A stretch of DNA of 64,000 nucleotides. Origin: Sulfuriferula sp. (GTDB lineage Bacteria; Pseudomonadota; Gammaproteobacteria; Burkholderiales; Sulfuriferulaceae). The stretch spans positions 1 to 64,000 of the forward strand of contig JABFSE010000012.1 of assembly GCA_013140765.1 (NCBI GenBank), in the 5' to 3' direction. The position numbers and the translations under genes were made by a program. A model generated the notes under the pieces. That model had not been told where the DNA came from and did no database searches. It worked only from the letters and a program-made list of their open reading frames with translations. Each line of letters begins with the position of its first letter. Within the stretch, counting starts at the first letter, position 1. Below, one piece after another: positions 1-64,000 of the stretch.

Positions 1-113
1 TTCTATTTCAGCATGCGTATTTACTACTTTTAGTTTCGTTTCAGTTTAACCCTAGTTGCCCAGAATCAAACCAAACTCACTACCGTAAATACCCACACTT
101 ATCGATTGTCTTG

Positions 114-125
114 TTGTTAAAGAGC
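114..125 (-). promoter_or_regulatory. rRNA-operon leader boxA antiterminator (16S gene lies left of the window)
   Basis: Minus strand reads GCTCTTTAACAA followed by CAAGACAATCGATAAGTGTGGGT, the classic rrn leader boxA context. Confidence 0.8.
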
Positions 126-206
126 GTTTAATACTACTGCTTATTCTGTACCGCTTTGCACTACTTAGCGTTGCTTGCGTTTTGATGTGCTTGCAACGAG
201 GTGCGA

Positions 207-234
207 ATTATACAGGGCGGCTGGGGGTTGTCAA
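207..234 (-). promoter_or_regulatory. Strong sigma70 rrn promoter, transcribing leftward
   Basis: Minus strand TTGACA (229-234), 16-bp spacer, TATAAT (207-212), about 80 bp upstream of boxA. Confidence 0.8.
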
Positions 235-252
235 CACTTTTTCATAATTATT

Positions 253-1437
253 TCATTTGGGTGTCTTAATTTTCCAATATAAGCCTGCCAGTGTGATTAG
301 CATTAAGCCACCCAAACCAGTCATTGTGGCAGTCACTGGATAAGCCGCTAAACTGCTATAGCTAGTCACCAATATCAACATAGCTATGTTTTCAAATAGG
401 TTTTGTATTGCCAGCGCATGACCCGCACCCACGCTGGCATGTCCACGTTGCTGTAATAGCGCATTCAATGGTACGACAAACAAGCCGCCTGCTGTACCCA
501 ATACAACTAAAAACACCGCCGTTAAATATATATTGGTTTGCGCAGCTAGAACGATTACAACAGGTCCAATAAGCAACCCGCCGATAAATGCCATCTGTAC
601 GTTTTTAAGGTTAATAGTGGTTGCCGCCAGTGCTGCGCCAATAACAATGCCTATGGATAATACACCCATTAAATTTGCGGGTGTTTGATTGTCAGTCACC
701 CCTAACGCAAACGGAACCCACACGAACAACATAAGCCGCAAGGTCGCACCCGTACCCCAGAACAAACTGGTTCCTAACAAGCTAATAAACGCGGCGGGAT
801 CTTTAACCAATGTCACAACCGCCTGCCAAAACTCAACCAGCATCGCCCGCAATTGCCAATGTTGTACACTGTGTTCGGCAGAGATGCGGGGAATATACAA
901 GTTAATCAATGTAGCGGCGGCATAAATAGCCACGACCACCCATAAAGCCTTATGCACGGAAGCGTCTGCCAGCCAACCGCCCAATACCACACCTAGCAAA
1001 ATAGCAGCTATGGTTGAGCCTTCTAGCCAGCTATTGGCTTTAACCAGTTTATCTGCATGAAAAAACTGCGTAAGTATGCCGTATTTTGCAGGCGAATAGA
1101 GTGCCGCCCCCACGCCGACAATGGTGTATGACAATACGGGTGATGCGTCTATCAATATCAATATCGTGCCCAATAATTTAATGGCGTTGCCTACGAGCAT
1201 TACCCTGCCTTTAGGATACGCATCGGCTAATACACCGACAAAAGGCGCAAGCACAATAAATGGCACGACAAATCCCATTTGCAACCAGCCAATATGCGCC
1301 ACCTGCCCTGCTGATTTCATCAAGGCAATCGCGGCTATAAGCAGCGCATTATCTGCCAACGCAGATAAAAACTGCGCGAGTAGCAAAGCCAGCATGGGGC
1401 GTGACGTTAATGACAAATTCATCTGTGGCGCGTTCAT
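253..1437 (-). CDS. lplT: Lysophospholipid transporter LplT-like MFS protein
   Basis: 394 aa MFS protein overlapping aas by 4 bp; N-terminus resembles LplT. Confidence 0.85.
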   Translation of the reverse strand: MNAPQMNLSLTSRPMLALLLAQFLSALADNALLIAAIALMKSAGQVAHIGWLQMGFVVPFIVLAPFVGVLADAYPKGRVMLVGNAIKLLGTILILIDASPVLSYTIVGVGAALYSPAKYGILTQFFHADKLVKANSWLEGSTIAAILLGVVLGGWLADASVHKALWVVVAIYAAATLINLYIPRISAEHSVQHWQLRAMLVEFWQAVVTLVKDPAAFISLLGTSLFWGTGATLRLMLFVWVPFALGVTDNQTPANLMGVLSIGIVIGAALAATTINLKNVQMAFIGGLLIGPVVIVLAAQTNIYLTAVFLVVLGTAGGLFVVPLNALLQQRGHASVGAGHALAIQNLFENIAMLILVTSYSSLAAYPVTATMTGLGGLMLITLAGLYWKIKTPK

Positions 1438-3575
1438 AGCGTTGCTCCCATTTGTTTGAGCGTCACATAGTCTATTTTACCTGTGCCTAATAATGGTAAC
1501 GCATCAACATATTTAATTTTGCGCGGCACGCTGATTTCTGCCTGTCCAGCGGATTTAGCGGCTTGTTGCAATAGCTCGCGTGTCAAAGCCGCATCGGTGG
1601 TAAATAGCACTATCGCCTCACCGCGTTGCGCATCGACTTGCGTAGTAGCCGCATGTAACTTAGTCGCCGATGCCGTATTCGCAATGCTTTCGACTACCTC
1701 CAGCGACACCATTTCGCCCGCCACTTTGGCGAAACGCTTCACCCGTCCTAAAATATGGATAAAACCTTGGTCATCGCGCTCGACAATATCCCCTGTTTCA
1801 TACCAACCCACACCCAAATCGGACTGCGGCGGCTCCAACACATCAGGTCGTTCAACACGCAAATAGCCTGACATCATATTTGGCCCTTGCACATACAACA
1901 TGCCGCCTTGTGCAATACCAGGCACAGGCACGATACGTGAGGCTATGCCTGGCAATAACTGTCCTACCGTTGATTTTTTATAAGCCATCGGCGTATTCAC
2001 AGCCAAAACGGGTGCTGTTTCCGTTGCACCGTAACCTTCTAGAATACGAATGCCGAATTTTTCAAACCACACATCGCGCACTGCATCACTCACTTTTTCA
2101 GCACCTGCCACGACATAACGTAAGCGATAAAAATCGTAGGGATGCGCAAACTTGGCGTAATTACCCAAGAATGTACTCGTCCCAAACAATATCGTGCAAC
2201 TTTTGTCATAAATCACTTCGGGAATAATGCGGTAATGTAATGGTGTCGGGTATAAAAACACGCTCATCCCTGTCAAAATGGGCAACAACGTGCCGCCCGT
2301 CAACCCAAAGGAATGAAACATAGGCAAAGCATTAAACAGTTTATCCGTCGGCTGCATGTCAACCACTGCTCGAATTTGAGCAATATTGGACAATAACGCT
2401 CGATGCGACAACACCACACCCTTGGGCTTGCCTTCCGAACCGGAGGTAAACAACACCACAGCGGCCTCTTCAGGCTCACCTTTAGCTAGTAATTGTTGAG
2501 GAAAATACGTCGCCGCCACTATCCACAGCTTATCCATCAAACTCAATGAGGCTTTAATGTCCTCAACATAACGCCACTGAATATGCGTTAATCCAGCGAC
2601 CACCTCAGTCAAATTCGCTTTTTCCAAAAACACCCTAGAAGTAATAATCGAACGTACACTCGCCGCCGTACACGCACTAGCGATACCCTCACGCCCCGCT
2701 GTGTAATTCAGCATAGCCGCCACCCGCCCTGCCGCCGACAAACCAAAAAACACTGCCACCGTGGGCGCAAGATTAGGCATCAATACCCCGACACGCTCAC
2801 CAGGTTCAGTGTTTTTAGACAACACCCGCGCCATCGCCATCGACAGTTTGAACAACATGCGATAGCTCACAGGACGCTGACGCACATCCTCTATCACTTT
2901 ACGCGACGCACCGTATATCAGCATCGTTTCCCGCAATGCCTGCCACAAAGTCTGGCGTGGTTGTGATTGAAACAGCATATTTTGCATAACACCACGCAAC
3001 ATTTCACCTGCCTGCTTGCGCCGCATTTTTGCGCTCGGCAATGTCGGCATCGCTATATACGTCGCGGGTTGTATGCTAATACGAATAGCTGGAAACAGCT
3101 GACGTGGATAATTACCCGTTAAACGACTAAAGTAAGAACGAGCAGGACCATCTAAACGCACCGCCACCACTGCCGCACCCGTTTTGGCGGCAATAAACGC
3201 CGTGCCATCGTAGATTTTCATCAAACTACCCGTCAATGTAATTCGCCCTTCAGGGAAAATCACTACAGGACGACCACTTTCAACCAGGCGTAATATCGTT
3301 TTCATCGCCATAGGTTGCATAGGATTGACCGCTAAATAATCCACCAGCCTTAACAAAAATCGGAAAACTGGATTTTCAGCAACCCAGCTATGCACCACAA
3401 ATACAGGCTTAATAGGTAAAAACAAACCTAATAACAAACCATCTAAAAACGATTCATGATTAGCCACGATAAGCACGCGCGGATGATTAAACGCGCTTAA
3501 ATCGCCCTCAACCTTGACACGGAACAACCACCGACACACCCAGCGCAATAGCAATCTCACCGCATTTCGTAACAT
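1434..3575 (-). CDS. aas: Bifunctional acyl-ACP synthetase / 2-acylglycerophosphoethanolamine acyltransferase
   Basis: N-terminal PlsC-type acyltransferase (NHESFLDG, FPEGRIT) and C-terminal AMP-binding domain (LFTSGSEGKPKGV). Confidence 0.88.
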   Translation of the reverse strand: MLRNAVRLLLRWVCRWLFRVKVEGDLSAFNHPRVLIVANHESFLDGLLLGLFLPIKPVFVVHSWVAENPVFRFLLRLVDYLAVNPMQPMAMKTILRLVESGRPVVIFPEGRITLTGSLMKIYDGTAFIAAKTGAAVVAVRLDGPARSYFSRLTGNYPRQLFPAIRISIQPATYIAMPTLPSAKMRRKQAGEMLRGVMQNMLFQSQPRQTLWQALRETMLIYGASRKVIEDVRQRPVSYRMLFKLSMAMARVLSKNTEPGERVGVLMPNLAPTVAVFFGLSAAGRVAAMLNYTAGREGIASACTAASVRSIITSRVFLEKANLTEVVAGLTHIQWRYVEDIKASLSLMDKLWIVAATYFPQQLLAKGEPEEAAVVLFTSGSEGKPKGVVLSHRALLSNIAQIRAVVDMQPTDKLFNALPMFHSFGLTGGTLLPILTGMSVFLYPTPLHYRIIPEVIYDKSCTILFGTSTFLGNYAKFAHPYDFYRLRYVVAGAEKVSDAVRDVWFEKFGIRILEGYGATETAPVLAVNTPMAYKKSTVGQLLPGIASRIVPVPGIAQGGMLYVQGPNMMSGYLRVERPDVLEPPQSDLGVGWYETGDIVERDDQGFIHILGRVKRFAKVAGEMVSLEVVESIANTASATKLHAATTQVDAQRGEAIVLFTTDAALTRELLQQAAKSAGQAEISVPRKIKYVDALPLLGTGKIDYVTLKQMGATL

Positions 3576-3607
3576 AGATTATCACCAAAAATTAAACCAT
3601 AAATACG

Positions 3608-3919
3608 TTATGGGTGCTGCTCAACGTAACCCAACAATAACTGCAAAGCCGACGTTAATACCGTTCTATTCACACGATAATAAGACGACTTTCCCTCACG
3701 CTCGGCGACTAACACCCCCGTGTCGCGCAAAATACGCAGATGATGCACCACCGCAGTCCGCGACAACGGCATTACCTCCGCAATCTGACTAATACTCAAA
3801 CGCTCTGCAGGCTCAAAAAGCAACATAATATGTTGCCGATGCGCATCACCCAACGCCATGTAAACACGCGAAATACGCACCCATTCTGCGGGTAATTTTG
3901 TAATATACTGCTCATTCAT
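3608..3919 (-). CDS. ArsR-family winged-helix transcriptional regulator
   Basis: MNEQYITKLPAEWVRISRVYMALGDAHRQHIMLLF...SRTAVVHHLRILRDTGVL; start moved to the internal Met from the 3973 ORF start. Confidence 0.8.
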   Translation of the reverse strand: MNEQYITKLPAEWVRISRVYMALGDAHRQHIMLLFEPAERLSISQIAEVMPLSRTAVVHHLRILRDTGVLVAEREGKSSYYRVNRTVLTSALQLLLGYVEQHP

Positions 3920-3944
3920 AACTACAATAATAGTTATGAATGAG
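3911..3944. promoter_or_regulatory. Perfect 14-bp inverted repeat, putative ArsR operator
   Basis: CTCATTCATAACTA-CAATAA-TAGTTATGAATGAG, overlapping the arsR start codon. Confidence 0.7.
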
Positions 3945-3983
3945 CGCACAGTCAACCCTATTACCGAACGCATTCGCTATAAT

Positions 3984-4124
3984 GAGACCTTTGCACGATG
4001 TGTGCTACCGCAGTTCAGATGAGGCGGAAATCAGCGAAAAAGCGGAATGTACAAGTAGTACATGAGCATTTTGAGCTGAGTTCCAACAAAATATGAACAA
4101 GCGCAGTCATCGTGCAACGGTCTC
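3984..4124. mobile_element. MITE copy 1 (141 bp) with 5-bp target duplication ATAAT (3979-3983 / 4125-4129)
   Basis: Terminal inverted repeats GAGACCTTTGCACGA...TCGTGCAACGGTCTC; nearly identical second copy at 35284-35423; no ORF of its own. Confidence 0.9.
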
Positions 4125-4150
4125 ATAATGGCAAGCTCAAGGAGAAAACC

Positions 4151-4639
4151 ATGCCCATCATTTCACTTATCGCCGCCATGAGTAAAAACCATGTCATAGG
4201 TATCAACAACACCCTGCCCTGGCATCTGCCTGCGGATTTACAGCATTTCAAACAGCTAACGCTAGGTCATCCTATTGCCATGGGGCGCAAAACCTTTACA
4301 TCCATCGGTCGCGCTCTGCCAGGTCGCACCAACATCATCATTTCACGCAACGGCTTTGACGCACCACCCAATTGCACCGTGGTTAACAGCATAGCAGCGG
4401 CGATTGAATTTTGTGTGAACGAACCAGAATTATTTGTTATTGGCGGTGCTCAAATCTATCAACAAGCCATCACGCTGGCTGACAGGCTATATCTGACTGA
4501 AATTGCAACAGAAATTGAGGGTGATGCACACTTCCCTGACTTTTCCAAACAAGACTGGTGCGTAACCAGCAGGGAACAGCACCAGAACGATACTTACCAT
4601 TATGACTTTGTGGTTTATGAGCGCATTTCAAATAGGTAA
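4151..4639 (+). CDS. folA: Dihydrofolate reductase
   Basis: MPIISLIAAMSKNHVIGINNTLPWHLPADLQHFKQLTLG...MGRKTFTSIGRALPGR; SD AAGGAG at 4139-4144. The upstream ORF start at 4112 lies inside the MITE and is not used here. Confidence 0.93.
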   Translation: MPIISLIAAMSKNHVIGINNTLPWHLPADLQHFKQLTLGHPIAMGRKTFTSIGRALPGRTNIIISRNGFDAPPNCTVVNSIAAAIEFCVNEPELFVIGGAQIYQQAITLADRLYLTEIATEIEGDAHFPDFSKQDWCVTSREQHQNDTYHYDFVVYERISNR

Positions 4640-4682
4640 AATGCAGATAAACGCTAGGCATAAGCCACATCTCTCAAAATAA

Positions 4683-4713
4683 AAAAGCCCTATCAAAACA
4701 TGACAGGGCTTAA
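4683..4713. terminator. Rho-independent terminator, probably bidirectional, between folA and rhlE
   Basis: AAGCCCTATC-AAAACAT-GACAGGGCTT stem with flanking A/T runs between convergent genes. Confidence 0.7.
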
Positions 4714-4773
4714 TTATCGACTTGCTACAAGCTGACCCAGCAAATCAGGCAAGCTCAAGCATAGTCAGTGTGA

Positions 4774-6405
4774 TTAACTCCAAGAACGACCACCGCCACC
4801 ATTACCACGACTGGTATTAGTGCCGCCGTTACTACCACCACGGTAACCACCGCCTGCGCCTTGTCCATCGCGACGTGCGCCGCCATTGCCTGCTGGGCGT
4901 GGCGCGGTGCTGTGTTCACGGCGTGGGGCCGCAGGTGCTGCATTGTTGTTATTCCAAGTATTGCCATTTGCTTCACGTGGCGCTGCACGTTCAGCTTGAT
5001 GCTCACGATTGCCAGAATTGCTAGGCTCACGATTAGCGAAGCCAGACTGCTCGCGATTGCCAAAACCACTTTGACTGCGACCACCTTCATTGCGTTGACC
5101 GCCAAATCCACCGCGATCACCCTCATTGCGCTGACCACCGTAACCACCACCGCTATTACTGCGACGCTGTTCGCCATAGCCACCACCTGCTGGACGACCA
5201 CCGCGACCTGCGCCGCCACCGCCATTACCACGACCACCGCTAGGTGCGCTACCAGTACGTGGCTTGATTTTTGGCTCTAAACCATCAATCACTTGCGCAG
5301 GTATCAACTGACCTGTGAAACGCTCAATACGTTTTAATTGCATAGAATCACGCGGGCTTGCCAATGAAACTGCGATACCCGATGCGCCAGCACGGCCAGT
5401 ACGACCAATACGGTGTACATAATCTTCAGGGTTTTTAGGCAAATCGTAGTTAATCACGTGGGTAATACCCGGTACGTCCAAACCACGCGCGGCCACATCA
5501 GTTGCCACTAGCAAGCGAATAGAGCCATGACGCATTTGGGTAATCGTGCGGTTACGCGCACCTTGGTGCATATCGCCATGCAATGCGGCTACTTTATGAC
5601 CTGCGGCTTGCAAATCATCAGCCAAGCTATCAGCATCACGCTTAGTCGCAGTGAAAATAATTGCTTGGTTAATATCGGTATCGTTCACCAAGTGGGTCAA
5701 TACGCGATTTTTGTGTGACAAATCGTCAACATAGTGCATATGTTGAGTAATGTTTTCATGACGCGCTTGTTGATGCGCGACTTCGATACGCTTAGGTGTT
5801 TTCAACAACTGTGTAGCCAGACGTGCAATATTGCCTTCGAACGTTGCTGAGAACATCACGGTTTGACGAGTAGCAGGCGTTGACATTGCAATACGCTCTA
5901 CGTCATCAAAGAAGCCCATATCCAACATGCGATCCGCTTCGTCTAGTATCAATAATTCTAAACGTGAGAAATCAATACGACCGCGTTCAATATGATCAAT
6001 CAAACGACCTGGTGTCGCTACCAACACTTCGTAAGGTTGTGACAACATTTTGTTTTGTACTGGGTAAGGCATACCGCCCAACACGCTGACTACTTTGACG
6101 CGACGTAAATGTGAGCCGTATTTTTGTGCGGCGGCAGTCACTTGCAAAGCTAATTCACGCGTTGGTGTCAATACCAGTACGCGTGGGCCACGACCTGCGA
6201 TAGGGCTAGGCGTAGATAATTTTTCTAAAGCAGGCAACATGAAGGCGGCAGTTTTACCTGTACCCGTTTGAGCAGAAGCCAATAAATCGTGCCCTTCCAA
6301 TATCATAGGAATGGCTTGTTCTTGTATAGGAGTGGCTTGAGTATAACCTGAATCTTCTAATGCTTTGATTAGGGATTCGTTAAGACCGAGAGATGCGAAA
6401 GACAT
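4774..6405 (-). CDS. rhlE: DEAD-box ATP-dependent RNA helicase, RhlE-like, with long Gly/Arg/Asn-rich C-terminal tail
   Basis: Motifs AQTGTGKT, DEAD, SAT, HRIGRTGRAG; RGG/QRNEG-type tail. Confidence 0.88.
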   Translation of the reverse strand: MSFASLGLNESLIKALEDSGYTQATPIQEQAIPMILEGHDLLASAQTGTGKTAAFMLPALEKLSTPSPIAGRGPRVLVLTPTRELALQVTAAAQKYGSHLRRVKVVSVLGGMPYPVQNKMLSQPYEVLVATPGRLIDHIERGRIDFSRLELLILDEADRMLDMGFFDDVERIAMSTPATRQTVMFSATFEGNIARLATQLLKTPKRIEVAHQQARHENITQHMHYVDDLSHKNRVLTHLVNDTDINQAIIFTATKRDADSLADDLQAAGHKVAALHGDMHQGARNRTITQMRHGSIRLLVATDVAARGLDVPGITHVINYDLPKNPEDYVHRIGRTGRAGASGIAVSLASPRDSMQLKRIERFTGQLIPAQVIDGLEPKIKPRTGSAPSGGRGNGGGGAGRGGRPAGGGYGEQRRSNSGGGYGGQRNEGDRGGFGGQRNEGGRSQSGFGNREQSGFANREPSNSGNREHQAERAAPREANGNTWNNNNAAPAAPRREHSTAPRPAGNGGARRDGQGAGGGYRGGSNGGTNTSRGNGGGGRSWS

Positions 6406-6429
6406 GGTATTTCCTTATAAAAATGCAAA

Positions 6430-6456
6430 GCATAGCCAACGTTGGGGAGGCTATGC
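6430..6456 (-). promoter_or_regulatory. Stem-loop in the rhlE 5' leader
   Basis: GCATAGCC (6430-6437) and GGCTATGC (6449-6456), perfect 8-bp arms, about 25 nt upstream of the rhlE start. Confidence 0.4.
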
Positions 6457-6724
6457 GTAAGCCATCCACTATCGGCGCGGAACATCGTCGCTAACCGAGG
6501 TGGAGACTGCACTTTCAGGAAATTTCAGCTGAAATGCGATAAGGTCAGGGATCGATGGCGTGTGAAGTTATAAACGAATCAACACGCACCTGATTGCTAT
6601 GTAGCAACCAGAAGCCCGCATTCTACAGCAAGCGCATAATAAATCAAGTAATTTCTGCATATTCACAAAACCATCACAGTAACATGCTATAATTTTGGGT
6701 TTACCGCTCTTGGAAATCATCAAT

Positions 6725-8530
6725 ATGGCTCGCGCACTTCGTAACATCGCCATCATCGCTCACGTCGATCATGGCAAGACCACTCTCGTTGACAAACTCT
6801 TACAACAGTCAGGCACGTTTGCCGCGCATCAATCTGTGACCGAACGCGTCATGGACAGCAACGACTTAGAAAAAGAGCGCGGCATTACCATTACCGCTAA
6901 AAATACTGCCCTAGAATACGAAGGCAACCACATCAACATCGTTGATACCCCAGGTCACGCCGATTTCGGTGGTGAAGTTGAGCGCGTGTTATCTATGGTT
7001 GACGGCGTGTTGCTGCTAATTGATGCGGTTGATGGCCCTATGCCACAAACCCGTTTCGTTACCCGTAAAGCACTGGCATTAGGTTTGAAGCCTATTGTCG
7101 TTGTGAATAAAGTTGACCGCCCTGGTGCGCGTCCTGATTTCGCGGTGAATGCAACCTTTGATTTGTTCGACAAATTAGGCGCAACCGAAGAACAGCTAGA
7201 TTTCCCAGTCGTTTACGCTTCTGCGCTAAACGGCTTCGCCATGATGAACATGAGCGAAACCAGCGACAACATGCGCGCACTGTTTGAAACCATACTTAGC
7301 CATGTACCACCTCCTCCTGGTGACCCTGAAGCACCATTACAATTGCAAATTACCGCGCTGGATTACTCCAGCTTTGTCGGTCGCATCGGTATTGGCCGTA
7401 TCAGCAATGGTCGTATCAAACCAGGTCAGAGCGTCGTTGTGATGGCAGGTCCAGATGGCACACCTAAAACGGGTCGTGTTAACCAAGTCTTGGGTTTCCA
7501 AGGTTTGAACCGCGTATTGGTTGACGAAGCTGAAGCTGGCGACATCGTTATCATTAACGGTATCGAAGACATTGGTATCGGCGTGACTATTTGCGACAAA
7601 GAAAATCCACAGCCATTAGATTTGCTCAAAGTGGATGAACCTACATTGACCATGACTTTCCAGGTTAATAGCTCACCATTAGCAGGTACAGAAGGCAAAT
7701 TCGTTTCTAGCCGCCAAATTCGTGAACGACTGAATAAAGAATTGCTCACCAACGTTGCGCTGAAAGTAGAAGACACTGACGACGCAGATACTTTCTTGGT
7801 ATCAGGTCGTGGCGAATTGCACTTGACCATTTTGCTGGAAAACATGCGTCGTGAAGGCTTTGAAATCGCGGTATCTAAACCTCGCGTAGTATTCAAAGAA
7901 ATCAACGGTGAAAAGTGTGAGCCATATGAAGCACTCACCATCGACGTAGAAGAAGTCAATCAAGGCGCGATTATGGAAGAGCTCGGTCGTCGTCGCGGTG
8001 ATTTGCAAGACATGGCACCCGACGGTCAAGGTCGCGTACGTTTAGAATATCGCATCCCAGCGCGTGGCTTGATTGGTTTCCAATCCGAATTCATGACATT
8101 GACACGCGGCACAGGCATCATGGCGCACGTATTCGATGATTACGGCTCGATGAAAGCCGACATGCCTACCCGTCGTAACGGCGTACTGATTTCGCAAGAA
8201 CAAGGCGATGCAGTGGCTTACGCATTATGGAAACTGGAAGATCGCGGTCGTATGTTTGTTTCCCCAGGCGACAAACTTTACGAAGGTATCATTATCGGCA
8301 TCCATAGCCGCGACAATGATTTAGTAGTGAACCCTATCAAAGGTAAACAACTCACCAACGTGCGCGCATCTGGTACAGACGAAGCAGTTCGCCTCACCCC
8401 TGCGATGAAAATGACACTGGAATCTGCAGTTGAATTTATCGAGGATGATGAATTGGTAGAAATCACGCCTATCTCTATTCGTATCCGCAAACGCTATTTG
8501 ACCGAAAACGAACGCAAACGCAACCGTTAA
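6725..8530 (+). CDS. typA: Ribosome-associated translational GTPase TypA/BipA
   Basis: [35 protein letters not shown]-like domains; internal start preferred over the 6695 ORF start. Confidence 0.93.
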
Positions 8531-8549
8531 AATCCAAGTAGCACACAGG

Positions 8550-8582
8550 AGGTGGAATCGCTCACGCGGCTCCACCTTTTGC
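8550..8582 (+). terminator. Rho-independent terminator after typA
   Basis: AGGTGGA ... TCCACCT followed by TTT. Confidence 0.65.
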
Positions 8583-8671
8583 GTTTTTGACAAACAGGCT
8601 TAAAGCTTTATTTAGTCGGCTTTTCATGCTATTTTTAGCAAAATTTTTTACTTAAAAACTGGAGTATTAAC

Positions 8672-9097
8672 ATGGCAATTGAACGCACATTATCCATCAT
8701 CAAACCTGACGCAGTCGCTAAAAACGTAATTGGTCAAATCTACCAGCGTTTTGAAGGTGCTGGCTTAAAAGTTATCGCTGCCCGCATGATGCACTTGTCA
8801 CGCGCTGAAGCAGAAGGCTTTTACGCCGTGCACAAAGAACGTCCTTTCTTCAAAGACTTGGTTGATTTCATGATTTCAGGTCCAGTGATGGTACAAGCAT
8901 TGCAAGGCGAAAACGCAATGCAAGTGAACCGTGACTTAATGGGCGCAACAGACCCTAAAAAAGCGGACGCAGGCACTATCCGTGCTGATTTTGCTGACAG
9001 CATTGATGCTAACGCAGTACACGGTTCTGATTCAGTTGAGAATGCAGCTATCGAAATCGCTTATTTCTTCCCAGCATTAAACGTTTACGCACGTTAA
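8672..9097 (+). CDS. ndk: Nucleoside diphosphate kinase
   Basis: [23 protein letters not shown] ... [12 protein letters not shown]. Confidence 0.96.
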
Positions 9098-9103
9098 TTT
9101 TAC

Positions 9104-10186
9104 ATGCCTGTTAATCTGCTCGATTACGACCTGCCTGGCTTGACCAGCTACTTCGCCGAACTCGGCGAAAAGCCGTTTCGTGCCAAGCAAGTATTACGTT
9201 GGTTGCACCACTACGGCGCGGCTGACTTCGAGCAGATGACAGACTTAGCAAAATCTCTCCGCACCAAGCTCAACGACGTTGCCAGCATTGTTCCGCCGCA
9301 AATGATGGCAGAACAGGCATCCGTTGACGGTACACGCAAGTGGCTGCTGGATGTTGGCAGCATGAACGGTGTGGAGACCGTATTTATTCCCGATGATGGA
9401 CGTGGCACGCTGTGCATCTCGTCACAAGTCGGGTGCGCGCTTGAATGCACCTTCTGCTCCACAGGCAGACAAGGCTTCAATCGCAATTTAAGCGTGGCCG
9501 AAATTATCGGACAGCTCTGGTGGGCGAATCGCGCTTTGGGGCACGATCCCAAGGGCGACCGTACCATCACCAACGTCGTCATGATGGGCATGGGCGAACC
9601 CCTGGCGAATTACGCCAATGTGGTCACCGCACTCCACCTCATGCTTGACGATAACGCTTATGGACTATCGCGCCGCCGCGTCACCGTCAGCACTTCAGGG
9701 CTAGTCCCTGCCATGGACAGATTGCGCGAAGACTGCCCTGTTGCACTCGCCGTTTCGTTACACGCCCCTAATGACAAATTACGCGACGAAATCGTCCCTA
9801 TCAATCAAAAATATCCATTAGCGCAACTCATGGCGGCGTGCCAGCGTTACCTCGAAAAAGCACCGCGTGATTTCGTCACCTTTGAATACGTCATGCTAGA
9901 CGGCATTAACGACCAACCCATACACGCCCATCAACTGGTAAACTTGGTCAAAGATGTACCGTGCAAATTTAATCTTATCCCCTTTAACCCGTTCCCTAAT
10001 TCAGGTTATTTGTGTTCCAAAACGGATGCAATTCGTCGTTTCCGTGATATTTTGATACAAGCAGGTCATATCGTCACTACCCGCAAAACCCGTGGCGACG
10101 ATATAGATGCGGCTTGCGGTCAACTCGCAGGGCAAGTACAGGACAAAACTAAACGCATATTACGACGTATCGAGGTAGCGCAATGA
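9104..10186 (+). CDS. rlmN: 23S rRNA (adenine2503-C2)/tRNA methyltransferase RlmN
   Basis: Radical SAM motif [32 protein letters not shown]. Confidence 0.95.
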
Positions 10187-10932
10187 AAAAAATCATTACC
10201 ATTTTGCTCTCTAGCTTACTTTTTATCAGCGCATACAGCCACGCCGATAACGACAGCACCAATGCCAAAAATCGTGCTCGCATCCACACCGAATTAGGGG
10301 CTAATTACTTCAGCCGTGGACAATACGCCATTGCTTTAGATGAATTACGCGAGGCATTATCAGCCGATAATAAATACGCCACCGCTTACGGCATCATGGG
10401 GCTGGTTTACATGGAATTAAAAGAAGAAAAACCCGCTGAAGACAACCTAAAACACGCGCTAGACCTAGCCCCCGCTGACTCCGATATTCACAATAACTAC
10501 GGCTGGTTTTTATGTACACGCGCCCGTTATGACGAAGCCATGACGCAATTCAACACTGCCCTAGGCAACCCGCTCTACGACACCCCAGAACGCGCCCTCA
10601 GTAACGCAGGTATTTGCTCGCTCAAAGCAGGAAAACAAGAGCAAGCACAAGGCTACTTAGAACGATCATTAAAATTCCAGCCCAATCAGGCGCAAGCGTT
10701 GTCCACCCTAGCGCAAATTTACTACCAGCAAGGTCGCTACACAGAAACCCGCGTATTAGTAGATCGTTTTTTTGCCAACAACAACCCCACTGCTGAAGCA
10801 CTCTGGCTAGGGGTACGTTTAGCACGCAAACAAGGCAACAAGGACAGCGAAGCCAGCTACGCATTACAGTTGCGCCGCTTATTTGCCGATGCGCCAGAAA
10901 CCCAACTTTTACTACAAGGAAAGTTTGACTAA
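10183..10932 (+). CDS. pilF: Type IV pilus biogenesis TPR protein PilF/PilW
   Basis: Signal peptide plus TPR repeats, located between rlmN and rodZ. Confidence 0.85.
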
Positions 10933-11732
10933 TGGAAAGCGCAATTTTAGTTGACGCGCCAACGGTAGGAGAGCAACTGCGTAGCGCACGCACAGCGATG
11001 CAACTCAGCATTACCGATATTGCCCAGCACTTGAAGCTATCCGCCATCCAAATAGAGCGACTGGAAAACAATGACTTTGCCAGCGCAGGCATAGTCTTCA
11101 GTCGCGGCTTTGTACGCCAATATGCGCGGCATGTAGGCTTGAATGCTGATGATTTAGTGCCGCTCATGACTGCACATCGTGAGACGCAAGAGTCATTACA
11201 AGTTCACAATGAACAAATTCCACTCAGCCAAGGCTTATCAAAATACTGGCTCATCTTAGTCAGTTTAACCATTAGCATCGTGATTGCCATTCCCTTAGGT
11301 ATTTATTATTGGCTATCGAGTGACAGTAGCACCGTCGCATCTGCGCCACCCGTTGCACATATCGCACCTGCAACCAGCGTAACCGCAATCACCGCACCGA
11401 TTACCGCAAAAATACCCGCACCTGCCACACCTGCCTCAGTGCCAGCGGCAGTGGATACACCGAAAGCCTCCTCCGTCACCACTGACAACACCAACGCGGG
11501 ACATCTTGCTTTCAAATTCGACGGTGATGCTTGGGTAGAAATCCGTGATGCCGACAGTAGAATAGTGCTTTCCCATCTGTATCGCGCAGGTGAAACGGCG
11601 GACATTTCTGCTCCGCCGCCGTTATCATTAGTCGTTGGTAACGCCGCGAAAGTCAGCTTGTTGTATAACGACCAAGCTGTGGACTTAAAAACCCGTACAG
11701 GCATTACCGTTGCTCGATTTAGCTTAAAGTAA
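10932..11732 (+). CDS. rodZ: RodZ-like HTH/DUF4115 protein
   Basis: N-terminal Xre-type HTH, single TM, Ala/Thr/Pro linker, C-terminal DUF4115-like domain ([24 protein letters not shown]). Confidence 0.83.
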
Positions 11733-11737
11733 ATACT

Positions 11738-13006
11738 ATGTTCAACACACAATTACCTCGTCACACTACGCGCAAAGTATGGGTGGGCAATATCGCCGTC
11801 GGTGGTGATGCCCCTGTCGTCGTGCAATCCATGACTAACACCGACACCGCTGACATTGCAGGCACGGTAGAACAAACCTACGCGCTCTGGCGTGCGGGCT
11901 CGGAGATGGTACGCATCACCGTTAATACGCTAGAAGCCGCACTAGCCGTGCCACATATCCGTGATGCACTGGCTAAAATGGGCTGTGACGTACCGCTGAT
12001 AGGTGACTTTCATTTTAATGGTCATAAATTACTCACCAGCGTGCCCGACTGTGCTGAAGCATTAGCCAAATATCGTATTAACCCTGGCAACGTCGGCAAA
12101 GGCAGTAAGCGCGACGAACAATATGCCGCCATGATAGAAACGGCCTGCCGCTATAACAAACCCGTGCGCATCGGTGTCAATTGGGGCAGTTTAGATCAAG
12201 CGCATTTAGCACGCATGATGGACGAAAACGCACAACGCGCACAACCATTTGAACCTGAATGGGTCATGCGTGAAGCGCTTATTACCTCAGCACTAGAGTC
12301 TGCGCAAAAAGCCGAAGAAATCGGCTTGCCACGTGACAAAATCATCCTGTCGTGCAAATTGTCAGGCGTGCAAGACCTAATCAGCACCTACCGCGAACTC
12401 GCATCACGCTGTGATTACCCATTACATCTAGGTTTAACCGAAGCGGGCATGGGTTCCAAAGGCATAGTCGCTTCAACTGCTGCATTATCGGTGCTGTTAC
12501 AAGAAGGCATAGGCGACACCATACGCATCTCGCTCACGCCCGCACCTGGTGGTGACCGTAGTCAAGAAGTCATCGTCGCGCAGGAAATTTTGCAAACCAT
12601 GGGCTTGCGCTCGTTCACGCCTATGGTTGTCGCTTGCCCAGGTTGCGGTCGCACCACTAGCACCGTATTCCAACACTTAGCGCAAGACATACAACGCTAT
12701 TTACGTGACCAAATGCCAACTTGGCGTAACCAGTATCCAGGTGTGGAAGCCATGCACGTTGCCGTCATGGGTTGTGTTGTCAACGGCCCTGGTGAATCCA
12801 AACACGCCAACATCGGCATTAGCCTGCCAGGCACGGGTGAAGTACCCGTCGCACCCGTGTATGTCGATGGGCAAAAAACCGTTACCCTCAAAGGCGAACG
12901 CATCGCCGAAGAATTTCAAGCTATCGTTGAGGATTACGTTCACAACCACTACGGCGAAAACGCACAACCTGCCACCAACAAAATTATCCCCATTTATCAA
13001 GCATGA
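11738..13006 (+). CDS. ispG: 4-hydroxy-3-methylbut-2-enyl diphosphate synthase
   Basis: [12 protein letters not shown] ... ACPGCGRT ... [11 protein letters not shown]. Confidence 0.95.
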
Positions 13007-14268
13007 GCACACCCATACAAGCCATACGCGGGATGAACGACATCCTGCCTGACACCACGCCACGCTGGCAGTATTTCGAGCGCATCGTTGCTGATTGGCT
13101 CAATGCCTACGGCTACCGCGAAATCCGCACGCCTATTGTTGAACAAACCAGCTTATTCAAACGCGCAATCGGCGAAGTGACCGACATCGTAGAAAAAGAA
13201 ATGTACTCATTTGAAGATGCGCTCAATGGCGAACATTTATCACTGCGCCCAGAAGGCACTGCCGCTTGTGTCCGCGCCGTCATCCAGCACAATCTCATCT
13301 ACAATGCGCCGCAACGTTTGTGGTACGCAGGACCGATGTTTCGCCATGAACGCCCGCAAAAAGGTCGTTACCGCCAATTTCATCAAGTCGGCGTAGAGTC
13401 GCTAGGCTTTGCCGATGCCGACATGGATGCTGAACACATCATCATGACCGCAGATTTGTGGAAACGTCTAGGCTTAAGCAATATCACCCTAGAAATCAAT
13501 ACACTAGGCGATACCGCCGCCCGCGCACGTCACCGCACGCGACTCATTAGCTATCTCGAAGCCCATATTGATCAACTTGATGAAGACGCGAAACGTCGCT
13601 TGCACACCAACCCGCTACGTATACTCGACACCAAAAATCCTGCCATGCAAGCCTTGGTGGATGCCGCACCCAGACTCTATGACGACTTGGACGAAGCGGC
13701 ATTAGCGCACTTTGAAGCCGTGCAAACTATCTTGCGGGCGCATAACATCGAATACCGCATCAATCCGCGCTTAGTACGCGGCTTGGATTACTACAATTAC
13801 ACCGTATTTGAATGGATTACCGACCAGCTCGGTACGCAAGGCACGGTATGTGCAGGCGGACGTTACGACAGCCTCATCGAACAAATCGGTGGCAAACCCG
13901 CACCAGCCTGCGGTTACGCGATGGGCGTAGAACGCCTACTGGCGTTAATTGAAGCCAACGACATTGCCATTCCCAGCGCCAAATTAGATGCCTACATCGT
14001 CCATCAAGGTGCAGCCGCCAGCGTATTCGCATGGCAAGTGGCACGCGAATTACGCGCCGCTGGATTAAGTACCGTGCTGCACTGCGGCGGCGGCAGTTTC
14101 AAATCACAAATGAAAAAAGCCGATGCCAGCGGTGCAGCATTTGCCTGTATCATAGGCGACGATGAAGCCGCCCTCGCACAAATCAGCTTAAAATCGCTAC
14201 GCAACGCCGCTGAACAAGTAAGTTGCACCGTCAATAACGCCATTAGCCTATTAACCGCAAGGAATTAA
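13003..14268 (+). CDS. hisS: Histidyl-tRNA synthetase
   Basis: [15 protein letters not shown]; class II motifs; [14 protein letters not shown]. Confidence 0.96.
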
Positions 14269-14269
14269 C

Positions 14270-14908
14270 ATGTCACTCGACTTGGAAGAACAAGAAAAAC
14301 TAGACACCCTCAAAGATGCGTGGAAGCGTCACGGCAATCTTATTTTAATCGCCATCAGCGTCATCGCGCTCAGTTATTCAGGCTGGCAATGGTGGCAACA
14401 CGGTCAACAACAAAAGAATGCCGAAGCTGCCGCATTATATGGCGCATTGCAAAACGCGCAAAAAACCCAGCAAACTAAAATCATCACCGACACGACCAAA
14501 ACACTGACCGAGCAATACGGCAACACCGCCTACGCCGCACGTGCCGCATTGATCGCCGCCGCCAGCAATATGGCAACAGACAGCAAAACGGCCAAAACCG
14601 AATTAAAATGGATATTAGACAACAGCAAAGAGCCCCCCATTAAATCCATCGCCGCATTGCATTTAGCCCAATTATTGTTTGATGACAACGACCTTAACGG
14701 CGCATTAACCTTACTCAATGCACCGCACGATGAAGCAAATGCCGATTTGTACAATGACTTGAAAGGCGACATACTCGCTGCTCAAAACAAAAACGACGAA
14801 GCGCGTGCCGCGTATAAAATCGCGCTAGAAAAGCTACCCGCCGATAGCAATTATCGCCAAGTATTAACCATCAAACTTAACGCAGTTGCTGGAGTATCAT
14901 CATTATGA
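14270..14908 (+). CDS. yfgM: YfgM-family tetratricopeptide membrane protein
   Basis: TM near N-terminus, TPR; located between hisS and bamB. Confidence 0.83.
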   Translation: MSLDLEEQEKLDTLKDAWKRHGNLILIAISVIALSYSGWQWWQHGQQQKNAEAAALYGALQNAQKTQQTKIITDTTKTLTEQYGNTAYAARAALIAAASNMATDSKTAKTELKWILDNSKEPPIKSIAALHLAQLLFDDNDLNGALTLLNAPHDEANADLYNDLKGDILAAQNKNDEARAAYKIALEKLPADSNYRQVLTIKLNAVAGVSSL

Positions 14909-16074
14909 ACATTCGTTTAAGTATATTGAGCCTAGCCTTAATCAGCAGCTTAACAGGCTGTGCAGGGATGACTAAAAACCTCAACCCTGTTAATTGGTTC
15001 GGCAGTAGCACGCCTAGTGCTGATAAGCCTGCCGCACTCATAGATTTCAAACCCAGCACTAGCATCAAAACCAACTGGTCAGCCAGTGTAGGTGAAAGCA
15101 AACAAATTGCATTCTCGCCCGCCGTCGCCATCAATGCAGTTTATGCGACCAGTGCCAAAGGACAAATCAGCCGCCTCAATCCAAGCACAGGCAAAACCGA
15201 ATGGCAAACTGATACCAACGCGCCCCTCACGGCAGGCGTAGGCGCGACCGCCGACAGCGAATATGTAGGCACGCTCAAAGGCGAAGTCATCGCTTTTGAC
15301 GACACAGGCAAAAAACGCTGGACAACCGCCTTATCCAGCACCGTGCTAGGCGTGCCCAAAGCCGCTGAAGGCATCGTCGTTGTGCGTACTGAAGACGGTC
15401 ATATCTATGGTCTAAGCGCAGATGACGGCAAACAAAAATGGATGTATCAACGCCTGTTGCCCGCCTTAATTTTACGTAGTCAAGCCAGCTTACTCATCAC
15501 CAAAGGCGCGATATTTGCAGGCTATCCAGGTGGCAAATTAGTTGCTTTATCGCTAGACACAGGCAACGTAGGCTGGGAAGCCAGCGTCGCTCAACCGCGC
15601 GGCGCATCTGAAATTGAACGCGTCAGCGATGTCACCAGTATGCCCGTCATAGACGATAAACAAGTTTGCGCAGTTAGTTACCAAGGTCGCGTTGCTTGCT
15701 TTGAAATCCGCACGGGTAACTTACTATGGGCGAAAGAAATGTCCAGCACCGCAGGCATGACCATGGATGCTGACAATGTCTATATCAGCGACACCAAAGG
15801 CAATGTCGTCGCCCTCGAAAAAACACGCGGTGTCAGCGTATGGAAACAAGCCCAGCTACAAAACCGCCAACTCACCGCGCCCGCCCGCATCGGCAACTAT
15901 TTAGCTGTCGGTGATTACGATGGACACGTGCATTTAATGGCACTCGACGACGGTCATTTTGTCGCCCGAACCAGCACCGACGGCTCTGCCATCATCAGCC
16001 GACCACAAGATAAAAACGACAATATCGTCGTGCAAACAGCCAAAGGCGGGATTTACGCCCTGACTGTACAATAA
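14905..16074 (+). CDS. bamB: Outer-membrane assembly lipoprotein BamB
   Basis: Lipobox LTGC; PQQ-like beta-propeller repeats. Confidence 0.9.
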   Translation: MNIRLSILSLALISSLTGCAGMTKNLNPVNWFGSSTPSADKPAALIDFKPSTSIKTNWSASVGESKQIAFSPAVAINAVYATSAKGQISRLNPSTGKTEWQTDTNAPLTAGVGATADSEYVGTLKGEVIAFDDTGKKRWTTALSSTVLGVPKAAEGIVVVRTEDGHIYGLSADDGKQKWMYQRLLPALILRSQASLLITKGAIFAGYPGGKLVALSLDTGNVGWEASVAQPRGASEIERVSDVTSMPVIDDKQVCAVSYQGRVACFEIRTGNLLWAKEMSSTAGMTMDADNVYISDTKGNVVALEKTRGVSVWKQAQLQNRQLTAPARIGNYLAVGDYDGHVHLMALDDGHFVARTSTDGSAIISRPQDKNDNIVVQTAKGGIYALTVQ

Positions 16075-16077
16075 GCT

Positions 16078-16106
16078 CGCTGGCACAAGCCAGCGCGTTG
16101 TTTTTG
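16078..16106 (+). terminator. Hairpin with T-run between bamB and der (attenuator-like)
   Basis: CGCTGGC-ACAA-GCCAGCG followed by CGTTGTTTTTG. Confidence 0.5.
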
Positions 16107-16116
16107 AAAGTAGTAT

Positions 16117-17529
16117 ATGAAGCCCACTATCGTACTCGTCGGTCGTCCCAACGTCGGCAAATCCACCTTATTCAACCGCCTCACCAAAACCCGTGACGCG
16201 ATTGTTGCCGACATACCAGGACTAACCCGCGACCGTCATTACGGTCATGGTAAAGTTGGCAGCAAACCTTATCTCGTCGTTGACACAGGCGGCTTTGAGC
16301 CCGTCGTCAAAGACGGCATCATGCACGAAATGGCGAAGCAAACCCTGCAAGCCATCGATGAAGCTGATGTCATTTTATTCATGGTGGACGTACGCACTGG
16401 CTGTACGGCGCAAGACAAAATCATTGCCGACCGCCTGCGCCGTTGCGCCTGCCCCGTGCATTTAGTTGTCAACAAAGCCGAAGGTATGCGCCGCGAAGTC
16501 GTCACCGCTGAATTTCATGAATTAGCCTTAGGTACGCCTATGGCGATTTCCGCCAGCCATGGCGAAGGCGTCACTGACCTTGTAGAAATCGCGCTGGAAC
16601 ACATCCCCGATGTCGCTGAGGAAGAAGAAACCAAGCACCCAAGAATCGCCCTCATTGGTCGCCCTAATGCAGGTAAATCAACCCTGGTAAACAGCTTTCT
16701 GGGTGAAGAACGCGTCATCGCTTTTGACCAGCCAGGTACGACGCGAGACAGTATCCACATCGACTTTGAACGCAACGGCAAACCCTACACACTCATCGAC
16801 ACCGCAGGCGTGCGTCGTCGTGGCAAAGTGTTTGAAGCCATAGAAAAATTTTCCGTCATCAAAACCCTGCAAGCCATAGATGACTGTAATGTGGTCATTC
16901 TGGTATTAGACGCACAAGCCGACATTTCCGATCAAGATGCCCACCTTGCAGGCTTCATTCTCGATGCAGGGCGCGCGCTGGTAGTTGCCGTCAATAAATG
17001 GGATGGCATGACTGACTATCAGCGCGATAACGTCAAACGTGAAATCGGGCGCAAACTGCAGTTTTTAGAATTCGCCAAATTCCATTATATTTCAGCACTC
17101 AAAGGCACAGGGCTAAATCCACTATTAGTCTCTGTTGATGCCGCTTACGCAGCGGCCATGGCGAAATTGTCCACGCCGCAACTGACCCGCATCCTGATTG
17201 ACGCGGTAGCCGCGCACCAACCACCCAAAACCGGCCCATTCCGCCCCAAACCACGCTACGCCCACCAGGGCGGCATGAACCCACCGCTCATCGTCGTCCA
17301 CGGCAGTGCGCTAGACAAAATCAGCGACAGCTACAAACGTTATTTGGAAAAAACCTTTGTACAAGCATTCAAGTTACAAGGCACACCGCTGAAAGTACAG
17401 TTTAACGTCGGTCATAACCCATTTGCCGACAAAAAACCTGCACCACTGACACCCGCAGAAGAAAAAGCCGCCCACCGCAAACGCCGCTCAGGTCGCAAGC
17501 TATACGGTAAGCAACGTAAAAAAGAGTAA
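16117..17529 (+). CDS. der: Ribosome-assembly GTPase Der (EngA)
   Basis: Two GTPase domains: [12 protein letters not shown] and [12 protein letters not shown]. Confidence 0.96.
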
Positions 17530-17711
17530 GATGACCTCAAGTGGGTTGCTGGGGTATTCTTCGGGAAAAAAATTGTGCATAATAATGAAGGATGCCTCAA
17601 CTTCGTAGTAAGGTTTGTAATATAAATTTATTAGCTATAACCACAACCTAGCGAACAATTTTGTCTTAGTATAAATATTGCAATACTGAACTAAACTTAG
17701 GTCATAAAAAC

Positions 17712-19091
17712 ATGGATTTTGAATTCACCATTAAAAAACTAGGCAACATTGATGAGGCAAACTTGACCGTTAAACCTTTTACAGTGATTGCTGGTGAAAA
17801 TAGTTCTGGTAAAACTTTCGCAACAAAATGTCTTTATTGCGTATTAGATGCACTGAATCAAGATCATGTCAGCTATGCAATTGAGTCAAAAATATCAATT
17901 ATACAAGATGAAGTTAATGAATTTGAGGAGGTAATTAAAAGACCGTCTAATTCAGACAATGAGTTTATTAAATATATAAAAGGCATTGTGATTCCATACC
18001 TTCAAAAAACACTACTACAATATGAAAGCAAGCCGTTTATTCTTCAAACATTACCTGAAAGCAAAAATTTAGGGGATCTCCACTTTCACGACCTACAAAT
18101 CAAAAACTATCTCGAAAAAACAAAGGACAAGACAAAATACATACCAATCCATACTAATCTATATAACCTATATGCCACGTTTAAAGAAATTGTAAGTTTA
18201 ATAACTAACTGTGAAAATACAGTTGTGACAGGTATTGAAAACACACTTTCAGAAAATATAAAAACCAATTTCCAGGTTACTGATTACAGCTTACTCATTA
18301 ATAACACCGCGCCAACAAATAAAGCCGAAATTACCATCGATACCATTGGCAATATAACAATGAGTCAATCGAATGACTTGAGCTTCTCATTTACTCATCA
18401 AGGAATAGAAAAAATCCAAAACCTTAGACACATTGTCTATGTGGATTCGCCTGCTTACTTAAAAATTCGTAAAGGCTTACAGAAAAGAGGACTCGCATCT
18501 AGGCTTTTTCAATTTGAAGACAAACGAAAATATCTTTCTGGTTATCCACAATATATTGATAAGTTATATGACTTCATCGACATGGAATACATCGGGCAAG
18601 CGGATTTTTTGAATTTGAGCACAGAAATCCAAGAACTGACACACGGTCAATTTAGAGTTGCTAAATCTGGAGATATAACTTTCGAAACATCTCAAGGTAA
18701 AAACATCCCACTTTCCCTTACTGCAATGGGGATTAGCAATATGGGGCTTTTAGAATTATTAATACGAAACAACGTCATTAACAAAGGCTCTTTTTTAATT
18801 ATTGATGAACCAGAAGCTCATTTACACCCAAAATGGCAAGTTTTCTTGGTTAAATTACTATATCAAATAGCCAAGGCAGGCGCAAACATCATCATTGCCA
18901 CACACAGCATTGACATCATAAAAGCAATTGAAAACTTGCTTAAACAAGAAGATGGTGCGGATGAGCTTATTAGTTTGAATCAAATGCCATTTGATATTGA
19001 ATCAAAGAAAAAGACCGAATTAGAGAAAGCTGCCGCTATTTTAAATGACCTGAGCGAACCCTACCTTGAGTTATACCTGGAGGGTAATTGA
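17712..19091 (+). CDS. OLD/ABC-like AAA-family ATPase (candidate defence protein)
   Basis: Walker A GENSSGKT, Walker B LIIDEPEAHLHP, H-loop ATHS; no recognisable TOPRIM C-terminus; AT-rich locus. Confidence 0.8.
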   Translation: MDFEFTIKKLGNIDEANLTVKPFTVIAGENSSGKTFATKCLYCVLDALNQDHVSYAIESKISIIQDEVNEFEEVIKRPSNSDNEFIKYIKGIVIPYLQKTLLQYESKPFILQTLPESKNLGDLHFHDLQIKNYLEKTKDKTKYIPIHTNLYNLYATFKEIVSLITNCENTVVTGIENTLSENIKTNFQVTDYSLLINNTAPTNKAEITIDTIGNITMSQSNDLSFSFTHQGIEKIQNLRHIVYVDSPAYLKIRKGLQKRGLASRLFQFEDKRKYLSGYPQYIDKLYDFIDMEYIGQADFLNLSTEIQELTHGQFRVAKSGDITFETSQGKNIPLSLTAMGISNMGLLELLIRNNVINKGSFLIIDEPEAHLHPKWQVFLVKLLYQIAKAGANIIIATHSIDIIKAIENLLKQEDGADELISLNQMPFDIESKKKTELEKAAAILNDLSEPYLELYLEGN

Positions 19092-19643
19092 TTGGCATTC
19101 AATTTTGAAGATCACTACGAACCCATTAAATCAGAATGCGAAAGTATTAGCGATTTAACGATTTCAGCTTACAAATTGGATGGGGACCGTAACTCCCTTA
19201 AATGGCAACTAGGCTGTTATGGATTAAAATCCTGTGATTATGTTTTGATTATACAAGAAAAAATCACACTAATTGAGATTTCAGATCTGTCTAAACAATT
19301 TTCAGGCTCATCTGAACGGCTCAAAAAAATAATAAAAGCAATACCTCTTGAAAAATCCGAAATCAAAGCTCTGTCAGCAAAAGACATTATGATTAACGAG
19401 ATTGTTCACAAATACATACATTCCTTAATAATTCTGCACGAGCTAGGTAAACATGAAAGCAACTACAATTTCAACCTAGAAAACATGGGGTTTATAGTCG
19501 CTCATTTTTCAGGATGGTCTGATATACAGGCATTGGACCATATAAAGCGATCAATAAAAGACCGATTTCAAGGAAAACTCACTCCAGAACTAAAAATTAT
19601 TCCATTTGCGGACTTAGAGAACCTGTTACGAACCACCCCATAG
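19092..19643 (+). CDS. Hypothetical protein paired with the upstream ATPase; possible degenerate PD-(D/E)xK-like fold
   Basis: TTG start immediately follows the TGA stop of the ATPase; motif CDYVLIIQEKITLIEISDLSKQ resembles the D...ExK core with K replaced by S. Confidence 0.6.
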   Translation: MAFNFEDHYEPIKSECESISDLTISAYKLDGDRNSLKWQLGCYGLKSCDYVLIIQEKITLIEISDLSKQFSGSSERLKKIIKAIPLEKSEIKALSAKDIMINEIVHKYIHSLIILHELGKHESNYNFNLENMGFIVAHFSGWSDIQALDHIKRSIKDRFQGKLTPELKIIPFADLENLLRTTP

Positions 19644-19738
19644 CTTCCATAGATTTATGATGTAACAAGTTTCTCAGCATCCTGCACCCCATATTCAGTT
19701 AAAATACCTCTATATTTTCAGCACACACGGTCCACACC

Positions 19739-20635
19739 ATGAACCCCAGCAATCCCGATTTTCGCACTGGTTATATCGCCATTATTGGTCGCCCCAACGT
19801 CGGCAAGTCAACGCTGACCAACCATATCGTCGGCGCGAAAGTCAGCATTACCTCGCGCAAGGCGCAAACCACGCGGCATCGCATCCACGGCATTTATACC
19901 GATCCCGATGCGCAATATATTTTTGTCGATACCCCAGGTTTCCAAACCCAGTATGACAGCGCGTTAAATCGCGGTATGAATAAAACCGTGGTCGATGCGT
20001 TGCACTCGACTGACGTGGTGCTGTTCGTCATTGAAGGTACGCGTTTTGATAGTCGTGACCAGAAAGTGGTGGATTTGCTGCCTAAAGATATTCCCGTGAT
20101 TCTGGTGCTTAACAAGCAGGATCTGGTCAAGGATAAAGACAGCTTGTTGCCGTTTATGGCGGAAATGAATGAGATTTTCCCATTCGCAGCCATCGTGCCG
20201 ATTTCCGCACGCAATGGCGAACAAGTGCCGCGCTTGTTGACCACCATCCGTGGCTATTTGCCCGTCGCTGAAGCTATGTTTGACGAAGATGACATCACCG
20301 ATAAAAGCGAGCGTTTCCTCGCCGCTGAAATCGTGCGTGAAAAAGTATTCCGTTTATCAGGCGAAGAAGTCCCCTACTCCGCCAGCGTGATGATAGAAAA
20401 ATTTGAACAGGAAGGTGAAATGCGCCGCGTTTTCGCGACTATTTTGGTCGATAGGGACAATCAAAAAGCCATCATCATCGGTCATCAAGGTAGCAAGCTC
20501 AAAGAAATCGGCACTTCGGCGCGACTGGATATGGAACGCCTATTTGGCGGCAAGGTTTACCTAGAGCTGTGGGTCAAAGTCAAAGGCGGCTGGGCGGATA
20601 GCGAGCGTATTCTCAAACAATTAGGCTATGACTAA
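19739..20635 (+). CDS. era: GTPase Era
   Basis: [13 protein letters not shown]-terminal KH domain ([18 protein letters not shown]). Confidence 0.95.
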
Positions 20636-20644
20636 ACAACACGC

Positions 20645-21397
20645 ATGAACGCACGCCTACCGAGCGCACACGAACGCGGGCGCGTGGATAACGCGCTGGG
20701 CTTGGTGTTGCACAGTTATCCGTTCCGCGAAACCAGCCTGATAGCCGAAGTCTTCACGCAGGAACACGGGCGTGTCGCCATGGTTGCGCGCGGCGCACGT
20801 CGGCCACGGGCGCAATTACGCGGGCTTATTCTGTCGTTTACGCCGCTGTTAATTTCTTACGCTGGCAAAAACGAGTTACGCACGCTACACAGCGCAGAAT
20901 GGCAAGGCGGCTTGCCGATACCGCAAGGCATGGGCTTATTATGCGGATTCTATATCAACGAGTTACTGCTCAAATTACTCGCCCGCGACGACCCGCATCC
21001 TGCCCTGTTCACGCATTATCATGCCACGCTACGTGCCCTTGCCACGCCACATTTAACGCAAACTGGCTACGCCATTATCCTGCGCCAATTTGAGCAAAAA
21101 CTGCTGGCTGAACTCGGTTATGCCCAGCCATTCACGCACACTGCTGACAGCCATACTGAAATCATCGCCGACGATTACTATACTTACATTTGCGAACGCG
21201 GCGCGGTGTGTCAGCCTAACAATGAGCCAGGCATTACCCTGCGTGGCAAAACCTTGCTAGACTTGGCGTTAGGCAATTACGACGACCCCACCAGCTTGCA
21301 ACAAGGCAAACAACTCATGCGCCACATCATCAACCACCACCTCGCGGGGCAAACCCTGCACGCGCGGGAATTACTCAAGGATTTACAACAGCTATGA
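20645..21397 (+). CDS. recO: DNA repair protein RecO
   Basis: RecO OB-fold N-terminus ([34 protein letters not shown]), between era and pdxJ. Confidence 0.9.
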
Positions 21398-22119
21398 TAC
21401 AACTCGGTGTCAACATTGATCACATCGTCACCATACGCCAAGCGCGTGGCACACGTTACCCTAGCCCCGTGCAAGCCGCACTGGTGGCAGAATCTGCAGG
21501 TGCTGATGCCATCACCCTGCACCTGCGTGAAGACCGCCGCCACATCCAGGATCACGATGTGGACACGCTGAGCCGCGTCCTCACCACGCGCATGAATCTG
21601 GAAATGGCAGTGACCGATGAAATGCTGGGCATTGCCTGCCGCGTTAAACCGCAAGATGTTTGCCTAGTCCCCGAACGCCGCGAAGAGCTCACCACCGAAG
21701 GTGGGCTGGATGTCGCAGGTCAGCAAGATAAAGTTAAACGTGCTTGCGACATACTTCGTGAGGCAGGCATACGCGTATCGCTATTCATAGACGCAGATGA
21801 ACGCCAAATCGCCGCCGCCCATGCTTGCGGCGCACCCGTGATAGAAATCCACACAGGCTGCTTCGCCGATGCCACTCACCGCGATGCCCAAGCACAAGAA
21901 TTGCAGCGGATTAAAAACGCCGTCGCCTACGCCCATAATCTAGGCTTGCAAGTCAACGCAGGGCACGGCTTGCATTATCACAACGTCCAAGCCATCGCCG
22001 CGATACCGCACATCGCCGAACTAAACATCGGTCACGCCATCGTTGCCCAAGCTTTATTCGTCGGCTGGGAAGCGGCGATACGGGATATGAAACAGCTCAT
22101 GCTGGCGGTGGCGATTTAG
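21394..22119 (+). CDS. pdxJ: Pyridoxine 5'-phosphate synthase
   Basis: [22 protein letters not shown] ... [12 protein letters not shown]. Confidence 0.95.
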
Positions 22120-22186
22120 AACACAACTATCATCCACTAAAAACACGAAAAGCACGAAAAAAACCATCATAACCAACCTACACACC

Positions 22187-23311
22187 ATGCACATCACCAG
22201 CCAATTTGACGCAGGCGCGATAGACATCATAGCTGCCAGCCAGCCCGACAACATCCGCCTCAACATCCGCGCCGATAACGCCTGCGAATTTCGCCAATGG
22301 TTTTATTTCCGCGTCCATGACGTGCGCGATACCGCGCTGATATTAAAACTCGAAAACGCCAGCACTTGTACCTATGCGCAAGGCTGGGAAGGCTATCAGG
22401 CCGTTGCCAGCTACGATCGCCAGCACTGGTTTCGCATCAAGACCGAATACGACGGGCAAATGCTCACGCTACGCCACACGCCTACGCATAACGACATTTA
22501 TATCGCCTATTTCGCGCCGTATTCTTACGAGCAACATCTGGATTTAATCGCGCTTGCCAGCACCCACGCCGAGGTCAGCAACTTGGGCAACAGCATCGAA
22601 GGCCGCCCCATCGACTGTATCAGCTGGGGCACAGGCAGATTACCCGTGTGGATAATTGCCCGCCAGCATCCAGGCGAAACCATGACTGAGTGGCTAATAG
22701 AAGGCTTATTGCATAGACTATTTGACCGCTTTGACAGCGTCGCACGCCAACTCGCAGAGTTTGCCACGCTACACATCGTTCCCAACATGAACCCAGACGG
22801 CGCAATCCACGGCAACCTGCGCAGCAATGCGGCGGGCGTGAATTTGAATCGGGAATGGATGTATCCCAGCCTCACGCATAGCCCCGAGGTTCATCACGTC
22901 CGCAATGCCATGCACAACACAGGTGTCGCCCTATTCCTCGACATCCATGGCGACGAAACCATCCCGCACGTGTTCACCGACGGCTGTGAAATGCTACCCG
23001 ACTATTCAACCGCCAGTATTAATCAACAACGCGCATTTACCCAGCTACTCGCGACCATCACGCCTGATTTTCAAACCGAACACGGCTACGCACCCGATAG
23101 ATTTTCAGACGAAATGCTCACGCTGGCTTCTAAATACGTCGGTCACACTTTCGGCTGTGTATCGCTCACACTAGAGATGCCATTCAAAGATCACAACAAC
23201 CTGCCCGAACCCATATATGGCTGGAGTCCAGTACGTAGCCAACAGCTGGGCAGGGATTTGTGCGTGCCGATATTGCTGCATTGTTTAAGTACAGATTACA
23301 ATAACGCATGA
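22187..23311 (+). CDS. M14-family zinc carboxypeptidase, cytosolic-carboxypeptidase (CCP)-like
   Basis: RQHPGETMTEWLIEG (HxxE), NPDGAIHGNLRSNAAGVNLNREW, distal DIHGDE, Glu in LTLEMPFKD; CCP-type N-terminal beta domain. Confidence 0.8.
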   Translation: MHITSQFDAGAIDIIAASQPDNIRLNIRADNACEFRQWFYFRVHDVRDTALILKLENASTCTYAQGWEGYQAVASYDRQHWFRIKTEYDGQMLTLRHTPTHNDIYIAYFAPYSYEQHLDLIALASTHAEVSNLGNSIEGRPIDCISWGTGRLPVWIIARQHPGETMTEWLIEGLLHRLFDRFDSVARQLAEFATLHIVPNMNPDGAIHGNLRSNAAGVNLNREWMYPSLTHSPEVHHVRNAMHNTGVALFLDIHGDETIPHVFTDGCEMLPDYSTASINQQRAFTQLLATITPDFQTEHGYAPDRFSDEMLTLASKYVGHTFGCVSLTLEMPFKDHNNLPEPIYGWSPVRSQQLGRDLCVPILLHCLSTDYNNA

Positions 23312-25875
23312 ATAAATTTTTACGCCATTGTTTAATTGCATGTTTCAGCTTACTGCTAATAAATACCAGCTATGGCGCAACCATAACAGGTACGATATTT
23401 GAAGATGTTAATTATGGTGGTGGTGCTGGGCGTAATCTTGCCAGCGCGAGTGGTGTAGCGGTTGCCAATGTGCGCGTGGAATTATATACGCAATCAACAG
23501 GGGCTTTTTTAACGAGCGCCACTACCAGTGCAGCGGGAACTTACAGCTTAACTTACACAGGCAATGCACAAGTCATCGTTCGCGTAGTCAATGGCACAGT
23601 ACGCTCTACTCGCACCAATGGCGCAAGTTGCGGCGCGACATGCGTCCCCGTGCAAACATTCGAGACCGATGGCAGTACAGGCACTGCCGTTGATGTCACT
23701 AATTATGTCGGCGGCACAGACCCCACTAAAGTGGATGCCGGCTCAAATACGACATTTGCCAACTTTTCCACATTAACAACAGGCACGACAGCTCCGCAAT
23801 CAGCCGCACTCGTCAAACCAGCCACCACAAGCAGCACCGTCACTAACATCAATTTTGGTTATAATTTCGACACCATCGTTTCCACCCGTGACAGCGGGCA
23901 AGGTAGCGTCAGGCAATTTATCGTCAACGCTAACAATCTAGGAAGCGAAGGCTCGCTTTCCCAAGGCAGCCTGCCATCGGGGATGGAAAATGCCATTTTC
24001 ATGATACCCAATGGCCAAGCCAACGCGGGTCAAAATACCAGCTACACCAATCAACTCACCACATCGGGGAGCAATGCGGGTGCTGCGGTAATCGCACTCG
24101 CTAGTGCATTACCCACCATCACAGGTCCCAACACGCAACTCGATGGTACAACCCAAACAAATAATGTACGCGCCACACCAGGCGGTAGCGAAACCAATCC
24201 TGGCAGTGTTGGTACTGGCGGTTCAGTAGGGGTCAATGCGGTCTCATTAGCGCAATTTAATCGCCCAGAAATTGTACTGACTAATTTAGTCGCCGCATCG
24301 GGCTCAGGTACGGTATTAAAAGCATTTGCTGTGGACAATGGTGCAATCTCCACCGCAGGCAACAGTTCTATAGTACAAGATACTTTAGTGGGTATGCGTG
24401 CTGATGGTACAGTAGGCACGGTCTATGGCACCACTTACGGCATTACCGCAGGGGCAGGCACTAGCATACTTATTACGCACAACTACGTCAAAGTCAACAA
24501 CAGTAGCATACGTGGCGATTCACCAGGCGCGAATCTTATCGTTGAATACAACGAAGTTGATTCCCCACTCGGCACCCCTGGCGGCGGGCATACCAACACT
24601 TTTGACGGCATCCTGATTATAAACACTGCCAGCAATGTAACAGTCCGCTACAATCTAACCAAAAATCAACGCGGAGGTGGTATCGAATTTGGCTTTGGTT
24701 CAGGCGCAGTCACAGGGGTTATGACAGACAATACGGTTACTACCAATGGCTACAATAGCGCAGGCGTAGCATCAACTGAAGACTTAGGCGTAGCCGCATA
24801 CAGCCTAGCAGGTGGCACTGCCATTACCATGTCATACAACATTATCACGAATAATGCGGGACCTGGCATAGTGGTGATGTCGTCCTCAGGCATTACCATC
24901 ACTAAAAATAGCTTTTTTGCCAACGGTGGCCTTGCCATCGACCTAGATCCCAATACGCGCGACCCCAACGGTTATGGTACGCCTAATGGTGTCACTATCA
25001 ATGACTTAAACGATGCCGACACTGGACCAAACGGTTTACTCAACTTCCCCATCCTCAACACTGCCGTGATATTAGGCAGTAATTTACAGCTTACAGGCTG
25101 GGCGCGCCCAGGGTCGTTAATTGAACTATACATTACCGATTCACCCGCCGACCCTAGTGGCTTTGGTGAGGGACAAAATTATCGTATTAGCCTCACAGAA
25201 GGCTCAGCATCCGATCTCGACACCACCACATCCAGCTATGGTCCTGCCGCTATTAACGGCTTATCACAAGGTACAGATAACACCAATGCCTATCGTTTTT
25301 TAATCCCACTATCTAGCTTGCCCGGCGTTGCGGTCAATACAAAATTAACTTCCACGGCAACAATTAGTGGCAATACTTCAGAATTTTCTGGCAATGTTAT
25401 CGTAGCGAATGGCAGTCCCACACTCACGCATCAAAAAACAGTCGCGCTATTAAATGACCCTATTAACGGCACGACCAACCCTAAGAACATCCCTGGCGCA
25501 GAAGTACTATACAGCTTAAAAGTCAGCAATTCAGGGCCAGGCACAGCCACGGCATTAGTTACTACTGACCCTATTCCGCTCAATACTCAACTCTTTGTTG
25601 GCGATTTAGGCGTAGCAGGTTCAGGTCCTATTGCATTTATCGACGGCACACCCGTCAGCGGATTAAGCTGGACATATACGAATCTTGCCAGCACAACTGA
25701 CAACGTAGATTTTTCCAATGACGGTGGTACAACATGGACTTACACACCCGTTCCAGTTGCAGGCTATGACGCAGCCGTCACTAATATCAGGCTCAAACCT
25801 GCGGGCACACTCAATGCCAATACAGGTGCTGGCAACCCATCCTACACCTTGCAGTTTAAGGTAAAGATAAAATAA
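23308..25875 (+). CDS. Secreted SdrD-B/beta-helix/DUF11-type surface protein
   Basis: Signal peptide, SdrD B-like N-terminus, parallel beta-helix-like middle, DUF11-like C-terminus; 4-bp ATGA overlap with the upstream peptidase. Confidence 0.7.
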   Translation: MNKFLRHCLIACFSLLLINTSYGATITGTIFEDVNYGGGAGRNLASASGVAVANVRVELYTQSTGAFLTSATTSAAGTYSLTYTGNAQVIVRVVNGTVRSTRTNGASCGATCVPVQTFETDGSTGTAVDVTNYVGGTDPTKVDAGSNTTFANFSTLTTGTTAPQSAALVKPATTSSTVTNINFGYNFDTIVSTRDSGQGSVRQFIVNANNLGSEGSLSQGSLPSGMENAIFMIPNGQANAGQNTSYTNQLTTSGSNAGAAVIALASALPTITGPNTQLDGTTQTNNVRATPGGSETNPGSVGTGGSVGVNAVSLAQFNRPEIVLTNLVAASGSGTVLKAFAVDNGAISTAGNSSIVQDTLVGMRADGTVGTVYGTTYGITAGAGTSILITHNYVKVNNSSIRGDSPGANLIVEYNEVDSPLGTPGGGHTNTFDGILIINTASNVTVRYNLTKNQRGGGIEFGFGSGAVTGVMTDNTVTTNGYNSAGVASTEDLGVAAYSLAGGTAITMSYNIITNNAGPGIVVMSSSGITITKNSFFANGGLAIDLDPNTRDPNGYGTPNGVTINDLNDADTGPNGLLNFPILNTAVILGSNLQLTGWARPGSLIELYITDSPADPSGFGEGQNYRISLTEGSASDLDTTTSSYGPAAINGLSQGTDNTNAYRFLIPLSSLPGVAVNTKLTSTATISGNTSEFSGNVIVANGSPTLTHQKTVALLNDPINGTTNPKNIPGAEVLYSLKVSNSGPGTATALVTTDPIPLNTQLFVGDLGVAGSGPIAFIDGTPVSGLSWTYTNLASTTDNVDFSNDGGTTWTYTPVPVAGYDAAVTNIRLKPAGTLNANTGAGNPSYTLQFKVKIK

Positions 25876-25901
25876 AAAGCACCCACAAGTGGATGCTTTT
25901 T
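25874..25901. terminator. Terminator downstream of the surface protein gene
   Basis: AAAAAGCACCCAC-AA-GTGGATGCTTTTT, one mismatch. Confidence 0.7.
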
Positions 25902-25922
25902 ATACACAAAAAATAAACCAAA

Positions 25923-26228
25923 TCAAGCCAATAACTTAACCAATTCGCCAGACTGCGCCATTTCTTTCATGATGTCTGAACCGCCGACAAACTCACCGTT
26001 GATATACAACTGTGGAATAGTAGGCCAGCTTGCATAGTCTTTGATACCTTGACGAATATCATTATCAGCTAACACATTGACGGTAAAAACATCCGTAGCA
26101 CCCGCTGCTTTCAGCAATTGCACAGCGTTAGCAGAAAAACCGCATTGTGGAAATTGTGGCGTGCCTTTCATATACAACACGACTTTATGACCTGTTACCT
26201 GCTCACGAATTATATCTTGTACACTCAT
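25923..26228 (-). CDS. grxD: Monothiol glutaredoxin, Grx4 family
   Basis: LYMKGTPQFPQCGFSANAVQLL; WPTIPQLYINGEFVGGSDI. Confidence 0.93.
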   Translation of the reverse strand: MSVQDIIREQVTGHKVVLYMKGTPQFPQCGFSANAVQLLKAAGATDVFTVNVLADNDIRQGIKDYASWPTIPQLYINGEFVGGSDIMKEMAQSGELVKLLA

Positions 26229-26367
26229 CTTGACACTCCTTAAAAATACCTGACTAAATCAATCAACTATGTTACGCGCATTAAACCCAACTCGTCAAGT
26301 TAGACTATCAATTAACGACTAGCTTCGCGTAAAATAGCGTTAATTATAACCTATCCAATTTACCGCC

Positions 26368-27855
26368 ATGACCAACCCTATCCATATCGCTCAAGCCGAA
26401 CATGCCATTGACTTACTACCGCAAATGGCTAACCGCCACGGCTTAATTACGGGGGCGACAGGAACAGGCAAAACCGTGACGCTACAAGTGCTTGCCGAGC
26501 AGTTTTCACGCATAGGCGTGCCTGTGTTCATGTCCGACATTAAAGGTGATTTATCGGGCATATCGGTGGCGGGCGGCGGCAACAGCAAAGTCGCGGCGCG
26601 AGTTGAGCAACTCAAACTCACCGATTTCGCTTACAGTGCTTACCCCGTTACTTTTTGGGATGCTTTTGGCAAGCAAGGCCATCCCATGCGGGCAACGATT
26701 TCTGACATGGGTGCATTGTTATTAGGGCGTATGCTCAATCTCAATGAAACCCAAGCAGGCGTGCTCAATCTCGTCTTCAAAATCGCCGACGACCACGATT
26801 TACTACTCATAGACCTCAAAGATTTACGCGCCATGTTGCAATATGTGGGGGATAACAGCAAAAACTTTACCACTGAGTACGGCAACGTCTCCACCGCCAG
26901 CATAGGCGCGATACAGCGTGGCTTGCTGTCATTAGAAACCCAAGGCGGCGAACACATATTCGGCGAGCCCATGCTCAACATCGACGACCTCATGCAAACC
27001 GATGCGCAAGGTCACGGCATGATTAACATCCTCGCCGCTGACGATTTGATGCAAGCCCCCAAAACTTACGGCACGTTGCTGCTATGGTTGCTATCGGAAC
27101 TCTATGAAAACCTACCTGAAGCAGGCGATTTAGATAAACCAAAATTAGTATTCTTCTTTGACGAAGCACACTTACTATTCAATGATGCACCCACCGCCTT
27201 AGTGGATAAAATAGAGCAAGTAGTGCGTTTAATCCGTTCTAAAGGCGTAGGCGTGTATTTTGTCACCCAAAACCCAGCTGACGTACCCGATAAAGTCCTG
27301 TCGCAACTAGGTAACCGCGTGCAACACGCACTACGCGCATTCAGCCCACGCGATCAAAAAGCCGTCAATGCCGCCGCTGAAACTATGCGCGACAATCCAG
27401 AACTCGACGAAGCCGCCGCCATTACCGAACTAGGCGTAGGCGAAGCACTGGTTTCCTGCCTAGATGAAAAAGGTCGCCCCAGCATCGTCGAACGCGCACT
27501 TATTTTGCCGCCGACCGCGCAAATTGGCCCTATTACTGCCGAACAACGCGCCACCATCATCCAAAACTCGCTAATCGCAGGACATTATGAACAAGTCATC
27601 GACCGCGAATCTGCCTTTGAAAAAATCAAGCAACCACAAGCAAATGCCGCAGAGCCCACACCAACAACGCCGACTACGACCGAAAACGACGGCTGGCTAG
27701 ATGGTATCTTCAGCGATAACGCACCCACACCAACCCGCCGCCGTGAAAACATGCTCGAATCCTTCGGCAAAAGTGCCGCCCGCGCCATTGGCTCAGAAGT
27801 GGGGCGCACGCTGATACGCGGCATATTGGGGTCGTTATTGGGCGGCAAAAAATAA
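26368..27855 (+). CDS. HerA/DUF853-type ATPase (YjgR-like)
   Basis: GATGTGKT, FFFDEAHLLF, LIRSKGVGVYFVTQNPADVP; GSLLGGKK C-terminus. Confidence 0.85.
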   Translation: MTNPIHIAQAEHAIDLLPQMANRHGLITGATGTGKTVTLQVLAEQFSRIGVPVFMSDIKGDLSGISVAGGGNSKVAARVEQLKLTDFAYSAYPVTFWDAFGKQGHPMRATISDMGALLLGRMLNLNETQAGVLNLVFKIADDHDLLLIDLKDLRAMLQYVGDNSKNFTTEYGNVSTASIGAIQRGLLSLETQGGEHIFGEPMLNIDDLMQTDAQGHGMINILAADDLMQAPKTYGTLLLWLLSELYENLPEAGDLDKPKLVFFFDEAHLLFNDAPTALVDKIEQVVRLIRSKGVGVYFVTQNPADVPDKVLSQLGNRVQHALRAFSPRDQKAVNAAAETMRDNPELDEAAAITELGVGEALVSCLDEKGRPSIVERALILPPTAQIGPITAEQRATIIQNSLIAGHYEQVIDRESAFEKIKQPQANAAEPTPTTPTTTENDGWLDGIFSDNAPTPTRRRENMLESFGKSAARAIGSEVGRTLIRGILGSLLGGKK

Positions 27856-27882
27856 GGGGTAGCACACATAAATCGACAGCGG

Positions 27883-28170
27883 TTACAAAACCCCGCTTTC
27901 GATTTCATCCAAATAAATAAACTCAGGCGCATGCACACCTGCCAGCTCACGTATCGCCACTAATGCTGGCGATTCAAAAAAACGGCGAGCATTAGCTAAC
28001 GAATCCCATACCGAAAAATGCACAATATGATTTGCATCCGTGTCGTATTTCAACAACTGATAGCTGATTTCCCCCGCCTGCTTGCGCATATCGGCCGCTT
28101 GGTCAAACACCGTTTTCCAGGCAGAATAAGATGCAATTTCATGAATAATTAGTACATACTGCGCCGTCAT
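27883..28170 (-). CDS. Small antibiotic-biosynthesis-monooxygenase-like / ferredoxin-like fold protein
   Basis: MTAQYVLIIHEIASYSAWKTVFDQAADMRKQAGEISYQLL; internal start preferred. Confidence 0.55.
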   Translation of the reverse strand: MTAQYVLIIHEIASYSAWKTVFDQAADMRKQAGEISYQLLKYDTDANHIVHFSVWDSLANARRFFESPALVAIRELAGVHAPEFIYLDEIESGVL

Positions 28171-28251
28171 TAAGCCACCCTCCAACCAACCTACCTGCAA
28201 ACTACCAACCATATACCAACCGCGTGCAAAATGGGGTCAGTTCTAACAATC

Positions 28252-28285
28252 AAACATTTTCCCGCATTTAAGCGGGAGATGTTTT
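28252..28285 (-). terminator. Terminator of the RND efflux operon
   Basis: Minus strand AAACATCTCCCGC-TTAAAT-GCGGGAAAATGTTT at the RND stop codon. Confidence 0.55.
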
Positions 28286-31200
28286 ACACTGTAGTCGGTT
28301 CAGCCTTCGCCCTCGCCTCATGGCTATGATCTGCCGCCATTAGCATGTACATACCAGGCACAACGAACAGGGTGAACAGCGTACCGATTGCCAAGCCGCT
28401 GGCGATAACTAGCCCCATGTTGTAGCGACTTACCGCACCTGCGCCGCTGGCGGTGATGAGCGGCACTACGCCTAGCACCATCGCGGCGGTGGTCATGAGG
28501 ATGGGGCGTAAACGCTGACCTGCGGCTTTTTGTATCGCCGCGCGTTTTGCCAAGCCCAAGCGTTGCAAATTATTGGCAAATTCAACTATCAAAATACCGT
28601 GTTTTGATACCAAACCTATTAAAGTCACCAAGCCCACTTCGGTATAGATGTTGAGCGTGGCGTGCCCTATGCCCAGATTGATGAAAATCAACGCGCCTGC
28701 GATAGACATAGGTACGGATACCAAGATAATCACGGGGTCGCGGAAGCTCTCAAATTGCGCCGCGAGTGCAAGGAAAATAATCACGATAGCGAAGAAGAAA
28801 GTCAGCACCAAGCCGCCTGATTCTTGTACAAACTGACGTGAAGCACCTGCATAATCATAGCTGTAACCTGGCGGTAAGGTTTTTTCAGCCAGATTTTTCA
28901 GCGTTTCCAACGCTTGCCCTTGTGAAACGGTAGGGAAAGCGACACCTTGTATGGTGGCCATGTTTTGCTGTTGGAAATGGTTGATTGTCTCAGGCTGTGT
29001 TTTCATTTCCAAATGCGCAACCGTTGATAATGCCACCATTTGCCCGCTGGCTGTGCGCAAGTAATAATGCTTCAACTGATCTGCATTCAAGCGGTATTGT
29101 TGTTGCACTTGCGGAATCACTTTGTATGCCCGCCCGCTATATTCAAAATAGTTGACATAGCCGCCACCCAGCATCGCCGACAACGCCGATCCTATATCTT
29201 GCATGTTTAGCCCTAATTGCGCCGCCATATTGCGATCTATCACCACCGTGGTTTGGGGTAAATCTATGCGCAAATCAGATTGCAAGAAAATAAAATCACC
29301 CGTTTTTTGCGCGGTTTGCAAGAAGGTTTGCGAAACGTCAAACAGCTTAGCAAATGGTTCTGTCGTCGTAATCACAAACTGTATCGGCAAGCCACGTGCG
29401 CCTGGTAGCGGTGGCGGCTGGAATATCGCGTTTTGTGAGCCTGCAATTTGCGCCAACTCTTTTTGCAATACGGGTTGCAATTCACCTGCTGTTTTTTTAC
29501 GCTCATCCCAAGGCTTCAGCACCATACCACTAATCGCTGACGTTGGCATATTGAGCTGAAAAATATGCGCGGTTTCAGGATGTGAACGGAAGGTGTCATG
29601 CACTTGCTGACCATAGGATTCACGCTGTTTGAGCGTCGCATCGGGTGCGTTAAACGAGGCTGAAATCAGCACACCCTGATCTTCTTGCGGGGCAAGCTCA
29701 GTCATGGCGGTGGTATAAAGAAAATATATCCCGCCCAACATCACCACTGCAAACACCACTATCACGGGCAAATGATTTAACACGCCGTCTAGTTTGCGCT
29801 CGTAATTAGTGTGCAAGCGCATAAACTGCTTATCCAGCCACAACACCAGATGGTCTTGCCAATTGCCGCCGACTTTCTTAGGTGGTCGCAACATGCGCGA
29901 GGCCATCATGGGGGATAGCGTCAGCGCAATCACCGCCGACATCGTTACCGCGCCCACCAAAGTGAATGCAAATTCGGTAAACAACGCGCCCGTTAGCCCG
30001 CTCATAAAGCCTATCGGCACGTACACCGCTATCAACACGATAGTCATAGCAATAATGGGGCTGGCTAATTCACGCGCGGCTTGCGTCGCCGCATCGAACG
30101 GCGATAAACCTTCTTCCAAATGGCGGCTGACGTTTTCTACCACGATAATCGCATCATCGACCACCAAGCCGATAGCCAGCACCAAGGCCAGCAAAGTCAA
30201 CAAATTGATGGAATAGCCCAACGCCAGCATCACCGTAAATGTGCCCACTAATGACAGTGGAATTGCAATTACGGGGATGATGACGGAGCGCAACGAACCG
30301 AGGAAAATAAACACCACGACAGTCACAATCAGTATCGCTTCTATCAGCGTTTTGACGACTTCGTGTATGGATGAATTGACGAACTTAGTCGAGTCATAAA
30401 CGATATTCGCTTTTAGCCCTTGCGGCAATTCGGCCTGCACGCCAGGCATGACCTTACGCACACGTGCCACGACATCGAGCAGATTCGCCCCAGGTGCGAC
30501 TTGTATGCCGATATAGACTGCTTTTTTGCCGTCAAATGCCACGCTAGAATCATAATCATCCGCACCTAGCGTCACGTTAGCTACGTCTTGCAAACGCACT
30601 ACCGCACCCGCATTTTGCTTAATTATCATGTCTTTGAAAGCAGCTAATGAATTTAGCGCAGTGGACGCATTAAGGTTAATCTGCACCATCTGCCCTTTGG
30701 ATTGCCCGCTGGATGACAGGTAATTATTCGCCGCCAATGCGCTATATACATCCGCCGCCGTCAGATTCACAGCCGCCAATTTTTGCGGGTCTAACCAAGC
30801 ACGTAGGGCGAAATTTTTCGCGCCCAATAGTTCTGCATTTTGCACGCCTTCTACCGATTGCAATTTAGGTTGCACTGAACGCACCAGATAATCAGTCACC
30901 TGATTAGGCTTCAGCACATCGCTGTAAAAACCGATATACATTGCGTCAATAGTCTGGCCTATACTCACCGACATGGTCGGTTTTTGCGCTTGCGGTGGCA
31001 ATTGATTGAGCACCGCATTGACCTTGGTATTGATTTCGGTTAGTGCCTTATCTGGTGCATAATTCAGACGCAAATTCGCGGTAATCGTACTCACCCCCGC
31101 GACACTGCTAGAGGTCATGTAATCAATACCGTTCGCCTGCGCCACTGCGTTTTCTAGCGGCGTGGTAATAAAGCTCGCCACCAAATTCGCGTCAGCACCT

Positions 31201-31382
31201 GGATAAGCCGTGCTCACTGTCACCACAGCGTTCTGTGTAAATGGAAACTGCAATATCGGCAATGTGCCCAAAGAGCGCAAACCCAGCACTAATATCACCA
31301 AACTAATCACCGTAGCGAGTACGGGGCGCTCAACAAATATATCGGTAAATTTCCGCATTACCGCGCGTGCCGATGTACTCAT
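28284..31382 (-). CDS. RND multidrug efflux permease (AcrB/MexF superfamily)
   Basis: 1032 aa; FVERPVLATVISLVILVLGLRSL; GLVVDDAIIVVENV; typical HAE1 architecture. Confidence 0.92.
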   Translation of the reverse strand: MSTSARAVMRKFTDIFVERPVLATVISLVILVLGLRSLGTLPILQFPFTQNAVVTVSTAYPGADANLVASFITTPLENAVAQANGIDYMTSSSVAGVSTITANLRLNYAPDKALTEINTKVNAVLNQLPPQAQKPTMSVSIGQTIDAMYIGFYSDVLKPNQVTDYLVRSVQPKLQSVEGVQNAELLGAKNFALRAWLDPQKLAAVNLTAADVYSALAANNYLSSSGQSKGQMVQINLNASTALNSLAAFKDMIIKQNAGAVVRLQDVANVTLGADDYDSSVAFDGKKAVYIGIQVAPGANLLDVVARVRKVMPGVQAELPQGLKANIVYDSTKFVNSSIHEVVKTLIEAILIVTVVVFIFLGSLRSVIIPVIAIPLSLVGTFTVMLALGYSINLLTLLALVLAIGLVVDDAIIVVENVSRHLEEGLSPFDAATQAARELASPIIAMTIVLIAVYVPIGFMSGLTGALFTEFAFTLVGAVTMSAVIALTLSPMMASRMLRPPKKVGGNWQDHLVLWLDKQFMRLHTNYERKLDGVLNHLPVIVVFAVVMLGGIYFLYTTAMTELAPQEDQGVLISASFNAPDATLKQRESYGQQVHDTFRSHPETAHIFQLNMPTSAISGMVLKPWDERKKTAGELQPVLQKELAQIAGSQNAIFQPPPLPGARGLPIQFVITTTEPFAKLFDVSQTFLQTAQKTGDFIFLQSDLRIDLPQTTVVIDRNMAAQLGLNMQDIGSALSAMLGGGYVNYFEYSGRAYKVIPQVQQQYRLNADQLKHYYLRTASGQMVALSTVAHLEMKTQPETINHFQQQNMATIQGVAFPTVSQGQALETLKNLAEKTLPPGYSYDYAGASRQFVQESGGLVLTFFFAIVIIFLALAAQFESFRDPVIILVSVPMSIAGALIFINLGIGHATLNIYTEVGLVTLIGLVSKHGILIVEFANNLQRLGLAKRAAIQKAAGQRLRPILMTTAAMVLGVVPLITASGAGAVSRYNMGLVIASGLAIGTLFTLFVVPGMYMLMAADHSHEARAKAEPTTV

Positions 31383-32521
31383 TCGTCTTTTACCGTTGGG
31401 CTAGGGTTGTTACTTGGTTGTACGCTGTTATTTACAAAAACCAGCGAGCCATTATGGAGCTTGAGCTGACCCGCTGTGACCACGGTTTCTCCCGCTTTCA
31501 AGCCTGAAATCACCGCAACTTGGTCGCCACGCATCATGCCTGTGGTGACAAAACGTTGTGTCGCGGTTAGTTTTTCTTTGCCATCTGCGCCCTTACCTGC
31601 GGATGTGACGACAAATACCGTACTGCCAAAAGGATTGTAAGCAATGGCGGCATTGGGCAAGGTAATCCATTGTTGCGCCGTGCCATTGCCCACTCGCGCC
31701 GTTGCAAACATACCCGGTAATAATTCGCCATGTGGGTTCGCCAATTTAACGCGCACTTTCAGATTGCGTGTCGCTGTGTCAATTTGGGGTTCTATCGCAT
31801 TGATTTCGCCCACGTAGCTTTTATCAGGCTGGGCATTGCTCGTCACACTGACTTTTGCACCGAGTTTAACCACACTCATTTGTGATTGTGGCACGGTAAA
31901 GTCTAGGTTAATCGGGTCTAGTTTTTGCAAGCTCACCACTGCAGTACCTGGTGCGACATACTGACCTAAATCCACTTGGCGTATGCCTAACTGCCCTGCA
32001 AACGGCGCACGTATGGTTTTTTGTGCAATTAAGGCTTGCTGTGCGGCAACCTGTGCCTGTGTCGCCTTTAGATTAGCAGCACTGGCATCCACTTGCGCCT
32101 GACTCACCGCCTGAATTTTGAATTGTGCTAAATCACGCTCGTAATTCAACTTTGCCAACGCCGCATTTGCCTGTAATTGCGGCAATTGCGCAACTAGCGG
32201 TGCGGCATTCAACGCCACGAGCACCTGCCCCGCCTGCGCCATTTTGCCAGATTCAAAATGTATCGCCGTCACCAAGCCGCTGACTTCTGCCGCCAACGTT
32301 GTGCCCATAGCGGCTCGCAACGTACCGACGGCATCCACAGTCGGTTGCCAGCTTTCAAATTTAGTCACCGTCGTCGCCACCGCTTGCGGCGGATTCGCCA
32401 TGCCGCCGATGGCTTTTTGTATCATTTTATTGCGGAATTGCTGGAAACCGTATATCCCGCCAAACACCAATGCCGCCGCAGACAGCATAATGACCATGCG
32501 TTTTGTTGTGCCTTTACTCAT
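31379..32521 (-). CDS. RND periplasmic adaptor (membrane fusion protein)
   Basis: HlyD-like; AAEVSGLVTAIHFESGKMAQAGQVLVALN; overlaps the permease gene by 4 bp. Confidence 0.9.
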   Translation of the reverse strand: MSKGTTKRMVIMLSAAALVFGGIYGFQQFRNKMIQKAIGGMANPPQAVATTVTKFESWQPTVDAVGTLRAAMGTTLAAEVSGLVTAIHFESGKMAQAGQVLVALNAAPLVAQLPQLQANAALAKLNYERDLAQFKIQAVSQAQVDASAANLKATQAQVAAQQALIAQKTIRAPFAGQLGIRQVDLGQYVAPGTAVVSLQKLDPINLDFTVPQSQMSVVKLGAKVSVTSNAQPDKSYVGEINAIEPQIDTATRNLKVRVKLANPHGELLPGMFATARVGNGTAQQWITLPNAAIAYNPFGSTVFVVTSAGKGADGKEKLTATQRFVTTGMMRGDQVAVISGLKAGETVVTAGQLKLHNGSLVFVNNSVQPSNNPSPTVKDE

Positions 32522-34002
32522 TTTTCAACTCCAGATTGTTGCGCCGCAATAGTGGTAGATGGCGTATTCATGCCGCCGCCCATCGCTTGATAAAATGCTA
32601 CCGTGTCAGTTAAACGTTGTGTTTGTGCGGCGACCAACGCAATTTGCGTTTGTTGTGCTTGCTGTTGCGCCGTCAATAATTGTAAATACGTTGCGCTACC
32701 GATTTTGTATTGCTGTTGCACCAGATTTAACGCCGCCTGTGCTGATTGATAAGCCTGTGCCTGCGCTTGCAAAATTTGCGCGTCGCTGTCTAGCACTTGC
32801 AATACATCAGCCACATTGCGGAACGCTTGCAAGACGGTGACGCGATAATTTGCCGCCGCCGCATCAAAGCTCGCTTCTGCACCTTTAATCCCTGCCTGCA
32901 AACCGCCATTAAACAAAGGTTGCACCAACTGGCTTGCTAACCCCCAGACGATAGAGCCCGCACCAAACAAACTCGAAGCCGCCAAGGCTTGCGAACCTAA
33001 ATTAGCCGACAAATTGATTTGCGGATAAGCACTCGCCACTGCCACGCCATATTGCGCACTCGCCGCGTGAAATAGTGCTTCCGAAGCCTGAATATCGGGC
33101 CGCTGACGCACTAACGCAGACGGCACAACCAAAGGTAGTGCTGTCGGCAACTGAAAATCAGCCAAAGTAAATTGCGGCAACTGCGCTTCAGCAGGCGTTT
33201 TATCTATCAACGTCGCCAACAAAGTGCGCGTCTGTGCCAGCCTGTTTTGTAATGCGGGGAGTGTCGCTTGCGTTTGCGCCAACAAAGTTTGCAAGCTCAA
33301 CACATCGCCCTGCGCAATCGCGCCGAGTTGATAGCGTTTTTGCGCAATGTCTAATTGCTGTTGCTGCGCGGCAATAATTGCCATCGTCGCTTTAATCTGT
33401 GCATCATACTGTGCCTGCGACATCGCCGTCGTCACCACATTTGCCGCCAAGGTTAATTGCGCACCTTGCAGTTGATAACGCTGATAATCCGCTTGCGCCG
33501 CGTAACCCTCTAACGCACGACGATTGCCACCGAACAAATCGAAATTATAAGTAACGTTGACACCCGCGTTATATATCTCATAAATCCGCTCACCGCCCGC
33601 CAAACCTATGCCCGAATTATTTGACTTTTGCTTCTGTGCGCCCAGCTTTGCACTCACCAAAGGATAACGCGTCGCGCCAGACTGGGCGGCATAAACTTGT
33701 TGCGATTGACGCAAAGTTGCCTCCGCCGCCGCCAAGCTAGGGCTAGATGCCAACGCCTGTGCCACCAACGTATTTAATTTATCAGAATGAAATGCGTACC
33801 ACCAAGCCACTGATACCGACGGAGCAAGCTGGAATTGTTGCGCCTCGCCCAAGGGTAAATCCGCCGCTACCGTTGACTTGAGCGGCTGTTGTTTATACGT
33901 CGCCACTGCAGGTGCGGCAGGCGCGTTAAAATCAGGTCCGACCGCCGTACACGCGACTAACGGCAAAGTCGCCAGCACAGCAGTTAATAAACGTGTATTC
34001 AT
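32518..34002 (-). CDS. NodT/OprM-family outer-membrane efflux lipoprotein
   Basis: Lipobox LVAC from MNTRLLTAVLATLPLVACTAVGPDF; TolC-like repeats. Confidence 0.88.
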   Translation of the reverse strand: MNTRLLTAVLATLPLVACTAVGPDFNAPAAPAVATYKQQPLKSTVAADLPLGEAQQFQLAPSVSVAWWYAFHSDKLNTLVAQALASSPSLAAAEATLRQSQQVYAAQSGATRYPLVSAKLGAQKQKSNNSGIGLAGGERIYEIYNAGVNVTYNFDLFGGNRRALEGYAAQADYQRYQLQGAQLTLAANVVTTAMSQAQYDAQIKATMAIIAAQQQQLDIAQKRYQLGAIAQGDVLSLQTLLAQTQATLPALQNRLAQTRTLLATLIDKTPAEAQLPQFTLADFQLPTALPLVVPSALVRQRPDIQASEALFHAASAQYGVAVASAYPQINLSANLGSQALAASSLFGAGSIVWGLASQLVQPLFNGGLQAGIKGAEASFDAAAANYRVTVLQAFRNVADVLQVLDSDAQILQAQAQAYQSAQAALNLVQQQYKIGSATYLQLLTAQQQAQQTQIALVAAQTQRLTDTVAFYQAMGGGMNTPSTTIAAQQSGVEK

Positions 34003-34003
34003 A

Positions 34004-34570
34004 TTACCTCTTGATTTCTGTGCACAATGCACACATAGCCACAGCCGTGCTATCTGCTGGTGGGAACGCATTAAAACTGCTCAATTTATCCAGCAACTTA
34101 CGTTGCAAAGTTTCCATCTGGCTCTTTTCAGCCGTACTAAAATCCTGCCAAATCGCCTCATATACCGCCCATTGTTTAGGCATTACCGCCTCGACCAAGG
34201 CGACACCTGCCTCGGTCAACGTCAATATCATTTTGCGCCTATCCTCAACATGCTCGCGCCGACTGAGCCAACCCTTAGCCACCATTTCATCAGCAAATCG
34301 CGTGATATGCGTACGTGACGAACTCAATACATAACTTAAATCGCTAGGGAAAATATACCGCTCCGTACTCGAATAAATCATCACCAGCGCAGTCCATATC
34401 GTGTCGTTGATACCGTAAGGCTGGAGATTATGATTCATCAGCTCCTGCAACTTTTTCGTTACCATCATCTGCATACGCGACAACATCACCTCTTGACGTG
34501 GTTGCCCAGCCAGCTGTTCCGCCACATTATCCAAACGCTGCTCAAAAACAGCCAAACATTGATTAACCAT
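34004..34570 (-). CDS. MarR-family transcriptional regulator
   Basis: wHTH (SSRTHITRFADEMVAKGWLSRREHVEDRRKMILTLTEAG); abuts the outer-membrane gene. Confidence 0.88.
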   Translation of the reverse strand: MVNQCLAVFEQRLDNVAEQLAGQPRQEVMLSRMQMMVTKKLQELMNHNLQPYGINDTIWTALVMIYSSTERYIFPSDLSYVLSSSRTHITRFADEMVAKGWLSRREHVEDRRKMILTLTEAGVALVEAVMPKQWAVYEAIWQDFSTAEKSQMETLQRKLLDKLSSFNAFPPADSTAVAMCALCTEIKR

Positions 34571-34597
34571 CCCACACCACCCTTAAACTAACTCAGT

Positions 34598-34621
34598 TAA
34601 TAGTAACCTACGTTACTATTA
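34598..34621. promoter_or_regulatory. Putative MarR operator: perfect 10-bp inverted repeat
   Basis: TAATAGTAAC-CTAC-GTTACTATTA, 28 bp upstream of the marR start. Confidence 0.65.
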
Positions 34622-34652
34622 TGCGTCAACCACGCTTATATTAAATAAAAAC

Positions 34653-34680
34653 TTGACACATACATACCAGTCGGTATCTA
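34653..34680 (+). promoter_or_regulatory. tetR promoter with embedded putative TetR operator ATACC-AGTC-GGTAT (34664-34677)
   Basis: TTGACA at 34653-34658, TATCTA at 34675-34680; perfect inverted repeat in the spacer. Confidence 0.6.
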
Positions 34681-34688
34681 ATTGCCTC

Positions 34689-35303
34689 ATGGAAACGACA
34701 AACCCCGACTTGACGCGCAACAAACTACTCAACGCCGCTTTCTGTGAAATGCACAGGCAAGGCTATCAAGGCACGAGCATTGCCGATATTTTGCAACAAA
34801 CCGCTTTGACCAAAGGTGCGCTATACCACCATTTTCCCACTAAGCACGCACTGGGCTTGGCCGTCATCGACGAAGTTATCGCACCTTTTTTAAGCCAGAA
34901 GGTCATCCGCCCCTTGTATGACAGCCCCACCCCAATTACCACCTTGCTAGACATACTTAGCCGTGCAGGCGAATTAGGTGATGAAGGCATCATGCTAGGC
35001 TGTCCGCTCAATAACCTCATGCAGGAAATGAGCCCGCTAGACGAGCAATTTAGGCATCAGTTAAATAATGTATTAGAAATCTGGCAGTTAGCCCTACACG
35101 ATGCGCTGATAACAGGGCAACAACAAAAAATAATCAAACCTGATATAGACATTGCCGCCGCCGCATTATTTATCGTTTCAGCTTGGGAAGGCTGTTATAG
35201 CATTGCCAAAAACAAGCAATCGCCAGCCGCTTTTAAGTCATGTATGACGCAATTAAAAAGCTATATACATAGTTTATGTTTAAGAGACCTTTGCACGACG
35301 TAG
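34689..35303 (+). CDS. TetR-family transcriptional regulator; C-terminus altered by MITE insertion
   Basis: TRNKLLNAAFCEMHRQGYQGTSIADILQQTALTKGALYHHFPTKHALG; last codons and TAG lie in the MITE. Confidence 0.88.
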   Translation: METTNPDLTRNKLLNAAFCEMHRQGYQGTSIADILQQTALTKGALYHHFPTKHALGLAVIDEVIAPFLSQKVIRPLYDSPTPITTLLDILSRAGELGDEGIMLGCPLNNLMQEMSPLDEQFRHQLNNVLEIWQLALHDALITGQQQKIIKPDIDIAAAALFIVSAWEGCYSIAKNKQSPAAFKSCMTQLKSYIHSLCLRDLCTT

Positions 35304-35423
35304 CGAGCGCAGTCCAAATGAGGCGGAAATCAGCGAAAAAGCGGAATGTACAAGTAGTACATGAGCATTTTGAGCTGAGTTCCAACGAAGTATGAATAAG
35401 CGCAGTCATCGTGCAACGGTCTC
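35284..35423. mobile_element. MITE copy 2 (140 bp) with 5-bp target duplication TTTAA (35279-35283 / 35424-35428)
   Basis: Same termini and interior as the copy at 3984-4124. Confidence 0.9.
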
Positions 35424-35467
35424 TTTAAGTGATTTTGACTAAACAGCACCTTGTTTAGTTATAAGTA

Positions 35468-35493
35468 CGGCATAGTTCATCATGCCGATTTTT
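35468..35493 (+). terminator. Possible tetR terminator
   Basis: CGGCAT-AGTTCATC-ATGCCG followed by ATTTTT. Confidence 0.4.
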
Positions 35494-35494
35494 A

Positions 35495-35516
35495 AGATAC
35501 CAAATGGTTGGTATCT
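35495..35516. promoter_or_regulatory. Second putative TetR operator, upstream of the CMD-family gene
   Basis: AGATACCA-AATGGT-TGGTATCT; shares the ATACC/GGTAT half-sites with the site in the tetR promoter. Confidence 0.6.
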
Positions 35517-35536
35517 GTTATTTTTAGGAGCTGAAA

Positions 35537-36067
35537 ATGTCATTACTGCACACATCCACCCCAGAAAACGCAACAGGACAAGTCAAAGAAATATACGACC
35601 AAATCACCGCCGCATTTGGTCACGTTCCCAACGCCCTACAAACTCTCAGCACCAGCCCCGCATTATTGGCAAAGCAATGGCAAACTATAGGTTATTACAT
35701 GCAGCATCCGCATTTGAGTTTTAATCTACTCGCCATGTTGCGCATGTTAATTTCAGAAAAAACAGGCTGTCATTACTGCGTCGGTTTTAATGCCGCCATG
35801 CTCGTCAACATGGGCGGTGTCAGCCTAGAGCAAATCGCCGCCACTAAACAAGATCCACAAAACGCACCCTTGCCCGCTGGCGAATTAGCCATGTTGTTAT
35901 TCGTGCTACGCGCCACGCAAGGCACGCCTGCGACAGCTGACGACATCGCCCAACTAAAAGCCGCAGGCTGGAACGATACCGACATCTACGACGCACTCGC
36001 ACATGGCGCATCCATGGTTGCCACTGATATTATTTTTAACACCCTAGGTATCAACAACGATTTTTAA
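35537..36067 (+). CDS. Carboxymuconolactone decarboxylase / AhpD-like peroxidase family protein
   Basis: EKTGCHYCVGFNAAMLVNMG CxxC motif of the CMD family. Confidence 0.83.
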   Translation: MSLLHTSTPENATGQVKEIYDQITAAFGHVPNALQTLSTSPALLAKQWQTIGYYMQHPHLSFNLLAMLRMLISEKTGCHYCVGFNAAMLVNMGGVSLEQIAATKQDPQNAPLPAGELAMLLFVLRATQGTPATADDIAQLKAAGWNDTDIYDALAHGASMVATDIIFNTLGINNDF

Positions 36068-36079
36068 CACCGCAAACAC

Positions 36080-36109
36080 CCTAGACGCAATAGCAGTGCG
36101 TCTAGGTTT
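36080..36109 (+). terminator. Terminator after the CMD-family gene
   Basis: CCTAGACGCA-ATAGCAG-TGCGTCTAGG followed by TTT; perfect 10-bp stem. Confidence 0.6.
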
Positions 36110-36288
36110 AACATACTGATTTTTATCAGCACCCATGTCATGAACAGATTGCGCTATCAATCCAACTGCCATAAACTGATCATTAAGTTAGTCGTTTATT
36201 CATCGTGAAGCATTATTAGCTGACTGGGAACTAGCTATCACTGGACAGACTCCGTTTGCAATAGAACCACTCCGATAGAGAGGTATAT

Positions 36289-36531
36289 ATGGAATTAGTT
36301 ACTCACGCAGTGCCTAGGGAAGACTTTACTTTAGAGCTCTGGTTTAACACAGGCGATCATCGTTTATTTGATGCCAGCCCCTATCTTACACAGGGTGTAT
36401 TTACACGACTACAGGACATCAACTTATTCAAGCAAGCATTCGTTGCACTAGATACCGTGTGCTGGCCAGGCGACTTAGATATTGCCCCCGAAACACTGTA
36501 TGACCGCTCATTACCATTTGATGCGCCCTAA
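36289..36531 (+). CDS. DUF2442-like small protein
   Basis: 80 aa; LWFNTGDHRLFDASPYL...FKQAFVALDTVCWPGDLDIAPETLYDRS. Confidence 0.7.
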   Translation: MELVTHAVPREDFTLELWFNTGDHRLFDASPYLTQGVFTRLQDINLFKQAFVALDTVCWPGDLDIAPETLYDRSLPFDAP

Positions 36532-36550
36532 CAGGCAGTGCGCACCCCCA

Positions 36551-39082
36551 TCACTTTCGCAGGCGCAAATAAATCTCTGGTAATTTTTTAGGCAAGTCGT
36601 TAATGCTATCTAGCACCAAATAGTGTCCAGGACCAAAGATCTGCGGTAAATACTGGCTACCTGCCGCATCCAGCGTAATACAGAATGGATGCACACCTTT
36701 ATCGACGGCTTCTTTCACTGCCATGCGCGTGTCTTCGTGCAAATAGCGTTCATCGCCACCGTCATCATAATCAGCGGGGCGACCATCGGACAAAATCAGC
36801 AACAATCGGCGTTGTGACGGTGCGAGTGCGAAGGCTTCGACAGCATGACGTATCGCCGCACCCATACGCGTTGCTAGTCGCCCAGACAGCCCACCCAATA
36901 CCGCACGGGTATGCGCGGTAAATTTATCGTTAAAGCCTTTAATCGTGTAATAACTGACATTGTCGCGGTATTTAGACGCGAATCCTGCCAAGCTGTAAGG
37001 ATCGCCCACTTCTTCCATACTCTCTGCAAACAACAACATCCCTGCCCGCAAACCATCCACCACGCGCCCGCCACCTTCGGCGTTGGCCTGCATAATTGAG
37101 GTGGAAATGTCTGCCAACAAAGTCACTGCCGTATCCCGATGTTGCACCACGCGTTGCTTGTAGATATTGGCTTTAGGCGACATGCCTGCACGTTTTTCGG
37201 CGATATAACCGATGGTCGCTTCCAAATCCAGCTCGTCACCATCAAACTGCCTGCGCCTAGGTGCCATACGTGATGGCTTTTGCGTTTGTATGGCGCGTTT
37301 CAAACGTTTCAAAGCGGGCGCATATTGCGTCAAAATTTTACTCGCTTCATTTGCATCTAGCTCAGTCAGCTGTTTTTCCTGCACCCATGCCCAATTACGC
37401 TTGTAGCGATTATCGCGATAATCCCATTCTGGGTACGGTTGCCCTTTTTCACTATACGCCGCCCCCTTGGCGTAGCCTGACACATGCGCTTGTTGCGGGA
37501 TACCCACGCCTACACGCCCGCCCGAACCCGTGGTTTCTTCAGGTGGAATATCGAATTCTGGATCTTCACCTGCGGCTTGTTTGGGGATTTCCTTTTGCTC
37601 TGGATTCGGCTTAATCTCGTTATTTTTAACGGTATCATCTTTATCTTCAGTGCCAGTGCCGAATTCGGCATGGTCCAACACCCGTCGCGGATACACAGGC
37701 CGCGCTGCATTAGGCGCACGTGCAGGCAAATAAGCGTGTTCGCGTTCGGCTAACAAAATAGGCGGCAAAGTGGTTGTTTTGTATAAGCTATTGGCAATGT
37801 TAAACGCATCAACAATACTCGCATCGGCAGATAGTAATGGACGCAATGGCTCAAATTCGGTATGCGCAGGCGCACCTGCCACTAGCCAATCCAACAGTGC
37901 ACGCGCCCAGTCAAAATAAGCTAATGCCGCACCTGTCGGTGGTACTGCCGTCGCGCTCAAAGCCGATAGTCGGGCTAAATAATTAGGGATAGTGGTCGCA
38001 ATTTGCGCATCGACGCGGCTATCTTCGCACACATCGAATATCAGCTGAAAACGCACCATATCTTCACCATACACCGCGAATAAAGGTCGCCAAGTGATGC
38101 GTTGATGCTCGTCTAATGGCGGATGCTCACGCCCAGCGGCGCAGAATAGCGCATCAATATAACGCCATTCAAACGAGTGAAATACCAAATGCCCCGCCGC
38201 GTGAAGCACGCCCAGCATCGCCTCTTCACGGCTAGGCAAGGCAATAGGCAAATACAAAGCCTCGCCGTCGGTCTCGATAAACGCCCGACCTTTATCAGGC
38301 GACCAATTACCTTCCAGCAAATCAAACGCTTGCCCATACCAAGCGTACAAAATCAATTGCAACAACCGCTGATGCTCAGGCGTGCGGAATCCTGGTAAAT
38401 TTTCCAGTAACAACGCCAGACTTTCCTCGGATTCCAGCTTGAAAAAAGCCTCGCCACGCAACCGCCCAGCTTGCAAAATATCCGCGCCACGCTTTGCCCA
38501 GGGCAAAACTGCATCTATCCCCAATAGATTACGCACGCGTATCGCACCCGCTAAATACGTGCCCAAAGCTAGGCGGCGTTTGCTAAATAGCTCCTCGCTA
38601 GGCAGTAACATTTCCTCTACGCCCGCAATGCCAAGCCCGCCTTCCAAATCGCTGACGGCACAGCGAAAATACACCACACCTGAATCTAAATGACGCTCAC
38701 ACCAAATCAGCCCCAATGCCGCCCAACGCGCCTCGCCCGCTACACCCAGCTTAAGATAAGCATCAGGCAATTGCTGCATAAAGCCGTCCACCGCTTTCCA
38801 TGAGCCACGCCAAGCGAGAAACTTCAACGCCTGTTGCGTCCACGGCAACACGCTCTGGCTGGCAATACACGCCGCCTCACTGCCGCGCATAAACGCTTTG
38901 CCTGCATCTCTATCATGCGCGAACAACGCTTTACAGGCTTGCACCCACTGCAACGTCACCGCCTCACCAAACGGCTCTATCACGACCAACGCCGCCTTAG
39001 TATCGCGGTGGGCGACAAAGCTGATTTGTTCTAATTCAACTAAAGTTTGCTGGATAGCGGCGAGCGTGACTAAATCAGACAT
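36551..39082 (-). CDS. VWA-domain protein, CbbO/NorD family
   Basis: 843 aa with C-terminal VWA-like domain (TLLADISTS...LLILSDGRPADYDD). Confidence 0.85.
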   Translation of the reverse strand: MSDLVTLAAIQQTLVELEQISFVAHRDTKAALVVIEPFGEAVTLQWVQACKALFAHDRDAGKAFMRGSEAACIASQSVLPWTQQALKFLAWRGSWKAVDGFMQQLPDAYLKLGVAGEARWAALGLIWCERHLDSGVVYFRCAVSDLEGGLGIAGVEEMLLPSEELFSKRRLALGTYLAGAIRVRNLLGIDAVLPWAKRGADILQAGRLRGEAFFKLESEESLALLLENLPGFRTPEHQRLLQLILYAWYGQAFDLLEGNWSPDKGRAFIETDGEALYLPIALPSREEAMLGVLHAAGHLVFHSFEWRYIDALFCAAGREHPPLDEHQRITWRPLFAVYGEDMVRFQLIFDVCEDSRVDAQIATTIPNYLARLSALSATAVPPTGAALAYFDWARALLDWLVAGAPAHTEFEPLRPLLSADASIVDAFNIANSLYKTTTLPPILLAEREHAYLPARAPNAARPVYPRRVLDHAEFGTGTEDKDDTVKNNEIKPNPEQKEIPKQAAGEDPEFDIPPEETTGSGGRVGVGIPQQAHVSGYAKGAAYSEKGQPYPEWDYRDNRYKRNWAWVQEKQLTELDANEASKILTQYAPALKRLKRAIQTQKPSRMAPRRRQFDGDELDLEATIGYIAEKRAGMSPKANIYKQRVVQHRDTAVTLLADISTSIMQANAEGGGRVVDGLRAGMLLFAESMEEVGDPYSLAGFASKYRDNVSYYTIKGFNDKFTAHTRAVLGGLSGRLATRMGAAIRHAVEAFALAPSQRRLLLILSDGRPADYDDGGDERYLHEDTRMAVKEAVDKGVHPFCITLDAAGSQYLPQIFGPGHYLVLDSINDLPKKLPEIYLRLRK

Positions 39083-39101
39083 AAATCTCTCTTAGAATTG
39101 G

Positions 39102-40916
39102 TTACAGCCATGTCACCGCGCCTTCTTCAGCGCTGTGTACGCTCTTGCGCATACCGCCAAACAGCTCGCGCCCCATGCCGTGGCTATTATTAAAACGCTG
39201 GGCTTCGGTTAAATGCGCTTGTGGACGCTCATGCCATTCATCTTCATCTATCAACACATTAAGCGTGCCTATCACGGCATTCAGCCGCAACATATCACCG
39301 CTTTGTATCTTGCCGATAGCCCCATCTGCTAATGCTTCAGGCGTTAAATGTATTGCTGCAGGCACTTTACCCGACGCGCCACTCATGCGCCCATCGGTGA
39401 CGATTGCGACCTTAAAGCCTTTATTTTGCAACACCGACAATGGCGGCGTGAGCTTGTGCAACTCGGGCATACCATTGGCTCGCGGTCCTTGAAAACGCAC
39501 CACGGCAATAAAATCACGTTCCAGCTCACCGCGCTTAAACGCGGATAATAATTCTTCTTGGCTATCAAAAACGATTGCGGGTGCTTCGATAATCTGGCTC
39601 TCCTCGGGCACGGCGGACGATTTAATCACAGCGCGACCTAAATTACCCGTCAATAAACGCAAACCGCCCGATTCGCTAAATGGCGCATTATGCGTGCGAA
39701 CGATACTGACATCAGGCGACTGCGCTGGCAAATCCACCCAAACCAAGGCATCTTCGACCTGAGTCGGGAGCTTACAATAATCACTTAAACCATTGCCCGC
39801 CACCGTCGCCACATCAGCGTGCATATAGCCGCCTGCGATAAGCTCGCGTATCACAAATCCCGCCCCGCCCGCTTTTTGGAACTGATTCACATCTGCCGCG
39901 CCATTAGGATAGACGCGCGCTAATAAAGGCGTTGCATCTGACAAATCCGAAAAATCCGACCAATCTATCAATATGCCCGCCGCCCGCGCAATCGCCACCC
40001 AATGTATGCAATGATTGGTACTACCACCCGTCGCCAATAGCGCGACTATCGCATTAACGATAACGCGCTCATCAACCAGCTTACCAATAGGCACAAGCTG
40101 TGCCGCGTTCACGTTCGCTAATACCGTGCGCACTGACTCCCGCGTCAACATTTCACGCATATCATTATGCGGATGCACAAATGCCGCCCCAGGTACATGC
40201 AAGCCCATTGCCTCCAGCAACATCTGATTGCTGTTAGCCGTACCGTAAAAAGTACACGTACCAGGTCCATGATAAGCCGCTGATTCAGACGCTTGCAATA
40301 CATCACGCCCGACTATGCCCTGCGCGTATTTTTCGCGCACTTTCGATTTAGACGTATTATCCAGCCCCGTACTCATTGGTCCTGCTGGGACAAAAACACA
40401 GGGCAAATGCCCAAACTGCAGTGCCCCTATTAACAAACCAGGCACAATTTTGTCGCACACGCCCAATAACAAGGCAGCATCGAACACATCATGCGACAAA
40501 GCAATTGCTGTACTCATCGCGATAGTATCGCGTGAAAACAAACTCAGCTCCATCCCAGGCTCGCCCTGCGTAATGCCGTCGCACATGGCTGGCACGCCGC
40601 CTGCCACTTGCGCTGTCGCACCCTGTTTCCAGGCTTCGTCTTTAATCAAGTCGGGATAATTTTGATAAGGCTGATGTGCTGACAACATGTCGTTATAAGC
40701 GGTGACTATGCCGATATGCGGTTTTTTTTCCTCATAAATGCGCAATTTATCACTAGGCGGCATGGCGGCAAACGCATGAGCCACGTTCGCACACCCCATA
40801 CGCGCATCACCACGCGGGCGTTGCAACATCTGGTCTATACGTTGCAAATAGGCTTTGCGTGTGGGAATACTGCGTTCACGGATACGTTCAGTGACTTCGT
40901 ACAATACGTGTTTCAT
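39102..40916 (-). CDS. edd: Phosphogluconate dehydratase
   Basis: IlvD/Edd family: GIVTAYNDMLSAHQPYQNYPDLIK; MSGASGKVPAAIH; start set at MKHVLYEV. Confidence 0.92.
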   Translation of the reverse strand: MKHVLYEVTERIRERSIPTRKAYLQRIDQMLQRPRGDARMGCANVAHAFAAMPPSDKLRIYEEKKPHIGIVTAYNDMLSAHQPYQNYPDLIKDEAWKQGATAQVAGGVPAMCDGITQGEPGMELSLFSRDTIAMSTAIALSHDVFDAALLLGVCDKIVPGLLIGALQFGHLPCVFVPAGPMSTGLDNTSKSKVREKYAQGIVGRDVLQASESAAYHGPGTCTFYGTANSNQMLLEAMGLHVPGAAFVHPHNDMREMLTRESVRTVLANVNAAQLVPIGKLVDERVIVNAIVALLATGGSTNHCIHWVAIARAAGILIDWSDFSDLSDATPLLARVYPNGAADVNQFQKAGGAGFVIRELIAGGYMHADVATVAGNGLSDYCKLPTQVEDALVWVDLPAQSPDVSIVRTHNAPFSESGGLRLLTGNLGRAVIKSSAVPEESQIIEAPAIVFDSQEELLSAFKRGELERDFIAVVRFQGPRANGMPELHKLTPPLSVLQNKGFKVAIVTDGRMSGASGKVPAAIHLTPEALADGAIGKIQSGDMLRLNAVIGTLNVLIDEDEWHERPQAHLTEAQRFNNSHGMGRELFGGMRKSVHSAEEGAVTWL

Positions 40917-40935
40917 AGCTATCTCCTTGGCGACA

Positions 40936-41571
40936 TTACACAGTAATTGAACTAGCCACGCGTGCCAACTCGGTGATTTTAGCCCAATCACCTGCCGCAA
41001 CTGCATCCGCTGGAGTCAGCCAAGTACCGCCACACACTGCCACATTAGGCAAAGCCAAAAACTGCGGCGCAGTCTCTACCGTCACCCCCCCCGTAGGGCA
41101 AAATTTCACATCAGTAAACGGTCCCGCAAAACCTTGCAACAGCTTAATGCCACCCACCGCCACCGCAGGAAACAACTTGAGAAAATAGTAATTATCAGCA
41201 TTTGCCATCATGATTTCTGAGCCTGTCGATACGCCAGGCAACAGTGGCAAATCCATAGCGCGACACGCCAACCCAAGCTCACTGGTGTAGCCTGGACTCA
41301 CTGCAAAAGCACAACCGACATCTTTTGCCGCTTGCGCATCCGCCACACTACGCACCGTTCCTGCGCCTAAAATCGCCTCAGGCACTGCTTTGGCTATCAA
41401 TGCCATTGCCGCTAACGCACAAGATGTACGCAAGGTGATTTCTAATACTTTGATACCGCCCGCAAGCAAGGCTTCCGCCATAGGCACGGCATCCTCTAGG
41501 CGATTGATGACGATAACGGGAATCACAGGACCGTAATTTGCCAATGCTAATGTATTCATTTTGTCTGCCAT
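40936..41571 (-). CDS. eda: KDPG/KHG aldolase
   Basis: GGIKVLEITLRTSCALAAM, LGAGTV, FCPTGGVT. Confidence 0.93.
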   Translation of the reverse strand: MADKMNTLALANYGPVIPVIVINRLEDAVPMAEALLAGGIKVLEITLRTSCALAAMALIAKAVPEAILGAGTVRSVADAQAAKDVGCAFAVSPGYTSELGLACRAMDLPLLPGVSTGSEIMMANADNYYFLKLFPAVAVGGIKLLQGFAGPFTDVKFCPTGGVTVETAPQFLALPNVAVCGGTWLTPADAVAAGDWAKITELARVASSITV

Positions 41572-41622
41572 ATCGAGGTTAAATACCAAATACTAAGCAA
41601 AACACGTGCGCAGTTGCCCAGC

Positions 41623-42474
41623 CTATGCAAAATGCGCGCGTATGATTTCCAGCAAAGCCTCGGATAATTCAGGATCATCAGTCACAGGGTTGACCAAAGC
41701 GGCACGGCACGCTTCTAATGGCGACAATCCCGCTGCCATCATATTGCCCGCATAAACCAAAGCACGGGTAGAAGTGGCTTCTTCCAGCCCATGATCTTTC
41801 AAAGTACGCGCACGACGACCTGCGGCAACCAGTTTTTCAACTTGCTCATCACTTAGCTCAGGCACTTCTTTCTTGACAATTTTGCGCTCGATTTCTTCGA
41901 CAGGATAATCAAAATTGATACCGATAAAACGTTGTTTGGTCGAAGGCTTCAAATCTTTCAGCACCGTTTGATAACCCGGGTTATACGAAATAACCAGCAT
42001 AAAATCCTCATGCGCTTCGATTTCCTGACCTTTTTTCTCTAGCGGCAATTGCCGTCTATGGTCAGTCAGCGGGTGAATAATCACCGTGCTATCGGTACGC
42101 GCTTCGACGATTTCATCCAAGTAACAAATCGCGCCTGCTTTCACGGCGCGAGTCAGCGGACCGTCTTGCCAAACTGTTTGCTCACCTTCCAACAAAAACC
42201 GCCCGACCAAATCCGAGCTGGTTAAATCTTCATGACACGATACCGTCACTAACGGACGTTGTAAGCGGTTCGCCATGTATTCTAGAAAGCGCGTTTTACC
42301 ACAGCCAGTCGGCCCTTTAAGCATCACAGGTAAACGGCGTTTATAGGCCGCTTCAAAAATCTCAACTTCATTGTGCTGTGGCTCGTAATAGGGCGCATCG
42401 TCGGCATTTTCTGCCACAGGTTGCTGAATAATATCGCGCTCCACACCGCGTAAACGGTTCAAAAATCCTTTCAT
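41623..42474 (-). CDS. MoxR-type AAA+ ATPase, CbbQ/NirQ/NorQ family
   Basis: [44 protein letters not shown]. Confidence 0.9.
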
Positions 42475-42884
42475 GCCATCTCCAGACGTTCTTCACGCAT
42501 ACAACGCGTTTTCATAAATAAGTATAAATGTCGCAAGGTACGCACTGCCATTTTTTCAGGATTGTCAGGCAACGCGTCCAATCGTTCCATGGTAATGCAG
42601 TTGTGATAATAAACCAGCTCGCGGCAATTATCACGTATCGTATTCCACGATGGGTCGCTCTTAACCAATGCCTTAAATACATCCAGCAAATCTGAGTCCA
42701 CACTGGGTATCTCTTTCACGCCCACGTCAACGATATAGGCAATAATCAATTGCTTGGTCAACGCCATCGCGTGCGCCACCGTCGCCAGCAAAGGCAAGGA
42801 TTTACGTTCGTTCAAAATACGTTCGAGGTCGATAATTTGCTCATCGACTTGGTCAAATGCGTTAATAAGTGCTTGATGATCCAT
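42471..42884 (-). CDS. Conserved hypothetical protein upstream of cbbQ-like gene
   Basis: 137 aa, 4-bp overlap with the AAA+ gene. Confidence 0.65.
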
Positions 42885-42987
42885 TTCTGACTAGACCGAA
42901 TAGAAGTTTAAGAATAAAATTACGGGATTGTGAACATCGCAATACCCGATTATTTTACTCAACTTTACTGTAAATTGGAATGCTGAT

Positions 42988-43311
42988 ATGAAAAAGCTGG
43001 TTAAACTCGTCAAGGTCAACAACCTAGAATACAACGTCAACCGTGATCCAGCAGTTTATCGCCGCTGCGCTAACGAAAGTTTCCGTATCCAAGCTTTATT
43101 AAATGGTGAAGGCGCAGTTAAATGCAAATTAACCGATACCACAGGAAAAGTGCTTAACGAACAAACCGTTACCGCACCAAATAGCTACACTCACGAAGTG
43201 AGCTTCCCAACACCAGGCGCACGCATCGTGACGCTGAACATAGAAGGTCATGGCGAAAAATTCGCTACCGACATCCTGCTAGATGTAATGGAACACGCTT
43301 GGCACGGTTAA
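42988..43311 (+). CDS. Hypothetical protein, 107 aa, beta-rich
   Basis: Complete ORF with start context and a strong downstream terminator. Confidence 0.65.
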   Translation: MKKLVKLVKVNNLEYNVNRDPAVYRRCANESFRIQALLNGEGAVKCKLTDTTGKVLNEQTVTAPNSYTHEVSFPTPGARIVTLNIEGHGEKFATDILLDVMEHAWHG

Positions 43312-43340
43312 TTTGATACTAAATTAACTTGAACCAAAAA

Positions 43341-43370
43341 CAAAAAGCCCATTTTTTAATGGGCTTTTTG
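43341..43370. terminator. Strong rho-independent terminator
   Basis: CAAAAAGCCCATT-TTTT-AATGGGCTTTTTG, perfect stem, between convergent genes. Confidence 0.85.
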
Positions 43371-43407
43371 TTTGAATCAGGTTGAACTGATAATAGGTAA
43401 GTACGCC

Positions 43408-43863
43408 TTAACGATCACGACCATGCTCATTATCGCCACCGCGATGACCATTGTCACCATTGCCGCGATGCTTATCTTTTTTATGTTTATGGTCGTCGTC
43501 CCGCCCATTATCATGACGATCACGGTGCTCATTTTGGTAATAAGGTACATAATCACGTTGATACCAACTGTCTTGCACGAAATAAACACGCTCATCGCAA
43601 GCATGGTATTCGCGGCAATGTTTTGCCCAATGTTTCGCGTGCCCTGGCGGCACATGCAGGTAAATAGGCGGTCTATCTCTAGCCGCTTGCTGGATTATTA
43701 TAGGTTGACGGTAGATGACTTGTGGCTGCGGATAGTTGCCTAAATCTAATCTGCCATAAAAACCGGGTTGTCCGACGCTGACTGAAATACCCACATCTGC
43801 GGCAAAGACGGGTGCGGCAATCGTCGCCGCGAGCAAAGTTGTAGCAATTAAAGAATATTTCAT
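43408..43863 (-). CDS. Secreted protein with His/Asp/Arg-rich C-terminal tail
   Basis: Signal peptide ...AAPVFAADVG; tail HRDRHDNGRDDDHKHKKDKHRGNGDNGHRGGDNEHGRDR. Confidence 0.65.
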   Translation of the reverse strand: MKYSLIATTLLAATIAAPVFAADVGISVSVGQPGFYGRLDLGNYPQPQVIYRQPIIIQQAARDRPPIYLHVPPGHAKHWAKHCREYHACDERVYFVQDSWYQRDYVPYYQNEHRDRHDNGRDDDHKHKKDKHRGNGDNGHRGGDNEHGRDR

Positions 43864-43894
43864 ACGTTTCTCCTATGAACGATGCAACACAACA

Positions 43895-45796
43895 TTAAAC
43901 TTTCGCTTCCAATGCTTCCCAACGCGCCATCATTGCTTCAGTTTGTTGATGCAGGTTAGCTAGTGTAGCTTGTAATTCAGCCACTTCGTTATTTTTTTTG
44001 CTATATAAATTAGGATCAGCCAAGCACGCATTGATGCGCTCTTGTTCTAGCTCCAGGGCTTCTAGTTGCGCGGGTAAAGCGGCTAAGTCTTGTTGTTCTT
44101 TCCAGCTTAATTTAGATTTAGCGGCTACCACTTTAGCAAGCACTGCTTTAGTGACGGGCTTGCTCACTAAGCTAGGATTAACAGCTGTTGCGGGTTTGCC
44201 GCGTTGCATGACCCAATCTTCATAGCCGCCTGCGTATTCGCGCAACACGCCATTGCCTTCAAAGGCAATGACTTGCGTCACCACGTTGTCGAGGAAAGTT
44301 CTATCATGCGACACCAGCAATACCGTGCCAGGGTAATCTTGTAACAATGACTCTAGCAACTCTAGCGTATCGATATCCAAATCATTGGTAGGCTCGTCCA
44401 ATACCAAGATATTGGCTGGACGGGTAAATAAGCGTGCTAGTAGCAAGCGATTGCGCTCACCCCCTGATAAGGATTTAACAGGCGAACGTGCGCGTTCTGG
44501 GGCAAATAAGAAATCTTCCAAATAGCTAATAACGTGCTTGCGCTCGCCGCCGATTTCAACATAATCACCGCCTTGGCTGATGGTATAAGCCACGGTGGCT
44601 TCGTCATCTAGCTGTGCGCGGAATTGGTCAAAATAAGCAACAGATAGCTTAGTACCTAATTTCACTTCACCCGCATCAGGCTCGATTTCGCCCAATATCA
44701 ATTTAATCAGTGTCGTTTTACCAATACCATTTGCGCCCACCAAGCCGACTTTATCGCCGCGTTGTATCACGCCAGAGAAATTATCTATCAGCAAACGTCC
44801 ACCGTAAGATTTACTGACATGCTCTAGCTCGGCGACGCGCTTGCCTGATTTTTCACCGCTATCGACATTCAGGCTAACTTGCCCCAAATGATTACGGCGT
44901 TCGCTACGGGTAACGCGCAATTGCTCTAAACGCCGCACTCGCCCCTCATTGCGCGTGCGCCGTGCTTGTACGCCTTTGCGTATCCACACCTCTTCTTGCG
45001 CGAGGAATTTATCAAATTTGGCTTGTTCGACAGACTCTATCGCTAACTGGTCAGCTTTCAGCCGTTGGTAATCAGAGAAATTGCCTTCAAAAGTACGCAA
45101 TTTGCCACGATCCAGTTCAACGATTTGCTGTGATACATTATCCAGAAAACGCCTATCATGGGTAATCACCACGACACTGCCAGCAAAGGTGCGTATCAGC
45201 TCTTCCAGCCACTCAATAGAACTCAAATCCAAATGGTTAGTCGGCTCATCCAGCAGTAGCAAATCAGGTTCGGCAACCAGTGCTCGCGCCAATGCCACGC
45301 GCTTTTTCAAGCCACCTGATAGCGTGCCGATAAGCACATCTTCAGGCAAATTCAGCTTAGTCAACGCGGTTTCAACTCGTGCCTGTAAGCTCCAACCGTC
45401 TAAGGCTTCTAATGCCGTTTGCAAAGTCTGCATTTGCGTCATCAGCGCGTCAAAATCCGCATCCACCTCGCCCATTTTATGGGTAACGTCATGATAATCC
45501 ATCAGCAACTGACTCACATCGCCCAAACCAGCCGCCACCGCTTCATACACTGTATGTTCAGCATCCAGCACAGGCTCTTGCGGCACATAGCCTAGCTTCA
45601 TCGCAGGTTGCCGCCACACCACGCCATCGTCAGGCGGCGTATCGCCAACCAATACTTTTAATAAACTCGATTTACCCGCACCATTGCGCCCGATTAAACC
45701 GATACGCACGCCAGGCTCTATCACCCAACTCGCGCGATCCAATAATGCAAAATGTCCAAACGCCAATGACGCGTTATCTATTGTTAATAATGGCAT
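43895..45796 (-). CDS. uup: ABC-F family ATPase Uup
   Basis: Two ABC domains (GRNGAGKSSLLK, GANGIGKTTLIK), C-terminal coiled coil. Confidence 0.9.
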   Translation of the reverse strand: MPLLTIDNASLAFGHFALLDRASWVIEPGVRIGLIGRNGAGKSSLLKVLVGDTPPDDGVVWRQPAMKLGYVPQEPVLDAEHTVYEAVAAGLGDVSQLLMDYHDVTHKMGEVDADFDALMTQMQTLQTALEALDGWSLQARVETALTKLNLPEDVLIGTLSGGLKKRVALARALVAEPDLLLLDEPTNHLDLSSIEWLEELIRTFAGSVVVITHDRRFLDNVSQQIVELDRGKLRTFEGNFSDYQRLKADQLAIESVEQAKFDKFLAQEEVWIRKGVQARRTRNEGRVRRLEQLRVTRSERRNHLGQVSLNVDSGEKSGKRVAELEHVSKSYGGRLLIDNFSGVIQRGDKVGLVGANGIGKTTLIKLILGEIEPDAGEVKLGTKLSVAYFDQFRAQLDDEATVAYTISQGGDYVEIGGERKHVISYLEDFLFAPERARSPVKSLSGGERNRLLLARLFTRPANILVLDEPTNDLDIDTLELLESLLQDYPGTVLLVSHDRTFLDNVVTQVIAFEGNGVLREYAGGYEDWVMQRGKPATAVNPSLVSKPVTKAVLAKVVAAKSKLSWKEQQDLAALPAQLEALELEQERINACLADPNLYSKKNNEVAELQATLANLHQQTEAMMARWEALEAKV

Positions 45797-45800
45797 AGCT

Positions 45801-46247
45801 CTACCCTAATTGTTGTTCAACACCCATATTCGCCAACGCATCTGCGCGTTCGTTGCCTGGATGTCCTGCGTGTCCTTTGACCCAAATCCATTGCACCTGA
45901 TGCTGGCTTGCTATTGCATCCAGCCGCTGCCATAAATCCACATTTTTAACTGGTTTATTATCACTGGTGCGCCAATTGCGTTTTTTCCAATTGGGCAGCC
46001 ATTCGTTAATGCCTTTTAACACATACTGCGAATCCGCATAAACTGCCACGCGGCTAACCTGTTTCAAGCTGTGCAATGCCTCGATAACCGCCAATAACTC
46101 CATACGATTATTCGTGGTCAGCTTTTCGCCGCCGTATATTTCCTTACGATGCCCGCCGCTTTCCAACAACGCACCCCAGCCGCCTACACCTGGATTGCCT
46201 TTACATGCGCCATCGGTATAAATGTTAATTTCTGCTAACTCACTCAT
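45801..46247 (-). CDS. rnhA: Ribonuclease HI
   Basis: [29 protein letters not shown]; start chosen at this Met rather than the ORF start at 46493. Confidence 0.94.
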
Positions 46248-46956
46248 GACGACTTTCATTTTGTATATTGCGACTAGCAGGACGTAATGCACGCGACAAG
46301 GTAATTGGCTCTTGCCAACGCGGCTTGATAAGGTGCATACCGTGTACACGCTTAATCGCATGGATAAAATACACCCCGCCACCTTTTGCCCACCAACGGT
46401 CGCCCGCCAGCTCCATAAAATCAAAAAAACGCAAGCTGTCAGCATTCTCCAGTGGCGGCGCGTAGCAACACATAGATACCGCGACCACCTCAAAATTCAA
46501 CAACGCCAACCAGTCTTTCAAACGCGTTAAATTGATGAATTGCCCAGACCAAGGATAAACAGCAGTACCTCGTCGCAACCAACGATTTAGCCCCCACAAA
46601 CTACGTGGGTTAAAGCCGCTAATCAACAAATGCCCTTCCGCTATCAACACCCGCTCGACCTCGCGTAAAATCTGATGCGGATAGTTGGAAAACTCCAGCA
46701 CATGCGGCAACACCAGCATATCCAAAGATTGATTAGCAAAAGGAAGATGCGTAGGCTCGACCAACACCTGCGCCGCTGCATCATGCGCCTGAAAACGATG
46801 CGTCATACGACTATTACGCAACACATCCCACGCAGGATTGCCTAATTGCACCGCATTAAAACCGAACAAATCCACCACCGTCTTATCAAAATAAGCCAGC
46901 TCACGTTGCTGTAAATACTGTCCTTGTGATGTCAGTGTCCACTCATTAAAGCTCAT
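46240..46956 (-). CDS. Class I SAM-dependent methyltransferase
   Basis: Post-motif [45 protein letters not shown]. Confidence 0.8.
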
Positions 46957-47022
46957 GTCGGCAACCATTTAGTCAGCGCAACCAGCCGCGTACTTGAAAG
47001 GCTGTATGGTATCATATTCGGT

Positions 47023-47778
47023 ATGAATCCTCGCCTACACATTAGCCCCATCCCTGCGTTCCAAGACAATTACATTTGGGCGATACACGACGACCGACAC
47101 GCCGCCGTCGTTGACCCTGGTGACGCAGTGGCGGTGCTGGATTTCCTCCAACAGCACCAGCTCACGCTCACCGCCATCCTCATTACCCACCATCACCACG
47201 ATCACGTCGGCGGCATTGCCGCGTTGCTTGCCCACGGTGCAGTCCCCGTTTACGGCCCAGCGTTAGAACCCATCCCGCACCTCAGCCACCCCTTGCGCGA
47301 AGGTCAGCATATTCACCTTGAAGCACTCGATGCCGACTTTCAAATTCTCGATTTACCTGGGCACACGCTAGGTCACATCGCCTATTACGGCATCAATAGC
47401 GCATTTTGCGGGGATACTTTATTTGGCTGTGGTTGTGGACGATTATTTGAAGGCACGGCGGCGCAGATGCTGAATTCACTCAGCAAATTAGCCCGCCTAC
47501 CCGCCGCCACTGCTGTCTATTGCGCACACGAATACACCTTGAGCAATATCACATTTGCACTCACATTAGAGCCTGACAACCTAGCACTACAGCAACGCCA
47601 TACTCGCGACAGCGATTTACGTGCGCACCAACAACCTACACTCCCCAGCACTATCGCCATAGAACTTGCCAGCAACCCATTCCTACGCTGTCATTTGCCC
47701 AAGCTACAGCACGTATTCAACACCGACAACACGCTTGCCACCTTCACTGCCATGCGCTTATTAAAAGACAATTTCTAA
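47023..47778 (+). CDS. gloB: Hydroxyacylglutathione hydrolase (glyoxalase II)
   Basis: THHHHDHVGG; FQDNYIWAI; C-terminal GloB domain. Confidence 0.94.
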   Translation: MNPRLHISPIPAFQDNYIWAIHDDRHAAVVDPGDAVAVLDFLQQHQLTLTAILITHHHHDHVGGIAALLAHGAVPVYGPALEPIPHLSHPLREGQHIHLEALDADFQILDLPGHTLGHIAYYGINSAFCGDTLFGCGCGRLFEGTAAQMLNSLSKLARLPAATAVYCAHEYTLSNITFALTLEPDNLALQQRHTRDSDLRAHQQPTLPSTIAIELASNPFLRCHLPKLQHVFNTDNTLATFTAMRLLKDNF

Positions 47779-47822
47779 GCCCTCGCCTTGCCCGCGCACC
47801 TGCTTTCCAGTATCATCCAGCG

Positions 47823-49463
47823 ATGATTAAATCGCGCTATTTCACGCTAATCACACTGTTACTGTCTATCAGCACCATCAATCTTAGCTTCGCCGACACC
47901 TCAGTTGTAAAATTAGCCGACACTACCCCTTATATCAGCAATGCGCCTGACAGCACCACCATCACGCCAGCACTCAACACCGCTGACATCTGGGACAGAA
48001 TACGCTCAGGCTTTGGCATGGACACGATGGACAGCCCGCTCGTCACCGCGCAAGTCAACTGGTACGCCCAACGCCCCGACTATGTACGCCGCACCGTTGA
48101 GCGCAGTCGCCGCTACTTGTACCACATCTTAGGCGAAGTAGAAAAACGCGGTATGCCGACCGAAATCGCCTTACTGCCGATGATAGAAAGCGCATTTAAC
48201 CCTATGGCATATTCTCCCAGCCACGCCTCGGGTATCTGGCAATTTATTCCATCAACGGGTAAAGATTTTGGTCTCAAACAAAACGGCTGGTACGACGGTC
48301 GCCGCGACATTATCGCCGCCACAGGCGCGGCTTTGGATTACCTCAATAAACTCCATGATCAGTTTGGTACTTGGGAACTCGCGCTCGCTGCTTACAATTG
48401 TGGTGAAGGTTGCGTGGGCAGAGCCATTGCCAAAAATCAGGCACAGGGCTTACCCACCGATTACCTCAGCTTGAATTTGCCGATGGAAACGCGCAACTAC
48501 GTGCCCAAACTACTCGCCGTCAAGCAAATCATTGCTGACCCCGCCAGCGTAGGCATCAACCTGAACAGCATCCCCGACCAAGCCTATTTCACCAAAGTCA
48601 TGCTCGATAAATCCATAGACGTAAATTTAGCGGCAAAACTAGCCAACATGCCCGTCAATGAGTTTATTTCACTCAACCCCGCATTCAACAAACCTGTCGT
48701 GCGTTCTGACAGCAACACACAGCTGTTACTCCCCGTGGACAAAGTCGCTACTTTTTCGCAAAACTTAGCCAGCTATGACAAGCCACTGGTGAGCTGGCAA
48801 GCCTACACAGCCAAAATCGGTGAGCGCATTTCCAGCATTGCGAAAAAATTCAACGTCAGCGTCGCGTGGATTAAAGAACATAACCCCATACACCTAAGCA
48901 ACAAAGGCAAGCTAACCAGCGATCACACCCTACTAGTCCCACTTGCCAGCACCAACACTGCCGCCACCATGCCGATAGAAAAAATCGCCATGAACGACCC
49001 CGTGCCTGCCAATAAAAATGACACCAAAAACACTCCCAGCACCGACTCATCCAACAAAAAATCCGACCCGCCTGCACACAAAATAACCGTTAAAAAAGGT
49101 GAAACGCTGCACAGCCTAGCTACACGTCACCATGTCAATGTAACTGAGTTAGAAAGCTGGAACCACATCAAACATCACCAACTCAAACTAGGGCAAAGCC
49201 TCATAGTGAGCGAACCTGCACAAGCAAAAAACAGTCAAAAAGACGAGCCAGCACACACCAGCAAGCGCGATAAGCACGCCAGCACCAAGGCAGATAAAAA
49301 AGCCAAAACCGCAAGCAAAAAAGATAAAAGCACACCGACTAAATCTAGCCACAGAAAAGCCGACAAACCCGCTTCGTCAACGAAAGGCACACAAAAAAAA
49401 GCCAGTGAATCAGCGTCATCCACGCACAAAACCAAACCAAAACCTAAGCATAAATCATCATGA
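47823..49463 (+). CDS. mltD: Membrane-bound lytic murein transglycosylase D with LysM domain(s)
   Basis: SLT domain (ALLPMIESAFNPMAYSPSHASGIWQFIPSTGKDFGL), LysM (KKGETLHSLATRHHVNVTELESWNHI), Lys-rich tail. Confidence 0.88.
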   Translation: MIKSRYFTLITLLLSISTINLSFADTSVVKLADTTPYISNAPDSTTITPALNTADIWDRIRSGFGMDTMDSPLVTAQVNWYAQRPDYVRRTVERSRRYLYHILGEVEKRGMPTEIALLPMIESAFNPMAYSPSHASGIWQFIPSTGKDFGLKQNGWYDGRRDIIAATGAALDYLNKLHDQFGTWELALAAYNCGEGCVGRAIAKNQAQGLPTDYLSLNLPMETRNYVPKLLAVKQIIADPASVGINLNSIPDQAYFTKVMLDKSIDVNLAAKLANMPVNEFISLNPAFNKPVVRSDSNTQLLLPVDKVATFSQNLASYDKPLVSWQAYTAKIGERISSIAKKFNVSVAWIKEHNPIHLSNKGKLTSDHTLLVPLASTNTAATMPIEKIAMNDPVPANKNDTKNTPSTDSSNKKSDPPAHKITVKKGETLHSLATRHHVNVTELESWNHIKHHQLKLGQSLIVSEPAQAKNSQKDEPAHTSKRDKHASTKADKKAKTASKKDKSTPTKSSHRKADKPASSTKGTQKKASESASSTHKTKPKPKHKSS

Positions 49464-49936
49464 AATTTGAGCACATCGTCGAAATTAACCACCCCGACAT
49501 CCCGCCACAACAACAGCTGACGCTAACACAATTGTGGCATGGCTTAGTATTGCGTGCGACCGCACCCAAGTTGTTTATTCCGCATTTAGATGCGTGCCAA
49601 ATCACGCCGATTGATGAGCACAATATGCAACGCACATTGCAGTTTGGCAAATTGATGGTGCGCGACCAAGTCACACTGACACCGCATCAATGCGTCAGTT
49701 ATAACGTGCCCGCACAAGGTGAAATTCCAGAATCGAGCCTGAACATGCACATAGAGTCCCCGCATGAAACCATCATGATAGTACGTTTTATTTATGATGA
49801 TTACCAAGCCGAAACAGCCGACCCCACGCAAAAAATGGCGAATGATTTTCGCCGTTCGGCCTACTTGGAAGCCGATTTAGACACTGTCCGCGTTATTCGC
49901 GAACAGGCCCTATCAGGTCAATTTCAACAACACTAA
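49460..49936 (+). CDS. DUF1857/AtaL-like SRPBCC-family protein
   Basis: 158 aa, overlaps mltD by 4 bp. Confidence 0.6.
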   Translation: MKFEHIVEINHPDIPPQQQLTLTQLWHGLVLRATAPKLFIPHLDACQITPIDEHNMQRTLQFGKLMVRDQVTLTPHQCVSYNVPAQGEIPESSLNMHIESPHETIMIVRFIYDDYQAETADPTQKMANDFRRSAYLEADLDTVRVIREQALSGQFQQH

Positions 49937-51501
49937 GCTGAATGTACTGACTGTATCGTCGCCAAATAGCCTCGTGCCTGCTCGATGAGGCTAGATGGCA
50001 AGCCGTTTTTCTCAGCAATAATCAGCCCTAAAGACGCACCTGCCTGACCAAACACCAGCTGATAAGTCGGTGACAACGTCGCATAATCAAAACGCATAGA
50101 CGCATTGCTCAAATAGCTATGCTGATCAGCAAAGGCTTTAAGCGGCGTTAAATGCGTCGTCACCACGCCATACACCTTACGCGTTGCCAGCTCATCCAAC
50201 ACTGCCATCGCCAGCGACGCACCTTCTTCAGGGTCAGTCCCTGTGCCCAGCTCATCCATCAGCACCAATGTCTGCGCATCGGCTTCATTGAGTAAGCGTT
50301 TGAGCACTTCTACATGCCCCGCAAATGTCGATAAGTGATTATGCAAACTTTGCTTATCGCCCACATCGACTATCACCCGATTAAAATTGCCGATAATGCA
50401 ATCGCCTTCAGCAGGTAGATGCAGACCGCAATGCGCCATGGTGACCAATAAGCCCACGGTTTTTAACACCACCGTTTTACCGCCCGTATTCGGCCCCGTA
50501 ATCACCATCATCGTATGGCTACCGCCCAAATCTATATCTAACGGCACGATACGGCTAATGTTTTTTTCTTGAAACTGCATCATCAATTGCGGATGATAGG
50601 CTTGCTGCAACAATACCCGTGGCTCATCGACCAGCTTAGGCGGCGTGGCATTCAATGCCGCAGATAATTGCCCTGCCGCCAGTGCTAAATCTATCCAAGT
50701 AATACCGTCAACCAACTGGTGTAAATCAGCCAGATGCTCACGCACCACATCCGTCGTTGCCCGCAGGACGATCTGATTTTGCCCTTCGATTTGCGCATTC
50801 AAAGTTTCCAGCCGATTATTATGCGCGACCACCTCTATCGGCTCCATCAACACATCACGCCCACCGCCGCTAGAGCCGCGACGCACGCCCTTGAGCTTAT
50901 CCGCATTAACCGCTCGCACGGTCAATACCGCACGCATCCCATGCCATTGCACACGGCTGTTTTCGTCAAAATAACTGGCGTACTCAGCCGAGCGCATTAA
51001 GCTCTTCAACTGCGACTCAATGTGAGTCTGTACCTCGTGATATTGCCCGTGCATCACACTCAGCTCTGGCGTAGCATCTTCACGCAAACGCCCTGCCGCA
51101 TTGATGGTTTTGTCCAATGCCTCAACGAGTAACGCGGGGGCTTTCAAATAATGTATATCGGCATATAAGTCAGCGTAATTTGCCACTAAATCACGTAGCG
51201 TCAATCCCAATTTCATCACTACCCGCAAATTATGCAAAGCACTGGCAGGCAACGCCGCCCCTGCCTGATTCGCCTGACGCAACGCCGCCCGAATATCAGG
51301 CATATTTTGTACTTTAGGCAATAAATAAGCATCTGCTACTTGCCGCGCCGCCGTCACTGCCGCTTGCATTTGCCGTGCAATACCGAGGTTGGGCGCAGGC
51401 TCAAGATGCCGCGCCGCGTCCGCGCCATATGGCGTAAACGTCAATCGCTCAATAATACGACGTATGCCATCAAACTCCAGTGCCTTCAAATCACTTTGCA
51501 T
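49933..51501 (-). CDS. MutS2-like ATPase lacking a C-terminal Smr domain
   Basis: ITGPNTGGKTVVLKTVGLL Walker A, LVLMDELGTGTDPEEGASLA; about 522 aa ending soon after the ATPase core. Confidence 0.83.
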   Translation of the reverse strand: MQSDLKALEFDGIRRIIERLTFTPYGADAARHLEPAPNLGIARQMQAAVTAARQVADAYLLPKVQNMPDIRAALRQANQAGAALPASALHNLRVVMKLGLTLRDLVANYADLYADIHYLKAPALLVEALDKTINAAGRLREDATPELSVMHGQYHEVQTHIESQLKSLMRSAEYASYFDENSRVQWHGMRAVLTVRAVNADKLKGVRRGSSGGGRDVLMEPIEVVAHNNRLETLNAQIEGQNQIVLRATTDVVREHLADLHQLVDGITWIDLALAAGQLSAALNATPPKLVDEPRVLLQQAYHPQLMMQFQEKNISRIVPLDIDLGGSHTMMVITGPNTGGKTVVLKTVGLLVTMAHCGLHLPAEGDCIIGNFNRVIVDVGDKQSLHNHLSTFAGHVEVLKRLLNEADAQTLVLMDELGTGTDPEEGASLAMAVLDELATRKVYGVVTTHLTPLKAFADQHSYLSNASMRFDYATLSPTYQLVFGQAGASLGLIIAEKNGLPSSLIEQARGYLATIQSVHSA

Positions 51502-51638
51502 AAACGCTATCCAAATAATCAAATCGTAACAAAGTCACCGCCATAAAACAATCTCGCCATTAGTTAGTTTGCTGTCAGCCCAGCCACAGCAAATTACGTT
51601 AAAATACATCTACCCCCTATCAACACAGCTACCATGCC

Positions 51639-52577
51639 ATGAGCGCAGAACACCATCACCATCATAGTCATCACTGTGACCACCATGACCACAGCCATGT
51701 TGATACCAATAGCCGCGCTTTTGCCATTGGCGTAAGCCTGAATTTAGCATTTGTCATCGTCGAAATAGGCTTTGGCTTATACGCTGACTCACTCTCACTA
51801 CTCGCCGATGCAGGGCATAATTTCAGCGATGTTATCGGACTACTCGCCGCTTGGGGCGCGATGATACTTGCCAAACGCGCTCCCTCATCGCGCTACACTT
51901 ACGGTCTGCGTAGCACGACCATACTCGCCGCCCTTGCCAACGCCATGCTTTTACTTATCGCCGTCGGTGGTATTGCTTGGGAAGCTATCCATCGCTTTTC
52001 CGAACACGTCATCGTCAATGAACCCATCATGATTTGGGTTGCCCTAATCGGTGTGGTAATCAACATAGGCACGGCGATGATGTTCATGCGCGGCAACAAA
52101 ACCGACCTCAATCTACGCGGCGCATACCTGCATATGTTATCCGATGCCGCTGTATCCGTAGGCGTAGCAGTCGCTGGCGCACTCATGTTATGGACGGGCT
52201 GGTTATGGCTAGACCCTGCTATCAGCTTACTCATCGCCGCTGCTATTTTATACGGCACGTGGGGGCTATTTAAGCAATCCATTAAGTTGGCACTTCATGC
52301 CGTACCCGATGCCATAGACCCAACTAAAGTATTGACCTATTTGCAAAGCTTACCCGAAGTACAAGAAGTCCACGACCTGCACATTTGGGGTATGAGCACC
52401 ACAGAAAACGCACTCACCGCCCACCTAGTCATGCCCGCAGGACACCCAGGCGACGCTTATTTAGCGCACCTAGCAGAAGAACTCGCACATCATCACCAGA
52501 TCCAGCACGCCACCATACAAGTAGAGCTAGGCAATCATGACGTACTATGCAAACTCGCCCCTGCGGATGTGGTTTAA
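51639..52577 (+). CDS. Cation diffusion facilitator (CzcD/ZitB-like)
   Basis: His-rich N-terminus HHHHHSHHCDHHDHSH; DAGHNFSD and MLSDAAVSVGV motifs. Confidence 0.92.
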   Translation: MSAEHHHHHSHHCDHHDHSHVDTNSRAFAIGVSLNLAFVIVEIGFGLYADSLSLLADAGHNFSDVIGLLAAWGAMILAKRAPSSRYTYGLRSTTILAALANAMLLLIAVGGIAWEAIHRFSEHVIVNEPIMIWVALIGVVINIGTAMMFMRGNKTDLNLRGAYLHMLSDAAVSVGVAVAGALMLWTGWLWLDPAISLLIAAAILYGTWGLFKQSIKLALHAVPDAIDPTKVLTYLQSLPEVQEVHDLHIWGMSTTENALTAHLVMPAGHPGDAYLAHLAEELAHHHQIQHATIQVELGNHDVLCKLAPADVV

Positions 52578-52620
52578 GGTCAGCGCGACTCAACCAACGC
52601 CCTATATTTTTTGTTAATTG

Positions 52621-52779
52621 CTATGTGAATGATGCGCCCAACCATCTCCACTCCTCCCCATCATCAATAATCAAGCCTGCTAATGGCTCACTATCAGCTT
52701 CGGGCTGATAGTCATTAAACCATCCAGAACGCGATGTATTAACTGATAACACCACTACATTATCATCTTCTAGACGCAT
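52621..52779 (-). CDS. Small hypothetical protein
   Basis: MRLEDDNVVVLSVNTSRSGWFNDYQPEADSEPLAGLIIDDGEEWRWLGASFT; acidic, protein-like composition; longer ORF overlaps dctP. Confidence 0.35.
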   Translation of the reverse strand: MRLEDDNVVVLSVNTSRSGWFNDYQPEADSEPLAGLIIDDGEEWRWLGASFT

Positions 52780-52832
52780 ATCGACCCTATTTTTTATCAC
52801 GACAACACACTCTCTACACCAATTTCCCCAGA

Positions 52833-53918
52833 CTACTTCACGTAATACATAAAATTCTGATACGGTGCTTCTGCTACTTTGAACCATTGAATTTCACTGT
52901 CGCGGAATTTTTTCCATTCGGTATAAATTTTCTTGAAGGCTGGATTTTTTGCTGATTCTTCATCGTACATCGCAAATGCCGCTTGGCGGGCGGCGAGCAT
53001 GACATCTTTGGGGAAAGGATGTATTTGTACACCTTGTTGCACTAAACGCATCAAAGCGGGCGGATTTTTACTGTCGTATTGCGCCAGCATCATGGCGTTG
53101 GCTTCCATCGTCGCGACTTCAAAAGCCTGACGATATAACTCAGGCAAAGCGTTCCATTTGTCGATATTCACCATAAAGCTCAGTTGCGGACCGCCCTCCC
53201 ACCAGCCTGGATAGTAGTAATGCTTGGCAATTTTGTAAAAACCCAACTTTTCATCATCGTAAGGTCCTACCCATTCTGCCGCATCCAGCGCACCGCGCTC
53301 TAAGGCAGGATAAATATCGCCGCCAGGTAAGGTTTGTGGCACGGCACCTAACTTAGCCATGATTTTGCCACCCAAGCCAGGAATACGCATTTTCAGCCCT
53401 TTTAGGTCTGCCAATGATTTAATTTCATGACGGAACCAGCCGCCCATTTGTGTGCCTGTATTACCGCCTGGAAACTGCATGATATTGTAGTTCTTGAAAA
53501 ACTCACGCATCAATTGCAAGCCGCCACCTGCGTACATCCACGCGTTTTGCTGGCGGGCAGTCAAACCAAATGGCACAGCGCAATCAAACGCGAACGCCAT
53601 ATTTTTACCCACATAATAATAGCTGGCAGTATGTCCGCACTCTACCGTCGCATTTTGCACCGCATCGAGCACCTGTAAACCTGGCACTAACTCGCCACCC
53701 GCGAATACGCGAATCTGAAATTTACCATTGGTCAACGCCGCTACACGTTTAGATAAAATCTCGGCCGCGCCATAAATCGTATCCAAACTTTTGGGAAAGC
53801 TGGAAGCCAAGCGCCAGTTAATCACGGGCGTATCCGCCGCGAGTGCTGATGCAGGTATCGCACTCAAACCAGCCAAGCTCGCCCCAGCCGCACCTTTAAT
53901 AAAATCTCGACGTTGCAT
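52833..53918 (-). CDS. TRAP transporter substrate-binding protein, DctP/TakP family, Tat-type signal
   Basis: MQRRDFIKGAAGASLAGLSAIPASALAA; WRLASSFPKSLDTIYGAAEILSKRVAALTNGKFQIRVFAGGELVPG. Confidence 0.88.
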   Translation of the reverse strand: MQRRDFIKGAAGASLAGLSAIPASALAADTPVINWRLASSFPKSLDTIYGAAEILSKRVAALTNGKFQIRVFAGGELVPGLQVLDAVQNATVECGHTASYYYVGKNMAFAFDCAVPFGLTARQQNAWMYAGGGLQLMREFFKNYNIMQFPGGNTGTQMGGWFRHEIKSLADLKGLKMRIPGLGGKIMAKLGAVPQTLPGGDIYPALERGALDAAEWVGPYDDEKLGFYKIAKHYYYPGWWEGGPQLSFMVNIDKWNALPELYRQAFEVATMEANAMMLAQYDSKNPPALMRLVQQGVQIHPFPKDVMLAARQAAFAMYDEESAKNPAFKKIYTEWKKFRDSEIQWFKVAEAPYQNFMYYVK

Positions 53919-53986
53919 TTATATCCCCACGCGCTAATAAAGATGTAAAATTATACGGCTAACCGATTACTCTCACACGCTTAACT

Positions 53987-55672
53987 ATGTCCGAACCTAC
54001 TGAAAAACCTGCTATTTCCAATTTTATCCGCAATATCATTGATGATGACATTGCCAACAACAAATGGAACCACCCCGTCACCACGCGTTTCCCCCCGGAG
54101 CCTAACGGTTATTTACATTATGGTCATGCTAAATCCATCTGCTTAAACTTTGGCTTGGCACGTGATTACGCAGGGGTTTGTCATTTGCGCTTTGATGATA
54201 CCAATCCTGAAAAAGAAGAGCAGGAATACGTCGATTCCATCATAGACGCAGTGCGCTGGCTGGGCTTTGACTGGGGTGACAAGCAATTTTTCGCCTCCGA
54301 TTATTTCGACAAACTGTACGCCTACGCCGAATTTTTAATTGAACAAGGATTAGCTTACGTTGACAGCCAAAGTGCTGAAGCCATGCGCGAGAATCGCGGC
54401 ACGCACATCGTCGCAGGTAAAAACAGCCCCTACCGCGACCGCACGCCCGCCGAAAATCTAGATTTATTCCGCCGCATGAAAGCAGGCGAATTTGCCGACG
54501 GCGCACATGTATTACGCGCCAAAATAGACATGGCATCGCCTAACTTTAATTTACGCGACCCTGTTATTTACCGTATTCGCCATGCTGAACATCACCGCAC
54601 GGGCAACAAATGGTGTATTTATCCGCTGTATGACTACACGCATTGCATTTCTGACGCGCTCGAACGCATTACCCACTCGGTCTGCACACTGGAATTTGAA
54701 GATCATCGCCCATTGTATGATTGGGTGCTGGATAAACTACAACCCATCATCGGCTGGCATCCGCAACAAATCGAATTCGCACGACTTAATTTAACCTACG
54801 TGGTGCTGTCTAAACGCAAACTCATTACGCTAGTTGAGGGCAGTCACGTTGACGGCTGGGACGACCCACGCCTGCCTACCTTAGTTGGCGCGCGCCGACG
54901 TGGTTTTACTGCCGCTGGATTCCGCTTATTTACTGACCGTATCGGCGTATCTAAAGGCGATTCGTGGATAGACATGAGCATATTGGAAGACTGTATGCGC
55001 GAGGATTTGAACTTTACCGCAGAACGTCGTATCGCTGTTATCAATCCTGTTAAACTCATCATCGACAATTACGCCGAAGCAGAATCGGAAATCTGCTTCG
55101 CCCCCAACCACCCACTCAAACCCGAGCTAGGTAAACGCGAAATCATGCTATCGCGCGAACTGTGGGTAGAGCGCGAAGATTATATGGAAACGCCCAGCAA
55201 AGGCTATTTCCGTTTATTTCCTGGCAATAAAGTGCGCCTGCGTTACGGCTATGTGGTTGAATGTACGCACGCAGAATACGACGACAACGGCAATTTAAGC
55301 GCGATACATTGTAATTACTTACCCGAGACCAAATCAGGCACAGCCGGTGCTGATAGCGTTAAAGTGAAGGGAAATATACATTGGCTATCTGCCGCGCACG
55401 CCAGCGCAGTTGAAGTGCGCCTGTACGATAGATTATTTGCCGTACCGCACCCTGGTGCTGACGATAGAGACTATCTATTGGACATCAACCCTGACTCTAA
55501 GCAAGTGATTAGTGCCTATATTGAGCCTGCTTTGTGTGATATTGCCGCTGAACAACATTTTCAATTTGAACGCAACGGCTACTTTGTCAGCGACAGGATG
55601 GACAGCAAGGCAGGCGCACCCGTGTTTAACCGCACAGTGACGCTAAAAGACACATGGGTGCAAAAGAAGTGA
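53987..55672 (+). CDS. glnS: Glutaminyl-tRNA synthetase
   Basis: [24 protein letters not shown] (HIGH) and VLSKRKL (KMSKS-like). Confidence 0.96.
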
Positions 55673-55689
55673 ACAATTAGAAAACGGGC

Positions 55690-55765
55690 TGGTGTCCCAT
55701 GCACGAATCGAACGTGCGACCCCCTTCTTAGGAGGAAGGTGCTCTATCCACTGAGCTAATGAGAC
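55690..55765 (-). tRNA. tRNA-Arg (anticodon CCT)
   Basis: Minus strand GTCTCATTAGCTCAGTGGATAGAGCACCTTCCTCCTAAGAAGGGGGTCGCACGTTCGAATCGTGCATGGGACACCA; CCA encoded; full cloverleaf by eye. Confidence 0.95.
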
Positions 55766-55836
55766 ACAGCCCGCTATCATAGCGTTTTTTAACGCAACAT
55801 GAAATCGAAAACAGCACGCATTTGCTGTTAGTTTAA

Positions 55837-56259
55837 TTAGCGATTACATTTACCCTTACGGCTTTGTACCCAGCCATAAAGATACGTGCCTGCGATTACA
55901 CCCAGCAAAGTAGGCACGATAATCAGTTTACCCTCACCTAGCATCGCAGGCGCAGAGCCTGGACAAGATCCTGTAATTGCCCAGCCTGCGCCAAATAACA
56001 AAGATCCCAACACCCAATGTTTAGGCAAGGATTTAGTTTCGAATTTAATGCGTTCAGCCGTCATCACAGCACGTGCTTGCACGCGCTTCATTAAAAATAT
56101 GCCTATCGATCCCACTATCACTGCCGAAATAATAACGCGAGATAACTGCATGTTTTGAAACTGGAAGAGTTGCGCATAAAAATCAAATGTCGTTGCGCCT
56201 GCCAAACTCAACAACAAGCCAAACATCACACCCAATATTACATAAACTAACTGATTCAT
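55837..56259 (-). CDS. YeeE/YedE family (DUF6691-like) membrane protein
   Basis: Four-TM protein with GSCPGSAPAMLGEGK motif; paired with the adjacent YeeE gene. Confidence 0.82.
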   Translation of the reverse strand: MNQLVYVILGVMFGLLLSLAGATTFDFYAQLFQFQNMQLSRVIISAVIVGSIGIFLMKRVQARAVMTAERIKFETKSLPKHWVLGSLLFGAGWAITGSCPGSAPAMLGEGKLIIVPTLLGVIAGTYLYGWVQSRKGKCNR

Positions 56260-56756
56260 GGCAATATCACCCGCGTTATCAACTGCATAGTTACTATCCC
56301 GCCGACAAAAAACAACAACCCCGCCAACACGCTACCCAAATTCATCATGGGAATACCCGTAATTACATGCCCACTGGTACAACCGCCCGCTATCCGTGCG
56401 CCTATCCCCATAATCAACCCGCCACAGAACAGCACCACTATGCGCCAGCTTAAATCGGCTGGCAATATCGCATCGTAAGCCTTACCCATAGTAAAATCAG
56501 GCACATAAACACCAGGATGAGCAATCATCGCCGCAAGAAAGCCGCCCAAAACGATGCCTAAAACGAACCATAACCGCCAATGATTATGGGTGTAGTCTGC
56601 CTGCCTGAAAAAATCCAGCTTAGACACGCTAGACAACAAATTACCGTAAGCACGAGAAACCCCTAACTGCTTGCCCGTAATCCAATAAAACGCCACCATC
56701 AGCACGCCTATTCCAGCACCTGCTAACCATGATGGCCAAATAACAACTGCGTGCAT
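56256..56756 (-). CDS. YeeE/YedE family sulfur-transport-type membrane protein
   Basis: GGCTSGHVITGIPMMNLGS motif. Confidence 0.82.
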   Translation of the reverse strand: MHAVVIWPSWLAGAGIGVLMVAFYWITGKQLGVSRAYGNLLSSVSKLDFFRQADYTHNHWRLWFVLGIVLGGFLAAMIAHPGVYVPDFTMGKAYDAILPADLSWRIVVLFCGGLIMGIGARIAGGCTSGHVITGIPMMNLGSVLAGLLFFVGGIVTMQLITRVILP

Positions 56757-56829
56757 ACTATGCTCCCCATTGATTGATATTAGTATGTGAGACCTTGAAC
56801 ACTACGACCATATATACCTATTGACGCGC

Positions 56830-58587
56830 TTAATAATTCGGTTGCACCACGCCTTTTAATGGCTGAATTTCCTTACTTGCCGAAATCGCATTAGGCAGTG
56901 GCGACATTAAATGCACCCGATTTAACCTTGGATTAACGGTATGGTCAGGCAACATATACAGGTAATACGCGACGACATCCGTTGCATCTAAAATACCGCC
57001 ATCTTTATCCTTCAGCACGTTAATATCCCAGGCTTTATGGCGGTTAATCATATTAGGATTATCTACGTACCAATAGCCACCGACGGTATAAAGTTTTTCC
57101 ATATCAATCAAACCACTGCCATCTAGGCGTATGTTGTTGACACGATTACCGTAGGATTTTTTAGGGTCTAATTCATAGCTCAGTCCAGAAAAAGCAATTT
57201 GCCAACCACCACCCCACCAACCCACATATGGCGATAGCGAGGAGTCAGCACCGCGCTCTAACATCCAACGTATGTCATCACCGGACAGCTTGCCACAAGC
57301 GACTTGCGGGCCTATAGGAATATAGTGATAAATATCTTCTAGCTTAATTGGACCAGGAGCAATATGCGTACCGTAGCGGAAGCCCCGCATCAAGCCCAAA
57401 TCAGCATGACAAGCCTCACGAAAAGCATCCGCAATAAAATCATGTGACGAACCCTCTATCACCGCATTCATACCACTAGACCCTGCAAAGTTAGAACGAT
57501 GTAGCGCGACTTTTGTAAAACCGATCACGCTATCTATAGGCGTGCGCAATATCGCCGCGTTAATTGGATTAACGTGGGTGACAAAACCTGCTTTAACAAA
57601 AGGCTTGCGTATTTCTTCTATTTTCGCAGCAATGACGGGATCAGGCTGGTTATTTTTAGTGGTAATTCTATGTTGCTTCCAACTATAACCCGTCATCTTG
57701 CCATTACTAACATGGGCAGTCAGTTCACCTAATACCGTACCGTCTTGCCCCTCTTCAACCAAGATAGTGCCTGACTTTGCCACCAATTCTTTACGCGACT
57801 CTTCGTGCATATCAGACGACAGGACGATGTCTATACCGGGGATAGTTTCGGCAATTTCCAAATTTGCGCCCAAACCGCGCTCTGAAATCAACACGATTAA
57901 ATCCACTTTATGTTTATTACGTAACAACGGCACTGCGGCGGCCACTTCAAATTCACCGGGTGTCATGGTAAAGCCATCCATCACCCGTGTACTCACGGCT
58001 TGCGGACCACGGTCGGCTGTCAAACCAATAATCCCCACCCGCACACCATTGACATCTTTAATCATGTACGGTTTCAAGACCCGCTGCCCAGCTTGCTTGG
58101 CATAGCGCGTTTCAGGAAAACCATACAGGGTTGAATAATATAAATTGGCTGATAATGCGTTCCAATTTGCCAACGGCTTATCACCTGCAAATAGCTCACG
58201 AAAACGCTCAGTGCCGTATAAATAATCCCAATTACCAGGGTTAAATGCGTCTATTTTGAACAAGTTCAAAATATCAACCATCGCCTGCCCGCGTGTGTAT
58301 AAGGCTTCGGCTGACCCTTGTATGGTATCGCCGCCGTTAATCAACAAGGCATTGGGATGTTCTTTGCGGATTTTTTTGACTTGGTCATATACATACGCCA
58401 AACCACCCATCATCTGCCCTTGATCAGGGTCACCCTCACGCATATTAGGGCGCGGAATTAAATGCCCGTGCAAATCGCCCATATGGATGAACGTCACATC
58501 ACCGCTCCCTGCTGCATTTGCACTCACAGGGGCTATCAGCGTAGCAATACAGATGCTGATTATTTTTGTTTTAAGCTGTCTAAACAT
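56830..58587 (-). CDS. SoxB-like 5'-nucleotidase/metallophosphoesterase superfamily protein
   Basis: Signal peptide; FIHMGDLHGHLIPRPN, LLINGGDTIQGSAEALYTRGQAM, GNWDYLYG; 5'-nucleotidase C-terminal domain. Confidence 0.8.
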   Translation of the reverse strand: MFRQLKTKIISICIATLIAPVSANAAGSGDVTFIHMGDLHGHLIPRPNMREGDPDQGQMMGGLAYVYDQVKKIRKEHPNALLINGGDTIQGSAEALYTRGQAMVDILNLFKIDAFNPGNWDYLYGTERFRELFAGDKPLANWNALSANLYYSTLYGFPETRYAKQAGQRVLKPYMIKDVNGVRVGIIGLTADRGPQAVSTRVMDGFTMTPGEFEVAAAVPLLRNKHKVDLIVLISERGLGANLEIAETIPGIDIVLSSDMHEESRKELVAKSGTILVEEGQDGTVLGELTAHVSNGKMTGYSWKQHRITTKNNQPDPVIAAKIEEIRKPFVKAGFVTHVNPINAAILRTPIDSVIGFTKVALHRSNFAGSSGMNAVIEGSSHDFIADAFREACHADLGLMRGFRYGTHIAPGPIKLEDIYHYIPIGPQVACGKLSGDDIRWMLERGADSSLSPYVGWWGGGWQIAFSGLSYELDPKKSYGNRVNNIRLDGSGLIDMEKLYTVGGYWYVDNPNMINRHKAWDINVLKDKDGGILDATDVVAYYLYMLPDHTVNPRLNRVHLMSPLPNAISASKEIQPLKGVVQPNY

Positions 58588-58613
58588 CGATATATCCAAT
58601 ATAACCAGCGTCT

Positions 58614-59036
58614 TTAAGGACGCACGTAAGACCAACCCAGCTTTTGTTTTTCCATGATTTCAACTACGCCTGACGGCACGTAACTGACATCACGCAACAT
58701 GTCCGAAGGGCGCAACTTAGCCGCACGCATAGAATAATCACAAACAACAATACGAATACCGTTGTATTTTTCCTGCTTCACCCGTTCAGGAATAGGTTTA
58801 GGCGCGTAGTATTTCAGCGTTTGCACACCAGGGCCGAACACCACAATTTCAACTTCCACATTAGGCGCACCATACTGCGCTTGGACAAATTTAGCCGCAT
58901 TCAAGGCAGAATTAAGCTGCTCTATACTGTCTTCGCTGACTTGAATTAACAAGTGTTCTTTCACTTGCTCAGCGGCATGTCCGACTAAACTCATGCTTGC
59001 CAACAGCAACGCCAATCCCAATGATTTTAATTTCAT
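58614..59036 (-). CDS. Secreted DsrE/F-like protein with a single cysteine
   Basis: Signal peptide ...SLVGHAAEQ; DsrE-like core ending IRIVVCDYSMRAAKLRPSDML. Confidence 0.75.
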   Translation of the reverse strand: MKLKSLGLALLLASMSLVGHAAEQVKEHLLIQVSEDSIEQLNSALNAAKFVQAQYGAPNVEVEIVVFGPGVQTLKYYAPKPIPERVKQEKYNGIRIVVCDYSMRAAKLRPSDMLRDVSYVPSGVVEIMEKQKLGWSYVRP

Positions 59037-59054
59037 CTTAATTTCTCCTCTTAA

Positions 59055-60791
59055 TCAAACTGTATGCGCGTTCAACGTTGTATCCACGGGAGCGGCAGAT
59101 TTAACGCGCCCACTACAATAAATATAATCTTTACCAATCGTTGCTTCTAAAATTTGCGCCACTTGTACATCGCCCGTCAGCACACCTTCACGCACCCACA
59201 AACTTAACTGGTAACCATTTTTCTTACGTTTCACAGCCTCTTGTGCAATCACCTCGGCCGCCGCAACGTCCACGCCGTTGAGATACTCGCCCATGACCAC
59301 CAAATTAGCTTTACGCATATCGTCTTTTGCTACATCCATAAACGCACGTTCGATATTTTGTGTAGAGCCGAAGAACAAATTGCCAGAAATCGCAATGGCC
59401 GTGGTGTCATCCACCGTCATTTTTCCTGTTAAATACTGACGTTTTTCTTGCTCAAACAGCACTTCAAAGCCAGGCTTGGAAATGGTGCGTAAATAACCCG
59501 CAATAGATAAGAAAATACCTAAATAAACACCGTCATCAACACCGCTAAACAGTGTCGTCAATAAAACCAGCACAAACACTACACGCCCACCGCCTTTAAT
59601 CGCGAGCAAGTGACGAATATCTTTTACTTTTACCAACGCCGCACCCACTAAGAACAGCACCCCTGCCATCACAGGCACTGGCAAATAAGCAATTACAGGT
59701 GCGGCAACAAACACCAGCACTGCCAGCGCAAATGCTGAAATCAAGCCTGCCAAAGGCGTTTTTGCGCCAGCCTCTATGTTAGCCGCACTGCGATTAAACG
59801 AACCGCAGCTGGTAAAGCAGGATAAGAAACTCCCTGCCACATTAGATAAACCCTGCCCGATAACTTCTTGGTTAATATCCAAGCCCTGCTGACCTGATTT
59901 AGCCGCCATGGATCGCGCAATCACAGACGACTGCATTAGACCCAACACTGCCATACCCATCGCCGCAGGATAAGCAAAGTTAGCAAACGGGCCAAAGTTC
60001 TCAGGTGAAAAATCAGGGGCAGAGAACGGCACTGCAGTAAATTTCATGTAACCCAGCATATCTATATGCGCAGTTGCACTACCCACTAACATGCCCAATA
60101 TCCAGGCAGTTAGCATACCAACCCCAACTGCCATAATGTAATGCGGCCACTTTGGGCGCAACCGTTTAATCAGCAAGCCTGACACCACTGTAATCACACC
60201 AACCATGACCGCATATGGATTCGCACGCGAGAAGGCAAACATAATCTGCATCAACACTTGATCCAGCGTCTCATTGAGGTTCATCACCACCCCCAAAAAG
60301 TTACCCACCTGTTGAATCACAATAATGATGCCCACACCCGTGACCAATGCCACCATCACCGTATGTGAAAAATAATTAAACACCACGCCCAATCGCAACA
60401 CACCAAATAGCAATTGCAAAATACCTGCCATAAACGTCAAGGTAATCGCATATTGCACATAATCAGGTGAGCCTATATTGGCAAATGGGGCTATCGTCAT
60501 CGCCGTCAACACTGCCAGCGCAGTATTCGGTCCCGACAATGAATGCCATGACGAACCATACAAAGCGGTAATAATGACAGGAAAAATAGCGGTATATAAA
60601 CCGTATTCAGGCGGCAAACCAGCCAGCGTTGCCAGCGCAATCGCTTGTGGCAAAATCAACACACCCGCAGTAATCCCCGCGATGGTATCGTTACGCACTG
60701 TGGCGCGATCCAACAACGACCACCAAGCCATAAACGGGAATAAAGCATTACGCACACGCGTTGATTTAAGCGTAGACTTCACCATCATCAA
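59055..60791 (-). CDS. SulP-family anion transporter
   Basis: AGITAGVLILPQAIALATLAGLPPEYGLYTAIFPVIITALYGSS; C-terminal cytosolic STAS-region. Confidence 0.9.
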   Translation of the reverse strand: MMMVKSTLKSTRVRNALFPFMAWWSLLDRATVRNDTIAGITAGVLILPQAIALATLAGLPPEYGLYTAIFPVIITALYGSSWHSLSGPNTALAVLTAMTIAPFANIGSPDYVQYAITLTFMAGILQLLFGVLRLGVVFNYFSHTVMVALVTGVGIIIVIQQVGNFLGVVMNLNETLDQVLMQIMFAFSRANPYAVMVGVITVVSGLLIKRLRPKWPHYIMAVGVGMLTAWILGMLVGSATAHIDMLGYMKFTAVPFSAPDFSPENFGPFANFAYPAAMGMAVLGLMQSSVIARSMAAKSGQQGLDINQEVIGQGLSNVAGSFLSCFTSCGSFNRSAANIEAGAKTPLAGLISAFALAVLVFVAAPVIAYLPVPVMAGVLFLVGAALVKVKDIRHLLAIKGGGRVVFVLVLLTTLFSGVDDGVYLGIFLSIAGYLRTISKPGFEVLFEQEKRQYLTGKMTVDDTTAIAISGNLFFGSTQNIERAFMDVAKDDMRKANLVVMGEYLNGVDVAAAEVIAQEAVKRKKNGYQLSLWVREGVLTGDVQVAQILEATIGKDYIYCSGRVKSAAPVDTTLNAHTV

Positions 60792-61735
60792 CCCTCCGTC
60801 ACAGGCATAAAGATACTCATAAACATTCCTTTACGCGGATCCCACGGTCTGTCTTGCATAAAGATATGCACACAGACATCCAACGCCTCATCATCATTTA
60901 AGACGTGCGACTTACCTAGCGGCATATTTGCCTTCACAAAGCCGGCACATGTTTTTACTTTATACATCCCTGCTCCCTTGTTATAACTATCAGGACCCGC
61001 TAGAGGTGGGAACATATAGCCTGGACGATTGGTGAATTTCTTACCCATCAAATCATCACCATGGCAACTGGCGCAATAGGCTTTGTAATGCACTGCGCCA
61101 TTAAAGGGAGACGGGTCTTCAGTTTTATCAATACGCGCAAAACCACGTCCCGCCATTAACGTCCCCGTCGGTATGCCTGTAGATAACCATTGCGCATAAA
61201 CTGTCAACGCCTCAACTTCACGCGAGTCCAAAGTCGGTGCCATGCCGTTCATACTAAAACGGAAGCAATCTTGCAGGCGTTCTTGAAAGCTAATCACCTG
61301 ACGGCTCTTATCGCGATACATAGGGTATAGCGGATACGCAGCCCACAACGGTGCAGCGTGCGGCTTACGACCTTCTTGCAAGTGACAATTAGCACAATTC
61401 AAACCGTTGCCCACATAACGTTTGGCATATTCTTGCGTATTGATAAAAATGTTACGCCCCAAACGTACCTCATCTGCATACTTGCTATCATCCAAATCTT
61501 CTAATTTGGGCGGTACAAAATACTCGCCTGGTTTAATAACAGGTACTATCGTTAGCTCATTAGGCAGACTTTCATGCGGACGCTGCATACTTACGTGCGT
61601 TTCCATAGCCTCTAATGTCGGCAAATCATCACCGCTATCAGGCGACTGCGTATCAGCCGCCACCCAAGTGCCAAACGCGATACCCGTCACAGCGACGACG
61701 GCGAGTGCATATTTATGTAATTTTGTGAATTTCAT
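60788..61735 (-). CDS. Dihaem cytochrome c, TsdA-like (copy A)
   Basis: CANCH and CASCH haem motifs; GNGLNCANCHLQEGR...APLWAAYPLYPMYR...DCFRFSMNGMAPTLDS. Confidence 0.82.
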   Translation of the reverse strand: MKFTKLHKYALAVVAVTGIAFGTWVAADTQSPDSGDDLPTLEAMETHVSMQRPHESLPNELTIVPVIKPGEYFVPPKLEDLDDSKYADEVRLGRNIFINTQEYAKRYVGNGLNCANCHLQEGRKPHAAPLWAAYPLYPMYRDKSRQVISFQERLQDCFRFSMNGMAPTLDSREVEALTVYAQWLSTGIPTGTLMAGRGFARIDKTEDPSPFNGAVHYKAYCASCHGDDLMGKKFTNRPGYMFPPLAGPDSYNKGAGMYKVKTCAGFVKANMPLGKSHVLNDDEALDVCVHIFMQDRPWDPRKGMFMSIFMPVTEG

Positions 61736-61747
61736 CTGCTCTATCCC

Positions 61748-62662
61748 TTAATTACCACCAGTAGGCGGAGCAAAAATGTTAAAGAACCAACCGAAACGCG
61801 GATCCCAAGGTCTATCTTGCAACCAGATATAGGTGCAAATATCCCATGCTTCCATATCTGTCAACGTCCAGCCTTTACCTAAGGGCATATTCGCCTTAGA
61901 AAACTGTGCGCAACTTTTGACTGAACTCATGCCTGCACCGTGATTGAACGAATCTTTACCCCATAAAGGTGGGAACATGTAACCATCACGATTAGTGAAT
62001 TTTTGTCCCGCGCCCTCAATACCATGACAGCTTGCACAACTCTCTTTGTACAGTTTTTCACCGTTGATCGGTGTTGGGTCACGCGGTTTACCTAAACGCG
62101 CAAAACCACGGCCTGGTAGCTCTTTATTAAACGGCGCACCCGTTGATAACCAATGCGCATACGAAGTAATGGCTTTTATTTCTGGAGAATCCAGCGTCGG
62201 CGCAATACCATTCATACTGAAGCGAAAGCAATCCTGCACTCGCTCTTCAAACGTCACCACATCACGCGTTTTATTACGAAACGCGGGATACATAGGGTAA
62301 GCCGCCCATAAAGGTCCCGCGTAGGCTTTACGCCCTTCTTGTAAATGGCAATTGCTGCAATTCAAACCATTACCCACATAACGCTTGGCGTAATGCTGCG
62401 TGTCTATAAAAATGTTACGCCCCAGCTTTACCATGTCGCCGTATTTACTGGTGGGAATATCACCGACTTCTGGCGGCACAAAGTATTCACCTGGACTGAT
62501 GGCAGGAATTTGACGTATGGCTTTTTCACGCGTCAAACCTGTAGGAATACTCGCGCGTGCATCATAGCTGTCGATTCTGACAGGGCTGGCAGTCAACGCA
62601 GTATCAACCGCAGACGCGAGCTGACTCAGACCCAATAGCAATAAGAAACTCAATCTTTTCAT
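61748..62662 (-). CDS. Dihaem cytochrome c, TsdA-like (copy B)
   Basis: CSNCH and CASCH; strongly similar to the downstream copy A. Confidence 0.82.
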   Translation of the reverse strand: MKRLSFLLLLGLSQLASAVDTALTASPVRIDSYDARASIPTGLTREKAIRQIPAISPGEYFVPPEVGDIPTSKYGDMVKLGRNIFIDTQHYAKRYVGNGLNCSNCHLQEGRKAYAGPLWAAYPMYPAFRNKTRDVVTFEERVQDCFRFSMNGIAPTLDSPEIKAITSYAHWLSTGAPFNKELPGRGFARLGKPRDPTPINGEKLYKESCASCHGIEGAGQKFTNRDGYMFPPLWGKDSFNHGAGMSSVKSCAQFSKANMPLGKGWTLTDMEAWDICTYIWLQDRPWDPRFGWFFNIFAPPTGGN

Positions 62663-62663
62663 C

Positions 62664-63431
62664 TTATTGTTGACCTTTTACCGTCAATGAACGATTGGCA
62701 TAATAAGCAGCCACATTCAGTTTATCCGCATCGGTAAGCTGATCTGCCACGGCTTTCATCAACCCCAAATTATCATTATCACGCTGACCTTGTTGCCATT
62801 TATTGATTTGATTGACGATATAAATTGAAGGTTGCCCCGCCAATGGTGGAAAATCAGCACCAAAACCCTCACCATCAGGCGCGTGGCAGGATACGCAAGC
62901 AGGCAAGCCGTATTCAGCTTTACCACGCAAAGCCAAATCTTGACCACGTTCCAATACTTGGTAATCAGCGGCTACAGGTATCGCGGTATAAGACAAACTG
63001 GCGTAATAAACTGCTAAATTATGTATATCAGCAACACTCAATTGTTTAGCAATCGGGCTCATAATGTCATCATGTCGCAAACCAGGGCTGAATACCGTCA
63101 AATCCGAATATATCCTAGGTGTTTTGCTATAGTCTTTAGCAACAGCTTCTATTGCCACACCTGCTGGCGGCAATTCACGGGCCAAGTCTTTTAATTGTTT
63201 TTCAATATATCCCGCATTTAATCCCGCTAACCGAGGATAACCAGCCGCCGCAATGCCTTCGCCATGCGCACCATGACAGGCAACGCAACCTGGTATCGCA
63301 TCACGTCCTTTTTCAGCCAGTTTTTGTCCTGCTTGTATTGCCGCTTGGTTGGCTTTCTCTTCTTTGCTGTCGCACCCAGACAAAGCAACAACCATCGCGC
63401 CCAATGCCACAATGAGCGATTTCTTAAACAT
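62664..63431 (-). CDS. Dihaem cytochrome c4/c553-like lipoprotein
   Basis: Lipobox LSGC in MFKKSLIVALGAMVVALSGCDSKEEKAN; CVACH and CVSCH. Confidence 0.8.
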   Translation of the reverse strand: MFKKSLIVALGAMVVALSGCDSKEEKANQAAIQAGQKLAEKGRDAIPGCVACHGAHGEGIAAAGYPRLAGLNAGYIEKQLKDLARELPPAGVAIEAVAKDYSKTPRIYSDLTVFSPGLRHDDIMSPIAKQLSVADIHNLAVYYASLSYTAIPVAADYQVLERGQDLALRGKAEYGLPACVSCHAPDGEGFGADFPPLAGQPSIYIVNQINKWQQGQRDNDNLGLMKAVADQLTDADKLNVAAYYANRSLTVKGQQ

Positions 63432-63518
63432 AGCTTGATCTCTATTTGCAGTTTGAAATTTCATATTCTTCACTTCTTTAATTGAACTATATGACACACC
63501 CGTCTCCCCTACATACAT

Positions 63519-64000
63519 CTATTCTGCCCCCACACCCACGCCTTTAAGTGGTTGTACGAACTCATTCACTGGCCACATTTTCGTTTGATGCACGTCCTCA
63601 ACATCATGCCGATTTTGTTTGCCTATCAAACCATTTTTTAAGCCATAAATGAACAAATCTGCCGCTGTCCAGGGTCTATTAGTGTCTGGATTGATGAGTG
63701 ACTCAACTGATTCAAACTCATCATAACTGCATAAAGTGGTGTCCGCTTTACTGTCAAAAGGTCGCGCACAACCTGTGACTGTCACTAGCTCATCAGGCAA
63801 TAATGGTCTGGCTTCATCTTTTAATTGCATGTCCAGCACACGACTACCATTAGGACGCGCCAAATCTAATTTTATTTTCAAACCTGACCAGCCGTCAGCC
63901 CAGCCACCCGACTGCTGGGCGATGTCCGTAGAAAACACACTAGTCAAATTATATTCAACGACTTTACGCAAACCTGCGCCTGTAATCGAGCCAGTCGCTA
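63519..64000 (-). CDS. C-terminal part of a second SoxB-like/5'-nucleotidase-family protein (truncated by window edge)
   Basis: Frame stays open to the window end (...ATGSITGAGLRKVVEYNLTS); C-terminus VQPLKGVG parallels IQPLKGVV of the SoxB-like protein at 56830-58587. Confidence 0.65.
   Translation of the reverse strand, partial: ATGSITGAGLRKVVEYNLTSVFSTDIAQQSGGWADGWSGLKIKLDLARPNGSRVLDMQLKDEARPLLPDELVTVTGCARPFDSKADTTLCSYDEFESVESLINPDTNRPWTAADLFIYGLKNGLIGKQNRHDVEDVHQTKMWPVNEFVQPLKGVGVGAE

Follow-up and report, generated by a model that had tools for sequence, protein, structure and literature searches.

A conserved TsdA, SulP, DsrE and SoxB-like gene cluster beside the Sox system in Sulfuriferula, a candidate accessory module for thiosulfate and tetrathionate

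At one end of a 64,000-nucleotide stretch of Sulfuriferula sp. DNA (hereafter the window), genes for SoxB-like hydrolases stand next to genes for TsdA-type cytochromes. The cluster differs from the Sox multienzyme system in that neither SoxXA nor SoxYZ is encoded alongside its SoxB-like genes, which raises the question of whether it works in place of Sox or beside it. The original prediction described a SoxYZ-less pathway. The reading favored here, with a rough probability of 0.55, is an accessory periplasmic thiosulfate/tetrathionate (S4-intermediate-like) module in Sox-bearing sulfur oxidizers.

Open reading frame positions and profile searches place nine consecutive genes across the whole of positions 55837-64000, all on the minus strand as predicted (Table 1). 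The SoxB-like gene previously described as truncated is cut by the end of the window and is complete on the contig. With the three genes to its right, the full unit comprises 12 genes in the order OMP-RND-LolA-SoxBL1-TsdB(c4)-TsdA1-TsdA2-SulP-DsrE-SoxBL2-YeeE-YeeE. Intergenic gaps of -23 to +74 bp throughout make a single operon plausible, and a promoter and terminator scan of the cluster gave no clear excess over shuffled sequences. The start of SoxBL2 is uncertain and probably lies downstream of the listed TTG, and the single-sequence structure model of the outer-membrane-type protein (pLDDT 31) is too low for use.

Table 1. Genes of the cluster and its right flank, with the evidence for each assignment.
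Feature	Position	Strand	Evidence or location
YeeE/YedE half-transporter b, 140 aa, DUF6691/Sulf_transp	55837..56259	-	Pfam PF04143 + PF20398
YeeE/YedE half-transporter a, 166 aa	56256..56756	-	Pfam PF04143, weak NCBIfam TsuA
SoxB-like 2 (SoxBL2), secreted metallophosphoesterase-fold hydrolase	56830..58635	-	TIGR04486 219 bits, own clade
DsrE-like protein, secreted, single mature Cys (VVCDYSM)	58614..59036	-	Pfam PF02635
SulP-family anion permease	59055..60791	-	Pfam PF00916, TIGR00815
TsdA-type dihaem cytochrome, copy 2 (TsdL2)	60788..61735	-	PF21342 + CBB3, active-site residues
TsdA-type dihaem cytochrome, copy 1 (TsdL1)	61748..62662	-	phmmer, residues, tree
Dihaem c4-type lipoprotein, TsdB-like electron acceptor	62664..63518	-	two CXXCH + lipobox
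SoxB-like 1 (SoxBL1), C-terminal part inside window	63519..64000	-	own clade 100/100
SoxBL1 complete gene, 603 aa	contig C28 63519-65330	-	contig beyond window end
LolA-like	65349-66173	-	right of window
RND/MMPL (HAE3) exporter	66151-68457	-	right of window
Outer-membrane-type protein	68532-69881	-	right of window

The original prediction had called for a search for these genes together in other genomes, and a core of five, TsdB-TsdA-SulP-DsrE-SoxBL2, recurs in unchanged order in Thiosymbion, Thiohalobacter, Thiotrichales, other gammaproteobacteria, and one Arcobacter metagenome-assembled genome (MAG). Retention of gene order in five Sulfuriferula genomes and in such distant taxa is far beyond chance and marks the core as a real conserved module. 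Outside Sulfuriferula the core was found at 15 of 16 loci, a count that includes DsrE genes found by tblastn; the sixteenth, in Halobeggiatoa, retains only three genes. In a class sample of 369 genomes, four have the core as well, one of these copies being cut by the end of its contig. In cluster-type relatives the SulP gene always adjoins the TsdA gene, and the c4 gene lies immediately upstream of tsdA in nearly all of them (at one locus, L075, it is uncalled). Tandem TsdA copies occur in Sulfuriferula and in the SKS1/SKS3 MAG lineage. Sulfuriferula genomes and Arcobacter NORP14 retain the YeeE pair, and Thiohalobacter has weaker YeeE-type matches. The ~1000-aa proteins encoded upstream in several relatives, which are surface proteins of PKD/FG-GAP and Calx-beta type, were considered as members and rejected, as was a multihaem protein upstream in Halobeggiatoa, because none of them is conserved with the core. 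A divergent ArsR-rhodanese regulator lies upstream at two loci.

The label "SoxYZ-less" holds for the cluster and is misleading for the organism. Neither the cluster nor its right flank, where the original prediction had advised looking, contains soxXYZA; the LolA-like, RND/MMPL, and outer-membrane-type genes found there are followed by unrelated genes. A complete soxXYZAB set is present on contig C1 of the same genome, with the only SoxY match genome-wide, the only SoxA match above the family cut-off, and a true SoxB scoring 898 bits on TIGR04486. Of 20 genomes with the cluster that were tested for SoxY, 19 encode it; canonical SoxB is encoded in 17 of 19. The cluster stands beside a standard Sox system and does not replace it. 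It is linked to sox genes at none of the loci read, and several genomes of the same genus lack it, having only weaker, canonical-SoxB-like matches, so Sox does not need the cluster. No SoxC above the cut-off was found in the Sulfuriferula genome, so sulfane sulfur needs another route there.

Both cytochromes are TsdA-type, as originally proposed. TsdL1 matched the TsdBA fusion 5lo9 (1.7e-56) and TsdA 4wq7 (1.7e-46) in phmmer searches, and alignment to these two proteins places Cys145 as ligand at haem 1 and Met259 at haem 2. Both copies carry two CXXCH haem sites and keep these two ligands along with the TsdA positions Arg141, Ser149, and Lys131, the lysine being shared with the M. purpuratum TsdBA fusion. 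In the Arcobacter MAG, the TsdA protein has CTSFH at haem 1. The c4 lipoprotein has two CXXCH motifs and one lipobox, and its position upstream of the cytochromes follows the known gene order tsdB-tsdA (PMC9237845). The cluster resembles the TsdBA systems of A. vinosum (4wq7) and M. purpuratum (5lo9) in haem motifs, Cys ligand, Arg/Ser/Lys and Met positions, and upstream c4 gene; it differs from them in the tandem copies, the association with SulP, DsrE, and SoxB-like genes, and a separate clade of the cluster TsdA proteins (99/97), which is sister to the M. purpuratum TsdBA and plasmid TsdA proteins. Sequence alone does not show the direction, oxidation or reduction, in which TsdA works.

The SoxB-like hydrolases share the fold and domain order of canonical SoxB, and also its Trp at the position of the 5′-nucleotidase catalytic His, but a canonical identity is rejected. 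SoxBL2 and SoxBL1 score 219 and 172 bits on TIGR04486, far under the curated cut-off of 550 bits, and form separate, long-branched 100/100 groups apart from 14 canonical SoxB proteins. Both have GNWD in place of the canonical GHWE, and their metal site, metal-capable throughout, shows a His-to-Glu change in both proteins and a His-to-Asp change in SoxBL2, whose metal-site positions are invariant. In a fold search of the PDB with the SoxBL2 model (pLDDT 68.5), SoxB and 5′-nucleotidases tied. Given this tie and the non-canonical sequences, another sulfur substrate or a phosphoester is possible. A tentative, less probable extension of the main reading is that SoxBL2 is a new sulfur hydrolase whose Glu/Asp-altered site cleaves tetrathionate or a DsrE-bound sulfur chain, and that the core is a further periplasmic route for thiosulfate/tetrathionate beside Sox in many sulfur bacteria, symbionts among them.

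Among alternatives, the cluster might have no separate path and serve Sox itself, handling SoxYZ-bound or Sox-derived intermediates or recycling leaked tetrathionate. That soxY and canonical soxB accompany the cluster in almost every case, and that no soxC gene above the cut-off was found in the Sulfuriferula genome, would suit such a role, but the absence of linkage to sox genes and the cluster-free genomes of the same genus make it rather unlikely. Somewhat more doubtful is the carrier model of the original prediction, in which TsdA-like cytochromes join thiosulfate to the DsrE cysteine in a SoxY-like role and SoxB-like enzymes free sulfate from DsrE. The secreted DsrE-like protein, whose gene is flanked in the core by those for SulP and SoxBL2, does have a single mature cysteine as described, which is kept in 18 of 21 cluster homologs, and TsdA is reported as a SoxA relative with a cysteine S-thiosulfonate intermediate (PMC4423706). 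The proposal is weakened by the other three homologs (Thiosymbion oneisti, Arcobacter NORP14, and one of two Thiotrichales copies), in which the cysteine is replaced with no other mature Cys; at the Thiosymbion and Arcobacter loci this is the only DsrE found. The availability of SoxYZ in nearly all carriers also counts against it.

The least probable of these alternatives is polythionate reduction, with the cytochromes as tetrathionate reductases and the SoxB-like proteins as nucleotidase-like scavengers. Asn258 precedes the haem-2 Met259, as in Campylobacter jejuni TsdA, a tetrathionate reductase (PMC5146829), and the fold search fails to separate SoxB from 5′-nucleotidases. The same Asn-Met pair, however, is found in the oxidation-biased M. 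purpuratum enzyme, which is nearer in the tree; Trp replaces the catalytic His of 5′-nucleotidases in both SoxB-like proteins; and the SulP and YeeE transporters suit sulfur oxidation.

The prediction of a conserved, mostly periplasmic sulfur-oxidation cluster with TsdA-type enzymes is supported. The probable products are sulfate and sulfane sulfur, formed from thiosulfate or tetrathionate. Its logic is most likely closest to the TsdA and SoxB pathway of Erythrobacter flavus 21-3, which bypasses SoxYZ and in which a single cluster encodes three SoxB-like proteins (PMC7608252). Sulfur globule formation from thiosulfate in that strain requires tsdA and one soxB-like gene of the cluster, and the proposed route runs from thiosulfate through tetrathionate to sulfate and zero-valent sulfur (PMC7608252). 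The E. flavus cluster is thiosulfate-induced and likewise combines TsdA with several SoxB-like proteins and a TsdB-like cytochrome encoded upstream, a resemblance at the family level only; it includes a sulfur dioxygenase and is described as SoxYZ-independent, whereas the Sulfuriferula genome has SoxYZ and Sulfuriferula-type clusters have the fixed core order. Sets of TsdA, SoxB-like, YeeE, DsrE, and SulP genes, each on one plasmid, in Blastomonas, Bradyrhizobium, Bosea, and Pontibacter overlap in inventory but differ in gene order and encode TsdA and SoxB-like proteins that belong to different clades. A literature search on the combined gene set, outside bioRxiv preprints and the bulk of subscription papers, gave no description of the exact operon; the claim that no such pathway had been described holds for this operon within that search and is qualified by the E. 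flavus precedent.

In the favored reading, TsdB-TsdA would oxidize thiosulfate, with tetrathionate as the most likely product and a cysteine S-thiosulfonate at the haem-1 ligand as the intermediate. Electrons would pass through the c4 lipoprotein toward a terminal oxidase, as the conserved TsdA residues and TsdB-TsdA arrangement suggest. SoxBL2, with SoxBL1 where present, may then hydrolyze the sulfone-bearing product, either tetrathionate or a longer or protein-bound polythionate, and free sulfate; this step is suggested by the SoxB-like fold, by the lost phosphoesterase dyad, and by the example of E. flavus. DsrE may take up or hand on the leftover sulfane sulfur, SulP would carry an anionic product or substrate, and the YeeE pair may import thiosulfate or sulfane sulfur to be oxidized in the cytoplasm. 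Half-transporters a and b have a conserved Cys in GGCTSGH and GSCPG, respectively, and resemble PmpA/PmpB, a two-piece YeeE/YedE sulfur transporter, and SoxT importers (PMC11582611) as two short proteins with one Cys motif each and a Sulf_transp domain, a likeness of size, motif, and domain. More speculatively, RND-LolA-OMP could carry sulfur in hydrophobic or polysulfide form through the envelope. Four Sulfuriferula isolates showed no growth on tetrathionate in one study (PMC12285272), which would count against the favored reading to the extent that they carry the cluster.

Surveys of genomes and metagenomes can easily mis-annotate genes of this kind as "Sox" or "5′-nucleotidase", and sulfur-oxidation potential would then be misjudged. 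Cultured Sulfuriferula make the proposed function accessible to experiment. If that function is true, the cluster would put names to candidate enzymes that turn over tetrathionate in near-neutral-pH Sox-bearing bacteria, and also in symbionts such as Thiosymbion.

The nine consecutive minus-strand genes proposed as a sulfur-oxidation-like cluster are present as described, and their operon runs past the end of the window (contig C28:1-64000 of a 2.18 Mb genome in 40 contigs). Once C28 is read further, the gene for SoxBL1, one of two SoxB-like hydrolases, is complete. Junctions between operon genes span -23 to +74 bp.

Features of the operon, its surroundings and related loci (C, contig; L, locus in a related genome)
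Feature	Location	Strand	Remarks
Nine-gene set	window 55837-64000	minus	
LolA-like protein	beyond window, before C28:69881		Pfam PF17131
RND/MMPL exporter	beyond window, before C28:69881		HAE3 type
Putative outer-membrane protein (OMP)	last operon gene, to C28:69881		no Pfam match; OMP is our reading
Lone DctP-type TRAP solute-binding protein	window 52833-53918	minus	near cluster
Second, divergent secreted DsrE, SKS1 lineage	L048:6807-7379; L063:17049-17621		32% identical to window DsrE; adjoins OMP-like gene beside cluster
Similar second DsrE	L064:12364-12714		tblastn
TsdA, Arcobacter NORP14	L073:9977-10903		haem 1 is CTSFH, one haem cysteine missing; MAG error or real change
Second, divergent TsdA, Thiotrichales BB2	L069:9052-10002		Arg and Ser near Cys ligand changed (QIQACFLTA)
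Plasmid region, Pontibacter akesuensis Paks1 (Bacteroidota)	L091:6630-16245		TsdA-like cytochrome, three SoxB/5'-nucleotidase-like genes, rhodanese, putative sulfate exporter, DsrE

The order OMP-RND-LolA-SoxBL1-TsdB-TsdA1-TsdA2-SulP-DsrE-SoxBL2-YeeE-YeeE is kept in five Sulfuriferula genomes with minor local differences; one local departure is in G160, where the RND gene was not called. The cluster was not seen in 8 of the 13 same-genus genomes searched and is thus optional in the genus. A scan of named genomes with the TsdA1/TsdA2 alignment returned 23 loci, and the predicted co-occurrence in other genomes was found: TsdA-SulP-DsrE-SoxBL2 occurs in 15 of the 16 cluster-type loci outside Sulfuriferula, all but one of these with the gene for the TsdB-like cytochrome c4. 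Carriers include the Proteobacteria MAGs SKS1 and SKS3, Thiosymbion oneisti, Thiotrichales BB2, two Thiohalobacter, several gammaproteobacterial MAGs, and Arcobacter NORP14. In one Thiohalobacter locus (L076) RND-LolA-OMP is likewise present, together with part of a SoxBL1 gene that runs off the end of the locus, and the Halobeggiatoa locus has c4-TsdA-SulP only. A 369-genome class sample added four cluster-bearing genomes, one with its cluster truncated by a contig end.

TsdA1 matches the TsdBA fusion 5lo9 (1.7e-56), from M. purpuratum (PMC9237845), and A. vinosum TsdA, 4wq7 (1.7e-46). Lys131 is Arg in A. vinosum but Lys also in 5lo9, and Asn258 is shared with C. jejuni TsdA. Both copies keep Cys145, Arg141, Ser149, and Met259, the Arg and Ser positions being presumably catalytic. 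All 23 cluster TsdA sequences in the tree form a single clade (support 99/97), with the split between copies 1 and 2 falling within the Sulfuriferula/SKS lineage. The c4 protein is dihaem, with a lipobox detected only in Sulfuriferula/SKS forms.

Both SoxB-like proteins match the SoxB profile TIGR04486 well under its cut-off, and in a 53-row tree, whose deeper joins are unsure owing to long branches, each forms a group of its own (100/100) that excludes the 14 canonical SoxB; SoxBL2 proteins from the cluster make up a 17-row subgroup (100/100). The SoxBL2 metal-site positions Asp32, His34, Asp81, Asn113, Glu230, Asp253, and His255 (alignment numbering) are invariant. Both proteins have Glu where SoxB and nucleotidases have a metal-site His, and in SoxBL2 a second such His is Asp. 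The 5'-nucleotidase motif GNHE, whose His we take to belong to the catalytic dyad, reads GNWD, with Trp for that His as in SoxB; this substitution argues against simple nucleotidase function and does not itself prove sulfur chemistry. In further genomes from the order, same-genus G256 and G395 among them, SoxBL2 relatives about 45-50% identical (L050, L052-L059) have no TsdA-SulP-DsrE genes next to them.

In E. flavus 21-3, a cluster induced by thiosulfate encodes TsdA together with a TsdB-like protein and three proteins resembling SoxB; deleting tsdA, and deleting one of the soxB-like genes, left almost no sulfur globules (PMC7608252). Overlapping gene inventories occur on plasmids of Blastomonas, Bradyrhizobium, Bosea, and Pontibacter. 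The Sulfuriferula operon differs in its fixed order, separate clades, and occurrence beside Sox. No paper on this operon was found in a search of mainly open-access journal papers.

The original prediction made the DsrE cysteine the covalent sulfur carrier, a proposal now weakened: the cysteine is present in 18 of 21 cluster proteins, and a universal role of this kind is doubtful because no mature cysteine is present in the DsrE of Thiosymbion, in that of Arcobacter NORP14, or in one of the two Thiotrichales copies. A non-covalent or lineage-specific role is possible. In two relatives, a divergent ArsR-type regulator with a rhodanese domain lies directly upstream of the cluster; no such gene was found beside the operon in the window. 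Sulfane-sulfur control has been described for other ArsR-type repressors acting on sulfur oxidation (PMC12423496, PMC10451225), and the regulator of these two relatives fits it.

From gene content, order, residues, and co-occurrence, we infer as the best reading that TsdBA would make tetrathionate in a thiosulfate/tetrathionate step, the SoxB-like proteins would free sulfate from this product or one of its derivatives, sulfane sulfur would be the task of DsrE and the YeeE pair, and SulP would move anions. The description 'SoxYZ-less' holds for the cluster and fails for the cell, because canonical soxX-Y-Z-A-B lies on contig C1 of the same genome; a profile search of this genome found no SoxC over cut-off. 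Among genomes with the cluster, 19 of 20 have SoxY and 17 of 19 have a canonical SoxB above the cut-off, the absences being weak evidence because most of these genomes are MAGs. The cluster supplements Sox and does not replace it.
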